A DNA stretch of 64,000 nt, from the NCBI RefSeq assembly GCF_023706045.1, contig NZ_BQYL01000001.1:2152001-2216000 (forward strand). Direction: 5' to 3'. A model generated the notes under the pieces. That model was not told the origin of the DNA and ran no database searches. It saw only the letters and a list, made by a program, of their open reading frames with translations. Below, one piece after another: positions 1-64,000 of the stretch. Origin of the DNA: Kangiella sp. TOML190. GTDB taxonomy: Bacteria; Pseudomonadota; Gammaproteobacteria; Enterobacterales; Kangiellaceae. Numbering within the stretch: the first letter of the stretch is position 1; each line of letters opens with the position of its first letter. The position numbers and the translations under genes were made by a program.

Positions 1-38
1 TTAGCAAATTAACAGTCGTAATAAATAAAAATTTCTAA

Positions 39-821
39 ATGCCACAAAATAGCTTCCATGGCGCCCATTATCTTGGTCAGGGCTTTAAAATGTTGACCCA
101 AAAAGGAATCAAACGGTTCGTTTTTATACCTTTAGCCATTAATTTAACTTTGCTCTCTATCGCTTTGATCTATGTGATCTCAAAAGTCAGCGATTGGACG
201 GTCGCAATCAATGCTTGGCTAGCTTCCTTTGATACGTTTGAATGGATCATGACCGCCATTTCATGGCTAATTTGGCCTTTGGTCATTATTGGCGTTTTAT
301 TGTTTGTCTTTTTCTTCTTTGCCATTTTAGCCAACTGGATAGCCGCGCCTTTTAATGGGCTGTTAGCTGAAGCGGTAGAAAATAAATTAAGCGGCAAAAA
401 AACCGTACCCGAACAAAGCTATCGCGAAATGCTCAAAGACGTACCAAGATTGCTCAAACGCGAATGGACCAAACTTAAATACTATATTCCAAGAGCACTT
501 GTCTGCTTGCTCCTGCTGCTAGTGCCTTTAATCGGTGCACTACTATTTCCGATTATTTGGTTTGCTTTCAATTCTTGGATGATGTCGGTGCAATATCTGG
601 ACTATCCAATGGACAATCACAAGATCCCTTTTGAGCAAATGCTCGCTAAATTGCGCCAATCGCGCTCCGGAAGCTTAGGGTTCGGCGCCATGGTGATGCT
701 AATGACCATGCTGCCAATTATTAATCTATTGGTCATGCCGGCAGCAGTATGTGGCGCGACGAAATTATGGTTTGATCACCTAAAGGATAAAAAACATGAT
801 TCTGAGCCAGTTAGCTCTTAA
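39..821 (+). CDS. cysZ: CysZ-family sulfate transporter
   Basis: This 260-residue inner-membrane protein matches CysZ, which brings sulfate into the cytoplasm for cysteine synthesis. The N-terminus (FHGAHYLGQGFKML) and the hydrophobic stretches near residues 27-48, 68-100, 150-175 and 215-240 follow the CysZ pattern (formerly EI24/DUF540), and the length is close to the usual 250 or so. The basic segment between the second and third hydrophobic blocks is typical of the family. It begins with ATG 38 bases into the window, so its upstream control region is largely missing. No cysK or other sulfur gene is visible beside it; the next gene is convergent. I am confident of the family and less so of the substrate, which is inferred from homologues. 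Confidence 0.85.
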   Translation: MPQNSFHGAHYLGQGFKMLTQKGIKRFVFIPLAINLTLLSIALIYVISKVSDWTVAINAWLASFDTFEWIMTAISWLIWPLVIIGVLLFVFFFFAILANWIAAPFNGLLAEAVENKLSGKKTVPEQSYREMLKDVPRLLKREWTKLKYYIPRALVCLLLLLVPLIGALLFPIIWFAFNSWMMSVQYLDYPMDNHKIPFEQMLAKLRQSRSGSLGFGAMVMLMTMLPIINLLVMPAAVCGATKLWFDHLKDKKHDSEPVSS

Positions 822-894
822 TGATCGGCTTTGTCCGGCTCGGTGTGGATGATATATAAGGTTATATGGTTAGATCGTTAAAGGGTTAGACTCG

Positions 895-1458
895 CTATTG
901 CTTTAACAAAAGTTCAGCCGTAATGTCATTATAGTGACTATGCCACTGGTATTTATCGTGCTTGACTGGAGCGAAATACAGCAAGCCTGAGTCACGCCAA
1001 GCATCTAAAACCAGCCCATCGGCAAAGCTTTTCTGACTAGGGCTTACAACAACCGCACTGTGCTCTAGGCGAAAAGTCGCTTCTCGGTTGGCTACGCCCC
1101 AGTAAAACTTCAGACTACTCAAATCTAAGCTTGATAACTTTCTTAGTAAATCTTCGGTCCAATGAATGCATAAGCCGCGATTTTTAATCCCTTGATTAAC
1201 CAGCATATTGTGAATAATCGGGCTCGAGGTAAGTTCATATTCTTTAGCCAGCTGCAAAGGGTAGTAAACCGAAATTGTGGCAACTTGTTTGGCTTCAGCG
1301 GCTTTTACCAAAGGATCTAAGCTCGTAATAGCGCCTTGTAGCTGAGCAATTTTTGCTGCTAGCTCTTGCTCATGAAGCTGGTGCTTGACCGTGACGCAAG
1401 AAACTAGCGACAAACTCAGCAGTAAAAAAGTAAGCTTAAAGTGGCGGTTGACTGGCAA
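895..1458 (-). CDS. Putative lipoprotein downstream of hrpA
   Basis: A protein of 187 residues that I do not recognise. A hydrophobic N-terminus ends in a lipobox (SLVSC, Cys21), so it is probably exported and lipidated. After the Cys comes a helical, Ala/Gln-rich stretch (about residues 30-65) that could form a short coiled coil, then a mixed alpha/beta region containing two further Cys-free aromatic-rich segments. The only start that preserves the signal sequence is TTG, with a GG-rich element about 8 bases upstream. It starts 19 bases after the hrpA stop on the same strand, so the two are likely co-transcribed. No function should be assigned. Confidence 0.6.
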   Translation of the reverse strand: MPVNRHFKLTFLLLSLSLVSCVTVKHQLHEQELAAKIAQLQGAITSLDPLVKAAEAKQVATISVYYPLQLAKEYELTSSPIIHNMLVNQGIKNRGLCIHWTEDLLRKLSSLDLSSLKFYWGVANREATFRLEHSAVVVSPSQKSFADGLVLDAWRDSGLLYFAPVKHDKYQWHSHYNDITAELLLKQ

Positions 1459-1477
1459 ATTCTAAACCCTGTGCGGC

Positions 1478-4400
1478 TTATTGATAGTTTGATTCTAGTT
1501 GCTGGCTGTATTTCTGCAAGCGTTTGGCCGAAATTGGAAACTGGGTCTTCTGACCTTGGGCGAAAAGTGAAATTCGAAATTCTTCCAACATCCACAAGTA
1601 TTGCAAATAACCTTCTTCTGGAATTTTAGCATTTGCTTCCAGTTCTATCCGCAAATCCAGCCAAGGATTGATCTGGTTGGTAAGTGACGCTTCCTTGAGT
1701 AAAGTTTCTCGCGCCTTTTCTATTCGAGTTTCAATGGCCTTTAAATAACGCCCATAATCACTAAGTTTATCTACCCCATAACGGTACAAAAAGTTATTTT
1801 CAAACAAATAAGCCAATTGTTCTTCAATATCGTCTTTGAGCCCAGCAAAATTTTTCGAAAGTTTTTTCACTTGCGTAAAAATAGCCGCTCGTTGTTGCAA
1901 CGTTTTAGCCAGCCGTTCAAGCGCTTGGGTGGTCAAAGCAACCAACTCCGAAGCTATCGCCTTATTAGCAGCTGCAAACTGCTGTTGAGTTTTGGGAATC
2001 TCAGCTAACAGAAACTGCTGTTTAATTACTGCCAAAAAAGCAGACATCACTAAATCGTCATAACGGCCAAAGGTTGAAGCGGCCAATGATAAGGTTTGTT
2101 TATGCGGATTACTTTTTAATAAGTATTTGTACTTATCATTATTAGCTATGGCAATGAGTCTTGAGACACCTTGCAAATGAGTTTTGTCCGCTAACTTTTG
2201 GCTGACCGATGATACCAAACGAACCTTATCAAGACCGGCATCTTCTACGGCAAAATATACTGGAATAATAGTTCCAGCCTCTTTGATTACCCCTTGAGGT
2301 TGGAACTTAAAACTCCAATCGGCATAAGTTTGCTGAGACTTTATCTGTTGACTCAAGTTTTTGCTAAATTTTGCCGTCTTGACCGTTTTTGTTGGCGCTT
2401 CTAAGCTACGACCTGAGTAGATGATTTTTTTATCATCATTAATGATTTCAAAACGCATCAACAAGTGCTCTGGAAGTTGGGTTTGCGACCAGGCTTCTTG
2501 GGTTAAAATCACTCCCGTCATTTGATACAGCTGCTTGCTGACTATATCTTTTAAAGTTCCTGCTTGTTCTATCACTTGTTCGTAGCAGGCTTGAGCATAA
2601 GTCGGCACCGGCAGAAAATTCTTGCGAAAGCGCTTTGGCATAGAGCGGATCAAATACTCAATTTTTTCGGCTAACAACCCCGGAACTAATCGCTCAAAAT
2701 CAGTATCGATAAATTTATTGCGCAGCGATGAGGGAATCAATACCGTCACTCCATCTTGCGGATGCCCTGGCTCAAAATGGTATTTGACCTTTAATTCGAT
2801 ACCACGAACCACCACTGTACTCGGGAACTGACCTTCGTCTTGTTCAGTTTCTTCAAGTAGCACCTTTTTACTCAAAGCCAAAGTCTGCGAATTATGTTTA
2901 TCGCTTTTGAGCCATTGATTGAGGCTTTTGGCGTTATTCACAAATTCCGGTAAACGCTGCTCGAACCAATCCGCTACCACTGTTTCACTCGCCACCAGAT
3001 CTGCTTGACGCGCTTTAGCCACTTCTTGTTTAACTTCAGCTAGCACCTGCTGATTATTAATAAAAAACTGATCACGGCTGTTCAGCTCATGTCGCACTAA
3101 AGCATGTTGAATAAATAATTGGCGGCATAGTTGCGGTTCTATGGCAGAGTAATCAACTTTTCGATCCACCACGATTTTAAGACCATACAAGGTTTGTTGC
3201 ATTGGCGCTAGAACCGCACCTCGATTTTTACTCCAAAATGGTTCAAAATAATGGGTTTTAAGCAAATGCTTAGCCGCCTGCTCTAACCACTGAACTTCTA
3301 TAAAAGCCGTTAAACGTGCATAGGCTTGAGTAGTTTCAACCACCTCAAAAGCCATTAACCAAGCTGGCTGTTTTTTAAAGTTTACCGACTGCGGGTGAAT
3401 AAAATACTTACTTTGTCTAGCTGCCAAATAGCCTTTTTCAATATCTTTTTGACCGACAAAACTTAAAAAGCCAGTCAGCAAAACCTGATGCAGCTTTTGA
3501 TATTGAGCTGCCTCTTGCTGTTTATCAAGCTGTGAAAAATCGCTTAAAGCAGCTAGTTTCTGCGGTGACTTTTGGGTTTTTGATTTATCTTGTGTTAACA
3601 ACTGTTTTAATTGGCGATAGGTGCTTTTCCACTCGCGATAACCGTTGAAATTAATCAACTCTTGCTGACAATAGTCCCTAAATTGGCGGTTAGACAAGGC
3701 TTCTTGCTGCTGGTGCAAATGCTGCCAAAGGTTAATGATACTAATAAAATCCGAGCGACTGTGTTGGTATTTGCGATGTTTTTGTGTCGCTAACTCTTTT
3801 TTATCGAAGGGCCACTCGCGAGGATCTTTGACTGACAAAAATGCTGCCAACACTAACGCCTCGGCAGGTATTTGCTGTTTTTTTGCTTCAATCAAAATTC
3901 TCGCTAAGCGCGGTTCAATCGGTAAAGTTGCCATGGCTTGACCAATAGCCGTTAAGCGCTTATCACTATTTAATGCCTGCAATTCGAGTAAAAGATTTAC
4001 GCCGTCATTAATTTGCTTGGTGCTTGGCTTATCAATAAAGGGAAAGGCTTCAATATCACCCAGCTTAGCTTGCTGCATTTGTAAAATAACCCAAGCCAAG
4101 TTAGTACGTAAAATCTCGGCATCGGTAAACTCAGAGCGGTTGTTAAAATCCTCTTCCGAATAAAGCCTGATACAAACCCCATCGGCTACACGACCACAAC
4201 GCCCTTTACGCTGATTAGCGCTGGCTTGCGAGATTTTTTCTATCGGCAGGCGTTGAATTTTATGACGAATCGAATAGCGACTTATCCGAGCATTGCCCGG
4301 ATCGATCACAAACCGAATGCCCGGTACAGTGACCGAAGTTTCCGCTACGTTAGTAGAAAGGATAATTCGGCGCTTACCTGCTGAGGGCTTAAATATTTTT

Positions 4401-5404
4401 TCTTGCTCGCCAATAGACAGACGCGCATAAAGTGGCAACACTTGGCAGTCTCTAAACTTTTCTTTACGCAAAAATTTAGCCGTTTCACGAATGTCTGCTT
4501 CGCCTGATAAAAAGACCAAAATATCACCAGCCGCATAGTGCATTAGCTCTTCAACCGCATGACCTATCTGCTCTACTTGGGGTGAAGGGTTTTCTTCATC
4601 CGGCTCTCGATACCAAACCTCCACTGGATAGGTTCTGCCACTGACCTCAATAACGGGCGCAGCTTTGCCATGTTGCGCAAAATGCTTAGCAAACCGCTCA
4701 AGATCTATCGTTGCCGAAGTGATAATCACCTTTAAATCAGGTCTTTTGGATAATAGCTGCTTTAGATAACCCAAAATAAAATCGATATTAAGGCTACGCT
4801 CATGTGCTTCATCAATGATCAACACTTGGTACTGCAACAACAATGGATCTTGGCTGATTTCATTGAGCAGAATCCCATCGGTCATGATCCTAACCGCAGT
4901 AGAATCCTTACAACTATCATTGAAGCGAACACTGTAGCCCACAGTATCGCCTAGAGGCGACTCTAACTCTTCGGCAATTCTCCGCGCAACGCTGGTCGCA
5001 GCGACTCGCCGCGGTTGAGTATGGCCAATTCTACCGCTAATCCCAAAGCCCATATCTAAACAAATTTTGGGGATTTGGGTGGTTTTACCCGAGCCAGTTT
5101 CGCCTGCCACCACCACCAGTTGATGGTTTTGGATCAAGTCGGCAATTTCTTCTTTTTTCTGGCAAATCGGTAATGCTTGATCAAAGCTAATAGCTCGCGG
5201 CATCATGCTTTGACGCTGCTGGAAGGTACGCTGTGATCGTTTCAGCAAATGATTGTATTTGCTGATCAACTTATCACTGGGCAGTTTTTGTTTTTGCCGT
5301 TGCTCGATGATTTTGGCTAACTTAGTAATTTCAGAGCGATCTTGAATCAAACAAGAGTCTATCACCGTTTGCAAAGAGTCTAGTTGCTTATGCGATTTGC
5401 TCAT
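1478..5404 (-). CDS. hrpA: ATP-dependent RNA helicase HrpA
   Basis: A DEAH-box helicase of 1308 residues, the usual length for proteobacterial HrpA (about 1300). Walker A (GETGSGKTTQ) lies near residue 105, the DEAH box (IIDEAHERSLN) near 195, and motif VI (QRKGRCGR) about 200 residues later. Helicase-associated and OB-fold regions follow, then the long C-terminal domain (DUF3418) that distinguishes HrpA from shorter DEAH helicases. HrpA is known for fimbrial mRNA processing in Escherichia coli and for acting on stalled ribosomes. I chose ATG at 5404 rather than a TTG two codons upstream. The small lipoprotein gene follows 19 bases after the stop. Confidence 0.95.
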   Translation of the reverse strand: MSKSHKQLDSLQTVIDSCLIQDRSEITKLAKIIEQRQKQKLPSDKLISKYNHLLKRSQRTFQQRQSMMPRAISFDQALPICQKKEEIADLIQNHQLVVVAGETGSGKTTQIPKICLDMGFGISGRIGHTQPRRVAATSVARRIAEELESPLGDTVGYSVRFNDSCKDSTAVRIMTDGILLNEISQDPLLLQYQVLIIDEAHERSLNIDFILGYLKQLLSKRPDLKVIITSATIDLERFAKHFAQHGKAAPVIEVSGRTYPVEVWYREPDEENPSPQVEQIGHAVEELMHYAAGDILVFLSGEADIRETAKFLRKEKFRDCQVLPLYARLSIGEQEKIFKPSAGKRRIILSTNVAETSVTVPGIRFVIDPGNARISRYSIRHKIQRLPIEKISQASANQRKGRCGRVADGVCIRLYSEEDFNNRSEFTDAEILRTNLAWVILQMQQAKLGDIEAFPFIDKPSTKQINDGVNLLLELQALNSDKRLTAIGQAMATLPIEPRLARILIEAKKQQIPAEALVLAAFLSVKDPREWPFDKKELATQKHRKYQHSRSDFISIINLWQHLHQQQEALSNRQFRDYCQQELINFNGYREWKSTYRQLKQLLTQDKSKTQKSPQKLAALSDFSQLDKQQEAAQYQKLHQVLLTGFLSFVGQKDIEKGYLAARQSKYFIHPQSVNFKKQPAWLMAFEVVETTQAYARLTAFIEVQWLEQAAKHLLKTHYFEPFWSKNRGAVLAPMQQTLYGLKIVVDRKVDYSAIEPQLCRQLFIQHALVRHELNSRDQFFINNQQVLAEVKQEVAKARQADLVASETVVADWFEQRLPEFVNNAKSLNQWLKSDKHNSQTLALSKKVLLEETEQDEGQFPSTVVVRGIELKVKYHFEPGHPQDGVTVLIPSSLRNKFIDTDFERLVPGLLAEKIEYLIRSMPKRFRKNFLPVPTYAQACYEQVIEQAGTLKDIVSKQLYQMTGVILTQEAWSQTQLPEHLLMRFEIINDDKKIIYSGRSLEAPTKTVKTAKFSKNLSQQIKSQQTYADWSFKFQPQGVIKEAGTIIPVYFAVEDAGLDKVRLVSSVSQKLADKTHLQGVSRLIAIANNDKYKYLLKSNPHKQTLSLAASTFGRYDDLVMSAFLAVIKQQFLLAEIPKTQQQFAAANKAIASELVALTTQALERLAKTLQQRAAIFTQVKKLSKNFAGLKDDIEEQLAYLFENNFLYRYGVDKLSDYGRYLKAIETRIEKARETLLKEASLTNQINPWLDLRIELEANAKIPEEGYLQYLWMLEEFRISLFAQGQKTQFPISAKRLQKYSQQLESNYQ

Positions 5405-5452
5405 ATTCAAAGCTATCCATCCGGCTTCTATCTTGGTTTAACAAAAGTTGCT

Positions 5453-5502
5453 TAAAATAAAAATCTCTTGTCTCCACCAATTAAGGCAAAAACAAGAGAT
5501 TT
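5453..5502 (-). terminator. Rho-independent terminator of the alpha/beta hydrolase gene
   Basis: The arms AAATCTCTTGT (5461-5471) and ACAAGAGATTT (5492-5502) form a perfect 11-bp stem with a 20-base loop. Read on the minus strand the stem runs into a T-rich tract, as expected for ending the hydrolase transcript before hrpA. Confidence 0.7.
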
Positions 5503-5543
5503 AAAGAGTGGTATTAACGCTAAGTTAAATTTTTAGCGGTTTA

Positions 5544-6377
5544 CTAAAGTTTCCAAAAATCATGCGGCGCACGGACTTCAGCGAAATACTTTGCGACTGG
5601 TTTAATAAAATCTTTATCTTCCCAATATCCGGTGTGACACGCTGGGTTCCAAGAGGTGGCCGCCGAGCCCACGTTGATCTCAAGATCTTCGTCAACCATT
5701 TGATTATAAGCTTCGTTAGCATTTTTCAAAGGATAAGCAATCACATCATCTTTGTCGTAGAAGTTAAGCCACTTAGCTCTGTCTTTTAAGCCTTCTTCCA
5801 GTTGCGAGCCAACTTTATTTATCGGTTTTTCGAAATCACCCGATTGCGCCGAATAGATTGATAAAGGCGAAGCAAAACTAATGATTCCAGCCAAGGTTTT
5901 AAAGCCTTCAAAATTGGACAAACCCGAATCGTTATTTTGTAGGTGGCTAATATAGTCGGACATAATAACGGAACCAAAAGAATGCGCCATTATGACCAAA
6001 GGAGTATCGTCCTGATCCACATTACGATGCGAAGCGAATTTTTTCATACTTGATTTTATACGCTCATGGATAGCGTCATATAAACCTGATTCATCACTTT
6101 TTGCGTAAGACATTCCAATCCGGATAAAATCTACAAAAATATTACGTAAATCTTTATACGTTAGCTCTTTTTTGTAATCCAGCTGTTCTAGGAGTTCACC
6201 GTGATCGTCTTTGACCAAATCACCCCAGTAGATTTCGTGGAACAAAAGATCGTCTTCCAAACGATTATTGGGATCGCCTTTAACATATTCCTCAACAACT
6301 CGGTGCTTAAACTCAACAGAATAGAATTCTTTTTCCGATCCGATACCATGAATTATGGCCACGGCTAAGCGCTTCAT
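5544..6377 (-). CDS. Alpha/beta-hydrolase-like protein
   Basis: A cytoplasmic protein of 277 residues with no signal sequence. It opens with a beta-strand and the HGIG motif (residues 10-13), typical of the oxyanion-hole strand of alpha/beta hydrolases. The nucleophile elbow AHSFGS places the catalytic serine near residue 133, and a C-terminal CHTGYW segment near residue 250 could supply the histidine. This pattern is seen in lipase/esterase-like and GPI-inositol-deacylase-like proteins. The substrate cannot be read from the sequence. The start is supported by GGAGC five bases upstream of ATG. It stands alone between fadE (divergent) and hrpA, with its own terminator. Confidence 0.7.
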   Translation of the reverse strand: MKRLAVAIIHGIGSEKEFYSVEFKHRVVEEYVKGDPNNRLEDDLLFHEIYWGDLVKDDHGELLEQLDYKKELTYKDLRNIFVDFIRIGMSYAKSDESGLYDAIHERIKSSMKKFASHRNVDQDDTPLVIMAHSFGSVIMSDYISHLQNNDSGLSNFEGFKTLAGIISFASPLSIYSAQSGDFEKPINKVGSQLEEGLKDRAKWLNFYDKDDVIAYPLKNANEAYNQMVDEDLEINVGSAATSWNPACHTGYWEDKDFIKPVAKYFAEVRAPHDFWKL

Positions 6378-6479
6378 AGATGCTCCTCAATCATTAATTG
6401 TTTTTACCATGCTATCTTGTAATAAAGCTCTTATAAGTTCAAGTACTTAGCGCCAACTCTGTGAAAATAACACTTAATT

Positions 6480-6496
6480 AACTGGTACGAGCTGTT
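6480..6496 (+). promoter_or_regulatory. FadR-like operator upstream of fadE
   Basis: AACTGGTACGAGCTGTT closely resembles the FadR operator: it shares the CTGGTACGA core with the Escherichia coli fadB site ATCTGGTACGACCAGAT. It lies 36 bases upstream of the fadE start and touches a -10-like TATACT (6496-6501), so a bound repressor would block the promoter. FadR release by long-chain acyl-CoA would then induce fadE. No fadR gene is in the window. Confidence 0.65.
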
Positions 6497-6532
6497 ATAC
6501 TAAGGGGATAAAGTGTAACTCAAGGAAAAACT

Positions 6533-8941
6533 ATGTTGACCTTACTTCTTTTGATCGCTCTTGGGATCTGTCTTTACCAGCGAATTGGCCTAAAAATTAC
6601 CAGCATAATATTACTGGGGATGCTTTTGTTATGGGGTTTTGCTTACTCTATCCCCTATTTCCACTGGTTCATCCTATTGCTGATTTTAGTTCCGCTTAAC
6701 CTGCCAGCATTAAGACAGCCTATATCGGCTCGACTGCTGGATACCTTTAAAGGGGTTATGCCTAAAATCTCGGATACCGAACAAGAAGCACTCGATGCCG
6801 GCAGTGTTTGGTGGGAGCGAGAGGTCTTTGCAGGCAAACCCGACTGGAAGCGCTTACACAATATTCCCAAGGCTAGCTTGAGCGCTGATGAAGAGGCTTT
6901 TCTAAATGGCCCAGTTGAGGAGCTGTGCGCTATGGTTAATGAATGGCGAATCACCAACATTGATCGCGATATATCGCCAGACATGTGGCAATTCATTAAA
7001 GATAAAGGTTTCTTTAGCTTTATCATCCCAAAAGAATACGGCGGTCTGGGCTTTTCTGCTTATGCCCAGTCGCAAGTGCTAACCAAGCTTAACTCTTTGA
7101 GCGCCACTCTAGGCTCGATTGTCTCTGTTCCCAACTCGCTGGGGCCCGCAGAGCTTTTGATGCATTACGGTACTCAAGAACAAAAAGAATATTATCTGCC
7201 GCGTCTTGCTAAAGGTGAAGAAGTTCCCTGTTTTGCCCTGACCGCAGTAGAAGCTGGCTCCGATGCTGGCGGCATTCCGGATAAAGGAGTCGTCTGCAAA
7301 GGCCAGTGGAATGGCGAGGAAGTGGTTGGTTTAAAACTGACTTGGAATAAACGCTATATAACCTTAGCGCCAGTAGCGACCCTACTGGGCTTAGCCTTTA
7401 AAATGTACGATCCGGATGGCTTACTGGGTGATAAGGAAGATCTGGGTATTACTTGTGCTTTAATTCCAACCGATACTCCTGGCGTCGAAATTGGCCGCCG
7501 TCACTATCCGTTAAGCACTCCATTCCAGAACGGGCCGACCAGTGGCGACGAAGTTTTTGTTCCGCTCGATTATATTATCGGCGGCGAAAAGATGGCGGGC
7601 CAAGGCTGGCGCATGCTGGTGGACTGCCTATCCGCTGGACGCGCCATTTCATTGCCCTCGGGCGCTACTGGCGGTGCTAAAATGGTCGCCTACACCACTG
7701 GAGCCTACGCTAGGATCCGCAAACAATTTAAAGTGCCTGTAGGCTATATGGAAGGCGTGATGGAAGCCTTAGCACGCATTGCCGGCAAAACCTACATGAT
7801 CGATGCGGTACGAACCTTTACCGCCGCAGGCATTGATACTGGCGAAAAACCGTCGGTAGCCTCGGCAATCGTCAAATGCCATACCACTAAACTGGCGCAA
7901 GAATGTTCGATTGACGGGATGGATGTGCATGGCGGTAAAGCGGTAATGATGGGGCCTAAGAACTATATGGGACGCTCTTATCAAGGCGCACCCATTTCGA
8001 TTACGGTCGAAGGCGCTAATATTTTAACCCGCAGTCTCATTATTTACGGCCAAGGCTCGATCCGTTGTCACCCTTACGTTTTGAAACTGATTGAAGCCAG
8101 CCAAAACGATAATCGCTCCCAAGCAGTCAAAGAGTTTGATAAATCCCTGTTTGCTCATATTGGTTTCGCCATGAGCAACAAGGTTAGAACCTTCTGGCTT
8201 GGTTTAACCGCCAGTCTATTGTCACGCAAACCGCAGCGCGATTTTACCGGACGCTATTATCAGCGCATCACCCGTTTTAGTAGCGCCCTCGCCTTTTTAT
8301 CCGATGTGACCATGGGAGTGCTTGGTGGCGAACTTAAACGTCGTGAATCCATTTCGGGTCGTCTTGGCGATATGCTTAGTAACCTTTATATCGCCACCGC
8401 CATCTTGAAATTCTATGATGACAAAGGGCGTCCAGAGTACGATAAGGATGTGGTTAGTTGGTCGATCGAACAATGTTTATATGAAACTCAAATGGCTGCT
8501 GACGGGGTCTTACGTAACTTCCCCATTGGTTGGATGGGAAAACTTTTACGACTAGTGGTATTTCCGTTAGGACTACCCTTGTCGCCGCCGTCTGACAAGC
8601 TTGGCCGTCGAGTTGCGAAAGACTTACAAAAAGCCGAGGCCATGCGCGAAGAACTAACACACGGTATTTATAAGTCCGAATCAGACTTTAGTAATCTATT
8701 TAAAGTAGATAAAGCACTGCGTTTACAGCTTGAAATGGAGCCCATCGTGGCCAAGTTCTCAGTGGCGCTGGGTAAAAAACCTGCCAACCACCAAGTAATT
8801 ACTTTCGCTAAAGAAGCTTTCGAGCAAGAGATCATTAGCCAAGAAGAACTCGAGTTGGTAGTTAAAGCTGAAGATGCTCGACTGGACGTCATTAATGTGG
8901 ATGACTTTTCCAAAGAAGAAATGTCAGGCAAGTTTGATTAA
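6533..8941 (+). CDS. fadE: Long-chain acyl-CoA dehydrogenase FadE
   Basis: This 802-residue flavoprotein catalyses the first oxidation of fatty-acid beta-oxidation (acyl-CoA to trans-2-enoyl-CoA). Two hydrophobic segments within residues 1-60 anchor it to the membrane, as in the FadE family. The acyl-CoA dehydrogenase core follows (EYGGLGFSAYAQSQVL near 165, ALTAVEAGSDAGGIPD near 240, and the VEGANILTRSL region). The last 250 residues are the FadE-specific C-terminal extension (DUF1974). Its length is close to the roughly 815 residues of the E. coli enzyme. An AAGGA site lies upstream of ATG. It is monocistronic: a FadR-like operator lies just upstream and a clear terminator follows. Confidence 0.95.
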   Translation: MLTLLLLIALGICLYQRIGLKITSIILLGMLLLWGFAYSIPYFHWFILLLILVPLNLPALRQPISARLLDTFKGVMPKISDTEQEALDAGSVWWEREVFAGKPDWKRLHNIPKASLSADEEAFLNGPVEELCAMVNEWRITNIDRDISPDMWQFIKDKGFFSFIIPKEYGGLGFSAYAQSQVLTKLNSLSATLGSIVSVPNSLGPAELLMHYGTQEQKEYYLPRLAKGEEVPCFALTAVEAGSDAGGIPDKGVVCKGQWNGEEVVGLKLTWNKRYITLAPVATLLGLAFKMYDPDGLLGDKEDLGITCALIPTDTPGVEIGRRHYPLSTPFQNGPTSGDEVFVPLDYIIGGEKMAGQGWRMLVDCLSAGRAISLPSGATGGAKMVAYTTGAYARIRKQFKVPVGYMEGVMEALARIAGKTYMIDAVRTFTAAGIDTGEKPSVASAIVKCHTTKLAQECSIDGMDVHGGKAVMMGPKNYMGRSYQGAPISITVEGANILTRSLIIYGQGSIRCHPYVLKLIEASQNDNRSQAVKEFDKSLFAHIGFAMSNKVRTFWLGLTASLLSRKPQRDFTGRYYQRITRFSSALAFLSDVTMGVLGGELKRRESISGRLGDMLSNLYIATAILKFYDDKGRPEYDKDVVSWSIEQCLYETQMAADGVLRNFPIGWMGKLLRLVVFPLGLPLSPPSDKLGRRVAKDLQKAEAMREELTHGIYKSESDFSNLFKVDKALRLQLEMEPIVAKFSVALGKKPANHQVITFAKEAFEQEIISQEELELVVKAEDARLDVINVDDFSKEEMSGKFD

Positions 8942-8963
8942 TCTCGATAACCCATCAAATTAT

Positions 8964-8992
8964 AAAGGGCTGATTTTCAGCCCTTTTTTATT
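8964..8992 (+). terminator. Terminator of fadE
   Basis: AAAGGGCTGA (8964-8973) pairs with TCAGCCCTTT (8977-8986) around a three-base loop and runs straight into a T tract. This is a canonical intrinsic terminator 23 bases after the fadE stop. Confidence 0.9.
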
Positions 8993-9084
8993 TTTCGGCT
9001 ATAGATTAAGTACCTTATAAATTTGCAATCTTGGTATAAAGTAGGCAGATTAAGTCTAGGTAAAAAATAATGGATATCTAAATT

Positions 9085-10410
9085 ATGAAAAAAGTCTACT
9101 TACCTTTAGCTGCTAGCTTAATTGTGGGGTTTGGTGCGATGTGTTATAGCGCCGAAGTTTCTGCTAGTAAAGTCGATAGCAAGATCGAAAGTCAGGCCAA
9201 GGCCATCGAATCCAAGGTGATTGAGTGGCGTCGTCATTTGCATCAAAATCCAGAGCTTTCCAATCGCGAATTTAAAACCAGCAAATACATTGAACAACAT
9301 CTGCGCTCGCTTGGCTTGAAAGTACAAACTGGTGTGGCGCATACAGGCGTAGTTGCCCTTTTAAAAGGCGCTAAGCCAGGCCCTGTGATTGCCTTGCGCG
9401 CGGATATGGATGGCCTACCCGTCAAAGAGCGGACGCCAGTTCCCTTTGCATCTAAAGTTATGGGTGAATATAACGGTAAACAAGTTCCAGTGATGCATGC
9501 TTGCGGTCACGATACCCACATGGCAATTTTGATGGGCACGGCTGAATTGCTCGCGGGAATGAAACAGGAACTTGCGGGCACTATTAAGTTTATCTTCCAA
9601 CCTGCCGAAGAAGGCTCACCTGCGGGTGAAGAAGGCGGTGCGGAGCTGATGGTAAAACAAGGGGTTTTGAAAAATCCTGATGTGGATGCGATCTTTGGCC
9701 TGCATATATGGGCCGGGATGGATGTTGGTACTGTTGGCGTAAAAACGGAAGGTATTATGGCTGGAGTTGATGATATGAAAATCACCGTCAAAGGCAAACA
9801 GGCGCACGGCTCTACCCCTTGGGCGAGTATCGACCCGATTGTTGCCAGCGCACAAATTATCAACGGTCTGCAAACCGTGGTCAGTCGCCATATGAAGCTG
9901 GTGGATGATCCGGCGGTAGTTACCATTGGCGCGATTCATGCTGGAGTGCGCTCGAACATTATCCCTGAAGAGTTGGAAATGTTAGGAACCGTGAGAACTT
10001 TTAGCGAAGCCGATAAGACGAAAACGCGACAACTTATTACCGAAAAAGCCAAGCTGATTGGTCAAAGCATGGGCGCTCAAGTACAAGTCCAGATCCCCTA
10101 CTCGGCTTCTTATCCTGTGACTTATAATAATATTGAACTGACCAATCAAATGCGCCCCACCTTAGAGCGCGTGGCGCAAAAAGTAATTACCATGAAGCCA
10201 GTGACTGGCGCAGAGGACTTTTCAATGTTTGCGCAAAAAGTTCCGGGCATGTTTTTCTTTTTAGGTGGTAAGCCACTAGACACGCCAGAGTTAGAAGCAG
10301 CGCCGCACCATACGCCTGATTTTTATATTGATGAGTCAAGCTTGGTCTATGGCGTTGAAGTCATGACCCAAGTTGCGCTTGATTATCTCGAACAAGCGAA
10401 AAAAAATTAA
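9085..10410 (+). CDS. Secreted M20-family amidohydrolase (peptidase M20D)
   Basis: A 441-residue metallohydrolase of the M20D branch, which includes hippurate and N-acyl-amino-acid amidohydrolases. A signal peptide (MKKVYLPLAASLIVGFGAM to about residue 27) predicts export to the periplasm or beyond, unlike most cytoplasmic members. Metal-binding motifs are visible: ADMDGLP, HACGHDTHMA near residue 140, FQPAEEG near 175, GLHIWAG, and a C-terminal HHTPDF. The lid domain lies between. Likely activity is release of amino acids from N-acylated amino acids or peptides; the real substrate is unknown. It is convergent with comEC, nine bases away. Confidence 0.85.
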   Translation: MKKVYLPLAASLIVGFGAMCYSAEVSASKVDSKIESQAKAIESKVIEWRRHLHQNPELSNREFKTSKYIEQHLRSLGLKVQTGVAHTGVVALLKGAKPGPVIALRADMDGLPVKERTPVPFASKVMGEYNGKQVPVMHACGHDTHMAILMGTAELLAGMKQELAGTIKFIFQPAEEGSPAGEEGGAELMVKQGVLKNPDVDAIFGLHIWAGMDVGTVGVKTEGIMAGVDDMKITVKGKQAHGSTPWASIDPIVASAQIINGLQTVVSRHMKLVDDPAVVTIGAIHAGVRSNIIPEELEMLGTVRTFSEADKTKTRQLITEKAKLIGQSMGAQVQVQIPYSASYPVTYNNIELTNQMRPTLERVAQKVITMKPVTGAEDFSMFAQKVPGMFFFLGGKPLDTPELEAAPHHTPDFYIDESSLVYGVEVMTQVALDYLEQAKKN

Positions 10411-10419
10411 GGTGTCATG

Positions 10420-12723
10420 CTAGCAAGGCGGATTGCGCCAGATCCGCCGTTTTTCACGAACGCTTTGCAGTTTGCCCGTTGCTAAGTTAATGCTTATTTG
10501 GCCGCTACAGCCAGTCATCATTTGCTGAACGGCCAAGTCTTGATAACGTTTTTTAACTTTTGCGTGCGGCATTCCATAGCGATTAAAGCGATCCGTCGAA
10601 TGAATCACCAGCTCTGGTGAGACCGCTTTGATAAAAGGATAGCTCGATGAAGTGTTACTACCATGGTGCGGACTCAGTAAAATATCGGCAGTCAAATCAT
10701 AAGGATAGTCACTGCTAGCAATCTTTAATTCAACCTTGCGTTCAATATCGCCAGTAAGTAATAAACTCTTGCGTTCCGTGCTAACTTTAACAACACAACT
10801 TTGGTTATTCGATTTTAATGCTTTAGGGTTTGCATATACAAATTCAAGCTGTAAATTTGCAAACTGCTTTTTTATTCCTGTCTGGCAACTATTTGCTCGA
10901 ATTAGCTCTTGTACATTAAAAGCTTTTGATAAGGCTGTCACCCCGCCGGAATGATCCATGTCATTATGGCTAATAATCAGCAAATCGATTTGGCTAATTC
11001 CAAGTCGTCGTAAACTGGGGGTGAGATAGAATTCAGCACTTGAGAAAAACTGATTAGCAAAGCCCGTATCGTACAATATTGCATATTCTGGGTTATAGAC
11101 TAAGGCCGATAAACCATGCCCTACATCAAAAATTACTAGTTTAAATTCTTGTGTCTTATTTTGATACATCCAAGCAAATAGGCTGACCAGTAATAATGCC
11201 ATTATCGGCATAATTTTTATTTTTCCTAAAGGCATCAGGCTTATTAATAAAACCACAAATAAGATCAACCAAAGCCACACAGGAATAAATTGTTCTAGTA
11301 GTAAATCCTTATGTTGGAAATGGGTTTGAGAAAAGGCAAAGCTTAAAAAGCCATCGACTTTATGCAAGATCCATGACCAGCCCAAAAGATTAAACAGCAC
11401 TGCTATAAAAATCAATGGTAATAACACAAAGCTGAATAGTGGGATCAATAGCAAATTTGCCAGTACCGCTACTAAACTGGCCTCTTGAAAAATTAACAAT
11501 CCCATTAAAAACATACTGAAACTGATAAACAGTTGTAATTCAATGGTGGATTTCCATATCGAAGTTTTAATGACCCTCCCACTGACATAAAGGCCAATTA
11601 TAAAAACCGCGATAAAACTCAACCAAAAAGATGTTGATAGGACGGCTATTGGATCCCATAATAAAATCAGCAATAACGCCATAGCCAGATTAAAAGCTAA
11701 GCGCTGTTTGTTATGGCTTAGCAGGGTTAGTGCAAAAGCTGCCCACATGATTAAGGCTCTTAATGTCGGGATCGCAAAACCTGCTAAAGCACTGTAAAGC
11801 AAAGCCGCGACGCAGCTCATAATTAGCCCAAATGTTAGAGGTGCTATGCGTGATTGAACAAAACTGGCCCTAGCGGCAATCAAACTTGCCAGCCACAGGG
11901 TTAGCCCTGCGATAATGGCAATATGCAAACCTGAAATAGCCAATAAATGACTGATCCCCAAAGCTTGAATGGTTTGCCGTTGCTGCTCACTAATTTGTGT
12001 TTTTTCACCCAAAATAAGCGCTTGCAAGATCCCTGCTTGCTCGAATCTTGATAATCGCTGGTATAGATGTTGCCGAACCCAACTCAAGGAAAAACTTGCA
12101 GCAGCAGTCAGCCGCATGGCCCCAGAGCTTCTAACCGAAGCTCGCGCATCAATTTGTTGGATAAAATCCTGCTTTTCACCATCATAGCCTGCGTCATTAA
12201 GCGAACTGTAGATGGGTTTTAGCCGCACTTTAAAACGCCAAACCTCGCCTAATTTTGGCCATATCAAATCGGTTTCTTGCAGTGGCTGATTTTGATACCA
12301 ACTCAGTTTTAGCTTCTTATGATTTAAATTTTCATCCTCTGAATTTTGGATAATGGCGGTGAAATACATCGATTGCGGATAAATTGCTGGTATCGATGCT
12401 ATTCTCGCTTCTATAATGGCTTCTTGAGGTTGGGTAAGCGAGATACGGCTATCGAGGCGTGCTTGGCTATGAATTGATAACCATGCTAAACCGGCACAAA
12501 AACCGCTGAAAAATAGCAGTAAGATTAGGCAAATGGTGGGCGTTTCTAGCCTTAAATCCGGCTTGTTGTTGAACCGTGTAGCTCGCCACAGCATGAGTTT
12601 TGGCAAAAAAACCAATAGCGCACTTGCACTAAGCAACGCCAAGCACCATATTAAGTCCAGCGGTGCCGGTAAGATAAATATTGAACAGCAACCAATTAAG
12701 AAGCCCAAGATCCATTTGAGCAC
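10420..12723 (-). CDS. comEC: ComEC/Rec2-family DNA uptake channel
   Basis: A 767-residue multi-spanning membrane protein. It has an N-terminal DUF4131/OB-like region (residues 1-190), the Competence membrane domain with the signature ISHLLAISGLHIAIIAGLTLW near residue 250, and a C-terminal metallo-beta-lactamase domain. The lactamase-like motifs are intact: SHNDMDHSGG near residue 585 and SPHHGSNTSSS near 685. ComEC carries single-stranded DNA across the inner membrane during natural transformation. The start is GTG, with AAGGAAC five to six bases upstream. It is divergent from the DUF2062 gene, a pairing also found in Pseudomonas. The gene looks full length, so competence is possible, though no other com gene is in view. 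Confidence 0.9.
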   Translation of the reverse strand: MLKWILGFLIGCCSIFILPAPLDLIWCLALLSASALLVFLPKLMLWRATRFNNKPDLRLETPTICLILLLFFSGFCAGLAWLSIHSQARLDSRISLTQPQEAIIEARIASIPAIYPQSMYFTAIIQNSEDENLNHKKLKLSWYQNQPLQETDLIWPKLGEVWRFKVRLKPIYSSLNDAGYDGEKQDFIQQIDARASVRSSGAMRLTAAASFSLSWVRQHLYQRLSRFEQAGILQALILGEKTQISEQQRQTIQALGISHLLAISGLHIAIIAGLTLWLASLIAARASFVQSRIAPLTFGLIMSCVAALLYSALAGFAIPTLRALIMWAAFALTLLSHNKQRLAFNLAMALLLILLWDPIAVLSTSFWLSFIAVFIIGLYVSGRVIKTSIWKSTIELQLFISFSMFLMGLLIFQEASLVAVLANLLLIPLFSFVLLPLIFIAVLFNLLGWSWILHKVDGFLSFAFSQTHFQHKDLLLEQFIPVWLWLILFVVLLISLMPLGKIKIMPIMALLLVSLFAWMYQNKTQEFKLVIFDVGHGLSALVYNPEYAILYDTGFANQFFSSAEFYLTPSLRRLGISQIDLLIISHNDMDHSGGVTALSKAFNVQELIRANSCQTGIKKQFANLQLEFVYANPKALKSNNQSCVVKVSTERKSLLLTGDIERKVELKIASSDYPYDLTADILLSPHHGSNTSSSYPFIKAVSPELVIHSTDRFNRYGMPHAKVKKRYQDLAVQQMMTGCSGQISINLATGKLQSVREKRRIWRNPPC

Positions 12724-12773
12724 AACAAGTTCCTTAATGAATTATTAACATAATAGTTTTATATTGAAATCAG

Positions 12774-13337
12774 ATGCCACGCAAGTTTTTTAAAAAAATC
12801 TCGCCCGATCCAAAGACTATCAAAGAAAATAAATTCTTGAGTATCTTTGGCAACTGGTTACATGAGCCTCAATTATGGCATCTAAACCGCTATAGCGCCT
12901 CAGCTGCTTTCGCCATCGGTTTATTTTGTGCTTTCATCCCAGTACCCTTTCAAATGATCATAGCCGCAGCTCTAGCCATCGGCCTAAAAGCTAATCTACC
13001 CATTTCCATAGCTACTTGCTGGGTCACCAACCCTCTGACCATTCCGCCGATGTTTTACTTTGCTTATAAAGTTGGGACTTGGATCCTTGGTGCGCCAGTT
13101 GAAGACTTTGTATTCGAACTTTCTATGGAGTGGTTGCAAAACGAACTGCTCGCCATCTGGAAACCCTTTTTATTAGGATGCTTAATTTGTGCGATTGCTG
13201 CGGGACTTTTAGGTTATGTGACGATTCAATTAGCATGGCGCTATCATGTGGTGATGGCTTGGCGTGCTCGCAAAGAACGCTGGAAAGAAACCATCAAAGA
13301 AAAATTACAGATTGGTGACGATGCTAACAAGCCTTAA
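12774..13337 (+). CDS. DUF2062 membrane protein
   Basis: A 187-residue inner-membrane protein of the DUF2062 family. The diagnostic stretch runs from residue 30 to 95: HLNRYSASAAFAIGLFCAFIP, then CWVTNPLTIPPMFYFAYKVG. Three or four hydrophobic segments (about 43-65, 70-105 and 140-160) and a basic, Arg/Lys-rich C-terminus are seen. No biochemical role is established; in several Pseudomonas-like genomes the gene lies between comEC and lolCDE, as it does here. Start ATG 12774 has only a weak ribosome-binding site. Confidence 0.8.
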   Translation: MPRKFFKKISPDPKTIKENKFLSIFGNWLHEPQLWHLNRYSASAAFAIGLFCAFIPVPFQMIIAAALAIGLKANLPISIATCWVTNPLTIPPMFYFAYKVGTWILGAPVEDFVFELSMEWLQNELLAIWKPFLLGCLICAIAAGLLGYVTIQLAWRYHVVMAWRARKERWKETIKEKLQIGDDANKP

Positions 13338-13419
13338 CTCGCCCCGGGTTATCTCACAACTTGCTAATACCGAAAAAGTAGGATAAATGGTATATTAGTG
13401 ATAACACAAGGAGGTCGTC

Positions 13420-13881
13420 ATGAATATTTTTCACTTAGTCAAACCTTTTATTCTTGTCATTTTTTTAGTGTCTTGCGCCCATGTTCCGGAGCAACCTCAG
13501 CCACAAAACATCAGTTTTGAAAAGGCTATGGAGCAAATTGCTTTAGGACTGCAAAAGTTTAACGAAACCAGCCAGCAAGCTGAACAAAGCTTTGGCTTAG
13601 TTCCCGCCGAAGTGGTAGCCACTTTTAACATTGGGGTAGTCACCAGCGGGCAAAACCAAACCAGCTTAACTGTCAATCCTGCTAATTTAGTTTCTGAGGT
13701 TCATAGTTTTGGTACTAGCTGGAACTATGAAGCCAGCTCAGAAAAGTCCAATACCATTGAAATCAAGTTTCGCAATCTGCTGTTTGCAAAATCGGGCGAA
13801 GCTTTTTATGACAAAGATGATATCGGTGAGCTAATTCAAAAACTCAAAGATGCTGGCATCGACGTTCATTACACCAAATAA
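13420..13881 (+). CDS. Small lipoprotein, possibly Trypco2-like
   Basis: A 153-residue putative lipoprotein with a lipobox at residues 16-20 (FLVSC) and an excellent AAGGAGG site eight bases upstream of ATG. The mature part has a helix (residues 30-60) followed by a beta-rich stretch (60-115: VVATFNIGVVTSG, then alternating NTIEIKFRNLLF). That order of helix then strands, ending in a polar tail, resembles the small Trypco2/trypsin-co-occurring domain, but the match is by eye and weak. No function should be inferred. It is followed 220 bases later by another small lipoprotein gene. Confidence 0.6.
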   Translation: MNIFHLVKPFILVIFLVSCAHVPEQPQPQNISFEKAMEQIALGLQKFNETSQQAEQSFGLVPAEVVATFNIGVVTSGQNQTSLTVNPANLVSEVHSFGTSWNYEASSEKSNTIEIKFRNLLFAKSGEAFYDKDDIGELIQKLKDAGIDVHYTK

Positions 13882-14104
13882 TCAGCTATAGAGCGACAAT
13901 GCTATAGAAAACAGTTTAACTTAAGCACTTAACTCTCTGTTTATTATTTGAAACAGTTAATTTTAACCCTATCATGTCGTGATGATTTGATGTGTTTATC
14001 GCCAAGAATGTTAGAAATAACGGTTTCAAGAGAAGCTCGTTATTGATAATAAATCGTAAATTAATTAACCTAACATTTACTATTACAACAGCGTAAATAA
14101 AAAG

Positions 14105-14464
14105 ATGAAACTATTGCTAACCCTTTTTAGTCCGATAATACTTTTCGCTTGTAGTACAATTAGCGATCAATATCCAGAAAGAAAACCACCTGATTTAACA
14201 ACTTTCTATAAACAAGCAGGTTATCCACTTGAGGCGTCGCCGCCTCAGTATCCAAGAAAAGCCGCCATACGTAACATCGAAGGTTGGGTATTGTTTGAAT
14301 TCAACTTATCGCAAGCTGGCAAGCCGACGAACCTTAAAGTTATAGATTCTTACCCTCAAGGTATATTCGAAGAAGAAGCAAGTAAAGCCTTTAAAGAATG
14401 GACTTTTCAGCACATCAATGACGTGGATAGCTATAAATACATTCTGGAGTTTAAGTTACGCTAA
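14105..14464 (+). CDS. Stand-alone TonB C-terminal-domain lipoprotein
   Basis: A 119-residue protein made of a lipoprotein signal (LFSPIILFACS, Cys16), a linker of about 30 residues and a TonB C-terminal domain. The domain signature is clear: YPRKAAIRNIEGWVLFEF at about residues 49-66, then VIDSYPQGIFEEEASKAF and the closing WTFQ. Classic TonB has an inner-membrane anchor and a long Pro-rich span; both are absent, so this cannot transduce energy in the usual way. It may be an outer-membrane-tethered adaptor, but this is inference. A second TonB_C protein with the same SYP.G.F signature is at 50325-51650. Confidence 0.75.
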   Translation: MKLLLTLFSPIILFACSTISDQYPERKPPDLTTFYKQAGYPLEASPPQYPRKAAIRNIEGWVLFEFNLSQAGKPTNLKVIDSYPQGIFEEEASKAFKEWTFQHINDVDSYKYILEFKLR

Positions 14465-14508
14465 CATACCGTTGTAATAATTATGGTATGAAATTTTCTT
14501 GATTAGAG

Positions 14509-15204
14509 TTATTTAAATAATTTCCCGTCTTCTAACTTTAGTTGCCGCTGCATTTTTCCGGCCAGCTCTAAATCGTGAGTAACGGTAACGAAGCTGGTGC
14601 CCAGGTCTTTGTTTAATTCGCACATCAGATCGTAAACTTTTTCCGCCGTGGTATGATCCAAATTACCCGTTGGTTCATCCGCTAACACCACTAGCGGCTG
14701 ATTAACAATCGCGCGTGCAAAAGCGATTCGCTGCCGCTCGCCACCAGATAGCTCAGAGGGTTTATGCAGCTTTCGATTGGCAAGGCCGACTCTATCAATA
14801 AAATCATCCGCAGTTTTTAGCGCTTCAGTGCGATTAACATCGCCAATAATTAATGGCATAGCAACGTTTTCTTGGGCGGTAAACTCTGGCAACAAGTGGT
14901 GGAATTGATAAACAAAGCCAATCTGCTGGTTACGAAACTGACCTTGTAGTTTTGCCGATAACTGATGAATGTTTTGGCCATTAATCACTACTTCACCAGC
15001 ATTAGGTTTATCCAAAGCGCCGACTAGATGTAATAAAGTGCTTTTACCCGAACCCGAGGCGCCAACGATAGCCAGCTGTTCGCCTTTGTCAACAGTGAAA
15101 CTCAAATTATCTAACACATCAACCTGTAACGCGCCATCTTTATAGCTACGGCTTAAGTTACTAACCTCAATCAGGCGATTAGATTTATTCTTGTCATTAT
15201 TCAT
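14509..15204 (-). CDS. lolD: Lipoprotein-releasing ABC transporter ATPase LolD
   Basis: A 231-residue ABC ATPase of the LolD/MacB type. Walker A (GASGSGKSTLL, near 43-53), the Q-loop, the signature LSGGERQRIAFARA, Walker B (LVVLADEPTGNLD) and the switch histidine (VTVTHDLELA) are all present. LolD powers release of lipoproteins from the inner membrane to LolA. It overlaps the end of the permease gene by 8 bases, so the two are translationally coupled. The pairing with a LolC/E permease separates it from FtsE or MacB. Confidence 0.92.
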   Translation of the reverse strand: MNNDKNKSNRLIEVSNLSRSYKDGALQVDVLDNLSFTVDKGEQLAIVGASGSGKSTLLHLVGALDKPNAGEVVINGQNIHQLSAKLQGQFRNQQIGFVYQFHHLLPEFTAQENVAMPLIIGDVNRTEALKTADDFIDRVGLANRKLHKPSELSGGERQRIAFARAIVNQPLVVLADEPTGNLDHTTAEKVYDLMCELNKDLGTSFVTVTHDLELAGKMQRQLKLEDGKLFK

Positions 15205-16447
15205 AACGAAGCGCCTCTGCTGGCTGGGTTCTCGAAGCTTTCCAAGAAGGATAAATGGTGGCTGCGATGCTAATAACTAACGACCATTTAGCAATCTGTA
15301 CCACATCAGAAGATTTTAGTTCAGTCGGCAAAAAATTAACAAAATAAACATTTTGTGGGAAAACTCTAACCTTAAACACTTCTTCAATCCACTGCACTAT
15401 GTCAGGCAAATTTTGCGCCAATAAGATCCCCAAAATCACCCCAACGGCAGTACCAATCACGCCGTTTATCACACCCGAAGTCATAAAAACTCTCATGATC
15501 GAGCCAGGACTAGCGCCAAGAGTTCGCAGAATCGCAATATCCGCCTGCTTTTCGGTCACGAGCATTACCAGCGAGGTGACGATATTAAAAGCCGCCACCG
15601 CAATAATAAAGACCAATAGAATAAACATGATCTTCTTTTCCATATCAATGGCGTTAAATAAGGTTTGGTGTTGGCGCGTCCAGTCAGATAGCATATATTC
15701 GCCTTGTAGCGAGTTACTGACTTCAAACGCCGTATCGTAAGCCTGCATGACATCATTAGTTTTAAGTTGTAAAGCCGTCACGCCATCTTTGATCCGCAGC
15801 AATTTAGCCGCATCTTGCATATGAACAAAAGCCAAGCCCTTATCCACTTCAGACTTAGTATCGAAAATGCCGACCACATTAAAGCGCTTGGTTCTAGGAT
15901 TTACTCCAGCAATACTAATTTTAGTCTCACTAAAAATCATTAAAGAAACTTTATCACCCAGACCAGCGGCCAGTTTGCGAGCCAAAGAAGAGCCAAGAAT
16001 AATGTTATATTGACCTGCTTTTAAGTCTTCGATCTCACCCACTTTCATATTGTTCGGAACCACCGAAACCTCAGCCAGTTTTTCCGGCAAAATCCCTTGT
16101 ACAAAGCCCACCTGATTAAGGCCTAAATGCCTAAACATGGTTTCCGATTGAATATAAGGTGATGCGCCAATAATCCGCGGGTGCTGTTTAACTTTAGCTT
16201 CTATCGCTGGCCAGTCTTTAAGTTCGCCGGCAAAGTCTTGCACCAAAACGTGCGGCGATACGCCTAAAATTCTATCCCGTAGCTCGCGCTCAAAACCATT
16301 CATCACCGACATCACGGTAATCAGCACCATTACCCCTAAAGCAATACCAATCATAGAAATAATGGAAATTAAAGAAATAAAACGGTTGCGCCTTTTGGCA
16401 CGGGTATAACGCAAACCAACCAACAGAGAAAAAGGTAATTTCATCAT
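15197..16447 (-). CDS. lolC: LolC/LolE-family lipoprotein-releasing permease (possibly LolF type)
   Basis: A 416-residue permease with one transmembrane helix near residues 25-50, a large periplasmic domain (about 50-270) and three C-terminal helices (about 275-300, 320-345 and 375-400). The signature MMKLPFSLLVGLRYTRAKRR at the start and KQADIAILRTLGASPGSIM near residue 297 are diagnostic for LolC/E. Two consecutive ATG codons open the gene. E. coli needs separate LolC and LolE proteins, but only one permease gene lies here next to lolD, so the complex could be a homodimer of the LolF kind unless lolE lies elsewhere in the genome. Confidence 0.88.
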   Translation of the reverse strand: MMKLPFSLLVGLRYTRAKRRNRFISLISIISMIGIALGVMVLITVMSVMNGFERELRDRILGVSPHVLVQDFAGELKDWPAIEAKVKQHPRIIGASPYIQSETMFRHLGLNQVGFVQGILPEKLAEVSVVPNNMKVGEIEDLKAGQYNIILGSSLARKLAAGLGDKVSLMIFSETKISIAGVNPRTKRFNVVGIFDTKSEVDKGLAFVHMQDAAKLLRIKDGVTALQLKTNDVMQAYDTAFEVSNSLQGEYMLSDWTRQHQTLFNAIDMEKKIMFILLVFIIAVAAFNIVTSLVMLVTEKQADIAILRTLGASPGSIMRVFMTSGVINGVIGTAVGVILGILLAQNLPDIVQWIEEVFKVRVFPQNVYFVNFLPTELKSSDVVQIAKWSLVISIAATIYPSWKASRTQPAEALRYE

Positions 16448-16738
16448 TTTTTTAGTGGGATCAGAATTAACTGACCGCCAGTAATCCTTACCAATTGTTA
16501 ATTATAAAGAACTTGGATCTGCCACAATATAGATTTCGAGCAGAGTTGCAATTTTGCCACTAATTGCTTGATAAATCATGCAATTTGGCGATTAGAGTGG
16601 CGACATAGTGAATGGTTCACCGTTTAAAATCAATCTCTTCGCTATAATTTAGCTCAAATTATGAAAATATTTTACTAAGTGCTTGTTTTTGTTATGCTAT
16701 AGAAAACAAGTAAGGATAAATGAAAACAGAGGATTAGC

Positions 16739-17020
16739 ATGAAAAATCTAGCTATTTTATTACTAGCAGGCGGTTTGGCTTTAGGGGTAAATAGTAGCCG
16801 CGCTGACGAAGTAAAAGTTCCGGTTGGCGCTCAAGCCAAATCGGATATACAAACCCCAAAGCGCGGTACTCTAAAGTCGCAAGTGCGGAAAAAATACGGC
16901 GAACCTAATTCAGTCTCGGGGCCAGTGGGAAATCCGCCTATCAGCCAATGGCGCTACAATGGCTTTACCGTTTATTTTGAGTATAACCATGTGGTACATG
17001 CCGTGGTGCATCGCTCTTAA
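16739..17020 (+). CDS. Small secreted conserved protein
   Basis: A 93-residue protein with a clear signal peptide (to about residue 22, NSSRA before DE), so the mature periplasmic protein is about 70 residues. The mature part carries RKKYGEPNSVSGPVGNPPI followed by an aromatic W-R-Y-N-G-F-T-V-Y-F-E run and ends in VVHRS. This resembles small conserved proteobacterial proteins of unknown function that begin with a G-x-P turn, as in the SmpA/OmlA-like fold. A GAGG site precedes ATG. A TATAAT at 16643-16648 and the inverted repeat CTTGTTTT/AAAACAAG (16682-16710) lie upstream. Monocistronic, with its own terminator. Confidence 0.65.
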   Translation: MKNLAILLLAGGLALGVNSSRADEVKVPVGAQAKSDIQTPKRGTLKSQVRKKYGEPNSVSGPVGNPPISQWRYNGFTVYFEYNHVVHAVVHRS

Positions 17021-17035
17021 GCAATACCAAATTAC

Positions 17036-17063
17036 AAAAAACGGGCTAAATGCCCGCTTTTTT
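17036..17063 (+). terminator. Terminator of the small secreted protein gene
   Basis: An A-rich lead, the stem CGGGC/GCCCG (17042-17046 and 17052-17056) and a T6 run begin 16 bases after the stop codon. It may also work in reverse for the broken DUF2059 gene. Confidence 0.75.
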
Positions 17064-17113
17064 GTGCTGCTTAATTATTAGTACTATTTAAAACTCTATT
17101 GATTCAAGCCCTA

Positions 17114-17593
17114 CTACTTTAAAATTTCTTGAATTTCTCGACCAAAGTCTTGTTGCAACGAAGTTGAGATCTCAACGCCTAATTGACTACTTTTTTGCAT
17201 AATAACCGGCAACTCCTTAACAAACTTTTTACCGGACTCCGTTTTATAAAAAGCCAATAAATCTTTTAATTCTTGCTCATTAAAAGTATTGCTGTATAAA
17301 TCAATAATGCCATTGACAAGGCGCGGATCATTAGCAAATTTATTCGCATATTTATCCACTAACTGATTAATCTGCTCTAATTTTTCCGCTGCAACGCCCT
17401 GACTTTGTAGTTGTTATATAAAAGGATCCATACCCAACTTAAAGCCAGCAACAGTAGCCTCTTTCGGATCGTTTAGGCTCATCAGCTCTTTAGCTAACTG
17501 ATTTTTAGCAGCAGCATCGGCAATGACGCTGTTAAGACCAAAACTAGCCATTCCGAAGCTAACGGTAAGCAGCACAACTTTACTTATTTTCAT
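17114..17593 (-). pseudogene. DUF2059 secreted protein gene broken by one in-frame stop
   Basis: Reading the minus strand from ATG at 17593 (AAGGAAA site upstream) gives one open frame of 159 codons except for TAA at codon 60 (17414-17416). The first part is a signal peptide (MKISKVVLLTVSFGMASFG) then AKNQLAKELMSLNDPKEATVAG. The second part, after the stop, is QLQSQGVAAEKLEQINQLVD, then FNEQELKDLLAFYKTESGKK and VMQK-like sequence, which is the DUF2059 domain. There is no frameshift. TAA could come from CAA by a single C-to-T change, giving an intact FIQQLQ. A recent nonsense mutation or a sequencing error is most likely; restart at the GTG of VDKYANKF (17359) would lack the export signal. Confidence 0.8.
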
Positions 17594-17623
17594 AATAATT
17601 TCCTTTAAGGTTATCGTGTTAAG

Positions 17624-17977
17624 TTATTTCAATTGCACCAAGATATAAGGCGCTACTACCACTGTCCAAAATTGTGTATCGGCTTTGCAGTTCGCTTTGA
17701 CAAACTCGATTGGCATGGCTTGAATTTTTTCTTGATCAATTAATTTCGCAATTTCTTGACCATTATCTAGCGACATATCGGCAGCACAATTGATCAAGTC
17801 CACTCCTTGTTGAATCAATAGCAAGTTACCTTTAGCGAAGAAGCGTTCGATTTCTGGCCAAGCTACCACAGCCGTTTCGCCGTTTAATTTAGCAATCAAC
17901 TCTTCTCTTGGCGTTAATTGGCTCACTATATCGGTTGGCTGTGCTACCTTGCTGGACTCGGACTTATTGCTGCTCAT
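17624..17977 (-). CDS. DUF2288 family protein
   Basis: A 117-residue soluble protein of the DUF2288 family, recognised from LIAKLNGETAVVAWPEIERFF, the AKG/D-x-V segment and the closing FWTVVVAPYILVQLK. I chose ATG at 17977 (MSSNKSESS), which overlaps the last codons of the upstream mscS gene by 14 bases (CATGAGCAGCAA shared), rather than an in-frame start further upstream that would overlap by 89 bases. The overlap implies translational coupling with the channel. No function is known for the family. Confidence 0.8.
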   Translation of the reverse strand: MSSNKSESSKVAQPTDIVSQLTPREELIAKLNGETAVVAWPEIERFFAKGNLLLIQQGVDLINCAADMSLDNGQEIAKLIDQEKIQAMPIEFVKANCKADTQFWTVVVAPYILVQLK

Positions 17978-19097
17978 GATGACTCTCAAAAATTTCTTTA
18001 TTGATATGTAGGGTGGATGTTGGGAATGCGATTTCAGCGCCTTCTTGCTCAATAATGTGCATGGTTTTTAGTAATACATCTTGCTTGATCTCATGGTATT
18101 TGCCCCACTCGCGAGTTTTAGTGAAAGTATAAATAAAGAAATCCAAAGAAGACGCTGCAAACTTATTGAAATTAACCATCAGAGTTGCTTCTTGATCAAT
18201 CTCCGGATGTTGCTGCAGCATGGTCTTAACCTTAGCCACAATAGTTTCAACTTTAGTCCAGTCATCATAACGCAACCCCACCATTTCATTAATTCGGCGA
18301 TTAGTCATACGCGACGGATTTTCTACAGAAATATTAGTAAAGGTCGCATTAGGCACATACAAGGGTCTTTTATCGAACGTGCGAATACGCGTTTGTCGCC
18401 AGCCAACATTCTCCACGGTTCCTTCAATTTCTTTATCCGGCGAACGGATCCAGTCGCCCACCTTAAAAGGCCGATCGAGAAAAATCATCATACCGCCGAA
18501 AAAATTCGCCAGCAGATCTTTAGCCGCAAAACCAACCGCAATACCACCAATACCACCGAAGGTTAAAATCCCAGTGATCGGAATATTGAGTAGCTGAAAA
18601 ATGATTAAGGCGCTGATAATCATCACGATCAAACGCATCAACTTACTAACCGCTAAAATTCCAGTTTCATCAAGTTTGATATCATAATTTCTTGCCTCGG
18701 CGCCACTATCCGCCTCTAAAAAGTTGGCTTCGATTTTATTGATCAAGCGAATCAAGCCCAGACTCACTGCAAAAACGATAAAGACTCGTTTTAAGTTGTT
18801 CAACAACTCAGTAGAAATTATCGGCTGGTTGAGATAAACCGCTTGCGCTGCCTGCAAGACAAATAAAACGCCTAACACCAAAATGGTGATAGATACGGGT
18901 TTATTAAGGCCATATAAGATAGCGTCATCCCAAAAATTAGCCGATTTTTCAAACCGTTTTTGAAGGCGCTTGTAAATAAAACGCCATGCCAAATAAGAAA
19001 AAACCGTCATACCGACTATGACTAGCAGTTGCCAATAACTTGGCAGAGATTCTAGCCATTGACTAAGTTTGGATAATTGTTCACTGGTTGTTTGCAT
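17964..19097 (-). CDS. MscS-family mechanosensitive channel
   Basis: A 377-residue channel of the small-conductance MscS superfamily. Hydrophobic segments are near residues 20-40, 65-85, 105-125 and 155-175. The pore-lining helix and start of the beta domain are seen as GIGGIAVGFAAKDLLANFF and RPFKVGDWI near residues 185-225. The cytoplasmic alpha/beta domain follows. Such channels open on hypo-osmotic shock to release solutes. It is more like the multi-helix YnaI/YbdG branch than short MscS. It is translationally coupled to the DUF2288 gene. Confidence 0.88.
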   Translation of the reverse strand: MQTTSEQLSKLSQWLESLPSYWQLLVIVGMTVFSYLAWRFIYKRLQKRFEKSANFWDDAILYGLNKPVSITILVLGVLFVLQAAQAVYLNQPIISTELLNNLKRVFIVFAVSLGLIRLINKIEANFLEADSGAEARNYDIKLDETGILAVSKLMRLIVMIISALIIFQLLNIPITGILTFGGIGGIAVGFAAKDLLANFFGGMMIFLDRPFKVGDWIRSPDKEIEGTVENVGWRQTRIRTFDKRPLYVPNATFTNISVENPSRMTNRRINEMVGLRYDDWTKVETIVAKVKTMLQQHPEIDQEATLMVNFNKFAASSLDFFIYTFTKTREWGKYHEIKQDVLLKTMHIIEQEGAEIAFPTSTLHINKEIFESHHEQQ

Positions 19098-19134
19098 GCT
19101 GTTCTAAATGCTAGGGTTACATTTGTTTAAGAGT

Positions 19135-20139
19135 TTAAGCTAAAGTTTTACTCAACTCGCGCCAAGAATCGCTCGCTTGAACTGCCGCCAAATTATACGC
19201 TAATTTGCTGCCTGCCATCGTTGCGATCCGCGCCGAGTTTTCTTTATTCACAGGCAGTTTATCCGCATCGGCTAACTCCTGAGCCTCAGTTGGATGGTTA
19301 CACACCAACACCATATCGCAACCTGCGGCTAAAGCAATGTCCGCTCGCGCATGATAGTCGCCAGCAACGGTAGCTCCTTCCATCGACAAATCATCACTAA
19401 AAATAACGCCCTCAAAGCCAAGCTGTTGTCTTAAAATATCTTTGAGCCAAACTTCAGAAAAGCCAGCCGGATGCTTGTCCACCGAAGGGTAAATAACGTG
19501 CGCTGGCATCACCGCTTGGTAATCCTGCGCCAGCTCTGCAAACACCCGCATATCTTGCGAAATAATCTGTTCACGCGGTCTATCATCAACTGGGATTTCA
19601 ATATGCGAATCAGCGCGCACCGAGCCATGCCCAGGGAAATGCTTAGCAGTGGTCGCCATTCCGTAATCATTCATGCCTTTGATAAAAGCTCGACCAAGCG
19701 CAATCACCTCATCAAGCTGTCCTGAAAACGCACGATCGCCAATCACTTCGCTGATCTCTAGGTTTAGATCCAATACTGGTGCAAAGCTAATATCAATCCC
19801 CACGCCTTGCACTTCTAACGCAATCATAGCGCCCAAGCCATAAGCTTTTTGCTTAGCCAATTCCAGATCGCGAGTTTGCTTTAGGATCTCGCCCATCGGC
19901 GGAATAGCGCTAAAACCTTCGCGAAAGCGCTGCACTCGCCCGCCTTCATGATCCACCGCAATGATGATATCACTCGCCGCCTCTTCTCGTACCGCCATAC
20001 ACAAGTCCGCCACTTGGTTGGTCGAGGCAAAATTACGAGCAAATAAAATCAAACCGCCAATCATTGGATTTTTTAGTAAATCCATTTCGCGACGATTGAG
20101 CGTTAAGCCTTCTAAGTCCAGCATCAGTGGGCCATACAT
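19135..20139 (-). CDS. nagZ: Beta-N-acetylhexosaminidase NagZ
   Basis: A 334-residue cytoplasmic glycoside hydrolase of family 3 that removes N-acetylglucosamine from anhydromuropeptides in cell-wall recycling. Key motifs: PLMLDLEGL at the N-terminus, DHEGGRVQRFREGF (binding), KHFPGHGSVRADSH (catalytic His) and FSDDLSMEG (nucleophile Asp). I chose ATG at 20139, which aligns with the usual MGPVMLD start and has GGAG nine bases upstream, over a TTG five codons earlier. The next gene on this strand, mscS, begins 37 bases on. Confidence 0.95.
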   Translation of the reverse strand: MYGPLMLDLEGLTLNRREMDLLKNPMIGGLILFARNFASTNQVADLCMAVREEAASDIIIAVDHEGGRVQRFREGFSAIPPMGEILKQTRDLELAKQKAYGLGAMIALEVQGVGIDISFAPVLDLNLEISEVIGDRAFSGQLDEVIALGRAFIKGMNDYGMATTAKHFPGHGSVRADSHIEIPVDDRPREQIISQDMRVFAELAQDYQAVMPAHVIYPSVDKHPAGFSEVWLKDILRQQLGFEGVIFSDDLSMEGATVAGDYHARADIALAAGCDMVLVCNHPTEAQELADADKLPVNKENSARIATMAGSKLAYNLAAVQASDSWRELSKTLA

Positions 20140-20374
20140 GGGTTTATGCTCCAAGAGGAATTGTGATCGATAAATTTTGCGATAGTGTACCGAATTCTAT
20201 GACCTGAAACACCCCGAAAAGCCAGAAATCAACGCTACCAACTTCTCAAAAGACCAGAAAAGGCTATAATGATGCGTTGAATTAATGGGTATGGTGGCTT
20301 CTTGCTCAGCTTGCTGCGGCGAAGCCCACAATTACAAACTAATCTTAAAAGCATATTAATTGAAAAGGTAACAT

Positions 20375-22258
20375 ATGAAGTTTAATCAAAAACTAACAAG
20401 CGCCCTAGTGCTCACCGCACTCTTTGGGCTAACCGCTTGTGATAACAAGGATAACGCGACTTCTAAACCAGTAGAAAAAGTTGCTCCAGCTAAACAAGCG
20501 CCAACCGCTGAAGATGCGGCAGCTTTTGTGGCACGCGCAGAACAAGAGCTATCGGACTTGTCCGACTATGGCTCAAAAATCGCTTGGGTTAACGCTAATT
20601 TCGTAACTGAAGATACGGTTGCGCTGAATGCTGAGGTCGGCGAGCGTTTTACAAAACTAGGCGTTGATTTAGCTAACGAAGCTAAGAAATTCAATGGCTT
20701 AGAATTACCTTATGATGTAGCACGTAAGCTTGAAATGATTAAACTTGGCCTAACTTTGCCAGCGCCTTCGGATGCCGCCAAAACCAAAAAACTGGCCCAA
20801 ATTACTTCTGAGCTCGACAGTATCTACGCCCAAGGCCGCAGTCCTGATGGCCGCTCGCTAGGCGAGTTGACGCAAACCTTAATCAAGTCGCGTGATCCAC
20901 AAGAACTGCTAAAAGCTTGGCAAGGCTGGCGAGAAATTTCAAAACCTATGCGTCCTTTATATAAGGAGATGGTTACCATCGCCAACGAAGGCTCAAAAGA
21001 GCTAGGTTATGTGGATACGGGCGCTATGTGGCGCTCGAAATACGATATGCCAGCGGATGACTTTGCCGCAGAATTGGATCGTCTATGGGGTCAAGTAAAG
21101 CCATTGTATGATGCTCTGCACTGCCACGTTCGCGCAGAGCTTAACGATAAGTATGGCGATGAAGTGGTTGCTCAAGAAGGCCCGATTCCAGCACACCTAT
21201 TCGGAAATATGTGGGCGCAACAATGGGGCAATATCTACGACATCGCAGGACCAAAAGGTGGCGCTGCCAGCAAGGGTATCGACATTAACCCCTTGCTTGA
21301 AGCGCACTATGGCGTCGATCACGAAGTAGTCACTCACGCAGAGAAAGAAAAAGCAGTTAAGGCCATGGTCAAAACTGGCGAAAACTTTTTCTCATCACTA
21401 GGCTTTGCGCCTTTACCACAAACTTTCTGGGATCGCTCTTTATTTGTTAAGCCGCGAGATCGTGACGTCCAGTGCCACGCTTCGGCTTGGGATTTAGACA
21501 ACAAAGAAGATATCCGCATTAAAATGTGTACCGAAATCAACGCGGATGACTTTCAAACCGTTCACCATGAGCTTGGTCACAACTATTACCAACGCGCATA
21601 CATGAACCAACCGTTGTTATACAAAAACAGTGCCAACGACGGTTTCCACGAAGCGATTGGCGACACGGTGGCACTTTCTATTACCCCAAAATATTTAAAG
21701 CAAATTGGCTTGATCGAAGAAGAGCCTGATGCCTCAGCAGACATTTCATTATTGATGCGCTCGGCATTAGACAAGATTGCTTTCTTACCCTTTGGTTTAT
21801 TAGTTGATCAATGGCGCTGGAAAGTTTTCAACGGTGAAATCACGCCAGAAAACTACAACCAAGGCTGGTGGGATCTGCGTGAAAAATACCAAGGCTTAAA
21901 GCCGCCAGTAGCGCGTAGCGAAAACGATTTTGATCCAGGTGCGAAATACCATATTCCAGGAAATACTCCTTACTCACGTTATTTCCTAGCGCATATTTTG
22001 CAATTCCAATTCTTCCGCGACATGTGCAAAATGTCTGGTAATACTGGCCCACTGCATCGCTGTTCTTTCTACGGCGACAAAGAAGCAGGCGCTAAACTAA
22101 ACGCCATGTTGGAAATGGGATCTTCACGCCCTTGGCCCGACGCACTAGAAGCCATGACCGGCCAAAGAGAAATGGATGCCACCGCCGTACTAGAATACTA
22201 TGCACCACTTAAAGCATGGTTAGACGAGCAAAACAAAGATCGTCAGTGTGGTTGGTAA
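20375..22258 (+). CDS. M2-family peptidyl-dipeptidase (ACE-like) lipoprotein
   Basis: A 627-residue zinc metallopeptidase of family M2, the family of angiotensin-converting enzyme. The lipobox LTAC at Cys22 indicates a lipoprotein. The zinc motif HHELGHNYYQRAY (HELGH) and the downstream GFHEAIGDTVALS third ligand are intact. The single catalytic domain and the length match bacterial M2 members, which remove C-terminal dipeptides. A TATAAT is present at 20265-20270, and a hairpin GGCTTC/GAAGCC lies in the leader near 20294-20326. It probably degrades peptides at the cell surface. A terminator and a palindromic repeat follow. Confidence 0.9.
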   Translation: MKFNQKLTSALVLTALFGLTACDNKDNATSKPVEKVAPAKQAPTAEDAAAFVARAEQELSDLSDYGSKIAWVNANFVTEDTVALNAEVGERFTKLGVDLANEAKKFNGLELPYDVARKLEMIKLGLTLPAPSDAAKTKKLAQITSELDSIYAQGRSPDGRSLGELTQTLIKSRDPQELLKAWQGWREISKPMRPLYKEMVTIANEGSKELGYVDTGAMWRSKYDMPADDFAAELDRLWGQVKPLYDALHCHVRAELNDKYGDEVVAQEGPIPAHLFGNMWAQQWGNIYDIAGPKGGAASKGIDINPLLEAHYGVDHEVVTHAEKEKAVKAMVKTGENFFSSLGFAPLPQTFWDRSLFVKPRDRDVQCHASAWDLDNKEDIRIKMCTEINADDFQTVHHELGHNYYQRAYMNQPLLYKNSANDGFHEAIGDTVALSITPKYLKQIGLIEEEPDASADISLLMRSALDKIAFLPFGLLVDQWRWKVFNGEITPENYNQGWWDLREKYQGLKPPVARSENDFDPGAKYHIPGNTPYSRYFLAHILQFQFFRDMCKMSGNTGPLHRCSFYGDKEAGAKLNAMLEMGSSRPWPDALEAMTGQREMDATAVLEYYAPLKAWLDEQNKDRQCGW

Positions 22259-22272
22259 GTAACTCTTAGAAT

Positions 22273-22350
22273 GTCATCCCCGCGAAAGCGGGGATCTAGC
22301 TTAACTCCAATACGAAACTCAAGATAGATTCCCGCCTACGCGGGAATGAC
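22273..22350. repeat. Paired palindromic repeat (BIME-like)
   Basis: Two units face each other: GTCATCCCCGCGAAAGCGGG at the left and its degenerate inverse ending CGCGGGAATGAC at the right, enclosing about 30 unrelated bases. The whole element spans 78 bases with GTCAT/ATGAC ends. The same architecture recurs at 55437-55515; single units are at 26803 and 23046. Confidence 0.8.
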
Positions 22351-22359
22351 AAACTTTAG

Positions 22360-22385
22360 AAAGCCCCTCATAGAGCGGCTTTTTT
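22360..22385 (+). terminator. Terminator of M2 peptidase gene
   Basis: AAAGCC-CTC and GAG-GGCTTT arms (22360-22383) around a short loop are followed by a T run. Confidence 0.7.
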
Positions 22386-22623
22386 ATGTAAGCCAATGCC
22401 ATATTGGTAATAATCAACTACAAACAAATCAAATAAAGCTCGACAAGCACCTAGTTAATCTATACAGTGGCACCCAGCTAGAAAGCAAGTCTATTATTTA
22501 TATCACTACATTTCGCAGTTTTATTCGTATTATTTCGTCCTGCAGTTTTTAAGTCACAGTCTATTTTCAAAGCAATTCAAGCCTCTTGAAGGCACAAATT
22601 TATTTAAATTTCAGGATATTATT

Positions 22624-22833
22624 ATGTCGAATACAATTACAGGAACCGTCAAATGGTTCAACGAATCTAAAGGTTTTGGTTTTATCGAGCAAGAAAACGG
22701 CCCAGACGTTTTTGCACACTACAGCGCTATCAGCAGCTCTGGCTTTAAAACCTTAACTGAAGGCCAAGCCGTTGAGTTTGTAGTTACACAAGGTCAAAAA
22801 GGCCCACAAGCTGAGAATATCGTAGCCGCTTAA
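22624..22833 (+). CDS. Cold-shock protein (CspA family)
   Basis: A 69-residue single cold-shock domain. RNP1 (KGFGFIE, residues 16-22) and RNP2 (VFAHYSA, near 30-36) are intact, and the ends ([18 protein letters not shown]) match CspA/CspC-type proteins. It binds single-stranded RNA/DNA as a chaperone. A perfect terminator follows. Paralogue identity (A, C, D or E) cannot be settled. Confidence 0.95.
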
Positions 22834-22850
22834 TACGACTACTATTTGAT

Positions 22851-22880
22851 AAAAAAGCAGGCTTTTAAGCCTGCTTTTTT
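22851..22880 (+). terminator. Terminator of cold-shock gene
   Basis: AAAAAAGCAGGC (22851-22862) and GCCTGCTTTTTT (22869-22880) form a perfect 12-bp arm pair around TTTTAA, with the T tract inside the stem; it can act in both directions. Confidence 0.92.
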
Positions 22881-23045
22881 ATGCAAGATTTTGCTAAACG
22901 TCGTTTAAAATAAATCTATAAATCCGGACAACTTAGCTATTAGCAATATTAGGGTTGGCAAGCTCACCTAAGCTACATTACTACTGACTCGATCATGAAA
23001 CTCCTATGTCAGCAAGAGTCCATATTAGCTCAATATCGCAAGCAT

Positions 23046-23069
23046 AAATTCCTGCTTTCGCGGGAATTT
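23046..23069. repeat. Single palindromic repeat unit
   Basis: AAATTCCTGCTTTCGCGGGAATTT-type unit beside the pncC stop. It shares the GGGAAT/CGCGAAAGC core of the dispersed family and could form a hairpin at the pncC 3' end. Confidence 0.55.
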
Positions 23070-23077
23070 CGGCAAAG

Positions 23078-23566
23078 TTAAAAATCCTCAATTAAATTAT
23101 CAATCAACTCTAAAGCTTTAATCACTGTCTGCTGACGCACTTGCGCCCTATTTCCGTCAAAAACTAATTTATGCGCTCCAGCGCCTAAAGCATGGGCAAA
23201 ACCAAACCAGACGGTGCCAACGGGTTTATCTCCCGAGCCACCATCAGGACCGGCAATACCGCTAACCGCAATGGCAATACGTTTGCCCTTTCCTGCGCGG
23301 TTATAAGCGCCTTTGGCCATGCTTTTGACCACATCCATCGAAACCGCGCCAGCGGCTTCGATAAGTTCCATTGGCACACCAAGCATTTCATGCTTGGCTT
23401 GGTTGGAATAAGTAATAAAAGCCCTATCGAACCATTGGGAACTGCCAGCAATATCGGTACAGGCAGCGGATATCATTCCACCAGTGCATGACTCAGCAGT
23501 GACTATGATTAAGCCTTTATCGACTAATTTTTGTGCGTTCAATTCAAGTTGCGAGCTTAGGTCCAA
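23078..23566 (-). CDS. pncC: Nicotinamide-nucleotide amidase (CinA C-terminal domain)
   Basis: A 162-residue stand-alone CinA C-terminal domain. It deamidates nicotinamide mononucleotide to nicotinic acid mononucleotide in NAD recycling. The signatures VTAESCTGGMISAACTDIAG, then AVSGIAGPDGG and KPVGTVWFGFA are intact. The N-terminal molybdopterin-like domain is absent, as in E. coli YgaD/PncC. The start is TTG with AGGGAG seven bases upstream. It is divergent from mutS; no recA is found alongside. Confidence 0.92.
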   Translation of the reverse strand: MDLSSQLELNAQKLVDKGLIIVTAESCTGGMISAACTDIAGSSQWFDRAFITYSNQAKHEMLGVPMELIEAAGAVSMDVVKSMAKGAYNRAGKGKRIAIAVSGIAGPDGGSGDKPVGTVWFGFAHALGAGAHKLVFDGNRAQVRQQTVIKALELIDNLIEDF

Positions 23567-23698
23567 TTAGCGACTCCCTATTAGTTCATCTTACTTCATT
23601 TATGGTTTGCTTATTTATGTTTAATAGCAGATCCGTTAAGCTATAGCTTATCAACAAGAGCCACTAAATTATTGGCATCATAATATAATAATCAGGCA

Positions 23699-26329
23699 AT
23701 GGCTAAAGCTGAAAACCGCTCCACGAAAACTTCTGAAAACCTTAGCGCCGCTAAGCAAAACGCGCCGCAGCATACTCCAATGATGCGTCAATATTGGGGT
23801 TTAAAAAATCAGCACCCCGATTATTTGCTGTTTTATCGCATGGGCGATTTTTACGAGTTGTTTTATGAGGATGCCAAACGTGCTGCTGAATTACTGGATT
23901 TAACCTTAACCAAACGCGGCGCTTCGGCGGGCGAGCCTATTCCTATGGCTGGCGTGCCTTTTCATGCGGTCGATGGCTATTTGGCACGCTTAGTGAAACT
24001 GGGCGAATCAGTTGCCATTTGCGAACAAGTTGGCGATCCAGCCACCAGCAAAGGGCCTGTAGCGCGCAAAGTAGTCCGAATTGTTACGCCCGGCACTCTT
24101 TACGATGAAAACCTGCTGGATGCTCAGTCCGATCAATTATTGACGGCGATTTACAAAAAGTATGAGCAATACGGGCTAGCTTGTATTGATATGGCCTCTG
24201 GTCGCTTTTGGTTGTCGGAATTCGACAACCAATCCGACTTCCAAGCTGAGCTATTTCGCCTAAAACCTGCGGAAATAGTGGTGAGTGACACCCAACAAAC
24301 CTTAGTGTCGCAGCTAAACACTTCCATCAAATGGCAACCTGACTTTGCCTTTGATTATGAGCAAAATTTAGCAAACTTACTCAAACACTTCCAAGTAGCG
24401 AATTTGGATTCCTTTGGTTGTGAAGATCTGAACATTGCGATTTGCGCCGCTGGCGCGGTGCTTGAGTACGCCAAAAAGACTCAGCTTAATCAGCTACCGC
24501 ATATTCGACTATTACAACGCCTTCAAGATAGCGACCAGCTAACCCTTGACCCTGCGACGCGGCGCAATTTAGAGCTGACTGAAAATCTTCAAGGCGGCGA
24601 GCAAAACACTTTATTTGAAGTGTTAAACTCCACTAAAACCGTCATGGGCGCACGTTTATTAAAACGCTGGTTGCATGCGCCCTTAAGTAACAAAGGCTTA
24701 ATCGAAAAACGACTTGAGGCGGTAGAACAAATCCAAACCGAGCACCGTTATATTGAGCTACAAGAAATTCTAGGCTCGATTGCCGATATTGAACGGATCT
24801 CGACTAGAGTGGCTTTAGGCAGCGCCAATCCGCGTGACTTAAAACGTTTAGAACAAGGCCTGCAAGCTTCGCAAGCCTTGTTGAATGAAGTACAAACCAA
24901 GCAGCTTGAACTCAGTTTAGCTCAACAAATCTATCCCTTGCCGCAAGTTCAAGAATTACTAGATAAGGCCATTGTTGAGCAGCCGCCGATGGTAATTCGT
25001 GACGGCGGTATGATAGCGGCTGGCTTTAATGCTGAACTGGACGAGTTAAAAAACCTTGCTTCAGATGCCAGCGATTTTATGCTCAAACTTGAGCAGCAAG
25101 AAAAAGCGCAAACTGGCTTGAGCACCTTAAAAGTTGGTTATAACAGGGTACATGGTTTTTATATCGAAATTTCGAGAGCTCAATCCGATGGTGCACCCGC
25201 GCACTATATTCGCCGTCAAACCTTGAAAAATAATGAACGCTTTATTACTCCTGAGTTGAAAGACTACGAAGAAAAAGTGCTTTCCAGTAAGTCCAAAGCC
25301 TTGGCCTTAGAAAAAAGGCTTTATCAAGAATTAATCCTAGAGCTGCAAAAATTTGTGGCCGAAATTCAATCCACCGCCAGCGCAGTCGCCGAACTCGACT
25401 TGCTAACCTGCTTTGCCGAGCGCGCCGAAAGTTTGCAGCTCAATCGCCCCCAGCTTACCAATGATGCTGCGATTGAGATCAGCAAGGGTCGGCATCCCGT
25501 GGTAGAATACCATCTCAAAGACCCTTTTATTGCCAACGATCTCAGCCTTAATCAGAAAAGACGTTCGATTATCATTACCGGCCCAAATATGGGCGGCAAA
25601 TCCACCTATATGCGGCAAACCGCCTTAATCGTATTAATGGCACATATCGGTTGTTTTGTACCCGCGGAAACTGCTCAAATCGGCACTGTCGACAGGATCT
25701 TTACCCGCATCGGCGCATCGGATGACTTAGCCAGTGGTCGTTCGACTTTTATGGTGGAAATGTCCGAAACCGCCAATATTCTCAATAATGCTACTAACAA
25801 AAGCTTAGTTCTGCTGGATGAAATTGGCCGTGGTACCAGCACTTTTGATGGGCTGGCTCTGGCCTCGGCCACTATTCAATATATCCACGAAAAATTAAGT
25901 GCCTACACCCTGTTTGCCACTCACTACTTTGAACTAACGCAACAGGCCGAAGAATGGGACTCAATGGTTAATTTGCATTTTGGTGCGACCGAGCATCAAG
26001 CGGGTCAAAAACAGCAGCTTATCTTTTCGCATCAAGCCAAAGATGGCGCAGCCAATCAAAGCTATGGTATTCAAGTAGCGCAACTGGCGGGCCTGCCAAA
26101 TCCGGTGATTACAGCTGCCAAGCAGTTATTAACACACTTTGAGCAGGTTGGTACTCACGATTTAAACTCTGGCGATCCGCAGCTACCAAAGTTAGAATTT
26201 GCCGAGAAAGGCGAACCGTCGCCTCAAGATAGCCAGCTAAGAACGATCTTAGAATCTGTGGAAATAGATGAAATAAGCCCGCGACAAGCACTGGATCTAT
26301 TGTATAAACTTAAAGAAACGCTAAAATAG
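23699..26329 (+). CDS. mutS: DNA mismatch repair protein MutS
   Basis: An 876-residue mismatch sensor. The mismatch-binding Phe-x-Glu motif GDFYELF is at residues 49-55, with the connector, clamp and ATPase domains after it. Walker A (GPNMGGKST, near 626), the [12 protein letters not shown] Walker B/D-loop and the FATHYFEL signature are present. The C-terminal helix used for tetramer formation ([18 protein letters not shown]) is retained. The ATG has only a CAGG very close by and a TATAAT at 23684-23689, so the mRNA leader may be only a few bases long. The fdxA gene follows, as in many gammaproteobacteria. Confidence 0.97.
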
Positions 26330-26389
26330 CGCCTGCTTGACCCTATTTTGTTCATTTTGATTTAAGCCTATTCGTTTTAGGAGTTATCC

Positions 26390-26713
26390 ATGGCATTTGT
26401 AGTAACCGACAACTGCATCCGATGTAAACATACCGACTGTGTGGAAGTATGTCCGGTAGACTGTTTTTATGAAGGTCCTAATTTCTTGGTGATCAATCCT
26501 GATGAATGTATCGACTGCGCCCTGTGCGAGCCCGAATGCCCTGCAGAAGCGATTTTCGAAGAAGACGACGTGCCAGCGGGCCAAGAAAACTTTGTCGAAC
26601 TAAACGCTGAACTTTCGGAAATCTGGCCGAATATCACCGAAAAGAAAGATGCTCCTGAAGATGCCGAAGAATGGGATGGGGTTGAGAATAAGCTTCAATA
26701 TTTGGAACGATGA
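26390..26713 (+). CDS. fdxA: 7Fe ferredoxin FdxA
   Basis: A 107-residue 3Fe-4S/4Fe-4S ferredoxin. Cysteines lie in [20 protein letters not shown] near residues 9-28 and [16 protein letters not shown] near 40-55, the pattern of the Azotobacter FdI-type protein with its long acidic C-terminus. It carries electrons in the cytoplasm; the partner is unknown. AGGAG precedes ATG. It lies 60 bases after mutS, a conserved pairing. Confidence 0.93.
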
Positions 26714-26802
26714 TTCAGTAAATCATATAAAAAGCTCTTAGTTTTAAGGCTGTTTATTTTTATACCTAGATTATTCTAAATAAATATTTACTTCTTGATT
26801 AC

Positions 26803-26828
26803 GTCATTCCCGCGAAAACGGGAATGAC
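26803..26828. repeat. Single perfect palindromic repeat unit
   Basis: GTCATTCCCG and CGGGAATGAC (10-bp arms) flank CGAAAA. It lies between the convergent fdxA and amidohydrolase genes and may help terminate both. Confidence 0.8.
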
Positions 26829-26841
26829 CGCAAAGTTGAAA

Positions 26842-28995
26842 CTACTGAATATCAATCGACTGGGTAAAAGGCTTTACTCCAATTGCTTGATAAATTTCAT
26901 CGGGCTTATATAGATTCTGACCTTTAATCACCAGCGAAATATTACGCAAGGCTTGCATATCTTCAAGCGGGTTACCATCGACAAACACCAAATCTGCCTG
27001 CTTGCCAACAGCGATTGAACCGTTAGTCTCACCAGCACCAACCACATTAGCTGAATCGATAGTCGCGATTTTAAGAACGTCGGCATTGGAGATCCCCGCT
27101 TGCGCATAATCAATCAATTCTTGGTGTAATGTAAATCCTGCAATCCCATCGGTTCCTGCCACCACCTTAACGCCGCTATCGTGCAATTTCTTTACCATTG
27201 CACCAAGCGCTTGGGTAGACTTATCATAAGCTGCACGCTCTTCATCTTTAATGTCCAAGATCGCAGTCTTAAAATTACGCGCAACCGTCACTGGCAAATG
27301 ATCATAAATATCCGCAACTTCAGGATTAATGCGGCCGGCTTTAGCTTGGAATAGCGATTTAAACACTGACAAGGTGGCATCAATTACAGTGCCTTTGGTT
27401 TTTAACTTAGCGATAAAATCTTCAACTTCTTTACTGTTTAAATCGAGTTCGCCCGCTTGTTCGCCAACCATGGTAAAGCGTAAACGCTTACGAGTATCAA
27501 TCGAACCCATGAAATTTAAGAACAGCATATTAATGTGTTGAATTTCATCAAAACCCGCATCCACTGCTTCTTCAGCAGTCATAAAAGCAGGAATATGGCC
27601 GCTCAGCTTCATACCTTTGCTGTGAATGTGTTCCGCCAACGGCTTAACCCACTCAGGCTCCATCGAGCTGTAGGTTTTGATTTGCGGATAGCCCTGCTCA
27701 GCGTACCAATCCACCGCTGCCTTGGCCGCTTCCAACGAATCCACAGTTTTACCCATTTTCATGGCATAAGGGCTTTCTCTGTCCATAAAGCCAGAGCGAT
27801 AAACGTCTCCGCCCATAATTTCATTGGCTTCGCTCATGCGTTCAATATCAACAATATTATCGTGGGTATTGCCCATATCACGCACATTGGTCACGCCCGC
27901 GGGAATATTGAGCAAGCCATCAGATTTTTGCAAATGGCCGTGCATATCCCACAAGCCAGGAATAAGAGTTTTACCCTTGGCATCAATGGTTTTTGCTACT
28001 GCAATTCTTGGAATTTTTCTACCCAAAGCAAATATCTTACCGTCGCGAACCATAATGCTTTGATCTTTTACTAACTCGCCCTTTTCAACGTCCACATAAT
28101 TCACGTTGTTGATCAAAATTACGCCATCGACGGTATGCGTTAATTTTTGCGCCAAATCTTTTAGGTAATCATTATCTGCTCGTTTTTGAATAGCGCTTAA
28201 TTGTTCAAGATGTTCACGTCCCCAACCTTCCGGGATCACACCAAACCAACCGCCACCATCAGTAGCAAAGAAATTATAATCATCGTCGTACCAAGCAAAA
28301 TCGGGAGTAAAGCCAAAGCCGGCAATACCAATCAAGTGCACCTTTTTCTCTTGCGTGCCATTATTTAAAGTGACGCTATCAAGTTTGACCAAACTGGCGG
28401 TGCCTGATGGCAAAAGGTCAATTTTATTATCGGGATCTTTTGCTAAAGCTTTAACCAAGAACTCATTGGACGCGCCAGTACCGTCGATAGGTACGTAAAA
28501 CGCCTTGCCATCAGTTTCAGCCTCACCGCTTTCATTGAGACTATTCCAAGTAGCAACGCCATTGCCAAAGCTATAGCTTTCATCAATTGGTGCTCCAAAG
28601 GCAGAAATTCCTTTAACTTGCTGCTTAACCACAAAGCCTTGCTCATCAACTTCTAACGTTTCTTCGGATTCGATACGACGATTATTCCAGCCCATGCTTA
28701 AATTGGCTTTTACAAAGTTACCGTCTTTTTCGACTTTATAAGTTCCAGCAGTGTCTTCTTTATTAAAAATATTGTATTGCAAGGACTCTATCGCAACCGT
28801 CTCCGAATTGTCCGGGCTAACATCAGAGTTGGCATTAGAATTAGCCATTTCTTGGCTATTATTTGACTTAGCATCAACAGGCAGATTATTTTTATTGTTC
28901 GATTGCTCAGAGGAGTTATCGCAAGCACTAAGCCCCAGCACAAACATAGCTGCAACGGCTAAAGTAACTTTAGGCTTTTTAAACATTTTTGACAT
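26842..28995 (-). CDS. Amidohydrolase-family lipoprotein
   Basis: A 717-residue protein with a lipoprotein signal (LGLSAC, Cys25) followed by an Asn/Ser-rich tether, about 180 residues of beta-rich sequence without close similarity that I can name, then an amidohydrolase domain from about residue 300. The metal motif HGH (LWDMHGHLQK), the GVTNVRDMGN segment, the metal histidines in KLSGHIPAF and EIQHINM, and the Asp in VVAGTDGIAGF are seen. The domain resembles imidazolonepropionase- and prolidase-like surface enzymes. The substrate is not known. A GGGGAG site precedes ATG. Confidence 0.85.
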   Translation of the reverse strand: MSKMFKKPKVTLAVAAMFVLGLSACDNSSEQSNNKNNLPVDAKSNNSQEMANSNANSDVSPDNSETVAIESLQYNIFNKEDTAGTYKVEKDGNFVKANLSMGWNNRRIESEETLEVDEQGFVVKQQVKGISAFGAPIDESYSFGNGVATWNSLNESGEAETDGKAFYVPIDGTGASNEFLVKALAKDPDNKIDLLPSGTASLVKLDSVTLNNGTQEKKVHLIGIAGFGFTPDFAWYDDDYNFFATDGGGWFGVIPEGWGREHLEQLSAIQKRADNDYLKDLAQKLTHTVDGVILINNVNYVDVEKGELVKDQSIMVRDGKIFALGRKIPRIAVAKTIDAKGKTLIPGLWDMHGHLQKSDGLLNIPAGVTNVRDMGNTHDNIVDIERMSEANEIMGGDVYRSGFMDRESPYAMKMGKTVDSLEAAKAAVDWYAEQGYPQIKTYSSMEPEWVKPLAEHIHSKGMKLSGHIPAFMTAEEAVDAGFDEIQHINMLFLNFMGSIDTRKRLRFTMVGEQAGELDLNSKEVEDFIAKLKTKGTVIDATLSVFKSLFQAKAGRINPEVADIYDHLPVTVARNFKTAILDIKDEERAAYDKSTQALGAMVKKLHDSGVKVVAGTDGIAGFTLHQELIDYAQAGISNADVLKIATIDSANVVGAGETNGSIAVGKQADLVFVDGNPLEDMQALRNISLVIKGQNLYKPDEIYQAIGVKPFTQSIDIQ

Positions 28996-29133
28996 ATATA
29001 ACTCCCCATTAGCGGTTTAATCGTATTCAACAATACAGTAATTTGATTGAGCTTATAAACTTATCCCGACTTTAACAAGCAGATTACATTTTTTCTTACA
29101 ATTTTGCGGAAGTAGTTTATAGAGGCCATATCG

Positions 29134-29160
29134 AAAAAAGACTCCTTTAGGAGCCTTTTA
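29134..29160 (-). terminator. Terminator of desaturase gene
   Basis: On the minus strand GGCTCC/GGAGTC arms around TAAA (plus strand 29140-29155) run into six T residues. It sits 24 bases after the desaturase stop. Confidence 0.8.
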
Positions 29161-29183
29161 ATTCAGTATAATTGGCAAGCAAT

Positions 29184-30335
29184 TTAAGCGTACTGCTTAG
29201 CGAGTTGTAACCAACTGGCTTTTTGTAACTCAAAGTTCTTTTTCAGTTGTTGATACTCTTGATACAATTTTGAATGCTCGTAAGATTCAACGAGCTCGTT
29301 CTTTTTAGCTTCCAACCATTGCTTTTGCGCCGCATAGGTTTCAGCCAACTTAGCAACCAATTGCTCATATTCATCATGCAACTTTTGCATTATCTCTTCT
29401 GCATTGGGCAAGTGCGCTGTTTTTTCTTTTGCCTTTAGCAATAAAGTTTCGGCTTTAGCTTTTTCTATTTTTTCTGCCGAGACTGACTTTAGATTTTTAG
29501 TGACACCGATCCAGCTTAAAGCCTTAATCCACCATTTTGACGGATCAAAATGCCACCAGCGAACACCATTTCGATAGTCGTATTGAAATTTATGATGATA
29601 ATTATGATACCCCTCGCCGCCAGTTAACACGGCCAAGACTAAATTATCACGCGCCGAGTTTTCTTCGGTATAAGGACGACTGCCCCAAATATGAGCCAGA
29701 GAATTAATAAAAAATGTTAGATGGTGCGACCAAACCAAGCGTAATACACCCGCCACTAAAATCATTTCCCAGAAATCGCCAGTTACAAGCCCCAACAAAA
29801 CAGGGATCGCAACATTAACGAAACCACTAAGTAACCAATAGTATTTGTGCTGGAACATCACAATCGGATCACGCTTAAGATCGGGACAACGATCGTACTG
29901 TTCATCGTAGCGCTTGTCTTCGTTTTCTCTTTTAAGCAGCCAGCCAATATGCGAGTGCCAAAAGCCACGACTGGCCGAATAAGGATCTTTATGATCGTGA
30001 TCCACATGTTTGTGGTGAATTCGATGATCCGATGACCAGTGCAAAGCACTATTTTGCAAAGCCAAGCAACCGCCAAAAGCCATAATTACCCATAAAACCG
30101 GATGAGCTTCATAAGCTCGATGCGACCATAACCGGTGATAGCCCATCGAAATGGATGTGCTTGAGAAAAGCCAAAGCCCAATACCCCACGCCCAAGTTGA
30201 CCAGTGGTAGCCATATTCAATTCCATACCAAGGCACTATAGTAATAGCAACTAAAAAGCTTAAGCCGAAAAAGATAAGGTTAGTCCAAATCCAGCCAGAT
30301 TTGCCATTGGTTGCGGAAGTTGTTTGCTCTGACAT
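29184..30335 (-). CDS. desC: Acyl-CoA delta-9 fatty acid desaturase
   Basis: A 383-residue membrane di-iron desaturase that introduces a cis double bond into acyl chains. The three histidine boxes are intact: HRLWSH, HRIHHKHVDHDH and GGEGYHNYHH. Hydrophobic segments lie near residues 18-62, 80-105 and 175-225. The last 100 residues form an Ala/Glu/Lys-rich, probably coiled-coil tail. I chose ATG at 30335 (AGGG upstream), 27 codons inside the longest frame, because the upstream bases hold promoter and operator. It is transcribed away from fabR across two FabR sites. Confidence 0.9.
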   Translation of the reverse strand: MSEQTTSATNGKSGWIWTNLIFFGLSFLVAITIVPWYGIEYGYHWSTWAWGIGLWLFSSTSISMGYHRLWSHRAYEAHPVLWVIMAFGGCLALQNSALHWSSDHRIHHKHVDHDHKDPYSASRGFWHSHIGWLLKRENEDKRYDEQYDRCPDLKRDPIVMFQHKYYWLLSGFVNVAIPVLLGLVTGDFWEMILVAGVLRLVWSHHLTFFINSLAHIWGSRPYTEENSARDNLVLAVLTGGEGYHNYHHKFQYDYRNGVRWWHFDPSKWWIKALSWIGVTKNLKSVSAEKIEKAKAETLLLKAKEKTAHLPNAEEIMQKLHDEYEQLVAKLAETYAAQKQWLEAKKNELVESYEHSKLYQEYQQLKKNFELQKASWLQLAKQYA

Positions 30336-30357
30336 AAGCCCTCTGAATAAAACGTTA

Positions 30358-30375
30358 AGCGTACAAATGTACGCT
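30358..30375. promoter_or_regulatory. FabR operator, desaturase side
   Basis: AGCGTACAAATGTACGCT: 8-bp arms are perfect inverses (AGCGTACA/TGTACGCT). It lies downstream of the desaturase -10, over its probable start of transcription. Confidence 0.85.
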
Positions 30376-30387
30376 GGAATAGCCGAT

Positions 30388-30416
30388 AGTATATCTGGCA
30401 ATCCAACCATTTGCAA
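30388..30416 (-). promoter_or_regulatory. Desaturase promoter
   Basis: On the minus strand: -35 TTGCAA (30411-30416), 17-base spacer, -10 TATACT (30388-30393). It lies between the two FabR palindromes, so repressor at either could control it. Confidence 0.7.
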
Positions 30417-30419
30417 TCC

Positions 30420-30437
30420 AGCGTACAGATGTACACT
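30420..30437. promoter_or_regulatory. FabR operator, fabR side
   Basis: AGCGTACAGATGTACACT: same arms as the first operator with one change in the right half. It overlaps the probable fabR -35 (TGTACA, 30430-30435; -10 TATACT at 30453-30458, 17-base spacer), suggesting autorepression. Confidence 0.85.
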
Positions 30438-30458
30438 TAATTAATTGTTTTTTATACT
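30430..30458 (+). promoter_or_regulatory. fabR promoter
   Basis: Probable -35 TGTACA (30430-30435) and -10 TATACT (30453-30458) separated by 17 bases. The -35 is inside the second FabR operator. Confidence 0.6.
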
Positions 30459-30482
30459 AGTAAGGAATACACAGGAGAGATT

Positions 30483-31100
30483 ATGGCCGGCACCCGCGCC
30501 CTACAAAAAGAAAAAACCCGCCAAGCAATCATCGAAGCAGCTCTAAATCAACTCACAGCTGAGCATGGTTTTAGTAACCTTAGTCTGCGCGAAGTAGCGC
30601 GTGAAGCGGGCATTGCCCCTATGTCCTTTTATCGTCATTTCAATGATATGGAAGAACTGGGACTAACTTTAGTCGATGAGTGCGGCGTTACTTTACGCCA
30701 ACTGATGCGCAAAGCGCGCAAACGGATTGAAAGAAAAGGCAGTGTGATTAAAACTTCGGTAGAAACCTTTATGGAGTTTATCGAAAAAAACCCCAATGTA
30801 TTCCGGTTGCTGCTTAGGGAGCGTTCAGGCACTTCCCCTGCTTTTCGCGATGCCGTGGCTCGCGAAATCAAACACTTTGAAGATGAGCTTACCGATTATT
30901 TAATTAGCGAAGGCGATTATGACAGCGACTACGCCTACGCACTTGCCGAAGGTTTAGTCACACTGGTTTTTAATGCAGGTGCTGAAGCATTGGATCTCAA
31001 CCGTCGTAAACGTTCAGAGCTCAAGCAAAGACTAGTAACGCAATTACGGTTTCTAGCCGTTGGTGCAGCCAATGTTCACAAACGAGAAGCCCATGCCTAA
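30483..31100 (+). CDS. fabR: TetR-family repressor FabR of unsaturated fatty acid genes
   Basis: A 205-residue TetR regulator with strong similarity to E. coli FabR: N-terminal [12 protein letters not shown], the helix-turn-helix with [20 protein letters not shown] (about residues 37-56), [20 protein letters not shown] and [11 protein letters not shown] match FabR. FabR represses fabA/fabB-type genes and, in related bacteria, desaturases, sensing the ratio of saturated to unsaturated acyl-ACP/CoA. GGAGAG precedes ATG. It controls the divergent desaturase through two palindromes in the shared region. The downstream nitrilase gene is translationally coupled. Confidence 0.95.
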
Positions 31101-32061
31101 GCCAACTAAAAATTCCGACAGGTTATTAGTTGCTTTAGCGCAAATTTCTCCCGTGTGGCTCAATAAAATAGCAACTATCGATAAAATTTGTAGCTTTATC
31201 GAGCAGGCTGGCAACCAAGGCTGCGACTTGGTTTGTTTCGGCGAAGCTTTGCTGCCAGGTTATCCTTTTTGGGTAGAAAATACTGGCGGGGCAAAGTTTA
31301 ACAATGATTTGCAAAAATCACTCTATGCTCACTATTCCTCTCAAGCCATTAATATTGATAATGGTGATTTAGCACAAATCCAGAAAAGTTGTGAATCTAA
31401 ACAAATCGCCTGCTATTTAGGTATTATCGAACGCGCTCACGATCGCTCGGGACATAGCCTTTACTGTACGCTTGTTTACCTTGATAAGGCCGGTTCAATA
31501 CAATCGACTCATCGTAAATTGGTGCCAACTCATGAAGAGCGACTAGTTTGGTCTATTGGCGATGGTAATGGCCTTAGAACTCACAAGTTAGCAAGTTTTA
31601 CTCTAGGCGGCTTGAATTGCTGGGAGAATTGGTTGCCACTTGCTCGAACGTCGCTATACGCGCAGGGTGAAGACTTACATATTGCGGTTTGGCCTGGCGG
31701 TGATCACAATACCTTTGACATTACGCCTTTTATCGCCAAAGAATCTCGCAGCTATGTGGTGTCGGTTTCAGGCTTGTTAACTAAAGAACAAATCCCTAAA
31801 GAGCTGCCCTTCTATCAACAAATTATTGACCATATGCCAAACTCGCTGGCCAATGGCGCTTCCTGTGTTGCCAAACCAAATGGAGACTGGCTACTAGAGC
31901 CGCAAGTCGGCAAAGAAGAGTTGTTTGTGATCGAGCTTGATCATCAAGAAGTAAGAAAAGAGCGCTCCTTGATTGATGTTAGCGGTCATTACTCACGACC
32001 TGACGTAACTAAATTAATCGTTAACAGGCAAAGGCAGAAAGTTGCCGATTTTGAGGATTAA
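31093..32061 (+). CDS. Nitrilase-family carbon-nitrogen hydrolase
   Basis: A 322-residue protein of the nitrilase superfamily. The Glu-Lys-Cys triad is visible in [11 protein letters not shown] (near residue 50), [12 protein letters not shown] (near 140) and [13 protein letters not shown] (near 175). The arrangement with WENW around Cys is like aliphatic/aryl nitrilases and cyanide hydratase-like enzymes rather than amidases, so it may hydrolyse organic nitriles. ATG at 31093 overlaps the fabR stop by 8 bases, so translation is coupled. Its last 4 bases overlap the convergent SdpI-like gene. The substrate is unknown. Confidence 0.85.
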
Positions 32062-32435
32062 TCTTCCTCATCTTCTTGCGTTATTTTCTTAGGATACTTT
32101 TGCGCATACAGTTGCTTAGCATATTCTTTTAGCTGTCCATGACGCCATAACAACAAACACACTAGCACCACAAAACCGATAAAAATCAGCAAAGCTAAAA
32201 TACCGCGCGCAAAAGCGAGAGACATAAAGGCTAAAGCAAAAATGCCGTAGGAAAATTGTCGAAAGTAAACCGCGGCTTTGGTATTAACCAGTCGCCAAAT
32301 TTCTTTGTCTGCCAAAGTTTCCGGCGTTCTAATTCCGCTCAGTGCATTAGGCTTGAAGTCGGGGTTAGCCATTTTTCCTGACAGATAATAAAACACCAAA
32401 CCCACGGCAAATAAGCCGACAAAGTAAAAAATCAC
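32058..32435 (-). CDS. SdpI-like small membrane protein
   Basis: A 125-residue protein with a hydrophobic N-terminal segment (residues 2-20), the polar signature ALSGIRTPETLADKEIWRLV (residues 34-53), then two hydrophobic segments at about 60-78 and 80-97 and a charged tail. The GIRTP..L.D.E.W pattern is the hallmark of SdpI/YhfL-type proteins. In Bacillus SdpI gives immunity to a toxin; most proteobacterial relatives have no known role. It starts inside the end of the threonine aldolase gene (4-base overlap) and ends within the convergent nitrilase gene. Confidence 0.7.
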   Translation of the reverse strand: MIFYFVGLFAVGLVFYYLSGKMANPDFKPNALSGIRTPETLADKEIWRLVNTKAAVYFRQFSYGIFALAFMSLAFARGILALLIFIGFVVLVCLLLWRHGQLKEYAKQLYAQKYPKKITQEDEED

Positions 32436-33439
32436 GCAAAAAACTCCTTAACCTTTTCCGAAACAAATTTTACATCACCACTGGAAACGTCTAAGTGCAT
32501 TACCCAGCGCATGCTTTCTGATGGAATAATAATGATATTGTGCTGTTTTAAGTAATTTGCAAGCTTGCCAGCGGTTTCCAGATCGGTTTTCACAAACACC
32601 ATATTGGTTTGAACCAAATCTTTATTGATTGATAATTGTGGAATATCTTGAAGCCTTTCCGCTAAAACTTTGGCATTGGCATGGTCAATGGCTAAGCGTT
32701 TAACATGATGCTCTAAAGCATAAAGACCTGCCGCAGCTAAAACTCCCGATTGACGCATGCCACCACCGAGCATTTTGCGCCAACGACGCGCCCATTTGAT
32801 AATTTCCTTATCAGCACATAGCACCGAACCTACTGGCGCACCTAAACCTTTGGATAAACAAATAGACACCGAATCAGCGTATTGGGCTAGATCTTTAAGC
32901 TCACAATTTAATTCAGTAATCGCGTTAAAAGCGCGCGCGCCGTCCAGATGCAAAGACAAACCTTTTGATTTAGCAAAATCATAAGCTTTTTGCATATAAT
33001 CTAGTGAAATTACTTTGCCGTTATGGGTATTTTCTAGACACAAAAGTTTAGTCCGCGCAAAATGCTCATCATCAGCTTTAATTACCGACTCAACTTTGGC
33101 TAAATCCAAAGTGCCATCTTTTTCTACTGGCAAGGTTTGCGGAACTACGCTACCAAGCACTGGCGCCCCACCTGCCTCGTAGAGATAAGTATGGTAGCCC
33201 TGCCCGACGATGTATTCTTCGCCGCGCTGACAATGACTCATCAAAGCGACTAGATTCGACATAGTTCCCGACGGAACAAATAAAGCATCCGCTTTACCCG
33301 ACATCTCCGCCAATTTAGCTTCAAGCTTCTTAACCGTTGGATCATCCTGAAACACATCATCGCCTACTGCCGCCGCAGCCATCACCTTACGCATACCTTC
33401 TGTGGGTTGCGTAACGGTATCACTTCTTAGATCTATCAT
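32432..33439 (-). CDS. ltaE: Low-specificity L-threonine aldolase
   Basis: A 335-residue PLP enzyme of fold type I that cleaves threonine or allo-threonine to glycine and acetaldehyde. The opening MIDLRSDTVTQPTEGMRKVM is typical, the PLP lysine is in SICLSKGLGAPVGS (near residue 195), and HLDGARAFNA and LENTHNGK segments are conserved. It overlaps both neighbours by 4 bases (ATGA-type), so translation is coupled in a three-gene operon. Confidence 0.93.
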   Translation of the reverse strand: MIDLRSDTVTQPTEGMRKVMAAAAVGDDVFQDDPTVKKLEAKLAEMSGKADALFVPSGTMSNLVALMSHCQRGEEYIVGQGYHTYLYEAGGAPVLGSVVPQTLPVEKDGTLDLAKVESVIKADDEHFARTKLLCLENTHNGKVISLDYMQKAYDFAKSKGLSLHLDGARAFNAITELNCELKDLAQYADSVSICLSKGLGAPVGSVLCADKEIIKWARRWRKMLGGGMRQSGVLAAAGLYALEHHVKRLAIDHANAKVLAERLQDIPQLSINKDLVQTNMVFVKTDLETAGKLANYLKQHNIIIIPSESMRWVMHLDVSSGDVKFVSEKVKEFFA

Positions 33440-34437
33440 CTGATGTGCAACATGGAGCTAAAAATTTTATTCTTACTATCGAGCATAACCTTCCTCCATC
33501 CGCTGTTATCATTCAAGCTTTGCCATCTTCTTTCATCTTTGATGTAATTCCAATCTTTATCATTTTTATAAAAAACTTGTAAGCCATCCGATTCCAAAAT
33601 ATTTAATATTTCATTGTCGTGATAATTGTATTCGTCAAAATCCGTAAGAGCTTTTTGTGCCATTTCTGAATAGTATTGATTTATCATCAATAACTTACTG
33701 TTTATACCCGCATCTAGTCTAGATACTTTTAACCCTAAACTCTTTGCTTCTTTTAGCGTAATTGGGTAACTGTGTGAAGGATACAAAGAGTTTAAGTGAC
33801 TGCTAATCCTTTCACACTCCGACTCATCAGAAATATGATAAGAAAGAATCTCTTTGCATATTTTTATGGATAGAGAGCTAGACCGGTCTAGAGCTCCTAT
33901 AACTAAAGGATGAATATACTTAAAAATATCAGTGTAAGGATTGTCATGATGCTCTCTACTACTTTTATTCCACAAAGCAACTAATCTAGCAAGCTCATCC
34001 TGACTAACTTTAACTTTACGGTTGTCAGTTGGATCCACCGGAGACATATCATGGCGTAAAGACGAATCAATTGCTGTTAAATGCGCTAAAGGTCCCATTC
34101 TCAACTCGTCAGCACCCAATGCTATCATCGTAGCGGCAGAAGCACTTTCTAAAGGTATGTATGCCACCACATTATCATTATATTCTCTTAATAAATTGAC
34201 AACTCTCAATGCTGCTTCTACATCCCCACCATCAGATTTAATAAATAACCCTACTCTTTCCTGCCTACCTAAGTTTTTAAGAATCTCGTACATTGCAATA
34301 ACATCATTATCACAAATTGCACCTCTATGCGATGTCCAGTAACATATTAACTTTCGATTAATGTGGGACTCAATATCTCTAATAAGAGCTTGGGTTTCAT
34401 TAAATAAAACTGGCGGTTCTTTAGCTTTAATTGCCAC
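33436..34437 (-). CDS. SDH-type serine protease (ClpP/crotonase fold)
   Basis: A 333-residue protein whose first 230 residues resemble the serine dehydrogenase proteinase (SDH) family, a relative of SppA. Signatures: LFIKSDGGDVEAALRVVNLL (near residue 65-85), the catalytic Ser region PLESASAATMIALGADELRM (near 98-117) and AIDSSL. Unlike many relatives it has no signal peptide or clear transmembrane helix. The C-terminal 100 residues are acidic and unmatched. The start is GTG with AGGAGA six bases upstream. By eye it is more AT-rich than the aldolase downstream, perhaps a sign of transfer. It is likely a cytoplasmic peptidase, but catalysis is inferred. Confidence 0.7.
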   Translation of the reverse strand: MAIKAKEPPVLFNETQALIRDIESHINRKLICYWTSHRGAICDNDVIAMYEILKNLGRQERVGLFIKSDGGDVEAALRVVNLLREYNDNVVAYIPLESASAATMIALGADELRMGPLAHLTAIDSSLRHDMSPVDPTDNRKVKVSQDELARLVALWNKSSREHHDNPYTDIFKYIHPLVIGALDRSSSLSIKICKEILSYHISDESECERISSHLNSLYPSHSYPITLKEAKSLGLKVSRLDAGINSKLLMINQYYSEMAQKALTDFDEYNYHDNEILNILESDGLQVFYKNDKDWNYIKDERRWQSLNDNSGWRKVMLDSKNKIFSSMLHIR

Positions 34438-34469
34438 TTGGTTTCTCCTTGAAATTTATTATTTTAACT

Positions 34470-34497
34470 AAAAAAGGTGCCTTGCGGCACCTTTTTT
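34470..34497. terminator. Terminator of icd
   Basis: GGTGCC (34476-34481) and GGCACC (34486-34491) around TTGC, with A6 before and T6 after, so it works in both directions. It lies just past the icd stop and separates it from the downstream operon. Confidence 0.9.
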
Positions 34498-34511
34498 AAG
34501 TTAGTAGAAAT

Positions 34512-36758
<2,247 letters not shown>

Positions 36759-36902
36759 CTATTGGCAGTCGGTTGAAGGGTTTGATGGCGCGATATTATA
36801 CGCGAAAAATATCCGCTCTGCACCGCGCTGATCGCCCAATAACCTGTAAAATTGTGAAAATCCCGTTACAATGAATTGAATATCCCTGCATTTGTATAAA
36901 TC

Positions 36903-37571
36903 TTGAGCAAAAAGCCCACTTCTATTAAAAATACCGCCCAACTGGTTCTGTTTAACAAGCCATTTAATACCCTATGCCAATTTACAGGCGAGACGGGAGA
37001 CACGACTCTGGCCGACTTTATTCCGCTGAGCAAAGTCTATCCCGCCGGCCGGCTCGATAAAGACTCTGAAGGCTTGCTACTGCTTACTGATAATGGCCAG
37101 TTGCAGCACCAGATCGCCAATCCGCGCAATAAGATGGAAAAAACCTACTGGGTTCAGGTTGAAGGTCAACCACTCAACAGTGATTTAGAAGACTTGCGTC
37201 ATGGCGTCGAAATCCAAGATTATGTGACTAAAGCGGCCAAAGTTAAGCTTATCGACGAACCGACTATTTGGCCACGAAACCCACCCATTCGGCAGCGGAA
37301 AAACATTCCCACCAGCTGGCTAGAGATCAAAATCCGTGAGGGCAAAAACCGCCAAGTCAGGCGCATGACCGCGGCTATTGGCTTTCCTACCTTGCGCCTG
37401 ATTCGAGCGCAAATTGGCGACTGGCAGCTTGGTGAGCTGGCTGTTGGAGAATATAGAGTGATGACCATTGATGTGCCTAGTTCAAAAGCTCCCAATAACC
37501 GCCAAGTTAGAAGTCGCAGACGCCTACCGAGCAAGGTTCGCAGAGGACAAAAACAGCGTGCCAAAGAATAA
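36903..37571 (+). CDS. rluE: 23S rRNA pseudouridine synthase RluE
   Basis: A 222-residue RsuA/RluE-type pseudouridine synthase; E. coli RluE modifies U2457 of 23S rRNA. VLFNKPFNTLCQF, the catalytic Asp in AGRLDKDSEGLLLLT (near residue 57) and WLEIKIREGKNRQVRRMTAAIG are diagnostic. There is no S4 domain, which separates it from RsuA. The C-terminus is very basic (about 25 residues rich in Arg/Lys). The only possible start is TTG at 36903, with no good ribosome-binding site. Confidence 0.9.
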   Translation: MSKKPTSIKNTAQLVLFNKPFNTLCQFTGETGDTTLADFIPLSKVYPAGRLDKDSEGLLLLTDNGQLQHQIANPRNKMEKTYWVQVEGQPLNSDLEDLRHGVEIQDYVTKAAKVKLIDEPTIWPRNPPIRQRKNIPTSWLEIKIREGKNRQVRRMTAAIGFPTLRLIRAQIGDWQLGELAVGEYRVMTIDVPSSKAPNNRQVRSRRRLPSKVRRGQKQRAKE

Positions 37572-37651
37572 AGCCATATAAACCAGCAAAAGGTTTAGCC
37601 TGCCCGACAAATACGTTAAAATAGCCGGCTTGATGGTTTAGAAGTCACTCT

Positions 37652-38164
37652 ATGCTACCTGTTCATGTTACCGTTGCAGCCGTAATCGAAGGCACTGGCG
37701 ATAATAAAGGCCGATTTTTGATGGTGGAAGAAACTGCCTCCAACGGCGCTATCGTCTTCAATCAACCAGCCGGACATCTCGAAGAGAATGAATCGCTGCA
37801 GCAGGCTATAGTGCGCGAGGTGTTTGAAGAGACGGGGCTGAAATTTAAGCCGACTGCTTTAGTGGGAACTTATTTGCTTAACCCTGCGACTAACAACCGC
37901 TACTATTTGCGCTTTTGTTTTACTGGTTATATAGCTGGTAATCATACTACCGCGCCCCAAGACGACGATATTATTGCCGCCCATTGGATGAGCAAAGAGG
38001 ATATTTTAGCTATTTTGCCGCAACATCGTAGCGGCCTGATCCTTGACTGCTTAAAAGACTATTTATCAGGTCAGCGCTTTCCACTGGAGTTGCTACCATA
38101 CAGTAACAATGAAGAAGCTTTACAACAAAGTGGCATCAAATTTTTAACTGATTACAAGCTATGA
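37652..38164 (+). CDS. nudJ: Nudix hydrolase NudJ
   Basis: A 170-residue Nudix enzyme. The box [20 protein letters not shown] followed by TGL is complete (residues 47-69). NudJ hydrolyses thiamine pyrophosphate and nucleotide diphosphates/triphosphates. The genomic order rluE-nudJ-mnmA-hflD is the same as in E. coli, which supports the name. Its stop overlaps the mnmA start by 4 bases (ATGA). Confidence 0.88.
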
Positions 38165-39279
38165 AAGCAACAGACAAATCTCAATTGAAAGTTATTGTTG
38201 GCATGTCGGGCGGAGTCGATTCCTCAGTTTCTGCTTACCTGCTACAACAGCAAGGCTACCAAGTGGAAGGCCTATTCATGAAAAATTGGGAAGAAGATGA
38301 CGACACCGAATATTGCACTGCCGCAGAGGATTTAGCCGACGCACAAGCGGTTTGTGACAAATTGGGGATCAAGTTAAGAACCATCAATTTTGCCGCCGAA
38401 TATTGGGATAATGTGTTCGAATACTTTTTGCAAGAATATCGAGCTGGTAGAACACCTAATCCCGACATAATGTGTAATAAAGAAATCAAGTTTAAAGCAT
38501 TTTTAGATTATGCTCAGTTACTTGGTGCTGATTATATTGCTACTGGCCATTACGTTCGCCGTGGCCAAGCTGATGATGCCAACGGCAACAAAGCCACCCT
38601 ACTTCGCGGTTTAGATCCGAACAAGGATCAATCCTATTTTCTGTATGCGGTAAACCATGAAAAGATAGCAAAAACCCTATTCCCCGTTGGTGAATTGGAG
38701 AAAAGCGAAGTGCGAAACATTGCAGAAGAGCAAGGTTTAATAACCGCCAAGAAAAAAGATTCGACGGGGATCTGCTTTATTGGCGAGCGCAAGTTTACCG
38801 ACTTTTTACAACAATATTTGCCTGCTCAGCCTGGTGATATTGAAACGCCTGAAGGTAAAGTCATCGGTAAACACAATGGCTTGATGTATCATACTTTAGG
38901 TCAACGCAAAGGTTTAGGCATTGGCGGCATGAGCGATGCCAGTGAAGATCCTTGGTTTAGTGTGGATAAAGATTTAGAGCGCAATGTTTTGATCGTGGCA
39001 CAAGGTCATCAACACCCACTGCTTATGAGCAAATCGCTAACTGCCATTAATATGGATTGGGTTGCTGGCTCAGCTCCGGCCGATGAGTTTTATTGTACTG
39101 CTAAAAATCGCTATCGCCAGCAAGATGTTGAGTGTAAAGTTAGCAAGTTAGAAGATAATAAGTTTTTGGTCGATTTTTTCGAACCAGAAAGAGCCGTCAC
39201 TCCGGGGCAGTCGGTGGTCTTTTATCAAGGAGATATTTGCCTAGGCGGCGGTATTATTGACCAAATTGGCAGGATTTAA
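38161..39279 (+). CDS. mnmA: tRNA 2-thiouridylase MnmA
   Basis: A 372-residue tRNA-specific thiolase that forms 2-thiouridine at position 34. The ATP loop ([15 protein letters not shown], residues 14-28), the first catalytic Cys in MCNKEIKF and the second in [12 protein letters not shown] are present; the SPxxKDQSYFL-like stretch reads [13 protein letters not shown]. It is translationally coupled to nudJ. Length is as expected. Confidence 0.96.
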
Positions 39280-39306
39280 TTGATTACAATCAAAAATTAA
39301 TACGTT

Positions 39307-39924
39307 ATGAGTAACAACTTTTCTGAAATCACTTTAGCACTAGCAGGCATTTGCCAAGCAATTGACTGTGTTCAGTCCATAGCGCGAAATGGTAGTGCTG
39401 ATAAAGATGATATGAATACCCTATTCAAAGCAACCTTAAAGCTTGACGCAAAATCTACCGAAGGTATTTTTGATGGTCACAAAAATTTGCATACTGGGTT
39501 TAAGATCTTGAAAGAGCAACTATCGGGCTCTAAAACTGATGCGGACTTTGGTCGTTATTTGGTTAATGTGATCAGTTTAGAAAAGCAGTTTACTGCTAAC
39601 GCTAAAATGCTCGATTTGATGGGTTCGAGAATTCAGCAAACCGTGCGGATGAGCCAATATCAAGATCAAGTAGAAGTCTCTAGTGCAATTATTCAACAGC
39701 TGGCAGAAACCTATAAAGACACTATCTCTCGCCTTTCGACTAAAATTCAAGTCACTGGCAACAGCAAACATCTTGAGCTGTCGAACAACCAAGAGACCAT
39801 TCGCGCACTGCTACTAGGCGCAATTCGTTGTGCGGTGTTATGGCGTCAAGTTGGCGGCAAAAAACGTCATTTTATTTTTCAAAAAAATGCGATTGTTAAT
39901 ACAGCCAAAGCTTTCTTAGCTTAA
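39307..39924 (+). CDS. hflD: HflD-family protein
   Basis: A 205-residue all-helical protein of the HflD family, named for control of phage lambda lysogenisation and found at the membrane. The patterns ALAGICQAIDCVQSIARNG, VISLEKQF and IRALLLGAIRCAVLWRQVGGKK are typical. It is 27 bases after mnmA, the conserved arrangement. The usual purB does not follow; a convergent DUF2461 gene does. Confidence 0.9.
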   Translation: MSNNFSEITLALAGICQAIDCVQSIARNGSADKDDMNTLFKATLKLDAKSTEGIFDGHKNLHTGFKILKEQLSGSKTDADFGRYLVNVISLEKQFTANAKMLDLMGSRIQQTVRMSQYQDQVEVSSAIIQQLAETYKDTISRLSTKIQVTGNSKHLELSNNQETIRALLLGAIRCAVLWRQVGGKKRHFIFQKNAIVNTAKAFLA

Positions 39925-39953
39925 ATAGTTAGACATTTCGCTCCTCAGTTTGG

Positions 39954-40628
39954 CTAAAAGTTGAGCTCTTGAGCCTCACATAGAAACTTCATCAGCGGAA
40001 GCGTTTTTTTATACCGTTTCGCCGTGATGCTGACAATATCTTTGCTATAAAGCTCTTTCCGACTGAGCTTGGTTACCAGCATAAAGTCTTTGCGCTTCAA
40101 ATCCTCTAGGTTGGGCGATTCTTTATTAAAGCCACGCGGGGGATTTTTTAGGCTTTCGCCTACAAAATCAAACTTACTATTTAAGGCTTTATTACTTTTA
40201 ATTTTCTTCCAAGCCGACGGTGCCTGCTCAATCAGCTCACGAATATTGCGCAACGCTTTAGATTCAGGATGCCAAATTCCAGCTCCTAAAAAGCAATCGT
40301 GTGGGCTTATATGAAAATAAAAGCCTGGGGCATGAACATTTTTACCTAACTCATGGCGAAACTGAATACCGAGATTGGTTTTGTAAGGAGTTTTATCTTT
40401 AGAAAACCGGGTGTCACGATAAGGCCGCATCATAGAACCACCAACCTTCTTGGGGATCGCAACAAAATGCGGCGTTAACTTTTTAAGTTCTGGTCGAAAG
40501 AGTTCGATAAAATCTAATGCAGGTTCACGAACAAATTGCTCGTATTCATCTTTATGGTGGTTAAACCAATCTCGATTATTATTCTGAGCGAGCGCTTGTA
40601 AAAATTTTATAGTTTTAATAGAAAACAT
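39954..40628 (-). CDS. DUF2461 family protein
   Basis: A 224-residue protein of the DUF2461 (TIGR02453) family, recognised from FLQALAQNNNRDWFNHHKDE, then VGGSMMRPYRDTRFSKDKTP with LGIQFRH and FYFHISPHDCFLGAGIW. No function is known. ATG at 40628 is preceded by AGGTGG; a GTG four codons upstream is less likely. It is the last of a minus-strand run headed by the ECF sigma gene, starting 12 bases after the PDZ gene stop, so it may be a passenger of that operon. Confidence 0.85.
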   Translation of the reverse strand: MFSIKTIKFLQALAQNNNRDWFNHHKDEYEQFVREPALDFIELFRPELKKLTPHFVAIPKKVGGSMMRPYRDTRFSKDKTPYKTNLGIQFRHELGKNVHAPGFYFHISPHDCFLGAGIWHPESKALRNIRELIEQAPSAWKKIKSNKALNSKFDFVGESLKNPPRGFNKESPNLEDLKRKDFMLVTKLSRKELYSKDIVSITAKRYKKTLPLMKFLCEAQELNF

Positions 40629-40640
40629 TATTGCAGCCAC

Positions 40641-41531
40641 CTATAACTCGCAACTTGTCTCCGAAACTTTCCATACTATAGGCTCCCAGTGTTCTTCTGG
40701 TCGTTTTTTATGACGATGGCTTTTTTCAAATTTCGCTGCAAGGCTATAAATTTTGTTAGGTTCTATCAGCAATTCTATAGACTTTGACGGGCTATTGTAG
40801 TTTTTTCGCTGCAAACTAGTCAGTCCCTTAAAAACAAATAGTTCATGAATTTCAATAATATGCTTTCCAGGCTTGAGCTTGTATATTTCTTTATATCGAT
40901 TGGTTATTACCTTATCGTTGATTTTAGTAAAGTAAGATTTGTATAAATCCTTTGTGCTTGGAGGAGTGAAAAAAACCGACACTTTGCCACAAGCATTATC
41001 ATCATACTGCATCGACTCTACACTAGAATCAAGTTGCTCATAATTCTCAGTATTAGCAAAGAACTCAAGTCTCCAAATAGGGGTGTCACTCAATTTTATA
41101 GTTTCTTTTAAAGTAAGATAGGTACCATCCCGCACAATTTCAGCAATCAATAAACCGTCTTTTTTTAGCCAATTCTCACTTGCTAAATCTAATGCTTGTT
41201 CATTAAAGCTTAATGCGCGAATCGTATCTCCTGCCTTAATTCCAAGCCGCTCAGCAGGGCTTGATGGGCTCACTAAAATAACTTCTCTATTCTTGCTAAC
41301 TAGTAACCCCAAGGTTTTCTCTGTTGCCGAAGTTTGCTCTATATTAAAATGCACTGACTTATCACCTGCCCCCGCCTCTTTTTCATATTCCAAAATTTTC
41401 GCAATGGTATGATTAACAGAATACTTTAACTCCTTAACTAACTGCTTTGATTTTTCACTACGGAAGCCCTCGTCTTCCGATAAAGCCAGAAAGCTAATAA
41501 AGCTTAAAAATAATGCTAGCAAGTATTTCAT
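40641..41531 (-). CDS. Exported PDZ-domain protein
   Basis: A 296-residue protein with an N-terminal signal segment (residues 1-18, FLSFISFLALSED). A PDZ-like domain occupies about residues 70-150: LGLLVSKNREVILVSPSSPA, RLGIKAGDTIRALSF. The remaining 140 residues contain strands and end in WKVSETSCEL with two Cys in the mature part. No protease motif is seen. As the third gene of an ECF operon it is likely an envelope effector or sensor. The function is unknown. Confidence 0.7.
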   Translation of the reverse strand: MKYLLALFLSFISFLALSEDEGFRSEKSKQLVKELKYSVNHTIAKILEYEKEAGAGDKSVHFNIEQTSATEKTLGLLVSKNREVILVSPSSPAERLGIKAGDTIRALSFNEQALDLASENWLKKDGLLIAEIVRDGTYLTLKETIKLSDTPIWRLEFFANTENYEQLDSSVESMQYDDNACGKVSVFFTPPSTKDLYKSYFTKINDKVITNRYKEIYKLKPGKHIIEIHELFVFKGLTSLQRKNYNSPSKSIELLIEPNKIYSLAAKFEKSHRHKKRPEEHWEPIVWKVSETSCEL

Positions 41532-41540
41532 GAATTACTC

Positions 41541-42035
41541 CTAAATACGGTATAGCTGATTATCGTTTAGATAAATAGTTTTTAATAAAGCTAACTTTTT
41601 GACTCTTAAAAGCCACAAGTTAAGTCGCTTATCTTGTGAGCCGTTGGATTGATAATTTACAAACAGCTCCTGATCCAAATCTATTATTTGACTTTTAATC
41701 TTTTTAGCTTCAACCCAAACCAACGGGTTTTCAACTTGCTGTTCAACTTGGGCGATCTCAAGTTCCAATTGCTGAGATTGCATTACCACTTGCTTAAGAG
41801 GATCGAGCGGTGGTTCTTTTGAAAACTGGAGCGTCACCGCAAAAGAGACCATAATCAAAGCTGCCACTGACGGCCAAAACCATGATTTATGACTTTCCAC
41901 TTCGGCTCTAGATTGCTGTTGAAGCATTGTCAAAATCGCTTTATCAGCTTTGTCAGATGGCTGTTTCGGCTCAATTTTTGATAAATGCTCTTCTAACTGC
42001 TGCCTGATTAACTGTTCATGTTGATTAGAGTTCAT
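41541..42035 (-). CDS. Probable anti-sigma factor
   Basis: A 164-residue single-pass protein. A polar, helical N-terminal part (residues 1-50) could bind a sigma factor, followed by a transmembrane helix at about 53-71 and a periplasmic region with a Gln/Glu-rich coiled coil (80-110) and hydrophobic end. This layout and its position right after the sigma gene suggest an anti-sigma factor. No zinc-binding HxxxCxxC motif is visible, so it is not a ZAS-type protein. Confidence 0.65.
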   Translation of the reverse strand: MNSNQHEQLIRQQLEEHLSKIEPKQPSDKADKAILTMLQQQSRAEVESHKSWFWPSVAALIMVSFAVTLQFSKEPPLDPLKQVVMQSQQLELEIAQVEQQVENPLVWVEAKKIKSQIIDLDQELFVNYQSNGSQDKRLNLWLLRVKKLALLKTIYLNDNQLYRI

Positions 42036-42044
42036 AAATATTTC

Positions 42045-42608
42045 CTATCGCGGCGCTGAGCCACTACCGCCAAATGATTCTTTTTTGGTAAGTAAATTTA
42101 GTTTTTGCAATGAACGAGAATAGATTTGTTTAGAGTTACTTTCACTAATATCCAATTCTTCTGCTATCTCACGGTGACTATACCCCTCAAGTACAAACAT
42201 CAATACCACTAAGCGCTCTCTTTCACTTAAGATCTTTAAATAATTTTCTATATCAAAAGTGGTTTCATTAAGAATATGCACTATTTCTGAATAGTGTATT
42301 TCAGGCAACTCTTCTTCAAAGGGCATTTCAAATTTACGCTTACCAATAAAATCAATCGCTTCGCGATAAGTGATGGTTTTTAACCAACCGTTAAAAGCAG
42401 CAGGATTTTTTACGTCTGAAACCTTATTGATAACTTTCTCAATCACCAGTTGTAGTATGTCCTCAGCGGCAGCCTTATTGTTAGTTATATGATAGGCCAA
42501 ACTATAAATTGGTGACTTAAATTCTTGATAAATTGTGGTTAGCGCAAATTGATCACCATCTTGGGCTTTCGCTATTACGGATTTCGGTAATCTTTTAGAA
42601 AAAGACAA
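42045..42608 (-). CDS. ECF-type RNA polymerase sigma factor
   Basis: A 187-residue sigma-70 family protein with only regions 2 and 4. Region 2 is at about 20-85 (ALTTIYQEFKSPIYSLAYHI, AAEDILQLVIEKVI, WLKTITYREAIDFI); region 4 at about 125-170 (LSERERLVVLMFVLEGYSHR, ELDISESNSKQIYSRSLQKL). The start is TTG, with AAGGA about 10 bases upstream; no ATG fits. It heads an operon with the putative anti-sigma and PDZ genes. Confidence 0.85.
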   Translation of the reverse strand: MSFSKRLPKSVIAKAQDGDQFALTTIYQEFKSPIYSLAYHITNNKAAAEDILQLVIEKVINKVSDVKNPAAFNGWLKTITYREAIDFIGKRKFEMPFEEELPEIHYSEIVHILNETTFDIENYLKILSERERLVVLMFVLEGYSHREIAEELDISESNSKQIYSRSLQKLNLLTKKESFGGSGSAPR

Positions 42609-42670
42609 GGACGCTTATCCTTTTGATATTCTTTATAAGTCGACGTTGATAAAAGCCACTAGGTGACAAT

Positions 42671-43312
42671 TTATTGCTCGTTGTTTGCAGTGTGGTCAGC
42701 TTCAGCAAAGTAGACGACCCAATAGTCGATATGCGGACTATGCCACTTATAATAATGACCAACTGCAAATTCGGTTTGTTTTAAATAATACTCATGCTCA
42801 CCCAACAGGTGAATTTTGTGGTTGTAAGACATCTGAAAGCGTAGCCAGACTTCATCTGCGGACGATTCGCCACCTAAGATCGCTTCGACACTATTATCTC
42901 GGGCTTGGTCCATCTCCGTTAGTGGGAAACCGGCCTTTAACAACCTTTGATTCGGGCTACCTCCAACAAAGTGGCTTACTTTACCGGCATCAGCAAGAGC
43001 TTTAGCTTGATTAGTAGCGAGCTGCGCCAATAGAGGGTTACAATTAACCAGATTACGCTGCTGCTCATCGTCTTGCAGAATAAGCTTGGCAAGCTTTCGA
43101 GCTTTGTCGCTTAAGCCGCAACGACTATAATCAGTGGGAAGTTGTAAGGTTTTTGCAGATTCAATTACCGTCGGATCTGGTTCCGATTCTAAAGCCGGCG
43201 CTTGTGGCAATTTAGAACCCGACCAAGCAGTAGAGCTAAAAACAACGAGCGCTAAAAGACTATTCAGTGATCTTCTTATCAAGGTTTTTAATATAGAGAT
43301 CTTGCTTGGCAT
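42671..43312 (-). CDS. Secreted CAP-domain protein
   Basis: A 213-residue protein with a signal sequence and a CAP (SCP/PR-1) domain. CNPLLAQLATNQAKALADAGK, SHFVGGSPNQRL, ILGGESSADEVWLRFQMSYN then HKIHLLGEHEYY match the CAP pattern of helices and a late HxE-like cluster (residues about 75-205). The start is uncertain: ATG at 43312 overlaps the upstream mscS stop by 53 bases; TTG at 43282 would overlap by 23. Either keeps an export signal. The role of bacterial CAP proteins is mostly unknown. Confidence 0.75.
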   Translation of the reverse strand: MPSKISILKTLIRRSLNSLLALVVFSSTAWSGSKLPQAPALESEPDPTVIESAKTLQLPTDYSRCGLSDKARKLAKLILQDDEQQRNLVNCNPLLAQLATNQAKALADAGKVSHFVGGSPNQRLLKAGFPLTEMDQARDNSVEAILGGESSADEVWLRFQMSYNHKIHLLGEHEYYLKQTEFAVGHYYKWHSPHIDYWVVYFAEADHTANNEQ

Positions 43313-44423
43313 AAGGGATCTCAATTCCTCGGTTATTAAACTCTTTATAGATACTTAAAATTAGTTCATGCAACACTTGACCACGAATCTCTGGTCTATC
43401 AATCCACACATAAAGCTGAAAATCGACACTTGAGGCACCAAAAAGCTTAGCTCTAACACGCGGCACCGGGAACTTAGATACCTTATTATTATTATCAGCA
43501 ACCTCTTTTAACACTTCTACCGCCACATCCAAATCAGTGTCATAAGAAACCCCTACTGGAATACGCAGTCGTGTTTTTTCAGAGGGGCCGCCACTTTCAT
43601 TCACAATCTTGGCATTGCCCATTACTGAGTTGGGAATAGTAATTTCCACATCATCACGCGTCATGAGACGAGTCGATCGGATCCCAACATGAGTTACCTG
43701 ACCACGCTCGCCAGTGTCTAACACAATATAGTCTCCAATTTTGTAGGGCGAATCAGCAACAATAAAAAAGCCCGCAAAAAGGTTTGCCAGAGTATCTTTG
43801 GCGGCAAAACCAATGGCGATACCAACCACACCCGCGGAGGCTAACCAAGCTGTTGGATCTTTACCCCACAGTAAAATCAAAAAGTAAGAAAAGGCGCCTA
43901 TTAGCAATAATTGGCTGGCAATATTAAGGATCGGCAAAGTCCGCTTTTCGATAAAACTAAAAGACTTTTCACTACTTTCAAAGGCTTCTAGTAGAAGTTT
44001 CGATCCTTTTAAAGCAGTAATCATCAAAGATAAAAATAGCAAACTCATGATAATCCGCTTTAACAACTTTGAAGTATCCGTTTCAAATTGAAAAGCATCA
44101 ACCGCAAACATCATGAATATAAAAAAGACGATACTAAAAATACTTTTTGAAACAATAGCGATTAATTTATCATCGAAACTATTTTTGGTTCTTTTGGATA
44201 ACGAGGTGGCGACTGTGGAAAAAACCCACTGTAAGGATTTGGCGAAAACATAGCCCGCCGCCAAAACCACAATCACCAATACCCACGGATATTGTTGCAA
44301 TTGTTCCCAATAAGGATGCACAAATTCGGGCAGCCAAGACTGACTGTCTAAAAAGGTTTCCTCGACTTGCTTCAAGGTTTCGGTATCTTCAACTGGTGGC
44401 TTCTTTTCAGGTTCTTGTGCCAT
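43260..44423 (-). CDS. Second MscS-family mechanosensitive channel
   Basis: A 387-residue MscS-like channel, distinct from the one at 17964-19097. Hydrophobic segments near residues 50-70, 90-115, 125-145 and 165-190 precede the pore helix (GVVGIAIGFAAKDTLANLFA near 195) and SPYKIGDYI. The beta domain (GERGQVTHVGIRSTRLMTRD, IPNSVM) follows. The 3' end overlaps the CAP-protein gene. It is isolated from the secDF genes by a hairpin terminator. Confidence 0.88.
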   Translation of the reverse strand: MAQEPEKKPPVEDTETLKQVEETFLDSQSWLPEFVHPYWEQLQQYPWVLVIVVLAAGYVFAKSLQWVFSTVATSLSKRTKNSFDDKLIAIVSKSIFSIVFFIFMMFAVDAFQFETDTSKLLKRIIMSLLFLSLMITALKGSKLLLEAFESSEKSFSFIEKRTLPILNIASQLLLIGAFSYFLILLWGKDPTAWLASAGVVGIAIGFAAKDTLANLFAGFFIVADSPYKIGDYIVLDTGERGQVTHVGIRSTRLMTRDDVEITIPNSVMGNAKIVNESGGPSEKTRLRIPVGVSYDTDLDVAVEVLKEVADNNNKVSKFPVPRVRAKLFGASSVDFQLYVWIDRPEIRGQVLHELILSIYKEFNNRGIEIPYAKQDLYIKNLDKKITE

Positions 44424-44453
44424 TATTTTCTCACGTCTTTTTCTTGTAGAATA

Positions 44454-44484
44454 AAAAACGCTTAGAGTTATTCTAAGCTTTTTT
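44454..44484. terminator. Terminator of the secDF operon
   Basis: GCTTAGA (44460-44466) and TCTAAGC (44472-44478) around five bases, with A6 before and T6 after. On the minus strand it follows secF by about 30 bases. Confidence 0.85.
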
Positions 44485-44513
44485 ACTCAAAAATGAAGTT
44501 AAATCATTAACAT

Positions 44514-45449
44514 TTAAGGCATATCGAACTCTTGGCCTTCTTTTTCAATCTCTGGCGGCATCAAGTCTTCTTTCTTCACACCCAAAGCAAGCGCCACGAT
44601 ACTGGCCACATAAATCGATGAGTAGGTACCAATAAAAACACCAACGATTAACGCAGCTGAGAAAGCATGAATGGTTTCTCCACCAAACACAAATAAGGCA
44701 AACAGCACCAGCAAGGTGGTTAAGGAGGTCATTAAAGTTCGTGCTAAGGTTTGGTTGAGCGAGGTATTGATGATCTCTTTCGCTGTTCCTTTGCGCAGTT
44801 TCAAAAAGTTTTCACGAATTCGATCAAACACTACAATGGTGTCATTCAAAGAGTAACCTATTACCGCCAGCAAGGCTGCCAATACGGTTAAATCAAATTC
44901 CATTTGAGTGATCGAGAAAAACCCTAACGTTAGCATAACGTCGTGAGCTAAGGCTGCAACCGAGCCGAGTGAGAACTTCCATTCAAAGCGCAGTGCAACA
45001 TAAATCATGATACAGATTAATGCCACTAGCATCGCTAAAGCGCCCTGCTCTTTAAGCTCTTCACCAACTACCGGACCAACATAACCTTTATATTTTTCAA
45101 TCACGCTCGAATCATTCGCTTGAAGCAGTTTTATCACTTCAGAGCCGACTTTATCGCCCGGTATAAACTCTTGATCGGGAATACGAATTTTTACGTCCTG
45201 CGAAGTACCAAAGTTTTGCACCACCGCGCCTTTAAAATTGGCATCGTCTAATTGCTTACGGATATCAATCAAATCGGCGCTTTGCCCATACTGAACTTCA
45301 ACCGAGGTTCCGCCGGTAAAGTCTAAGCCAAAATTTAATCCTTTGGTTACTAAAGAACCTATTGAAGCCAAGATCAACAAGGCCGAGAATATCACCGCAA
45401 TTTTGCGGTATTTCAAAAAATCGATATTGGTTTTACTAATTAATTGCAT
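44514..45449 (-). CDS. secF: Protein translocase subunit SecF
   Basis: A 311-residue inner-membrane partner of SecD in the SecDF-YajC complex, which uses the proton gradient to pull preproteins into the periplasm. The fold has one N-terminal helix (FSALLILASIGSLV), a periplasmic domain starting NFGLDFTGGTSVEVQ, and five helices with YSLNDTIVVFDRIREN (near 200-215). ATG at 45449 with GGGAG eight bases upstream is preferred over a TTG two codons upstream. Confidence 0.96.
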   Translation of the reverse strand: MQLISKTNIDFLKYRKIAVIFSALLILASIGSLVTKGLNFGLDFTGGTSVEVQYGQSADLIDIRKQLDDANFKGAVVQNFGTSQDVKIRIPDQEFIPGDKVGSEVIKLLQANDSSVIEKYKGYVGPVVGEELKEQGALAMLVALICIMIYVALRFEWKFSLGSVAALAHDVMLTLGFFSITQMEFDLTVLAALLAVIGYSLNDTIVVFDRIRENFLKLRKGTAKEIINTSLNQTLARTLMTSLTTLLVLFALFVFGGETIHAFSAALIVGVFIGTYSSIYVASIVALALGVKKEDLMPPEIEKEGQEFDMP

Positions 45450-45461
45450 CTTCAAGACTCC

Positions 45462-47375
45462 CTATATCGATAGTTTTTTAGGTTGTTTGCCGCCATAGAT
45501 AAGATTAACAATGCCACGACTAACGAAGATAGCTGTAAACATCGAAGTCATAATACCAACGAACAAAGTAATGGCGAAACCTTTTACTGGACCAGTGCCA
45601 ATAGCGTATAAAATAATCGCTGCAATCATGGTGGTGATGTTAGCATCAGCAATAGTTGATAGTGCTTGCGCGTAACCTTTATCAATTGCTTGTGCGGGTT
45701 TAGTCTTAGCCCTAAGTTCTTCACGAATACGCTCAAAAATTAAAACATTGGCATCTACCGCCATACCAACGGTTAAGACGATACCAGCAATACCTGGTAG
45801 GGTTAGTGTCGCTCCCAAAATTGACATGATCGCCATGATTAAGACTAGATTTAAGGTCAAAGCGACGTTTGCCACTAAACCAAATAACTTGTAATACACC
45901 AGCATAAACACTAAGACTAGAGCGAAACCTATTAGTACCGACTTAAAGCCTTTTTCAATATTTTCCGCACCCAGCGTCGGACCTACGGTTCTTTCTTCGA
46001 TAAAGAAAGTCGGCGCGACTAACGCACCTGAGCGCAAGTTAAGCGCTAAGTCTTTGGTCTCCGCTTGGGTAAAGCGTCCAGTAATATAGAAGTCTGTACT
46101 AAATTGACCATTAATGTTCGGTGCACTGATGACCCTTTCTTTTTGGTTCGAACCGACTAACTTACGCTCGCCATCGATAATCGCAAATTCAGGCTCAGAC
46201 TCCACCAAAATCATGGCTAAACGACGGCCGACATTTTTAACGGTTGTTTCAAGCATTTTAGCGCCGCCAACTGAATCCAGTTTGACATTAACGATCGGCT
46301 GTTGGGTTTCTTGATGTAGTCCTGGGAAAGCATCGATAAGGTGCTCGCCTGTCACTTTAACCTCATCATAAATCACGATAGGCAAACCATCTTCATCGAC
46401 AAATTCAGTGCTACCTACCGGGACTCTATCGCCAGCTGTAAAGCCCGCCATCGCATCTTCATTGACCAATCGGAACTCTAAAGAAGCTGTAGCACCTAAC
46501 ACTTGCTTAGCTAAAGCTGAATCTTGAACGCCGGGTAACTGAACCACGATTCTATCGCTACCTTGGCGCTGAATTTGTGGCTCGGCAACCCCTAGAGAGT
46601 TCACCCGCTCGCTTAAAATCAAGCGGTTTTGATCTACTGCTGCATCGCTAATTTCTTTTAACTTGGCGTCGGTAAAAGTCGCTCGAATAATATCCAAACC
46701 GTTTTGAGTAACTCGCTCAAGTAACACACGGTCCTGATAACCGTTATACAAAGCACTATAAGCTCGCTCGATATCCTTATTCTTAACTTGCAAAATAAGA
46801 CCATTGTCAATCATCTCGATACGGCCACGTACCCGTGGCTCTAAGTCAAGCAAGGTACGCTTAAAATCACTGGAAATTTGTTCTTTTTGCTTTTCAATGG
46901 CTTTATCCATATCCACTTGCATCAAGAAATAGATACCGCCACGTAAGTCCAAACCCAACTTCATTGGCTTGCCGCCAAGGTTGCTCAACCAATCTGGCGT
47001 TGCTGGTGCTAGATTTTGCGCCACTACATAATTAGCATTTTTTGGATCAGGATTCAAAATAGCATTCGCTACTTCTTGCGCCTTAAGTTGGCTTTCACCA
47101 TCGTTAAAGCGAGCAATGACCTTTTGCTCATTGTCTTGCTCTATCGCAATCCAATCCAAACCCTTTGCTTTCCAAGCATCTTCAACCTCAACAAGTTGTT
47201 GCTCAGAAATTTTGCTATCGCGTAAACCGGTTAATTGCACCGCGGGATCTTCGCCAAAAATATTCGGCAAAGCGTAAAGACTGGCAATGGCAATAACTGC
47301 CACGATCAGAAAATACTTCCACATAGGGTAAGTATTGATCGGCCTTTGCACCTGATTGGGTTGATCAAAAAACAT
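45462..47375 (-). CDS. secD: Protein translocase subunit SecD
   Basis: A 637-residue SecD. Near-N-terminal helix (YFLIVAVIAIASLYALPNIF), large periplasmic P1 domain with GLDLRGGIYFLMQVDMDKAI near residue 140-160, and the C-terminal six-helix bundle with GMAVDANVLIFERIREELR. Length is close to the E. coli protein (615). It is 6-12 bases upstream of secF and clearly co-transcribed with it. Confidence 0.97.
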   Translation of the reverse strand: MFFDQPNQVQRPINTYPMWKYFLIVAVIAIASLYALPNIFGEDPAVQLTGLRDSKISEQQLVEVEDAWKAKGLDWIAIEQDNEQKVIARFNDGESQLKAQEVANAILNPDPKNANYVVAQNLAPATPDWLSNLGGKPMKLGLDLRGGIYFLMQVDMDKAIEKQKEQISSDFKRTLLDLEPRVRGRIEMIDNGLILQVKNKDIERAYSALYNGYQDRVLLERVTQNGLDIIRATFTDAKLKEISDAAVDQNRLILSERVNSLGVAEPQIQRQGSDRIVVQLPGVQDSALAKQVLGATASLEFRLVNEDAMAGFTAGDRVPVGSTEFVDEDGLPIVIYDEVKVTGEHLIDAFPGLHQETQQPIVNVKLDSVGGAKMLETTVKNVGRRLAMILVESEPEFAIIDGERKLVGSNQKERVISAPNINGQFSTDFYITGRFTQAETKDLALNLRSGALVAPTFFIEERTVGPTLGAENIEKGFKSVLIGFALVLVFMLVYYKLFGLVANVALTLNLVLIMAIMSILGATLTLPGIAGIVLTVGMAVDANVLIFERIREELRAKTKPAQAIDKGYAQALSTIADANITTMIAAIILYAIGTGPVKGFAITLFVGIMTSMFTAIFVSRGIVNLIYGGKQPKKLSI

Positions 47376-47404
47376 ATATTATCCGTTTGTTTTTGGTTAT
47401 TAGT

Positions 47405-47508
47405 GTCATGCGAGCAATAAGCAATCTCTTAGCCATCTTTGGTATTTAGCAAAATCTCTTATTAAGAGCCAAAGCGAGATTGCTTTGTCACTAACTCCTC
47501 GCCATGAA
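47405..47508. repeat. Inverted repeat element between yajC and secD
   Basis: A 104-base element with mirrored ends: GTCATGCGAG...AAGCAATCTC (47405-47427) at one side and GAGATTGCTT...CTCGCCATGA (47476-47507) at the other. This is the consensus layout of a dispersed repeat known in many genomes (GTCATTGCGAG...GAAGCAATCTC). It fills the gap between yajC and secD, which is usually short. Confidence 0.7.
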
Positions 47509-47513
47509 CCAGA

Positions 47514-47828
47514 CTACTCTTCAATGGACTTAATAGTCCCTTTTGGAAGGGTCTGCGCGATCGAAGCTTTTTGGAACTTAATCTCCACGCCTTCGCTAAT
47601 GGTCAATACGATAAACTGATCTTGTACCTTAGCGATACGACCCACGATGCCACCTGTAGTCATAACTTCATCACCTTTTTCAAGACCAGAAGTCATTTCT
47701 TTATGCTGTTTCATCTTCTTTTGTTGCGGGCGGATCATCATGAAATACATGATTAACAACAAAGGAACGAACATAATAAAAAATTGCATTAAACCGCCAC
47801 CTTGAGCGCCTGCTTGAGCTAACAACAT
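47514..47828 (-). CDS. yajC: Sec translocase accessory subunit YajC
   Basis: A 104-residue single-pass protein with helix MQFFIMFVPLLLIMYFMMI (residues 15-33), the RPQQKKMKQHKEM signature directly after it, and the GDEVMTTGGIVGRIAKVQDQ soluble domain. It joins SecDF. It sits between tgt and secD as in E. coli. Confidence 0.95.
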   Translation of the reverse strand: MLLAQAGAQGGGLMQFFIMFVPLLLIMYFMMIRPQQKKMKQHKEMTSGLEKGDEVMTTGGIVGRIAKVQDQFIVLTISEGVEIKFQKASIAQTLPKGTIKSIEE

Positions 47829-47886
47829 TGATATAACCTCTTATAAACTTAAGTATTATTTCTTAATCTAAATATTTTGCTTAGCG

Positions 47887-47954
47887 AAAAGCTCGAGAGC
47901 CAGACGAAGTTTAACCAAAATAAGCGGATTTTAGGCCGCTAATCGAGCTTTTTT
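47887..47954. other. Structured intergenic element between tgt and yajC
   Basis: AAAAGCTCGA (47887-47896) pairs with TCGAGCTTTT (47943-47952) across about 46 bases that include a smaller AGCGG/CCGCT hairpin (47922-47940). Read on the minus strand it could be a weak terminator or an RNase processing site in a polycistronic message. Confidence 0.5.
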
Positions 47955-47956
47955 AA

Positions 47957-50250
<2,294 letters not shown>

Positions 50251-50324
50251 TCTGACCTTACGGGGTCATAAGTAAAAGTGCGCCTAGTTTAGCGATTTAG
50301 CTTAAAAAGGCAAGAATAGATGTA

Positions 50325-51650
50325 TTAAGTCTTTAACTTAGACTTATATAAATCAAGTTTTTGCTTCATATCACTAGGCACTCTTCGGTACTTTTTAAGC
50401 TCTTTATTAGCTTTTTTCTGAAATCTAACCGCTTTCTTAAAATCTTTCATTTTGGCATAGGTAGCGGCATAGAGCATGTAGTAGCGAATAGGATCTTTAA
50501 CTTTTTTAGGCTCTAGCAAATCTAGCTTGTTAATAACCAATTCAGGAGAGTAATCCGGATTATCAAACAGTATTTTGGCGATCTCTAGCGCTGACTCTTT
50601 ATCTTCTGATTTAGCAGCCTTATCTAGCCAGAATTTACGCTTTTGTTCCGCTTCTGCACTTGCAAATTGACCATAGTATTCAGACAGTTTTAGCTGCGAG
50701 CGGCCCAAGTCTGCTGATGCCGCTGTGATTAGCCATTTCAAGCCCTTATCAATATCTTTATCGCAACCTTCTCCTCTTAAAAGCCTAACGCCCAACTCAT
50801 GCTGCGAATCGGTCAAACCCTGCGATGCGGATTGATAAAAAAGCTCCGCTTGATTAATGTCATCATCCAATACGGTCGATCCGTACATTGCATAGTAAAA
50901 TTGACCTACAGGGTCCCCTTTCTGAGCTAAAGCTTTGTATTTCTTGATTTTATTTTTAGTTCTGCTCGAGTATTCTTTACCCGACTTGCTGAATTTGATT
51001 TTGTATCTATAACTATTGTCCAAATCCGCACCTGCAACATCAAACTCCCATTCCTTAATCGCATCAATGGTGGCATTATCAAAAACGCCGTAGGGATAGG
51101 AGTCCACAATCTCAATCTCAACAGCTTTACCTTGAGAATTTAGTTTGAATTCTGCGTGAGCAAACCCTTCGATATTTAACGAATCAGCTCTTACTGGATA
51201 AACGGGCAAAGTGGATTTAACAACCTTTGCAAAGTTATAGTCCATTTTATTAGTAAATATCGGCTTTAATTCATTGACCACTGCAGCCTTACTATATTTT
51301 TTGAAAATAGAATCGTAATAACTGTCCGCTTCAGCCTGATCTTTTATATGGGAACTTAGTTGATTGAGAATATCTTGTGTGCCTTGAGACTCCCCATCTT
51401 CATCAGAAAGCTTGAGCCACGCATAAGCTTTTGTCAGATCTCGTTTAGTGCCCAAGCCATCTAAGTACATGAAACCTAAATTATATTGAGCGTTTTTATT
51501 GCCTATTTCTGAGAGTGAATGAAACTCAAGAAATGCTTCCTGATAATTACCTGCTTCATAGTTTTTTACCGCTTTATTAAAGTCAGCCTGTACACTGAAA
51601 GACACAAAAACCATTACAACTATAAAAAAACATCTTAGATTATTATGCAT
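50325..51650 (-). CDS. Secreted Sel1-repeat protein with internal TonB C-terminal domain
   Basis: A 441-residue protein with a signal peptide (residues 1-22, VMVFVSFSVQA). Sel1-like repeats flank an internal TonB C-terminal domain. Repeats: KNAQYNLGFMYLDGLG (residues 52-67), then later DPVGQFYYAMYGSTVL and DSQHELGVRLLRGEGCDKD (about 250-330). The TonB_C signature is at about 150-210 (YPVRADSLNIEGFAHAEFKL, SYPYGVFDNATIDAI). No membrane anchor is seen. Such a mix suggests a periplasmic scaffold; function unknown. It ends a minus-strand unit after rmf. Confidence 0.75.
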   Translation of the reverse strand: MHNNLRCFFIVVMVFVSFSVQADFNKAVKNYEAGNYQEAFLEFHSLSEIGNKNAQYNLGFMYLDGLGTKRDLTKAYAWLKLSDEDGESQGTQDILNQLSSHIKDQAEADSYYDSIFKKYSKAAVVNELKPIFTNKMDYNFAKVVKSTLPVYPVRADSLNIEGFAHAEFKLNSQGKAVEIEIVDSYPYGVFDNATIDAIKEWEFDVAGADLDNSYRYKIKFSKSGKEYSSRTKNKIKKYKALAQKGDPVGQFYYAMYGSTVLDDDINQAELFYQSASQGLTDSQHELGVRLLRGEGCDKDIDKGLKWLITAASADLGRSQLKLSEYYGQFASAEAEQKRKFWLDKAAKSEDKESALEIAKILFDNPDYSPELVINKLDLLEPKKVKDPIRYYMLYAATYAKMKDFKKAVRFQKKANKELKKYRRVPSDMKQKLDLYKSKLKT

Positions 51651-51710
51651 TTTTTATCCCTATAGTTTTTAATTTAATTATTTTTCAAAATAAGGTTACT
51701 AGAAGTAATT

Positions 51711-51773
51711 TTTTCTTTCAATAAAAACCCCAGTTAACCACTAGAGCTAGCCGGGGGTTTTATTGAAAGAAAA
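51711..51773. terminator. Long hairpin terminator after rmf
   Basis: A 16-base arm TTTTCTTTCAATAAAA (51711-51726) plus a further CCCC pairs with GGGG and TTTTATTGAAAGAAAA (51753-51773) with one mismatch and a loop of about 21 bases. It begins 4 bases past the rmf stop and is unusually long for a terminator. Confidence 0.75.
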
Positions 51774-51776
51774 GTT

Positions 51777-51959
51777 TTACATGTAGTTCTTCATTCCTGT
51801 ATTTTGAAACTGCTCGCGCCCTTCTCGCCAGCCGCCTAACCATTCTTCTTTGGCATTGACTTCTTCATAAGGACACAATTCTTTAGACTGACCATGTAAC
51901 GCCGCATTAAAGCCTTTAGAATGTGCTCTTTGTAGCTTATCTCGCTTTTGTCTTTTCAT
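51777..51959 (-). CDS. rmf: Ribosome modulation factor
   Basis: A 60-residue basic protein that matches RMF: MKRQKRDKLQRAHSKGFNAA, the Cys/Pro core LCPYEE and WLGGWREGRE. RMF dimerises 70S ribosomes to 100S in stationary phase. AGGAAG precedes ATG. It has its own long terminator hairpin, in keeping with a strongly expressed stress gene. Confidence 0.95.
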   Translation of the reverse strand: MKRQKRDKLQRAHSKGFNAALHGQSKELCPYEEVNAKEEWLGGWREGREQFQNTGMKNYM

Positions 51960-52032
51960 AGATGCTTCCTCTATTGCTTATGTTGAGATGGAAAGGTTAA
52001 GTTTATAAGCTTAGATAACCTATTTTTGCTCA

Positions 52033-52066
52033 GGCAAAAAAAACCGACTGCCTATTGCTAGGTAAT
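52033..52066 (-). terminator. Orphan intrinsic terminator, possible small-RNA end
   Basis: On the minus strand ACCGATTACCTA and TAGGCAGTCGGT pair (one mismatch, one G-U) around a four-base loop and run straight into eight T residues. No annotated gene lies upstream on that strand within 340 bases. Confidence 0.65.
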
Positions 52067-52344
52067 CGGTCTATTTTATTGCTATATCTGCACGCCTGAT
52101 TGAATTGGCCTACGCAGCTATCAAAATGTTGGGTAAACGCTTTGCTTTGGTTAAGTCTTTCCATCTAGAAAAAATCGTTTTTGTTTCTATTAACCATAGC
52201 GACTACTACAAATTTTTCAAGCAGATTTTCTGAATTTCTGTACATTAATCATACAATCAATGGCTTACTTTCATTTTATAGACTAAGTCTCAAAATTATC
52301 TTTTAATTACTGGTAACACCAGTTGTTGATCACTGCTCACCAAG

Positions 52345-52374
52345 TTTACGTTTGCGTAAAGGTAAGGTATTATT
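52345..52374 (+). promoter_or_regulatory. LiuR-type operator/promoter
   Basis: TTTACG (52345-52350) and CGTAAA (52355-52360) form a perfect 6+4+6 inverted repeat. The left arm serves as a -35, with TATTAT at 52369-52374 as the -10 (18-base spacer). MerR-family activators bind palindromes at this position. Confidence 0.55.
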
Positions 52375-52408
52375 GGGGACACATTTTAAATAAACATTTA
52401 ACCACTTA

Positions 52409-52774
52409 ATGGCTGTAGCGGAAAAAGAATACACAATCAGTGATTTAGCAAAGGAATTTGAGATCACTTCTCGCTCGATCCGTCATTATGAAGATGAAAA
52501 ACTAATAAGCCCGCAGCGACGCGGTACTCACCGCATCTACTCTTCGCGTGATCGGGTTCGCCTACAACTGATCTTGCGCGGTAAACGCTTAGGTTTTTCA
52601 TTGGCCGAAATTCGTGAAATTATTGATTTATACGATTTACCGGAAGGTGAGCAGAAACAAACACAGCTGCTGTTAGGACTGATCCAAGAACGTCGCGCCG
52701 CTCTTTTGCAACAACGCAAAGATATTAATTTTATGCTTAAAGAGCTGGACATGCTCGAAGCAAAGCTAGATTAA
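52409..52774 (+). CDS. liuR: MerR-family regulator of leucine catabolism (LiuR type)
   Basis: A 121-residue MerR regulator. The winged helix is at residues 6-60 (YTISDLAKEFEITSRSIRHY, FSLAEIREIIDLY) followed by a coiled-coil dimer helix to the C-terminus. It lacks a ligand domain, as LiuR regulators do. LiuR controls leucine and isovalerate degradation in proteobacteria and may sense a CoA intermediate. It heads the operon, so autoregulation through the palindrome upstream is likely. Confidence 0.85.
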   Translation: MAVAEKEYTISDLAKEFEITSRSIRHYEDEKLISPQRRGTHRIYSSRDRVRLQLILRGKRLGFSLAEIREIIDLYDLPEGEQKQTQLLLGLIQERRAALLQQRKDINFMLKELDMLEAKLD

Positions 52775-52805
52775 CGCCTAGAAAAACGTCTAGGTTAAAT
52801 TTTTA
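52771..52805 (+). promoter_or_regulatory. Hairpin with T run between liuR and liuA
   Basis: CCTAGA (52776-52781) and TCTAGG (52789-52794) pair over AAAACG-like loop bases, with TTAA on both flanks, then TTTTTAA. It could be a weak terminator or attenuator after liuR. Confidence 0.5.
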
Positions 52806-52852
52806 ACTTATTGATTTATAAGAAATTGATTTTAAAAGATTGAGGAACCATT

Positions 52853-54013
52853 ATGTATCCATCATTAAACTTCGACCTTGGCGAAACCGCCGACATGATC
52901 CGTGACATGGTGCGCGGCTTTGCGGAAAAAGAAATTGCGCCAATAGCCGAAAAAACCGATGAAGAAAACCTTTTCCCCCATCATTTATGGCAAAAATTAG
53001 GCGAACTAGGTCTGCTAGGCATTACCGTAGAAGAAGAATACGGTGGCTCTGGCATGGGCTATTTGGAGCATGTAGTAGCGATGGAAGAAATTAGCCGTGC
53101 TAGCGCTTCGATTGGCTTAAGTTACGGCGCTCATTCAAATTTGTGTGTTAATCAAATTCGCCGCAATGCTTCTGAAGAGCAAAAGAAAAAATATTTGCCA
53201 AAGTTATGTTCGGGTGAACACGTAGGAGCTTTAGCTATGTCGGAGCCGGGTGCTGGCTCCGATGTAGTCGGAATGCGCTTAAAAGCGGAACTTAAGGGCG
53301 ATAAATACGTCTTAAATGGCAACAAAATGTGGATCACCAATGGTCCCGAAGCGGACGTTTTGGTGGTTTATGCTAAAACCGATATGGAAGCACATTCGCG
53401 CGGCATCACCGCCTTCATCATCGAAAAAGGTATGAAGGGTTTCTCGACCGCACAAAAACTCGACAAATTAGGTATGCGCGGCTCTAACACTTGTGAATTG
53501 GTATTCGAAGATTGCGAAGTGCCGGTTGAAAATGTGATGGGCGAAGTTAATCAAGGCGTAAAAATCCTTATGAGCGGCTTGGACTATGAACGTGCAGTTC
53601 TTTCTGCAGGCCCCTTGGGCATTATGCGCGCCTGTATGGATGTGGTAGTACCTTACGTTCATGAGCGCAAACAGTTTGGTAAACCGATTGGTACTTTCCA
53701 ATTGATGCAAGGCAAATTAGCGGATATGTACACCATTATGAACGCCAGCCGTGCTTATGTGTACGCTGTAGCTAAAGCCTGCGACCGTAAGGAAACCACT
53801 CGTAAAGACGCCGCGGCAGCAATTTTATTTGCCGCAGAAAATGCTACCAAACTGGCGCTCGATGCGATTCAAGTATTAGGCGGCAATGGCTACATTAACG
53901 AATACTCTACTGGCCGTTTATTGCGCGATGCGAAGTTATATGAAATTGGCGCTGGCACTTCGGAGATCCGTCGAATGTTGATTGGTCGCGAATTGTTTAA
54001 CGAAACCGCCTAA
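52853..54013 (+). CDS. liuA: Isovaleryl-CoA dehydrogenase
   Basis: A 386-residue flavin acyl-CoA dehydrogenase. It converts isovaleryl-CoA to 3-methylcrotonyl-CoA. The fold signatures [34 protein letters not shown] and [20 protein letters not shown] are seen. The base glutamate is in the IVD position ([14 protein letters not shown]), while the alternative C-terminal site reads EIGAGTSEI (not YEGTSE), as in true isovaleryl-CoA dehydrogenases. It opens the catabolic part of the operon. Confidence 0.93.
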
Positions 54014-54040
54014 AATGTTTATATTTGCCAACTCATTGTT

Positions 54041-54099
54041 AAAAGTTATCTCGAAGTGCTCATTTAGGTTACTAAACTCCGCGCTTCTTGATAACTTTT
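54041..54099 (+). promoter_or_regulatory. Hairpin between liuA and thiolase
   Basis: AAAAGTTATC (54041-54050) pairs with GATAACTTTT (54090-54099); inside are GAAGTGC/GCGCTTC and TTTAG/CTAAA. A three-tier stem of this size could be an mRNA stabiliser or partial terminator. The gap is 223 bases, much wider than elsewhere in the operon. Confidence 0.6.
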
Positions 54100-54236
54100 G
54101 CCGCGATTTGGCTTCATCTAAATCATTTTAGTTATTTAAAAATTTTTAAAAATTAATGACATAGAGAAGCGTGATGAGCACAGCTAGTACGAGGCCAAGT
54201 AATAGCTAGCGCAATAGCTTCGAAGAGGAACAACAA

Positions 54237-55418
54237 ATGAGTAATGATCCAATCGTAATTGTAGGCGCAGCCAGAACTCCAATGGGCGGTTTCGGCGGTT
54301 CTTTATCAACCGTAAAATCCACTGAACTTGGCTCGGTTGCCATTAAAGCTGCGGTTGAGCGCGCTGGTATTCAAGCTGAAGATGTGCAAGAAGCTATTAT
54401 GGGTTGCGTATTGCCTGCAGGGGTTGGTCAAGCGCCAGCTCGGCAAGCGGCACTTGGCGCTGGTATGACAGTCAACTCTACTGCTATGACCATTAATAAA
54501 GTGTGTGGCTCTGGCATGAAGTCGATTATGTTGGCTCACGATTTATTAAAAGCTGGTACTAATGAAGTTATGGTTGCTGGCGGTATGGAAAGCATGAGCT
54601 TGGCGCCTTATATGATTCCTACGGCTCGTTACGGTCAGCGTTTTGGTCATGGCAAAACCCTCGATCATATGGCTTACGATGGTTTAGAAGATGCTTACGA
54701 AGGCTCTGCGATGGGCGTTTATGCTGAGCAAACCGTTGAAAAATATGGCTTTAGCCGCGAAGATCAAGATGCTTTTGCAATTGAGTCTCTAACTCGCGCT
54801 AATGCAGCGATTGAAGCTGGTCATTTCAATAACGAAATTGCGCCAGTAACAGTAAAGTCTCGTCGTGGCGATACTCTAGTAGATACTGACGAGCAGCCGC
54901 CAAAAGCGCGTCCAGATAAAATCCCAGCGCTACGCCCTGCTTTCAAAAAAGATGGCACTGTAACCGCAGCTAACGCTAGTTCGATTTCAGATGGCGCCGC
55001 TGCTGTGGTCATGATGCGTCAATCGGAAGCTGAAAAGCGCGGCCTAAAACCATTGGCAAAAATCGTAGCGCAAGAATCTAATGCGCGGATCCCTGCTGAG
55101 TTTACTATTGCCCCGGTTGGCGCCATGGAAAAAGTTATGGCCTCTGCCGGTTGGACAAAAGACGAGGTAGATTTATTTGAAATCAACGAAGCTTTTGCAG
55201 TTGTTACCATGGCAGCAATGAAAGATTTAGCGTTAGATCATGCTAAAGTAAACGTCCATGGCGGCGCTACTGCGCTTGGCCATCCTATTGGCTGCTCAGG
55301 AACGCGCATTGTTGTAACATTGATCGAAGCACTGCGCACCCATGGCAAGACTAAGGGTGTTGCTAGCTTATGTATTGGTGGTGGTGAGGCTACGGCTTTA
55401 GCTATTGAGTTGGTTTAA
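54237..55418 (+). CDS. atoB: Acetyl-CoA acetyltransferase (thiolase)
   Basis: A 393-residue biosynthetic-type thiolase. The nucleophile Cys is in [12 protein letters not shown] (near residue 90), the second site in [20 protein letters not shown] (near 345-370), and NEAFA is present. It splits acetoacetyl-CoA to two acetyl-CoA, the end of leucine breakdown after the CoA-transferase. GAGGAACAACA precedes ATG. Confidence 0.93.
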
Positions 55419-55436
55419 TACAATTTCAAATTTAGT

Positions 55437-55515
55437 GTCATTCCCGCGAAAGCGCGAATCTATTTTGAACTGTTATACTAACCTTAAAGTAGATCTCCGC
55501 TTTCGCGGAGATGAC
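55437..55515. repeat. Paired palindromic repeat inside the leucine operon
   Basis: GTCATTCCCGCGAAAGCGCG at the left and TCCGCTTTCGCGGAGATGAC at the right, 79 bases in all. It has the same layout as the element at 22273-22350. Its right end overlaps an ATG that is in frame with the next gene but is not the true start. Confidence 0.8.
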
Positions 55516-55543
55516 GAGAAAACTTCTTTATAGAGATGAATTT

Positions 55544-56692
55544 ATGATTCTTACTGAAGAACAAACCATGATTCAAGATATGGCGCGCGGCTATGTGCAA
55601 GAGCGCATCGCGCCTTTTTCAGAAGAATGGGATAAAAATAAAACGTTCCCCGCCGAGGCTTTGCAAGGCTTAGGTGAACTGGGTTTTTATGGCATGTTAG
55701 TGCCGGAAACTTGGGGTGGTAGCGAAATTGGTTATACTGCTGCAGCGTTAGTCCTAGAAGAAATTGCTGCTGGCGATGGCGCTTGTTCGACCATTATTTC
55801 GGTTACCAATTCTGTTGGCTGTATGCCGATTTTAAATTTCGGTAATGATGAGCAAAAAGAACAATTTTTAAAGCCTTTAGCTTCGGGTCAAATGCTGGGA
55901 GCTTTTTGTTTAACCGAGCCGCATGCTGGCTCTGACGCTGCTGACTTAAAAACTAAAGCCGTTCTTCACAAAAGCCCTGATGGTGATGAATACATTTTAA
56001 ATGGCGTAAAGCAATTTATTACTTCAGGGAAAAATGGCGATGTGGCAATTGTTTTTGCCGTAACCAATCCAAGCGCGGGTAAAAAAGGCATTAGCGCTTT
56101 TATCGTGCCCACCAACACGCCAGGTTACATCGTGGCCAACATCGAAGATAAGATGGGCCAAAATGCTTCAGATACAGCGCAAATCGTTTTAGAGAATTGT
56201 CGTATTCCTGCTGCTAATTTGCTGGGTGAAGAAGGTCAAGGTTATAAAATCGCCCTTTCTGGCCTTGAAGGTGGCCGTATTGGCATTGCCGCTCAATGTG
56301 TCGGCATGGCGCGCGCAGCCTATGAATATGCCTTACAATATTCCAAAGATAGAACTTCTTTCGGCAAACCAATTTTTGAGCATCAAGCAGTTCAATTTAA
56401 GCTGGCGGAAATGGCGACCAAAGTGGATGCGGCGCGTAATATGGTTTTGAACGCAGCACAACTTCGTGATAACAACTTGCCTTGTTTAAAAGAAGCTTGC
56501 ATGGCGAAACTCTTTGCTTCCGAAGCGGCAGAAAAAGTGTGCTCTGATGCAATTCAGGTTTTAGGTGGCTATGGCTACTTAAAAGAATTTCCAGTGGAAC
56601 GCATTTATCGTGACGTGCGCATCGCGCAAATTTACGAAGGCACCAGCGAAGTGCAAAAAATGGTAATTGCTCGTGCAATTGCTAACGATTAA
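55544..56692 (+). CDS. Second acyl-CoA dehydrogenase (short/branched chain)
   Basis: A 382-residue acyl-CoA dehydrogenase. [35 protein letters not shown] and [12 protein letters not shown] are conserved. The catalytic Glu is at the C-terminal site ([11 protein letters not shown]), as in short-chain and butyryl-CoA dehydrogenases, not the IVD site. It may take butyryl-, isobutyryl- or 2-methylbutyryl-CoA. I set the start at ATG 55544 (MILTEEQ) because the longer frame begins inside the repeat at 55437-55515. Confidence 0.88.
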
Positions 56693-56722
56693 ATAAGTTA
56701 GGATTTAACTAGGATAAAAAAG

Positions 56723-58333
56723 ATGCCAGTTATTAAATCTTCAATCAATCCTCGTAGTGCAGCGTTCCAAGAGAATGCTGATGCGATGAGTGCCTTAGTA
56801 GATGACTTACGCGACAAGATGGAGTACATCACTCAAGGTGGCGGCCCTAAATACCAAGAGAAGCACTTATCTCGCGGTAAATTACTACCGCGTGATCGGG
56901 TGCGCAAACTTTTAGATGTTGGTTCACCCCTGTTAGAAATTTCGCAGATGGCTGCTTGGGACATGTATGATAATAAAGTTCCTGCCGCTGGTTTGATTGC
57001 GGGAATTGGTCGCGTTTCCGGCGTTGAGTGCATGATTGTCGCTAACGATGCTACCGTTAAAGGTGGCACCTACTTTCCTGAGACCATTAAAAAACACCTC
57101 AGGGCGCAAGAAATTGCTGAGCAAAATAACCTGCCCTGTATTTACTTAGTCGATTCAGGCGGCGCTAACTTGCCACAGCAAGACGAGGTGTTTCCAGACA
57201 AAGATCACTTCGGACGAATTTTCTACAATCAGGCTAACATGTCGGCCAAAGGCATTCCTCAAATTGCGGTGGTCATGGGTTCTTGTACCGCTGGAGGTGC
57301 TTACGTTCCGGCAATGGCAGATGAATCCATTATCGTAAAAGAACAAGGCACCATTTTCTTAGGTGGCCCGCCACTGGTCAAAGCTGCTACCGGCGAAGTA
57401 GTTTCGAGCGAAGAGTTAGGTGGTGCAGACGTTCACTGTAAAAATTCTGGGGTTACCGATCACTATGCGCTCAATGATGAGCATGCTTTGAAACTGGCAC
57501 GCCAAGTGGTGAAAAATTTAAACCGTAAGAAAAAGCCGTTTGTAACTATCGAAAAACCCTTTGAGCCTTTGTATCCCAAAGAAGAGCTTTATGGCGTTGT
57601 CAATAAAGATCCGCGTAAGCCTTTTGACATTCGCGAAATCATTGCTCGCATTGTCGATGGTTCAGAGCTGGATGAGTTTAAAGCGCTTTATGGTAATACT
57701 TTAATTTGTGGCTTTGCTCGAATTCATGGTTATCCGGTAGGTATTGTCGCTAACAACGGGATTTTATTTTCCGAGTCAGCGCAAAAAGGCGCTCACTTTA
57801 TTGAGCTTTGTTCGCAGCGCGGCATTCCGCTGGTCTTCTTGCAAAATATTACCGGCTTTATGGTTGGTCGCAAATACGAAAATGAAGGGATTGCAAAACA
57901 TGGGGCGAAAATGGTGACTGCGGTTGCTTGTGCTCGTGTTCCAAAATTCACGGTAATTGTCGGTGGTAGTTTTGGCGCAGGCAACTACGGTATGTGTGGT
58001 CGTGCTTATTCTCCTCGCTTCTTATGGATGTGGCCTAATTCTCGTATCTCTGTTATGGGCGGCGAGCAGGCGGCGAACGTTCTAGCACAAATTAAACGTG
58101 ATAATTTCGAGCGCCGTGGCGAAGAACCTTGGTCTGAAGAAGAAGAAAAAGCCTTCAAAAAGCCGATCGAAGATCAATACGAAAAGCAAGGCCATCCTTA
58201 TTATTCCAGTGCGCGCTTATGGGACGATGGCATTATCGATCCTGCCGATACGCGTATGGTCTTAGGCCTCGCCCTTTCCACTGCTATGAACGCTGAAGCT
58301 GAAGAAACTAAGTTCGGCGTCTTTAGAATGTAA
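56723..58333 (+). CDS. liuB: Methylcrotonyl-CoA carboxylase carboxyltransferase subunit
   Basis: A 536-residue beta subunit of 3-methylcrotonyl-CoA carboxylase. It transfers carboxyl from biotin to methylcrotonyl-CoA to give 3-methylglutaconyl-CoA. [20 protein letters not shown], the [17 protein letters not shown] segment and [20 protein letters not shown] match MCC-beta. It lies 30 bases after the dehydrogenase gene. Confidence 0.95.
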
Positions 58334-58351
58334 GAGCCCGAGGAACCACTT

Positions 58352-59191
58352 ATGATACCAGTAATGACACAAGAAGCTCTTAAAATTGCGATTGATGAAG
58401 GCCAAAATGCAGACTCTAGTCTTGGTAGCGAAGGTCGCGGGGTTGGTTATATCACCCTAACTCGTGGCGAGATCCATAATGCTTTTGATGACCAGTTGAT
58501 TGCCGATCTGACTTCTGCTTTTCAAGCCATGCAAAACAACGATGATGTTGAAGTTGTGGTATTAAAGGCTGAAGGCAAAAGTTTTTCTGCTGGCGCTGAT
58601 TTAAACTGGATGCGTCGTATGGCCGATTATTCTTGGGATGAAAACTTCCAAGATTCGCAAGCCTTAGCAAAATTAATGAACACCATTTACAGCCTTAATA
58701 AACCAACCGTTTGTGTCGTTCAAGGTGCAGCTTTTGGTGGTGGCGTTGGTTTAGTTGCTTGTTGTGACATGGTGGTTGCATCTGAGCGAGCAAGTTTTTG
58801 TTTATCAGAAGTAAAACTTGGTTTAATCCCAGCCGTAATTAGCCCTTATGTAGTTAAAGCAATTGGTGAACGCCAAGCGCAACGCTATTTTTTAACCGCG
58901 GAACGCTTTAAAGCCAAGCAAGCCCAAGAGTATGGTTTGGTTCATGAAGTGGTTGCTGAAGATCAGCTTGAAAATAAAACCAGTGAAATCATCAGCACCC
59001 TACTCACAAATGGCCCGCAAGCAGTGATGGCGGCTAAAGATTTGATCCGCGCCGTGGAAGGTAAAGTCATCGATCAAGTGCTAATGGACGAAACTGCCAA
59101 ACGTATTGCGGATATTCGCGCCAGCGAACAAGGCAAAGAAGGTTTAAACGCATTCTTAGAAAAAAGACCCGCTGATTGGTCTCTAGGCTGA
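58352..59191 (+). CDS. liuC: 3-Methylglutaconyl-CoA hydratase
   Basis: A 279-residue crotonase-family enzyme that hydrates 3-methylglutaconyl-CoA to HMG-CoA. GKSFSAGADLNWMRRMADYS (oxyanion strand) and GAAFGGGVGLVACCDMVVAS, then SEVKLGLIPAVISPYV (catalytic Glu) are present. The start may be ATG 58352 (GAGGA upstream) or four codons later. The stop at 59189-59191 lies 20 bases before the next gene's start. Confidence 0.92.
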   Translation: MIPVMTQEALKIAIDEGQNADSSLGSEGRGVGYITLTRGEIHNAFDDQLIADLTSAFQAMQNNDDVEVVVLKAEGKSFSAGADLNWMRRMADYSWDENFQDSQALAKLMNTIYSLNKPTVCVVQGAAFGGGVGLVACCDMVVASERASFCLSEVKLGLIPAVISPYVVKAIGERQAQRYFLTAERFKAKQAQEYGLVHEVVAEDQLENKTSEIISTLLTNGPQAVMAAKDLIRAVEGKVIDQVLMDETAKRIADIRASEQGKEGLNAFLEKRPADWSLG

Positions 59192-59211
59192 TCATAGGAG
59201 ATAAAAGAGTA

Positions 59212-61233
59212 ATGTTTACAAAAATATTAATTGCAAACCGTGGCGAAATTGCTTGCCGCGTGATTAAAACCGCACAAAAACTGGGGATCAAAACGGTAGC
59301 CGTTTATTCCGAAGCAGATAAAAACGCCATGCACGTAGCAATGGCTGATGAAGCGGTATATTTAGGCCCAGCACCCGCCCGCGATTCTTACCTCAAAGGT
59401 GATTTAATTATTGAGGCCGCCAAACAAACTGGAGCCCAAGGAATTCATCCGGGTTATGGTTTTTTGTCGGAAAATGCAGATTTTTCCAAGGCTTGTTTTG
59501 CCAATGGCATTGAGTTTATTGGTCCGCCAGAAAACGCGATTATTGCAATGGGCTCTAAGTCTGCTGCCAAGGAAATCATGCAACAAGCGCAGGTGCCACT
59601 CGTTCCTGGTTATCATGGCGAAAACCAAGCTTCTGATTTCTTGAAATCTGAAGCGGATAAAATGGGTTATCCCGTGATTATCAAAGCCACCGCTGGCGGT
59701 GGTGGTAAAGGGATGCGGATTGTTTGGAAAGCCGAAGAATTTGAATCGAGTTTAGCCTCTTGTAAGCGCGAATCTGCAGCCTCTTTTGGTGATGATAGAG
59801 TATTAGTTGAAAAATACATTACCAAACCGCGCCACGTTGAGATCCAAGTATTTGCCGATAAACATGGTAATGCAGTGCATTTATTCGAACGTGATTGTTC
59901 AGTTCAGCGTCGCCACCAAAAAGTCATTGAAGAAGCCCCCGCTCCTGGCTTAAGCGAAGAAACTCGCGAAACTATGGGACAGGTAGCTATTCGTGCAGCC
60001 AAAGCCATTGGCTATGTCGGTGCAGGAACGGTTGAGTTCTTGTATGACGAAGATGGCTCTTTTTACTTTATGGAAATGAACACTCGGCTACAGGTGGAAC
60101 ACCCAGTTACCGAATATATCACGGGGCAAGATTTAGTGGAGTGGCAACTCAAAGTCGCTTCCGATCAAAAACTACCGTTAACGCAACAAGAGTTGTCAAT
60201 CAACGGTCATGCTTTTGAAGTCAGAATTTACGCCGAAGATCCGCGCCAAGATTTCTTACCAGCTACTGGCACTTTATTGCACCTTGATACGCCTGAAGAA
60301 ACGCAACACGTTCGTATTGATACCGGCGTCCGACAAGGCGATACGGTTTCGGTACACTATGATCCCATGATTGCCAAACTTATTGTTTGGGATCAGGACC
60401 GTAATACAGCCTTAGCACGTTTGCGAGGAGCCTTGGCGCAGTACCAAGTAGTGGGTGTTACCACTAACACTGAATTTCTTTCGGCGTTAGCCTCTAATCA
60501 AGCTTTCCAAGACTTAGATTTAGATACAAACTTTATTGAGCGACATAAAGACGATTTAATTCTTGATGATTTAGCCGCCGATAACGACACCTTAGTCACA
60601 GCCGCCATTTATCAAATTTTAAAACGCCAGCAAAACGCGCAAGAGATTGCAGCGCAAAGCGATGATCCCTACTCGCCTTGGAATCAAGTTACAGGCTGGC
60701 GCTTAAACACTGATAATCACCATACCTTAGACTACAAAGATCTTGTCGATGGTATTGCTAATGAGTTATCGGTAACGGTCCATTTTCGAGGCTCTTCGCA
60801 AGCTCAAGGCTATCTATTGGAATTGCCATCAACTGAACTCAATGCTCTATCAGCAAAGTTAGTTGGTGATGAGCTACGCTTGGATGTTGAAGGTCGGCGC
60901 TTTAATGCAAAAGTGGTTGAAGACAATAACAAGCTACACGTTTTTGTTCATGGTAATTATCAAATGCTTGAAACTGTTGATAAAGGTCAAGCAGGCGAAT
61001 CCGATGATGCTGGTGGTAGCTTAACCGCGCCAATGCCGGGCACTATTATCGATGTTTTAGTAGAAGCTGGCGATACAGTTGAAGCCGGTCAGCCCTTGGT
61101 GATTTTAGAGGCCATGAAAATGGAACACACCATCAATTCGCCAAGCGCTGGCACGGTTGCAGAAGTGATGTACTCGGCAGGTGATTTAGTAGAAGATGGC
61201 GCTGAATTGCTATCATTGGATTCTGGAGAATAA
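59212..61233 (+). CDS. liuD: Methylcrotonyl-CoA carboxylase biotin subunit
   Basis: A 673-residue alpha subunit. Biotin carboxylase domain from residue 1 (ILIANRGEIACRVIKTAQKL; ATP loop KATAGGGGKGMRIVW near 165; EMNTRLQVEHPVTE near 285) and biotin carrier domain at the C-terminus with biotinyl lysine in LEAMKMEHTI (near 637). I use ATG at 59212 with TAGGAG just upstream instead of a TTG that overlaps liuC. Confidence 0.96.
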   Translation: MFTKILIANRGEIACRVIKTAQKLGIKTVAVYSEADKNAMHVAMADEAVYLGPAPARDSYLKGDLIIEAAKQTGAQGIHPGYGFLSENADFSKACFANGIEFIGPPENAIIAMGSKSAAKEIMQQAQVPLVPGYHGENQASDFLKSEADKMGYPVIIKATAGGGGKGMRIVWKAEEFESSLASCKRESAASFGDDRVLVEKYITKPRHVEIQVFADKHGNAVHLFERDCSVQRRHQKVIEEAPAPGLSEETRETMGQVAIRAAKAIGYVGAGTVEFLYDEDGSFYFMEMNTRLQVEHPVTEYITGQDLVEWQLKVASDQKLPLTQQELSINGHAFEVRIYAEDPRQDFLPATGTLLHLDTPEETQHVRIDTGVRQGDTVSVHYDPMIAKLIVWDQDRNTALARLRGALAQYQVVGVTTNTEFLSALASNQAFQDLDLDTNFIERHKDDLILDDLAADNDTLVTAAIYQILKRQQNAQEIAAQSDDPYSPWNQVTGWRLNTDNHHTLDYKDLVDGIANELSVTVHFRGSSQAQGYLLELPSTELNALSAKLVGDELRLDVEGRRFNAKVVEDNNKLHVFVHGNYQMLETVDKGQAGESDDAGGSLTAPMPGTIIDVLVEAGDTVEAGQPLVILEAMKMEHTINSPSAGTVAEVMYSAGDLVEDGAELLSLDSGE

Positions 61234-61236
61234 CTA

Positions 61237-62184
61237 ATGGTTATGGTTGCTGAGAAACCCATCTTTCCTGCTCATGTAAAAATCGTGGAGATGGGGCCAA
61301 GAGATGGTTTACAAAATGAAAAGCAGCCTGTTTCCACAGAAGTAAAGTTAGATCTTGTTAAACGCTTGATAGCTGCTGGTGAAAAACATATTGAAGCTAC
61401 CGCTTTTGTTTCGCCAAAATGGGTGCCGCAAATGGCCGATCATCATGAGATCATGCAAGGCTTGAAAGCTCTTGATAATAGTGGTGATGTGATGTTTCCG
61501 GTGTTAACTCCTAACCTCAAAGGTTTTGAAGGCGCACTCGCTGGCGGCGCTAAAGAAGTAGCGGTTTTTGCCGCAGCTTCGGAGAGTTTTTCGCAAAAAA
61601 ATATCAACTGCTCGATTGCTGAATCCTTAGAGCGATTTAAGCCAGTTATCGCCGCCGCCAAAGAACAGGGTATTTTAGTGCGCGGTTATGTGTCTTGCGT
61701 TCTCGGCTGCCCCTTTGAGGGCGAGATTGCGCCAGAACAAGTTGCATCTGTAACTAAAGCACTATATGAGTTGGGTTGTTATGAAATTTCTCTAGGTGAT
61801 ACCATTGGTACCGGCACGCCAGCCAAGGCGCAGGCCATGATTAAAGAAGTGGCAAAATATGTGCCGATAAATCATTTGGCCTGCCACTTTCATGATACTT
61901 ATGGCCAAGCACTAGCAAACTTATATGCTTGTTTAGAACTAGGTGTATCCACTATTGATTCATCAGTAGCTGGAATCGGTGGTTGTCCTTATGCACCAGG
62001 CGCAACGGGTAACGTCGCCACCGAAGATGTGGTCTATATGCTCAATGGTTTAGGTATAGAAACGGGAATTGATTTAGATAAGTTAGTCGATGCTGGTGTG
62101 TTTATTTCTGATGCTTTGGGAAGAAAACCCGTATCCAATGCAGCGAATGCCCTGCTCTCAAAAAGAGCTGTCAGCTTAAAATGA
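61237..62184 (+). CDS. liuE: Hydroxymethylglutaryl-CoA lyase
   Basis: A 315-residue HMG-CoA lyase that splits HMG-CoA to acetoacetate and acetyl-CoA. [51 protein letters not shown] (metal site) and [19 protein letters not shown] (with the redox-active Cys) are intact. It is three bases after liuD. Confidence 0.96.
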
Positions 62185-62234
62185 GCAACAATAAATTAAT
62201 TTGAAAATAATTTTGATTTAAACGAGGACTGAAA

Positions 62235-62933
62235 ATGTCAGGTTTTAATAAAGTCGTAACCAGTTACGAAGAAGCCTTAGCGGGCTTTACCGATAATATG
62301 ACCGTGATGGTCGGGGGCTTTGGCCTTTGCGGTATTCCAGAGGGTTTGATTGAGCAAGTAAATAAGCTTGGGGCAACTGGTTTAACTGCTATTTCCAACA
62401 ATGCTGGTGTCGATGGTTTTGGTTTGGGCAAATGGTTAGAGAAACGCCAAATATCGACCATGATTGGTTCTTATGTTGGCGAGAACGAACTGTTTGAAAA
62501 ACTGTTGCTATCTGGTGAGATGGAAGTGATTTTAACGCCGCAAGGCACACTAGCTGAAAAAATTCGTGCTGGTGGCGCTGGCATTCCAGCTTTTTTCACA
62601 GCAACTGGTTTTGGAACTCAAGTAGCTGATGGTAAAGAAACCCGTGAAATTGATGGTCGAAATTATGTCTTAGAACCATCCTTAACGGCGGATTTTGCTT
62701 TAGTAAAAGCTTGGAAGGCCGATACCATGGGCAACCTGATTTTCCGCAAAACGGCCATGAACTTTAATCCAATGATGGCAACAGCTGGCAAGATTACGGT
62801 CGCGGAAGTTGAAGAAATCGTAGAACCAGGCGAGCTTGATCCAAACTATATCCATACCCCTGGTATTTATGTGCAACGCGTGATCAAAGGTGAATTTGAA
62901 AAACGCATCGAACAAAGAACCGTTAAATCTTAA
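62235..62933 (+). CDS. 3-Oxoacid CoA-transferase subunit A
   Basis: A 232-residue alpha subunit of succinyl-CoA:3-ketoacid CoA-transferase. [35 protein letters not shown] and FSATGF-like [16 protein letters not shown] are typical. With the next gene it activates acetoacetate. It is 50 bases after HMG-CoA lyase and 11 bases from subunit B. Confidence 0.94.
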
Positions 62934-62944
62934 GGAGAACTCAA

Positions 62945-63601
62945 ATGGCATTAACACGAGATCAAATCGCCATGCGAGTGGCGCAAGAAATTCAAGACGG
63001 CTATTACGTCAATCTAGGTATCGGCATCCCTACTCTAGTAGCAAACTATATTCCTGAAGACATGGAAGTGATGCTGCAATCGGAAAATGGTTTGTTAGGT
63101 ATGGGTGAATTTCCAACAGAAGAAACTATCGATCCTGATTTAATCAACGCTGGTAAACAAACGGTAACCGCAGTCACCGGCGCGGCCTATTTTTCATCGG
63201 CAGAAAGTTTTGCCATGATCCGTGGCGGTCATGTGGACTTAACCGTATTAGGCGCCTTTGAAGTGGATCAAGCTGGCAACATTGCTTCTTGGATGATTCC
63301 TGGCAAGCTGGTTAAAGGTATGGGCGGTGCTATGGATTTGGTAGCTGGCGCTGAAAACATTATCGTGACCATGACTCACGCCAACAAACACGGCGTTTCA
63401 AAAATTCTTAAAGAGTGTACCCTGCCCTTAACCGGTGCTAACTGCATTAAACGGGTAATCACCGAATTGGCCTTTATGGAGATTAAAGACGGTGCTTTCC
63501 ATTTATTAGAGCGAGCTCCAGGCGTTAGCGTGGAAGAAATTCAAGCTTTAACTGAAGCGGATCTTGTTGTTCCTGACGATGTACCTGAAATGAAGGTTTA
63601 G
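62945..63601 (+). CDS. 3-Oxoacid CoA-transferase subunit B
   Basis: A 218-residue beta subunit. GYYVNLGIGIPTLVANYI, the catalytic Glu in LQSENGLLGMGEFP and LGAFEVDQAGNIASWMIPGK are complete. An AAGGAGAA site precedes ATG. Last gene of the leucine operon; a terminator follows. Confidence 0.95.
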   Translation: MALTRDQIAMRVAQEIQDGYYVNLGIGIPTLVANYIPEDMEVMLQSENGLLGMGEFPTEETIDPDLINAGKQTVTAVTGAAYFSSAESFAMIRGGHVDLTVLGAFEVDQAGNIASWMIPGKLVKGMGGAMDLVAGAENIIVTMTHANKHGVSKILKECTLPLTGANCIKRVITELAFMEIKDGAFHLLERAPGVSVEEIQALTEADLVVPDDVPEMKV

Positions 63602-63640
63602 CTGGCTGCGCTTGATGCTACTCAGTTAACAACAATTGTG

Positions 63641-63665
63641 AAGCCAGCCTAACGCTGGCTTTTTT
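63641..63665 (+). terminator. Terminator of the leucine operon
   Basis: AGCCAGC (63642-63648) and GCTGGCT (63654-63660) around CTAAC, then T5, about 40 bases after the stop. Confidence 0.9.
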
Positions 63666-63780
63666 AGAGCTCTAAAGATTCATATTCGCTTACATCTTTA
63701 CAGGGATAAAGGCTACCAATAAGTTATCAGTAGACTATGATGTATGGCGTCATTTTATAGGAGTAATTTAGGATAAGACT

Positions 63781-64000
63781 ATGAAGAAACTACTATTATC
63801 AGCGGCACTACCTATTACGGCACTAACCATTGCTGCACTACCCTTAACAGCTGACGAAGGTATGTGGCAGCCGCACCAATTGCCGAGCTTAAAAACCGAA
63901 TTAAAAAATGCTGGCCTTAAATTAAATCCTGAAGATTTAACTGATTTAACCGAGTTTCCAATGGGCGCTATTGTGAGTCTTGGTGGTTGTTCGGCGGCAT
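63781..64000 (+). CDS. S46-family peptidase, N-terminal part (runs off the window)
   Basis: The open frame continues to the window end, so only the first 73 residues are seen. A signal peptide (LLLSAALPITALTIAALPLT, cut near residue 28) is followed by DEGMWQPHQLPSL and FPMGAIVSLGGCSA, the N-terminal pattern of S46 dipeptidyl peptidases (DPP7/DPP11), including the Cys of SLGGCSA that precedes the catalytic His region. AGGA lies 7-8 bases upstream of ATG. It is likely periplasmic and feeds peptides to the amino acid pathways. Confidence 0.85.
   Translation, partial: MKKLLLSAALPITALTIAALPLTADEGMWQPHQLPSLKTELKNAGLKLNPEDLTDLTEFPMGAIVSLGGCSAA

Follow-up and report, generated by a model that had tools for sequence, protein, structure and literature searches.

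A TonB C-terminal domain between Sel1 repeats in Kangiella: a conserved family of exported proteins and possible periplasmic adaptors of TonB-dependent receptors

The receptor-binding domain of TonB is usually seen as the distal end of an energy transducer. In the sections of PMC12204202 that describe it, TonB engages the ExbB/ExbD motor through a defining helix in the inner membrane, and its C-terminal domain binds targets by strand addition. In the window, by which we mean the whole 64,000-nucleotide stretch of Kangiella sp. TOML190 DNA analysed here, one gene places such a domain between Sel1 repeats, which raises the question of what a TonB fold might do in that setting. The first-pass annotation of this DNA had suggested an adaptor family in the periplasm. 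We examined the gene, its predicted product, its relatives and its neighbours. The features of the gene are as follows.

50325..51650, minus strand: Sel1-TonB_C-Sel1 gene, 441 aa (open reading frame, Pfam and AlphaFold model)
51585..51650, minus strand: signal peptide, residues 1-22, with a V-Q-A / D-F end of signal peptidase I type (inspection)
51402..51491, minus strand: N-terminal Sel1 repeat, approximately residues 54-83 (Pfam)
50982..51230, minus strand: TonB_C domain, residues 141-223 (Pfam and predicted fold)
50709..50810, minus strand: C-terminal Sel1 repeat, approximately residues 281-314 (genome domain search)
50328..50966, minus strand: C-terminal helical part, residues 229-441, TPR-like at its end (AlphaFold model; TPR matches in some homologues)
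50763..50765, minus strand: codon of Cys296, the sole cysteine of the mature protein (sequence)

To define the architecture, we performed Pfam searches, which assigned Sel1 to the 441-aa protein (E value 1.7e-15; 57.3 bits against a cut-off of 30.7) and TonB_C to residues 149-219 (E value 2e-11; 44.6 bits against a cut-off of 24.6). A domain search across the genome placed Sel1 matches above the cut-off on both flanks of TonB_C, at the two repeat positions listed above, whose residue numbers were converted from genome coordinates. The repeats also matched Sel1 proteins in the PDB by sequence (best E value 4.4e-26). By inspection, the signal peptide looks cleavable, and residues 1-22 had a pLDDT below 50 in the AlphaFold model. 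These results bear out the initial description of an exported protein with Sel1 repeats on both sides of a complete TonB_C domain.

We then modelled the protein with AlphaFold, using a nine-row alignment in which it was joined by eight named relatives; the model had a mean pLDDT of 85.8 and a pTM of 0.75. Residues 143-220 of the model show strands and helices in the TonB_C order, flanked by helical repeats. Superposed on experimental structures, residues 141-223 of this predicted model matched the TonB of the BtuB complex 2gsk (Z 9.8, 1.5 Å over 81 residues), and residues 141-229 matched the TonB of the FoxA complex 6i97 (2.0 Å over 83 residues). The TonB_C fold that the first-pass annotation had expected at residues 150-210 is therefore present in the model. 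A fold search with the repeats returned Sel1 chains on top (Z 11-13, rmsd 4-16 Å); such Z values are weak for repeats, so the Sel1 assignment rests on sequence. By Pfam and predicted model alike, the protein contains the fold of the TonB C-terminal domain (PF03544; 2gsk, 1u07 and 6i97), resembling it in predicted fold, conserved core and a distance of 1.5-2.0 Å from the receptor-bound TonB of 2gsk and 6i97. Unlike in TonB, the domain lies inside the protein, with a Sel1 arm on either side, and comes without a visible membrane anchor or proline-rich spacer.

Next, we determined how widely this arrangement occurs. In an alignment of 42 proteins (the window protein and 41 homologues at 21-50% identity to it), both Sel1 and TonB_C were detected in all 42 at E ≤ 0.001, so the pairing is not due to chance. 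A full-length gene was found in 15 of 20 Kangiella genomes, with TonB_C above the cut-off in each of those 15 genes, and further members were found in Aliikangiella, Pleionea, Gilvimarinus, one Spongiibacteraceae bacterium and uncultured Pseudomonadales. A profile search across the order matched 40 of 394 genomes at E ≤ 1e-30, some over part of the model only; in a sample of the phylum, 6 of 398 genomes matched at 1e-25, five of them within the order and the own genome among these. A full-length tree of 63 proteins grouped broadly by taxonomy, the one exception seen being L040, which comes from another family and is nested in Kangiellaceae; the fusion is therefore old and mostly vertically inherited. 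Judged from these sequences, the Sel1-TonB_C combination is an old gammaproteobacterial family. We found no published description of the Sel1-TonB_C-Sel1 arrangement, or of the receptor-regulator module described below, within one literature collection, so in the literature searched the family appears to be a conserved new arrangement of known domains.

Within the family, the TonB_C core is kept. Among 30 homologues, Pro152, Gly162, Gly174, Phe190 and Trp201 were conserved in all, Phe203 in 29 and Tyr151 in 28. The gene as a whole evolves fast, with 30-52% identity to the window protein within the genus versus 77-93% for rmf and 84-94% for tgt, and the best conserved block in the genus is the N-terminal Sel1 part, at 55% mean pairwise identity versus 40% for TonB_C. 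We also observed variants of the layout. Two Kangiellaceae homologues of 548 aa (L204 and L205) have a tandem pair of TonB_C-like domains flanked by the Sel1 arms, L206 and L207 are other longer variants, and L208 and L209, from genomes G013 and G011, are proteins of about 120 aa with only the N-terminal Sel1 block of the family.

A recurring genomic context was found in Alteromonadaceae. Thirteen plasmid records contained a family match, five of them from Pseudoalteromonas. In the three annotated Pseudoalteromonas plasmids, the gene is called "TonB family protein" and follows one TonB-dependent receptor, with a second receptor beyond a regulator; comparison of open reading frames gave the same gene order in the other two. 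We searched the Pseudoalteromonas protein against 295 Alteromonadaceae genomes, of which 53 matched at 1e-20. Fourteen loci spanning 7 genera formed a close subfamily at E < 1e-80, with the next loci appearing only at 1e-40; because it was defined by these matches, the subfamily was picked by sequence and not by context. The resulting module set comprised the 14 genome loci and the 5 Pseudoalteromonas plasmid loci, or 18 distinct records, as L254 and L317 are the same; L255 and L317 are 99.8% identical in the Sel1-TonB_C protein.

In all 18 records, a Trans_reg_C-PD40 regulator and a receptor, TBDR_B, lie beside the Sel1-TonB_C gene, with one open reading frame between gene and regulator in L312. 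In 16 of the 18, another receptor, TBDR_A, is encoded 178-611 bases upstream in the same orientation; the exceptions are L311 and L318, whose module core is intact though the upstream flank differs. The Sel1-TonB_C gene of L315 is split into two frames. A domain scan of record L252 (E ≤ 0.001) found Plug and barrel domains in both receptors and Trans_reg_C and PD40 in the regulator, and no STN signalling domain on either of these two receptors at that threshold. The most hydrophobic window of the regulator fell between its DNA-binding and PD40 parts in all 9 of the 18 records examined for it. The 15 module records included in the tree (all except L255, L315 and L318) formed one clade with 100/100 support; the module is therefore one inherited arrangement and its 18 records are not independent. 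As an internal control, we inspected seven regions from other Alteromonadaceae branches of the family (L319-L325), and none had a receptor matching the references; a different type of receptor is present several genes from the family member in L257, L258 and L273. Separately, two further Alteromonadaceae branches (L257-L259 and L319-L322; L268, L273, L274 and L323) lie beside recurring neighbours, with no adjacent receptor. We take these neighbours to be sthA/hemE-like and hemCDXY-like genes, respectively.

We then carried out the same kind of neighbourhood comparison in Kangiella, where the gene in the window lies between the following two genes.

51780..51959, minus strand: rmf-like gene, conserved upstream neighbour in the genus, which we take to be rmf (ribosome modulation factor)
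49135..50250, minus strand: queA-like gene, downstream neighbour in 9 of the 15 gene-bearing genus genomes, presumably queA

The rmf gene adjoins the Sel1-TonB_C gene in 13 of the 15 genomes; in G016 and G017 it is about 5.6 kb away, with other open reading frames between. Downstream, the six genomes without queA at this position have an open reading frame of about 1,640 aa. An operon with queA was rejected on this inconstancy, and scans for promoters and terminators gave chance numbers. Five of the 20 genomes have no full-length gene (G004, G005, G006, G011 and G015), and in the stretches fetched from these five we found no family-profile match among the open reading frames beside rmf. In G004, G005 and G006 the next genes follow rmf, and in G015 the contig ends there. 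An S9 prolyl-oligopeptidase open reading frame follows rmf in G011 (L159:1808-3748); peptidases of the S9 type are also found after some of the Pseudoalteromonas modules.

Within the genus, we found neither a receptor gene nor a TonB gene next to the Sel1-TonB_C gene. Seven regions from other Kangiellaceae had no adjacent receptor matching our four references; the closest one lies at a distance of about 4 kb, in L146. We also rejected the idea of a Fur-regulated iron gene: for all 15 genus genes, the best upstream 19-base match to a Fur box was no better than in base shuffles. A link to receptor number was likewise dismissed, as the Plug-domain counts overlapped, with 6-14 in the 15 genus genomes that have the gene and 7-11 in the 5 that lack it. 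The Alteromonadaceae regulator has no evident ortholog among the 20 genus genomes, where matches at 21-37% identity occurred in 13 (9 of the 15 with the gene and 4 of the 5 without), and a regulator module in Kangiella was therefore rejected. The own genome does have an operon with the look of a TonB2 operon, in which a TPR-like gene follows tonB2; the names of its members are our assumption. The window gene, with rmf and queA as its neighbours, lies outside that operon, which has its own TPR-like gene. The genus context thus yields no partner for the window gene and weighs against a simple role in iron uptake.

With these results in hand, we tentatively favour, at slightly less than even confidence, the reading that the Sel1-TonB_C-Sel1 protein is a soluble periplasmic adaptor on TonB-dependent receptors, possibly relaying the state of the receptor to a regulator. 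One alternative is that the protein transduces energy as TonB itself does, anchored by an uncleaved signal sequence. Annotation points in that direction: the NCBIfam model of the TonB C-terminus, TIGR01352, was matched at 37.2 bits against a cut-off of 27.1, and the three annotated Pseudoalteromonas homologues are named accordingly. Full-length TonB models, however, scored only 22-43 bits against cut-offs of 265-448. All 30 homologues inspected have short signal peptides directly ahead of the first Sel1 helix, and what precedes TonB_C is Sel1 repeats and a short linker where TonB would have a proline-rich or helical spacer. The motor motif of TonB has the spacing S-x3-H-x6-L-x3-S. This motif occurred in the first 45 residues of none of the 30 homologues; the shorter S...H spacing was seen in 4 of them, and there at the cleavage end only. 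By inspection, none of the 30 showed the N-terminal inner-membrane helix with motor motif that is typical of TonB. As no inner-membrane anchor is visible, the Sel1-TonB_C protein is probably not an energy transducer, and we consider an anchored one very improbable. The same missing anchor, together with an intact predicted TonB_C fold, would suit a decoy or brake: a soluble TonB fold of this kind would tune uptake by competing for receptors with TonB, and its Sel1 arms would recruit nothing. Large, conserved Sel1 arms on both sides of the domain would be superfluous for such a protein, and this explanation seems improbable.

A different possibility is that receptors are not the partners at all. 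The protein could be a periplasmic Sel1 scaffold of some other envelope process, such as the control of a cell-wall enzyme, in which TonB_C would serve as a strand-pairing or structural module. The higher conservation of the N-terminal Sel1 block over TonB_C in the genus agrees with this, as does the finding of no receptor neighbour in the other family branches, and there is precedent in PA3978/IltA, a Sel1 protein of the periplasm for which the relevant part of PMC10746161 describes both binding to and inhibition of a lytic transglycosylase. Against a scaffold stand the receptor-regulator module in every one of the 18 Alteromonadaceae records and the retention of TonB_C in all 42 proteins; each of the seven positions of its core is kept by 28-30 of 30 homologues. 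We regard the scaffold as unlikely, though credible.

If the protein is an adaptor, as we prefer, it would be exported and lose its signal peptide, and the mature form would present a TonB fold between two helical arms of the Sel1/TPR type. Having no inner-membrane helix, it could not be driven by ExbB/ExbD. The TonB_C domain would dock by strand pairing on the periplasmic face of a receptor, at the TonB box or plug, while the Sel1 arms would hold a second envelope protein. In Alteromonadaceae, this second partner is probably the adjacent Trans_reg_C-PD40 regulator, so that receptor state would pass to transcription. The architecture, predicted fold, conserved family and one-branch module behind this proposal were computed, and the signal peptide and the absent anchor were read by inspection. 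From these we infer all binding and relay, as well as the extension to the lone Kangiella gene, whose role is assigned through family membership alone. The earlier idea of a periplasmic adaptor family thus fits the anatomy of the protein and the Alteromonadaceae module, with binding as its inferred part; it does not extend to a partner gene beside the Kangiella gene. The family suggests that the TonB receptor-binding domain may also be used as a plain adaptor, and it offers a candidate function for proteins annotated merely as "TonB family protein."

In the FecA/FecR/FecI system, the state of a receptor is passed across the envelope to transcription, and the proposed module would do likewise. 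It differs in that the two receptors scanned, from one record, have no STN domain, and in that a Trans_reg_C-PD40 regulator takes the place of the sigma/anti-sigma pair. One could go further and propose an additional envelope signalling route, in which a soluble TonB-fold/Sel1 adaptor senses receptor occupancy and informs a regulator of ToxR topology with a periplasmic PD40 propeller, without TonB energy or a sigma/anti-sigma pair; the Kangiella protein would then act as a stand-alone version, for receptors whose genes lie elsewhere. This broader scheme is speculative, and we think it distinctly unlikely to hold in full.

Two published systems offer partial parallels. According to the portion of PMC6957404 that concerns it, TonB2-dependent iron uptake in Vibrio vulnificus requires the TPR protein TtpD2, which is a helical-repeat partner of a TonB system, as the protein studied here may be. 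Both evolve fast: V. vulnificus TtpD2 has 34-37% identity to that of four other Vibrio species in the same source, a figure to be set beside the intrageneric range of the window gene given above. Unlike our protein, TtpD2 is described there with TPR motifs only and in the tonB2 operon. The Sel1 regulators IltA/PA3978 and ExoR (PMC10746161, PMC7327166) are also Sel1 proteins that bind and regulate an envelope partner; the descriptions of IltA and ExoR in the relevant parts of these papers mention no TonB_C domain, and it is by these descriptions that we set them apart.

Cys296 is unusual for a periplasmic protein. It is a cysteine in all 30 proteins of the first homologue set, and 28 of these 30 have no second cysteine in the mature protein. 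The pattern G-x-[GKN]-C was found in 0 of 17 proteins of the Alteromonadaceae branch with the receptor module.

Finally, we compared the TonB_C domain with other TonB_C domains, since the first-pass annotation had pointed to a SYP-G-F signature common to the 441-aa protein and a lipoprotein elsewhere in the window.

14105..14464, plus strand: lipoprotein (by inspection) with a single TonB_C domain, the closest own-genome relative of the TonB_C of the 441-aa protein (Pfam and tree)

Pfam confirmed TonB_C in this lipoprotein with an E value of 3.9e-13. The exact pattern SYPxG[VI]F was present in 3 of 31 Sel1-family domains, 1 of 6 lipoproteins and 0 of 32 TonB-class domains, and the looser S[YFHLK]P.[GN].F in 7 of 31, 3 of 6 and 1 of 32, respectively. 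As these counts are low in Sel1-family domains, SYP-G-F is a weak marker, and we rejected its exact form as a mark of the family. In a tree of 75 TonB_C domains, the 6 lipoprotein domains and 18 Sel1-family domains shared one open fork, and 30 of 31 TonB-class rows, a class set by length that holds a few short open reading frames, formed a separate group with 98/92 support; this group includes L165, a TonB row wrongly labelled M56. Since the remaining 13 Sel1-family rows are placed elsewhere, this tree, which has few columns, does not recover the Sel1 family as one group. In this weakly resolved tree, the lipoprotein appears to sit among the Sel1-family TonB_C domains and apart from the TonBs. 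The lipoprotein with its TonB_C domain and its kinship to the 441-aa protein were thus upheld, and the diagnostic value of SYP-G-F was not.

Other TonB_C proteins were seen along the way. Five further loci (L194-L198) encode stand-alone TonB_C lipoproteins, with the lipobox identified by inspection. Outside the window, the own genome has a TonB-like gene at G000:C1:347662-347899 on the minus strand (also L005/L008/L211) whose TonB_C is split over two frames, and which is therefore probably broken; in its relative L190, from genome G017, the TonB_C model was matched over positions 2-79 in one frame. A 607-aa open frame of the own genome ends in TonB_C at G000:C1:1533821-1534036 (L002/L012) and is presumably M56/BlaR1-like. 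L203, from another genome, has two TonB_C domains in a row.
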